Source: Candidatus Aerophobota bacterium (GTDB lineage Bacteria > Aerophobota > Aerophobia > Aerophobales > B3-G15). From it: 7,085 nucleotides of DNA. A program made the position numbers and the translations under genes. Positions within the stretch are counted from its first letter, which is position 1. Every line of letters starts with the position of its first letter. The stretch is taken from the NCBI GenBank assembly GCA_014859225.1, contig JACUUP010000077.1:1-7085 (forward strand), given 5' to 3'. This document shows positions 1 through 7,085 of the stretch, piece by piece. Under the pieces are notes generated by a model. The model was given only the letters and a program-made list of their open reading frames with translations, searched no databases and was not told where the DNA came from.

Positions 1-1061
1 ACGGCAGTTTTTTTATAAATGGGGCGTCGCAGGTTAAGTTTATCAATTATCCCTCTGGGGGTTAGAGGGAAATTTTTGAGAATTATTTGTTTTATTCTGG
101 ACTCAGGAATTTTACCTGTCCCAAAGGTATCTACCATTAAAGAAACAGGCTCGGGCACCCCGATAACATAGGCAATTTGAACCTCACATTTTTTAGCTAT
201 GCCACCTGCTACAATGTTTTTAGCTATATACCTTGCCATATAAGAGCCTGAACGGTCAACTTTTGAAGGGTCCTTTCCCGAGAAACATCCTCCTCCGTGA
301 GAGCCAACACCTCCATAGGTATCCATAATTATCTTCCTGCCAGTAAGTCCTGTGTCTGCCTGAGGTCCTCCTACTTTAAAACTACCCGTAGTGTTGACAA
401 AGTAGCTCATCTGTGGGTCTTTATACTCCTTAGGTATACAGGGTTTAACCACAACTTCTATTAGTTCATCTTCTATATCCTCTGATTCTACCTCAGGAGA
501 ATGTTGAGCGGAAAGAACCACAGTTTTAACCCTTCGCGGAACACCGTTTTCGTATTCTACCGTAACCTGAGATTTTCCATCGGGGCGAAGATAGGGAAGC
601 ACCTTCTTTTTTCTTACCTCTGCTAACCTTCTGGTTAATCTGTGAGCTAAAACTATAGGTAGTGGCATGAACTCTGGAGTTTCAATGGTGGCATAACCAA
701 ACATCATGCCCTGGTCACCTGCTCCATCCCTGTCCACTCCCAGGGCAATGTCCAAAGACTGTTCGTGAATGGAGGTAATCACTGCACAGCTTTTATAGTC
801 TATTCCATAACTTGCATGGGTGTAGCCTATTTCTTTTAATATACCTCTAACTATGGCAGGTATCTCCACATAACAGGAAGTGCTAATCTCACCCGCCACA
901 AAAACTAAGCCAATGGTCACCAGACACTCGCAGGCAACTCGGCCCTTGGGGTCATTTTCCAAAATAGCATCCAGAATACCATCTGAAATCTGGTCGGAAA
1001 TTTTATCCGGATGCCCTTCGGTTACCGACTCAGATGTAAAAAGAAAATCAGTGTTTCCCAT
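1..1061 (-). CDS. metK: S-adenosylmethionine synthetase (MAT), 3' end cut by window edge
   Basis: Makes S-adenosylmethionine, the main methyl donor, from methionine and ATP in the cytoplasm. It is open to the left edge: 353 complete codons are visible and the family is about 380-400 residues, so roughly 30-45 are missing. The N-terminal EGHPDK motif (residues 15-20) carries the catalytic histidine 17. The signature [11 protein letters not shown] is at 113-123. The glycine-rich loop [16 protein letters not shown] starts at 256, with Cys259 where Ala is commoner; the signature tolerates this. The visible end, RRPIYKKTA, matches the stretch just before the C-terminal domain. The ATG start is supported by AGGAGG six bases upstream. 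It is the fourth gene of the csp-hpf-EIIA-metK group, 33 bases after the EIIA stop, with no promoter or SAM riboswitch visible in that gap. Identification is very secure. Confidence 0.98.
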
Positions 1062-1067
1062 TCTCTG

Positions 1068-1073
1068 CCTCCT
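1068..1073 (-). promoter_or_regulatory. Ribosome binding site of metK
   Basis: AGGAGG on the minus strand, six bases before the ATG at 1061. It fixes the metK start. Confidence 0.85.
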
Positions 1074-1094
1074 CTTTGTATCCTTAAAGAAAAC

Positions 1095-1550
1095 TTAGAG
1101 CTCTTCTCTTCTTATTATCTGCATCACATCATCCACTGTTTGTGCCTTCATTAAATCCTGCCTGACTTTTCTGCGTCGCAGGAAACGGGAAATAAGAGCA
1201 AGTGCCCTTAAGTACTCCCCCGATGCATCTTGAGAGGCACCCAATAGAAAAAATAAATGCACAGGTTCTTTGTCCAACGCATCAAAATCTATCCCCTTTT
1301 TGGATATACCAAAGGCTCCAACTAACGATTTAATAGCCTTAGACCTTGCATGGGGAATTGCTATGTTATAACCAATTCCTGTTGAGCCAAGTTCCTCTCT
1401 TTCCTTTATAACACGCAAAAATTCTTCTCGGTCAGTTACCTTGCCAGTCTTTTCCAGTAAGACGACAAGTTCATTGATAACCTCTTGTTTTGTTCTGGAC
1501 TCAAGAGCGGGCTTAATTGCCTTTCCGTCTAAAAAACTACTTATCTGCAA
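1095..1550 (-). CDS. ptsN: PTS EIIA domain protein, fructose/nitrogen (PtsN-like) type
   Basis: A single-domain phosphocarrier of 151 residues, the usual size for free-standing EIIA-Ntr proteins. GSTGIGYNIAIPHAR (56-69 region) holds the phosphoryl-accepting histidine, His67. The second conserved region is EPVHLFFLLGASQDASGEYLRAL (95-117). Most relatives have a second active-site histidine just before the L-x-x-L there; this protein has Tyr113. No EIIB or EIIC gene is near, so a regulatory PTS-Ntr role is more likely than sugar uptake (inference). Its position right after hpf recalls the proteobacterial rpoN-hpf-ptsN locus, which supports the symbol. The start is TTG, chosen because a strong AAAGGAGG lies five bases upstream and the protein then begins MQISSFL as family members do. 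It sits 20 bases downstream of the hpf stop and 33 bases upstream of metK. Confidence 0.88.
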   Translation of the reverse strand: MQISSFLDGKAIKPALESRTKQEVINELVVLLEKTGKVTDREEFLRVIKEREELGSTGIGYNIAIPHARSKAIKSLVGAFGISKKGIDFDALDKEPVHLFFLLGASQDASGEYLRALALISRFLRRRKVRQDLMKAQTVDDVMQIIRREEL

Positions 1551-1555
1551 CGTAT

Positions 1556-1563
1556 CCTCCTTT
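1556..1563 (-). promoter_or_regulatory. Strong ribosome binding site supporting a TTG start (EIIA gene)
   Basis: AAAGGAGG on the minus strand, five bases before the TTG codon at 1550-1548. The near-perfect complement to 16S rRNA decides for the TTG start over later codons, and lies in the short gap between the hpf stop and the EIIA gene. Confidence 0.8.
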
Positions 1564-1570
1564 CATACTC

Positions 1571-2095
1571 TCAATCAGGCTCTATTAGAACAAAATTTCC
1601 ATCCTCTTTTTTATGAACAACATTAATTTGATTTGTTTCAGCGTTAAGAAAAACAAGAAAACTGTTTTTAGATACCTCAAGCTGCATCAGGGCCTCCTCA
1701 ACTTCCATTGGCTTTGCCAGTTTCCTTCTCATTCGCAGCAGGGCAGGTCTTTCCTCCTCTTTTGCAACAAATTGTTCTAAGGGGACTGTTTTCCTGGGTC
1801 TTAAAGGTTTGTGTGATTTTTTCTTTTCTTTGTATTTTTTGGATTGACTGACAACCTTCTTGATGGCTCCCTCTATAGAAGTGTATAGCTCATTTGCTAC
1901 TTCTTTGGCATTTATAACTGAGCCTTTGGTTAAAACATTAATCTCAGTTTCAAACCTGTCTTTTTCGCATTTCAATATTACGTGAGATGTAGTGATGTTC
2001 CTTAGATACTTTTCTATTTTTTTTATTTTCTTGCGGACAAAATCATCAATATCTTTTGTTACAGGAATATGTATTCCGCTTATCTCTACTTTCAT
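1571..2095 (-). CDS. hpf: Long-form ribosome hibernation promoting factor (HPF/YfiA family)
   Basis: Binds the 30S subunit and pairs 70S ribosomes into inactive 100S dimers under slow growth. The protein is 174 residues, the long form. The N-terminal HPF/S30AE domain covers about residues 1-100 (MKVEISGIHIPVTKDIDDFVRKK opens it). A basic linker rich in Lys and Arg follows at about 88-103. The C-terminal dimerisation domain starts near KPMEVEEALMQLE and ends with FLVFLNAETNQINVVHKKEDG and the FVLIEP terminus. The reading frame also allows GTG GTG immediately upstream (to 2101), but AAGGAG is seven bases from the ATG at 2095 and too close to the first GTG, so ATG is preferred. It is the second gene of the csp group. 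Its leader is unusual: a hairpin and an extra Shine-Dalgarno sequence precede it. Identification is secure. Confidence 0.95.
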   Translation of the reverse strand: MKVEISGIHIPVTKDIDDFVRKKIKKIEKYLRNITTSHVILKCEKDRFETEINVLTKGSVINAKEVANELYTSIEGAIKKVVSQSKKYKEKKKSHKPLRPRKTVPLEQFVAKEEERPALLRMRRKLAKPMEVEEALMQLEVSKNSFLVFLNAETNQINVVHKKEDGNFVLIEPD

Positions 2096-2102
2096 CACCA
2101 CT

Positions 2103-2108
2103 CTCCTT
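2103..2108 (-). promoter_or_regulatory. Ribosome binding site deciding the hpf start
   Basis: AAGGAG on the minus strand, seven bases before the ATG at 2095. The GTG codons at 2101 and 2098 would be only one and four bases from it, so they are poor starts. Confidence 0.75.
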
Positions 2109-2131
2109 TTGTTTTTTTATTTTTTATTTAT

Positions 2132-2139
2132 CCTCCTTT
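2132..2139 (-). promoter_or_regulatory. Orphan Shine-Dalgarno sequence in the hpf leader
   Basis: AAAGGAGG on the minus strand, as strong as the site used by the EIIA gene. No ATG, GTG or TTG follows at a usable distance; the next stretch is almost pure A and T up to the real hpf site. It may be a ribosome standby site or the remnant of a lost gene start. The sequence is certain; the function is not. Confidence 0.45.
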
Positions 2140-2144
2140 GTTTT

Positions 2145-2175
2145 ACCCGGCTGAAGTTTAATGATTCAGCCGGGT
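2145..2175 (-). other. Stable intercistronic hairpin between csp and hpf
   Basis: A perfect 11-base-pair stem (ACCCGGCTGAA with its complement) closes a 9-base loop, beginning 20 bases after the csp stop. On the minus strand it is followed by TAAAACAAAGG rather than a run of T, so it is not a standard intrinsic terminator for the operon. On the plus strand it is followed by TTAATTTT, a weak tract. It could be an attenuator, or a 3' stabiliser that lets the short csp message outlive the rest of the transcript. Confidence 0.75.
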
Positions 2176-2194
2176 TTAATTTTCCTTCCAGATA

Positions 2195-2398
2195 CTACGC
2201 TCTAACCACGTTTATGGCCTGAAGGCCCCGTTTGCTCTCTTGAACATCAAAGGATACTTTATCACCTTCTTTTAGGCTTTTGAACCCCTCTTGAGCAATA
2301 TTGGAAAAATGCACGAACACATCCTTTCCATTGCTGCGAGAGATAAACCCATAACCCTTACGGTCGTTGAACCACTTGACCGTTCCTGCCTCAGGCAT
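2195..2398 (-). CDS. csp: Cold-shock domain protein (CspA family)
   Basis: A 67-residue single cold-shock domain, the standard family size. It binds single-stranded RNA or DNA and melts RNA structure in the cytoplasm. GTVKWFN opens the fold at 5-11, RNP1 is KGYGFI at 14-19 and RNP2 is VFVHF at 27-31, followed by [13 protein letters not shown] and the terminal strand ending NVVRA. The start is the ATG at 2398: AAAGGGGGTGA, almost fully complementary to the 16S rRNA tail, ends five bases upstream, while the in-frame GTG at 2407 lies inside that site. It is the first gene after an exact-consensus promoter. The predicted 5' leader is only about 35 bases, unlike the roughly 160-base thermosensing leader of E. 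coli cspA, so it may be expressed constitutively (inference). Confidence 0.96.
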
Positions 2399-2403
2399 AC
2401 ACT

Positions 2404-2414
2404 TCACCCCCTTT
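2404..2414 (-). promoter_or_regulatory. Extended ribosome binding site of the cold-shock gene
   Basis: AAAGGGGGTGA on the minus strand matches the 11-base 16S rRNA complement with one mismatch. It ends five bases before the ATG at 2398 and rules out the GTG that it contains. Confidence 0.8.
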
Positions 2415-2439
2415 GTTCAGTAATGATGAAATTGGCTAA

Positions 2440-2467
2440 ATTATAACAAGCCTCTGTAAAATGTCAA
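2440..2467 (-). promoter_or_regulatory. Consensus sigma-70 promoter for the csp-hpf-EIIA-metK group
   Basis: On the minus strand TTGACA (2462-2467) and TATAAT (2440-2445) are both exact consensus hexamers with a 16-base spacer. TG lies one base upstream of the -10, making it an extended -10 as well. Transcription should start near 2433, leaving a leader of about 35 bases. The -35 begins 8 bases past the comF stop codon, with no terminator between, so comF transcripts can also read through. Confidence 0.88.
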
Positions 2468-2475
2468 ATTACTTA

Positions 2476-3222
2476 TCAGGGGGAGCGTGCTAACGTAAAG
2501 GAAAAAACTTCAGCTCCATATCTTTTTATTTCTTTTGAGGCTTCATTTAAGGTGAAACCTGTAGTGTAGACATCATCAACTAACAAAATTTTGCTCCCTT
2601 TTGCCCAATTTCTTGCCCTTTTTGGGACAGAAAAGGCACCTTTCATATTTTCCCTTCTTTCATTTTTGCTCAGACTGGTTTGAGGTTTCGTATAACGCAC
2701 CCTAACTAAATAACTGTTCCATACGGGAAGATTTAAATATCTACCCACCATCCTGGCAATATCCTCAGCCTGGTTGTATCCTCGCTCTCTTTGTTTTCTG
2801 GGATGTAAGGGAACGGGCACTATTGCTTCTAATCCCAGAAAGCTCAAATTAAAATGCTCTATGCACGTTTTGACCACATAAATAAAACCTCTCATTATGC
2901 CTCTTTTGCCCGTATATTTAAAGAGCTTAATAGCCTCAGCCATCACACCGCGGTAGATTGTGGATGAGAAAAGTCTTTGAAAATGGGGCGGGTTTATCCT
3001 GCAAGCAGGACATACCTGAGGAGAGGTAAAATTTTTGCCCGGGGTAAAAAAGAGGGGTTTTCTGCATCTTGCACAACATAAAGCAGGTAGCCACTCAATA
3101 TTTTGCCAGCAGCGAAAACAGATAAAACTTCTATTCAAAGGCTCAAGGGGTTTTTTGCATAAAAGGCAATCTGCCGGTAAAAATAAACCTGCAACACCAC
3201 TTACCAAATTTCTCTTCAGCAA
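2476..3222 (-). CDS. comF: ComF family amidophosphoribosyltransferase-like protein
   Basis: A 248-residue ComFC/GntX-type protein with a zinc-binding head and a phosphoribosyltransferase fold; family members serve in DNA uptake during natural transformation, though the gene is also common in bacteria not known to be competent. Cysteine pairs suited to zinc lie at 19/22, 35/38, 50/53 and 71/74. The core has VPVPLHPRKQRERGYNQA (136-153) and the PRPP loop ILLVDDVYTTGFT (212-224), where Phe223 replaces the more common Ala. The protein ends soon after the last strand (FTLARSP), as is usual. The start is TTG at 3222. There is no in-frame ATG between it and an upstream TGA, and family members begin close to the first zinc pair. 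The Shine-Dalgarno is weak (GGGAG about 11 bases upstream). No comE, comG or dprA gene is in view. Confidence 0.93.
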   Translation of the reverse strand: MLKRNLVSGVAGLFLPADCLLCKKPLEPLNRSFICFRCWQNIEWLPALCCARCRKPLFFTPGKNFTSPQVCPACRINPPHFQRLFSSTIYRGVMAEAIKLFKYTGKRGIMRGFIYVVKTCIEHFNLSFLGLEAIVPVPLHPRKQRERGYNQAEDIARMVGRYLNLPVWNSYLVRVRYTKPQTSLSKNERRENMKGAFSVPKRARNWAKGSKILLVDDVYTTGFTLNEASKEIKRYGAEVFSFTLARSP

Positions 3223-3245
3223 CTTTTTCCCAACTCCCGCATAGC

Positions 3246-3273
3246 AGTTTACTCAATATAAGTTGCTTGTCAA
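3246..3273 (-). promoter_or_regulatory. Candidate sigma-70 promoter for comF
   Basis: On the minus strand an exact TTGACA (3268-3273) is followed after 16 bases by TAAACT (3246-3251), four of six matches to the -10 consensus. Transcription would start near 3239, leaving a leader of about 17 bases before the TTG start. The rest of the 3223-3332 gap holds a run of seven G (3289-3295) and no convincing hairpin terminator for the upstream operon. Confidence 0.5.
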
Positions 3274-3332
3274 GTTTAAAAATGATAAGGGGGGGCAGAT
3301 AATAATGAAAATGGCAGCTTTATTTGTATATT

Positions 3333-3563
3333 TTATTTTCCCTGAGTGCTTTTAAAATCGGCAAACAAAATAACAGCAAATGAAACTGCACCGCCAAAAA
3401 GGGCCCCAATAAATGGAGAGTAGGTCATCAAAGGAACAGATTTAGCATCAGTTATAAATCCAGCAATAATGGTAAAAGCTATGGCTCCTACAACTGCACC
3501 ACAGCCTACCATTTCTAAGGCTCTTGCGGCGCAAGCTAAGGTTAAAGATTTTTCTTTTCTCAT
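3333..3563 (-). CDS. Small two-helix membrane protein of unknown function
   Basis: I do not recognise this 76-residue protein. It has a basic N-terminus (MRKEK), a hydrophobic helix at about 17-37, a short polar loop (TDAKSVPLMT), a second helix at about 48-69 and a polar tail (KSTQGK). Each helix carries a GxxxG pattern (22-26 and 53-57), often seen where helices pack tightly. The ATG at 3563 lies five bases after the antiporter stop codon and has no clear Shine-Dalgarno of its own, so translation is probably coupled. An in-frame TTG at 3578 would add five residues and overlap the antiporter, but has no better ribosome site. The position suggests an accessory subunit of the antiporter-like protein (inference). 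Two small helices vaguely recall AtpI/AtpZ-type proteins, but no motif supports that. Confidence 0.7.
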   Translation of the reverse strand: MRKEKSLTLACAARALEMVGCGAVVGAIAFTIIAGFITDAKSVPLMTYSPFIGALFGGAVSFAVILFADFKSTQGK

Positions 3564-3568
3564 TTTAT

Positions 3569-5548
3569 TTACAGACAAAAGACTAATATTAAAATTACCA
3601 GACCTAACAAAAACCAGGCAAGATAATTATGTAAAATTCCGTTATGGGCAAGGCTGGCAGCTTTTCCGCAGAAAAGAACAACATAGGCAAGCCCTCTCCA
3701 CAGATAATCGGCAAGCCTATCCAGTGCAAAAAGAAAATACCCTACCGCTCTGGAGAACGCCAGCATTCCCTGGTAAATGTCAATAAGACCTTTTTGTCCT
3801 GCAGCGTATATTCTGCGAATACCAACAAAATTTGCCACGGTGTCAGAAAAACCTATCCCGCCCAAAATCATATCTCCCCGCGGCTCTTCTCCCCCAATGT
3901 AGGTAATATCTTCTCTTCCAAGTTTCACCTTGCTGAAAAGATAAATTAATATCCCCACAACAAGTCCAACAATCATCAGGATGGTGGCAAGTTCTGGCTC
4001 CCACCATCCAACCCAGCTTGCAACCGGGGGCATTTCGGCAACAAAAGGAAGCACAAAAAATTTAAGTGGCAGCTCATAAGCAAAGATACCAAAAATAGCA
4101 CACAGACAAGCTAAAAAAAGCACAGGAAAATTCATGGTCATACCTACTTCCTCCACTTTTTTTTCTGGAGCAAGGCCTGGATTAGAAAAAGTGTGCACCA
4201 GGGAAAGCTCCTCAGCTCTTCTTTTCTCAGTAAGGCCCACTTCACCCAGAAAAACAGAGTAAAACATCCTTATGAAACTTGCCAGAGTAACTACACTTCC
4301 AAACATAGCAGCCACAAGCCATACTATCCATAATCTTCCCACCCCTCCTAAAGTTGTAAGCTGGATAATTCCCTGATAAATCATCCATTTGGAGAAAAAT
4401 CCGTTAAAAGGAGGCACACCTGAGATAGCAAGTCCTCCCACTAAGGTTCCCGCGAAAGTTAAAGGCATCCACCTTGCAACTTTTCCCAGTGAGGAAAAAT
4501 CAGAGGTTCCTGTTTGATTTTCTACCGAGCCTGCGGCAAAGAAAAGAAGGGATGTCCATACAGTTGTGCTTAAAAGATAAAAAAGTCCTCCTGCAATCCC
4601 CACCGGATTAGCCGTGCCTATTCCCATCATCATATATCCAGCAGCAGAGATATTAAGATAGGCAATAACTTTTTTCATATCAGCGCTAACAAGAGCCATC
4701 ATCACCGCTACCACAATGGTGAATGCTCCTATTAACATAAGATAAAAAGAGGCAAGGGAGGTTGCGCTCAAATTGAAAAAATCAGATGAGATGCGAAACA
4801 AAAGGTAAACCCCTAACAGTTTATCCAGGGAGGCAGGTAAATACGCCATTACCGGAAGTGGAGCTTCCCTGGAGGCATCGGGTATCCAGGTATGAAAAGG
4901 AATGCTTCCCATTTTAGCTATAGCCCCGGTGGCAAGAAGAATAAATGCACTAAGAGGCAAAGCTCCTGTAAGCTCAATTTTGAGCGGAGTATCCATATTT
5001 AAGCTTCCGGACAATTTAAATAAAAAAAGCGCTCCTAATATGAGGGCAAAATCAGCAACCCCCATAGTAAAGATACCTTTAGTGGCGAGTTTGAGGGAGC
5101 CCAAGGAAAGAAAAGCATAAAGGAGCAGAGCCAGTATTCCCCAGAAAAGAAGAAAGACCACAAGATTATTGGCTAAAATAACGCCCCAGGAGATACCAAG
5201 AGTTAAGAGAAGGTATGTGTAATATTCTCCCGCTCTTTTCTTATTTTTCATAAAGTTTGCAGAGTATAAACAGGTAAGTAGTGCAAAAAAAGAGATAAAA
5301 AGCAGGATTATGGAAGAAAAACCGTAGCATCTTAAAGAAAAATCTATATTCATCTGAGGCAACCAGGCATAGCTCCAGTATAAAGGCACATCTCTAACTG
5401 CGACAAAAAGAAAAATACTTAAAGCGAAAAGGATGACGCTAATGGCTATAGCTATTGCTTCTTTTACCCATTTTAATTTGATAAAAAAACAAATACCTCC
5501 TGCTACTACGGGAAATAAGATGGAAAAAAGTAAAATATTTGCATTCAT
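3569..5548 (-). CDS. NuoL/ND5/MrpA-type proton-conducting membrane subunit, orphan
   Basis: A 659-residue integral membrane protein of the antiporter-like subunit family shared by complex I, Mrp antiporters and membrane hydrogenases. Hydrophobic helices fill about 1-540. The core (about 125-430) has KMGSIPFHTWIPDA (212-225), APLPVMAYLPASLDKLLGVYLL (229-250), KKVIAYLNISAAGYMMMGIG (292-311) and GVPPFNGFFSKW (377-388). Family-type lysines are present at 212, 243 and 387. The TM5 glutamate that normally follows Trp is absent: the sequence reads FWGILALLLY, with Gly137. After about 566 comes a long amphipathic stretch and then a final helix (642-658), resembling the lateral helix and anchor of NuoL. 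The start overlaps the receiver stop (ATGA), and GAGGTG lies five bases upstream. No partner subunit genes are in view, so whether it moves H+ or Na+ is unknown. Confidence 0.9.
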   Translation of the reverse strand: MNANILLFSILFPVVAGGICFFIKLKWVKEAIAIAISVILFALSIFLFVAVRDVPLYWSYAWLPQMNIDFSLRCYGFSSIILLFISFFALLTCLYSANFMKNKKRAGEYYTYLLLTLGISWGVILANNLVVFLLFWGILALLLYAFLSLGSLKLATKGIFTMGVADFALILGALFLFKLSGSLNMDTPLKIELTGALPLSAFILLATGAIAKMGSIPFHTWIPDASREAPLPVMAYLPASLDKLLGVYLLFRISSDFFNLSATSLASFYLMLIGAFTIVVAVMMALVSADMKKVIAYLNISAAGYMMMGIGTANPVGIAGGLFYLLSTTVWTSLLFFAAGSVENQTGTSDFSSLGKVARWMPLTFAGTLVGGLAISGVPPFNGFFSKWMIYQGIIQLTTLGGVGRLWIVWLVAAMFGSVVTLASFIRMFYSVFLGEVGLTEKRRAEELSLVHTFSNPGLAPEKKVEEVGMTMNFPVLFLACLCAIFGIFAYELPLKFFVLPFVAEMPPVASWVGWWEPELATILMIVGLVVGILIYLFSKVKLGREDITYIGGEEPRGDMILGGIGFSDTVANFVGIRRIYAAGQKGLIDIYQGMLAFSRAVGYFLFALDRLADYLWRGLAYVVLFCGKAASLAHNGILHNYLAWFLLGLVILILVFCL

Positions 5549-5943
5549 TTTTTCACCTCATTTTTTTGCTTTTTTAAAGCATCATTAACCGCAAGTTCTA
5601 TCTCCTCCATATCCAGTGGTTTTAAAGCATAAAAGAAAACACCTTCTGCCCTGACTCTGCGGGCAACCTCTAAGGAACTATTGCCGGAGGTCACTATAAT
5701 GGGTAGTGTGGGGTCTATTTTTTTGAGAATGGGGATTATCTCGTATCCCTTGATTCCTCCAAGCTCTAAATCCATAATTAACACCTTTACCTGTGTGTTT
5801 TGAACTTTCTGAATTACCTCACTCCCGGTAGAAGCAGTCTCAATGGTGAGATTTTTACGAGATAAAAATTTAGCAAGATGACTGCGCGTCTTTTTATCAG
5901 CATCGGCAACAAGCACCAGCCCAGAAGATCTTATATAATTCAT
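5545..5943 (-). CDS. Single-domain response regulator (CheY-like receiver)
   Basis: A 132-residue protein made only of a phospho-acceptor receiver domain. The acidic pocket is D14 and D16 (LVADAD), the phosphorylation site is D58 (LIMDLELGG), the switch Thr is T85 (IIVTSG), an aromatic sits at 104-105 and the conserved lysine is K108 (ALKPLD). All catalytic positions are present, so it is probably phosphorylatable. There is no output domain: only a lysine-rich tail (KKQKNEVKK) follows the last helix, so it must act through a protein partner or a phosphorelay. It is the first gene behind the sigma-54 promoter and overlaps the antiporter start by four bases, which suggests coupled expression and perhaps direct control of the antiporter (inference). 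The ATG start has a modest AGGGA eight bases upstream. No histidine kinase is in view. Confidence 0.93.
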   Translation of the reverse strand: MNYIRSSGLVLVADADKKTRSHLAKFLSRKNLTIETASTGSEVIQKVQNTQVKVLIMDLELGGIKGYEIIPILKKIDPTLPIIVTSGNSSLEVARRVRAEGVFFYALKPLDMEEIELAVNDALKKQKNEVKK

Positions 5944-5973
5944 GTGAATATTCCCTACACTAAAACACTATAG

Positions 5974-5989
5974 AGCAATTTTTATGCCA
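5974..5989 (-). promoter_or_regulatory. Sigma-54 (-24/-12) promoter for the receiver-antiporter operon
   Basis: The minus strand reads TGGCATAAAAATTGCT. Against the sigma-54 consensus TGGCAC-N5-TTGCA/T it matches TGGCA and TTGCT, with GG at -24 and GC at -12 in the required phase. Transcription would start near 5963, about 20 bases before the receiver ATG, with AGGGA at 5952-5956 as ribosome site. The neighbouring gene encodes a sigma-54 activator, which strongly supports the call. Confidence 0.85.
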
Positions 5990-6057
5990 AACCTATTTTT
6001 AAAAAAGGGAGGATAATATAAACTGAGAAAAGAAGAGGATAGGAAGTCAAATGGCGG

Positions 6058-6080
6058 GTTTCTATAACAGGATTTGAAAC
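6058..6080. repeat. Loose dyad, possible second activator site
   Basis: GTTTC and GAAAC form a 5-base inverted repeat separated by 13 bases, centred about 106 bases upstream of the predicted sigma-54 start. So short a repeat could easily be chance; it is recorded because of its position. Confidence 0.25.
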
Positions 6081-6096
6081 ATACGCTTGAATAATT

Positions 6097-6113
6097 TATG
6101 CATGCACTGCATA
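6097..6113. repeat. Palindromic dyad, candidate enhancer site for the sigma-54 activator
   Basis: TATGCA and TGCATA flank a 5-base centre in perfect dyad symmetry. The centre is about 142 bases upstream of the predicted start at 5963, a usual distance for enhancers bound by NtrC-type proteins, and five bases past the activator stop codon. It is too A/T-rich and too small to be a good terminator. Confidence 0.4.
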
Positions 6114-6118
6114 TATTT

Positions 6119-7085
6119 TCACTGGTCTTGGGTGGGGAGGGATATATTATATTTTCGCATCAAAGCCTGGAAATTTTGCCTTTGCATTCCTACATCTTTT
6201 GCTGATTTTGTAACATTAAACTGGTTTCGTTTTAGTGTTTCAAGAATAAATTTTTTCTCTACTCTAACAAGTATTTTTCTTTTCAACTCTTTTTTTATTT
6301 TTTTTATTTCTTCCCAATTCCTGGGAATCTGCACATCTAAAATCTGCTCCTCTCCTCTGATGCTTAAAGGTAGATGTTCAGATTTTATGGTATCTTCTTC
6401 GCTCATCACAACTAACCTCTCAATTAAATTCTCCAGCTCACGCACATTACCTGGCCAGGAATAATTGATGAGAAGTTGCATTGCGGAAGAAGAGATACCT
6501 TTTATGCTTCGGTTACGCTCCTTATTGTGCTTCTCAAGAAAATGAGAGGCAAGAAAAGGAATATCCTCTCTTCGTTCGCTCAAAGGGGGAAGATATATGG
6601 GAACGATATTTAATCGGTAAAAAAGGTCATCGCGAAATTTACCTTCTTTTATTAGTTTTTTAAGGTCTTTGTTGGTGGCAGCTACTATTCTAATGTCCAC
6701 TTTTTCCCACTTGGTTCCTCCTACCGGTTTAAACTCTCGCTCCTGCAAAACTCTCAAAAGTTTTGCCTGAGTGGATAAAGTTATGTTGCTTACCTCATCC
6801 AGGAAAAATGTTCCTCCATTAGCTATCTCAAAAAGTCCAGGTTTTGTAACTATGGCATCGGTGAAAGAGCCCTTGATGTGACCAAAAAGCTCACTCTCCA
6901 GCAAAGTCTCCGAGAGTGCTCCGCAATCAAGGGACATAAATGGTTTATCCTTTCGAGGTGAGCTATAGTGGATTGCCCTGGCTACCAGCTCTTTCCCTGT
7001 TCCACTTTCACCCTGAATAAGCACGGTAGAGTCGGTAGGAGCCACCTTTTCCATAACCTGATAAATCTCCTGCATCTTTTTGCTC
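6119..7085 (-). CDS. Sigma-54-dependent transcriptional activator (NtrC family), 5' end cut by window edge
   Basis: Only the C-terminal part is visible (about 321 codons, entering from the right edge as SKKMQEIY). Positions below count from that Met, which is internal and not a start. The AAA+ domain carries Walker A GESGTGKE (22-29), the sigma-54-contacting loop GSFTDA (69-74; canonical GAFTGA), Walker B TFFLDE (89-94), FRDDLFYRLN with the arginine finger region (147-156) and the sensor II stretch WPGNVRELENLI (207-218). A charged helical linker (about 254-275) leads to a Fis-type helix-turn-helix (about 276-311). Hexamers of such proteins use ATP to open promoters held by sigma-54 polymerase. 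The missing N-terminus probably holds a receiver or other sensory domain that would name the signal. The sigma-54 promoter 130 bases downstream is the likely target. Confidence 0.96.
   Translation of the reverse strand, partial: SKKMQEIYQVMEKVAPTDSTVLIQGESGTGKELVARAIHYSSPRKDKPFMSLDCGALSETLLESELFGHIKGSFTDAIVTKPGLFEIANGGTFFLDEVSNITLSTQAKLLRVLQEREFKPVGGTKWEKVDIRIVAATNKDLKKLIKEGKFRDDLFYRLNIVPIYLPPLSERREDIPFLASHFLEKHNKERNRSIKGISSSAMQLLINYSWPGNVRELENLIERLVVMSEEDTIKSEHLPLSIRGEEQILDVQIPRNWEEIKKIKKELKRKILVRVEKKFILETLKRNQFNVTKSAKDVGMQRQNFQALMRKYNISLPTQDQ

Follow-up and report, generated by a model that had tools for sequence, protein, structure and literature searches.

We read three genes in a 7085-base stretch of an Aerophobota genome, with moderate confidence, as the output operon of a hydrogen sensor whose product is an alternative antiporter-like subunit of a Mrp-Mbh-type group 4 hydrogenase. 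The arrangement suggests an organism able to swap pump parts as hydrogen levels change. The stretch analyzed, hereafter the window, is a complete contig (C192 of genome G000) from a metagenome-assembled genome (MAG) of 1.8 Mb in 273 contigs that is 91% complete; among named organisms, Candidatus Aerophobetes are its closest relatives. The whole case concerns this single MAG and is read from sequence and predicted structures.

Gene layout and promoter

On its minus strand, the window carries the 3' two thirds of the gene for an NtrC-type activator, followed by those for a receiver, a 659-aa PF00361 protein and a 76-aa protein, and then by comF, a cold-shock gene, hpf, a ptsN-like EIIA gene and metK. 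The features that matter here are collected in Table 1. The first-pass annotation described the receiver, antiporter and small genes as tightly coupled, and they are. The TGA of the receiver and the ATG of the antiporter share the bases ATGA (5548-5545), and only 5 bases (3568-3564) intervene before the ATG of the small gene. Its proposal of a single transcription unit, driven from the sigma-54 promoter by the activator encoded upstream, is likewise supported.

Table 1. Features of the operon, its promoter and its activator within the window, with the basis for each.
Feature	Positions	Strand	Basis
C-terminal AAA+ / Fis-type HTH part of NtrC-type sigma-54 activator (HoxA-like)	6119..7084	-	PF00158 232 bits, HTH_8; GSFTDA loop
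Candidate upstream activator site, imperfect inverted repeat AATATATGCA-N5-TGCATAAATT	6093..6117	.	9/10 arm bases paired; putative
Sigma-54 (-24/-12) promoter TTGGCATAAAAATTGCT	5974..5990	-	0 mismatches to YTGGCAN6TTGCW
Stand-alone CheY-like receiver, 132 aa	5545..5943	-	PF00072 72.6 bits
NuoL/MrpA-type antiporter-like subunit, 659 aa	3569..5548	-	PF00361 142 bits
Rewritten central-axis region, residues 298-332 of the 659-aa protein	4553..4657	-	Family alignment
Predicted long C-terminal lateral helix ("strap"), residues 591-634 of the 659-aa protein	3647..3778	-	AlphaFold model
Small two-helix membrane protein, 76 aa, GxxxG-rich	3333..3563	-	No family

The promoter sequence lies about 30 bases ahead of the receiver ATG, and the inverted repeat that may serve as the activator site is about 100 bases upstream of the promoter. 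A lone promoter match is weak evidence, with 0.88 chance matches expected in the window at no more than one mismatch. Genome-wide, the pattern TGGCAYN5TTGC occurs 11 times versus once for a reversed control pattern, and rpoN is found in the genome. Four other Aerophobota genomes (G001, G003, G004 and G007) have a similar sigma-54 site in the interval from the activator gene to the receiver gene. The G007 site, TGGTATAAAAATTGC, occupies the position equivalent to that of the window promoter; a counterpart of the window's candidate activator site was not found in G007.

The receiver has an intact phospho-acceptor site, consisting of D14/D16, D58, T85 and K108. In G001-G004 and G007, homologues 34-40% identical to it immediately follow a sigma-54 activator. 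Those of G001, G002, G003 and G004 are 38-40% identical, with a promoter match ahead of the gene in three of the four (G001, G003 and G004), and the genes that follow encode a TPR protein and flagellar proteins. The flagellar rod genes are absent from G000. Since receivers of the same kind in G001-G004 and G007 head units whose other genes differ, the bond of the receiver is to the activator and not to the antiporter. The stand-alone receiver is a conserved, movable companion of such activators.

The small ORF has two hydrophobic stretches, at about residues 15-41 and 48-70, which AlphaFold models as two helices with a modest pLDDT of 68. Pfam and NCBIfam gave nothing significant. Assignment to a known family was rejected, the matches all being below cut-off (ThiW, 17.5 bits), and no credible homologue of the gene was found in 16 other Aerophobota genomes. 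The idea of a conserved system of these three genes is rejected, as there is no second locus with the trio.

A probable hydrogen-sensing system on the adjoining contig

The activator gene is interrupted by the end of the contig, and its receiver half is found as a receiver-plus-linker stub on contig C132 (L173:3768-4223). Just before its final base, C132 has the 12 bases (GAGCAAAAAGAT) with which the minus strand of the window begins, in frame, and this 12-mer has no other occurrence in the genome. By this 12-base overlap, with one mismatched base at the very end of C132, the two contigs would adjoin. There are just two full sigma-54 AAA+ activators in the genome, and the second one is complete. 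The activator obtained by joining the two parts is 53% identical over 459 aa to an activator in G007 and 34% identical to HoxA.

Upstream of the stub, C132 encodes a hydrogenase small subunit 48% identical to HoxB, a large subunit 37% identical to HoxC and a soluble kinase 33% identical to HoxJ. The first-pass observation of no hydrogenase in view is thus accurate for the window and not beyond it, a sensory-type hydrogenase being encoded directly upstream. A cytosolic group 2 hydrogenase beside a soluble kinase and an NtrC activator is the HoxBCJA-type arrangement, and in G007 it is contiguous. A single contig there has the same order of small subunit, large subunit, kinase, activator and double receiver, with an inverted repeat with a T run and then the sigma-54 site between the last two genes. 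Besides the two receivers, the G007 target unit encodes a receiver-kinase and a group 3-type hydrogenase, and a group 4 operon begins some 500 bases away on the opposite side of the small-subunit gene. In G014, the small subunit, large subunit and kinase genes are found at a contig end.

The large subunit on C132 departs from HoxC in two features. It has SHS in place of SQS, which puts a His at the HoxC Gln site of the L1 motif, and it continues for an 8-residue tail past the His of DPCxxCxxH, where HoxC stops. We therefore file the sensor as HoxBCJA-like only. Because it keeps that His and a short C-terminal tail, the subunit may be catalytic instead.

In C. necator, phosphorylation by HoxJ in the absence of H2 inactivates HoxA, the driver of sigma-54 hydrogenase promoters (PMC10073562). 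In the MAG, the HoxBC-like cytosolic [NiFe] hydrogenase, the HoxJ-like kinase and the HoxA-like NtrC activator would control the sigma-54 promoter ahead of the receiver gene in a corresponding manner. Control of the operon by the sensor system is well supported by the gene order, the promoter and the kinship of the proteins. By analogy with the Hox family, the kinase and activator would respond to H2.

A second copy of a group 4 hydrogenase subunit

Searching the genome for PF00361 returned three more genes on contig C16, a single gene on C235 and a fragment on C260. On C16, genes of the acetyl-CoA pathway are accompanied by AsrA/AsrB-like and CooF-like genes for electron transfer and by NuoH, B, C and D-like genes; the contig continues with a 472-aa NuoM-like gene, a gene for a 644-aa protein and then MbhD/E-, MrpB-, MrpC- and MrpD-like genes. 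C260, which has MrpE, F and G, a ferredoxin-like protein and HypF, appears to be the continuation of this operon, and C235 holds a second Mrp-like operon. The NuoD-like catalytic subunit encoded on C16 retains both CxxC motifs of [NiFe] hydrogenases (CGIC...DPCxxC) as judged from its sequence. A promoter of the same type for the group 4 operon was considered and rejected, there being no sigma-54 site in the stretch of C16 examined (L007). The same kind of Mrp-Mbh-type hydrogenase has been called enigmatic in Saganbacteria and Omnitrophica (PMC6349859).

These operons change the picture given by the first-pass annotation, which had seen an antiporter with no complex I, Mrp or hydrogenase partner and matching no system that could be named. 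Such partners are missing from the window only. The other nuo/mrp subunits are on C16, C260 and C235, which rules out an antiporter without partners at the level of the genome, and the impression of isolation is an artefact of a contig only 7 kb long. A matching system can also be named, since the 659-aa protein is 54% identical to the 644-aa protein of C16 (L007:11582-13516) and is thus a paralogue of a subunit of the organism's own Mrp-Mbh-type hydrogenase. It falls inside an Aerophobota clade of operon-encoded subunits with support of 100/99. Where a related genome has a close match, that gene is within a hydrogenase/Mrp operon, and so is the gene at 80 loci in other genomes (Ignavibacteriota and candidate phyla including Omnitrophota, Cloacimonadota, WOR-3 and Elusimicrobia), the short contigs among them showing only part of the operon. 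The receiver and small genes are not conserved beside these relatives, which largely undoes the original three-gene proposal. Alone on C192 and outside any hydrogenase operon, the window copy is the only free-standing one among the genomes searched.

The AlphaFold model of the 659-aa protein has a pLDDT of 87.5 and a pTM of 0.85, with a less certain C-terminal part (pLDDT 45-70 in places). It matches the NuoL fold of 8e9g_L with a Z of 46.1 over 574 residues at an rmsd of 3.7, so that both the PF00361 score and the broken-helix fold mark it as an antiporter-like subunit. Between the last two TM helices, the model has a C-terminal lateral helix of 44 residues. The length of this helix is reported to vary with the number of antiporter-like subunits spanned (PMC9474812). 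The lateral-helix stretch is long (47-48 residues) in 16 of 16 loci where a NuoM-like gene precedes and short (22-23 residues; one sequence is truncated) in 62 of 62 where NuoD precedes, and the spare copy has the long form. This link rests on only 2-3 independent changes on the tree and, with just two independent pairs, is not significant once kinship is corrected for. The simplest reading, suggested by the modeled helix, is that the spare copy may still fit beside the NuoM-like subunit of the C16 complex.

The lateral helix also bears on whether the 659-aa and small two-helix proteins are instead a free-standing two-gene ion transporter, comparable to the lone subunits of MrpA or DabB type, that is induced by the sensor and adjusts Na+/H+ balance. 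The separate operon would suit such a transporter, as would the private membrane protein gene immediately downstream and the retention of all the equivalents of LysTM7, the TM8 Asp-Lys pair and LysTM12 (K212, D242, K243 and K387). However, a helix of this length is seen only with a NuoM-like neighbour and has no obvious use in a monomer, and the relatives of the protein are subunits of complexes. A DabA gene, which would mark a DabAB pair, was not found beside the NuoL-like gene, whose neighbours are the receiver, the 76-aa protein and comF, and the operon has no DabA-like gene. We regard a free-standing transporter as unlikely.

The sequence of the spare copy has been altered in a concentrated way. 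Across 86 relatives, 109 columns are invariant in the sense of being at least 93% conserved. The spare copy retains 91 of them (83%, the lowest in the family), and 13 of its 18 changes fall within residues 284-360, which hold 27 such columns (hypergeometric p 3.5e-6). The C-terminal part keeps 15 of its 16. In the rewritten stretch, L298, N299, A302, A303, Y324, T328, W331 and T332 replace H, A, Q, V, H, N/H, Y and K. As judged from alignments and the conserved FHxxxHAxxK motif, Y324, T328 and T332 align with H334, H338 and K342 of NuoL, so that Tyr, Thr and Thr stand in place of the central-axis His/Lys cluster. K342 of NuoL has been proposed as the lysine that releases protons on the P side, and ND5 lacking it reportedly has about 90% less activity (PMC13358369). 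In HycC, on the other hand, the H328A and K336A changes, which by spacing correspond to H334 and K342, caused no significant drop in H2 production (PMC9474812), and this makes the functional effect of the changes uncertain.

The same eight positions (298, 299, 302, 303, 324, 328, 331 and 332) are rewritten in operon-encoded subunits of G012 (L011), another Aerophobota genome, and of two Elusimicrobia loci (L014 and L015). Overall, the substitutions run from H/A/Q/V/H/N-H/Y/K to L-M/N/A-G/A/Y/T/W/T. When residues 284-360 are excluded, the data reject one clade uniting all the rewritten sequences (p-AU 2e-78). Therefore, the rewrite arose at least twice, unless recombination spread the stretch, and it is a recurring state and not simple decay. 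No spare copy was found in G012, whose operon subunit carries the altered motif, so the motif is not in itself a mark of a subunit swap. No Aerophobota sequence has a longer end branch than the spare copy (0.66). We considered its derivation from a G012-type subunit, as suggested by the full alignment. That signal is lost when the altered stretch is left out, the spare copy then grouping with the operon subunit of its own genome and that of G004 (support 92/72); a clade with G012 is still permitted (p 0.34).

Rewritten channel residues might also be expected of an added regulatory or blocking subunit, one that binds the membrane arm of the hydrogenase and gates it through the phosphorylated receiver while the 644-aa subunit stays in place. 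The translational coupling of receiver and antiporter through ATGA and the intact phosphorylation site of the receiver agree with this, but the receivers that head antiporter-free units in G001-G004 and G007 indicate that the receiver is not tied to the transporter, and we think this role improbable. Equally doubtful is a hitchhiking duplicate of no retained function that lies behind the promoter by chance, for although the copy occurs in one genome only and has the longest branch and the poorest retention of invariant residues noted above, its 659-aa frame is intact at only about 54% identity to the paralogue, its changes cluster in one functional stretch, and the same changes recur in operon copies.

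Proposed role and comparison with known systems

In the reading we prefer, the sensor-controlled operon mainly yields an alternative antiporter-like subunit, meant for the group 4 [NiFe] hydrogenase whose genes lie elsewhere in the genome. Its paralogy, predicted fold, conserved residues and the matching lateral helix all argue for a subunit of that complex, into which the protein would be incorporated. It would probably take the place of the 644-aa subunit beside the NuoM-like and Mrp subunits. Since the rewritten axis lacks the equivalents of NuoL H334, H338 and K342, a complex so assembled would be expected to move fewer ions, or other ones, for each electron pair, and this might keep the hydrogenase running, or reversed, when H2 is abundant. 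The receiver could serve the same kinase as a phosphate sink or in feedback, and the 76-aa two-helix protein could be a subunit with an accessory or assembly role.

More tentatively, the exchange may amount to a gear shift controlled by H2, in which the sensor brings in a subunit without the proton-release route and so alters the ion-to-electron ratio, allowing the enzyme to operate under high H2 or in the reverse direction. The altered subunits would then be a recurrent functional class, as the same substitutions arose at least twice, in Aerophobota and Elusimicrobia. This fuller version is possible rather than probable. The recurrent substitution set provides a testable mutant design for complex I or Mrp.

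One of the closest known systems is the Mrp-Mbh-type group 4 [NiFe] hydrogenase with CooF/AsrA/AsrB-like genes of Saganbacteria and Omnitrophica, of whose NuoL-like subunit the 659-aa protein is a paralogue; the window copy differs in being outside the operon, controlled by sigma-54 and altered in its central axis. The sensor resembles HoxBC-HoxJ-HoxA and HupUV-HupT-HupR in having a cytosolic group 2-like hydrogenase, a soluble kinase and an NtrC-type sigma-54 activator encoded by adjacent genes. On pHG1 the order is HoxA-HoxB-HoxC-HoxJ, whereas here it is B-C-J-A and then the target operon. The large subunit is unlike HoxC in its His at the Gln site and its short tail, and the target is an antiporter paralogue instead of a hydrogenase operon. 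Searches of open-licence papers turned up no antiporter-like subunit described as being under the control of a sensory hydrogenase. HycC of the E. coli formate hydrogenlyase is also an antiporter-like subunit with a lateral helix and a proton path that has departed from the canonical one, but its complex has no second subunit of this kind, and its gene belongs to the main operon (PMC9474812).

Bioenergetics has yet to settle whether relatives of complex I can shift their pumping stoichiometry by exchanging antiporter-like subunits. Among inducible subunit sets, the best known is cyanobacterial NDH-1MS (NdhD3/NdhF3/CupA), which is also the nearest working precedent. As the operon described here would, it involves paralogues of antiporter-like subunits that are induced by a condition, and in the inducible NdhF3 charged positions along the lateral proton channel are substituted (PMC6981117). 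It differs in being an NDH-1 complex and not a hydrogenase and in being induced by low CO2; here there is a single subunit and no CupA partner, and the exchange would be by analogy with NDH-1MS. If our reading is correct, a spare group 4 hydrogenase subunit driven by a hydrogen sensor would link H2 partial pressure directly to the efficiency of energy coupling in probable H2-dependent acetogens and would be a second, independent case beside NDH-1MS.

Antiporter subunits and a second hydrogenase

One rewrite of the central axis is common to operon-encoded antiporter subunits from Aerophobota (locus L011) and Elusimicrobia (loci L014 and L015), in which HA..QV, H...N/H..YK is replaced by L/M N..A/G A, Y...T..WT, and this is apparently a convergence. 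In another Aerophobota lineage (loci L012 and L093), a glutamate occupies the position of the lysine equivalent to NuoL K342, and the motif around it is otherwise unaltered. The source genome also encodes the small and large subunits of a second [NiFe] hydrogenase, in which a signal sequence is not apparent. Since MetV-like and MetF-like genes directly follow, a link of this hydrogenase to methylene-THF reductase is suggested.

Coordinates of the features discussed
Feature	Source	Position
Sigma-54 activator	window	7084-6119
Activator counterpart	G007	L148:7504-6080
hpf, ptsN-like EIIA	window	1095-2101
Kinase, activator, receiver, with the nucleotidyltransferase and HEPN-like pair	source genome, C215	L172:1590-4428, 4509-5283
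Second hydrogenase with MetV-like and MetF-like genes	source genome, C131	L248:6030-10058
Subunit, shared rewrite	Aerophobota	L011:1345-3258
Subunit, shared rewrite	Elusimicrobia	L014:5025-7010
Subunit, shared rewrite	Elusimicrobia	L015:7929-9773
Subunit, glutamate	Aerophobota	L012:7995-9926

Sigma-54 control genes

The window activator and its G007 (Aerophobota) counterpart carry GSFTDA as the loop that contacts sigma-54, whereas GAFTGA or GAFTDA is found in the majority of Aerophobota activators. At loci L147, L149, L150 and L153 of Aerophobota genomes, a sigma-54 activator, a stand-alone receiver and a TPR protein are encoded ahead of flagellar genes, mostly with a sigma-54 site between activator and receiver; in three genomes, the set also includes a small CSCG-motif protein. 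The arrangement suggests a so far undescribed module for flagellar control. The complete set of kinase, sigma-54 activator and stand-alone receiver on C215 is followed by a nucleotidyltransferase and HEPN-like pair resembling an MNT/HEPN toxin-antitoxin.

Comparison with rpoN loci

As in the rpoN loci of Proteobacteria, hpf in the window adjoins a ptsN-like EIIA gene, but rpoN of the source genome lies away from this pair, on contig C195.
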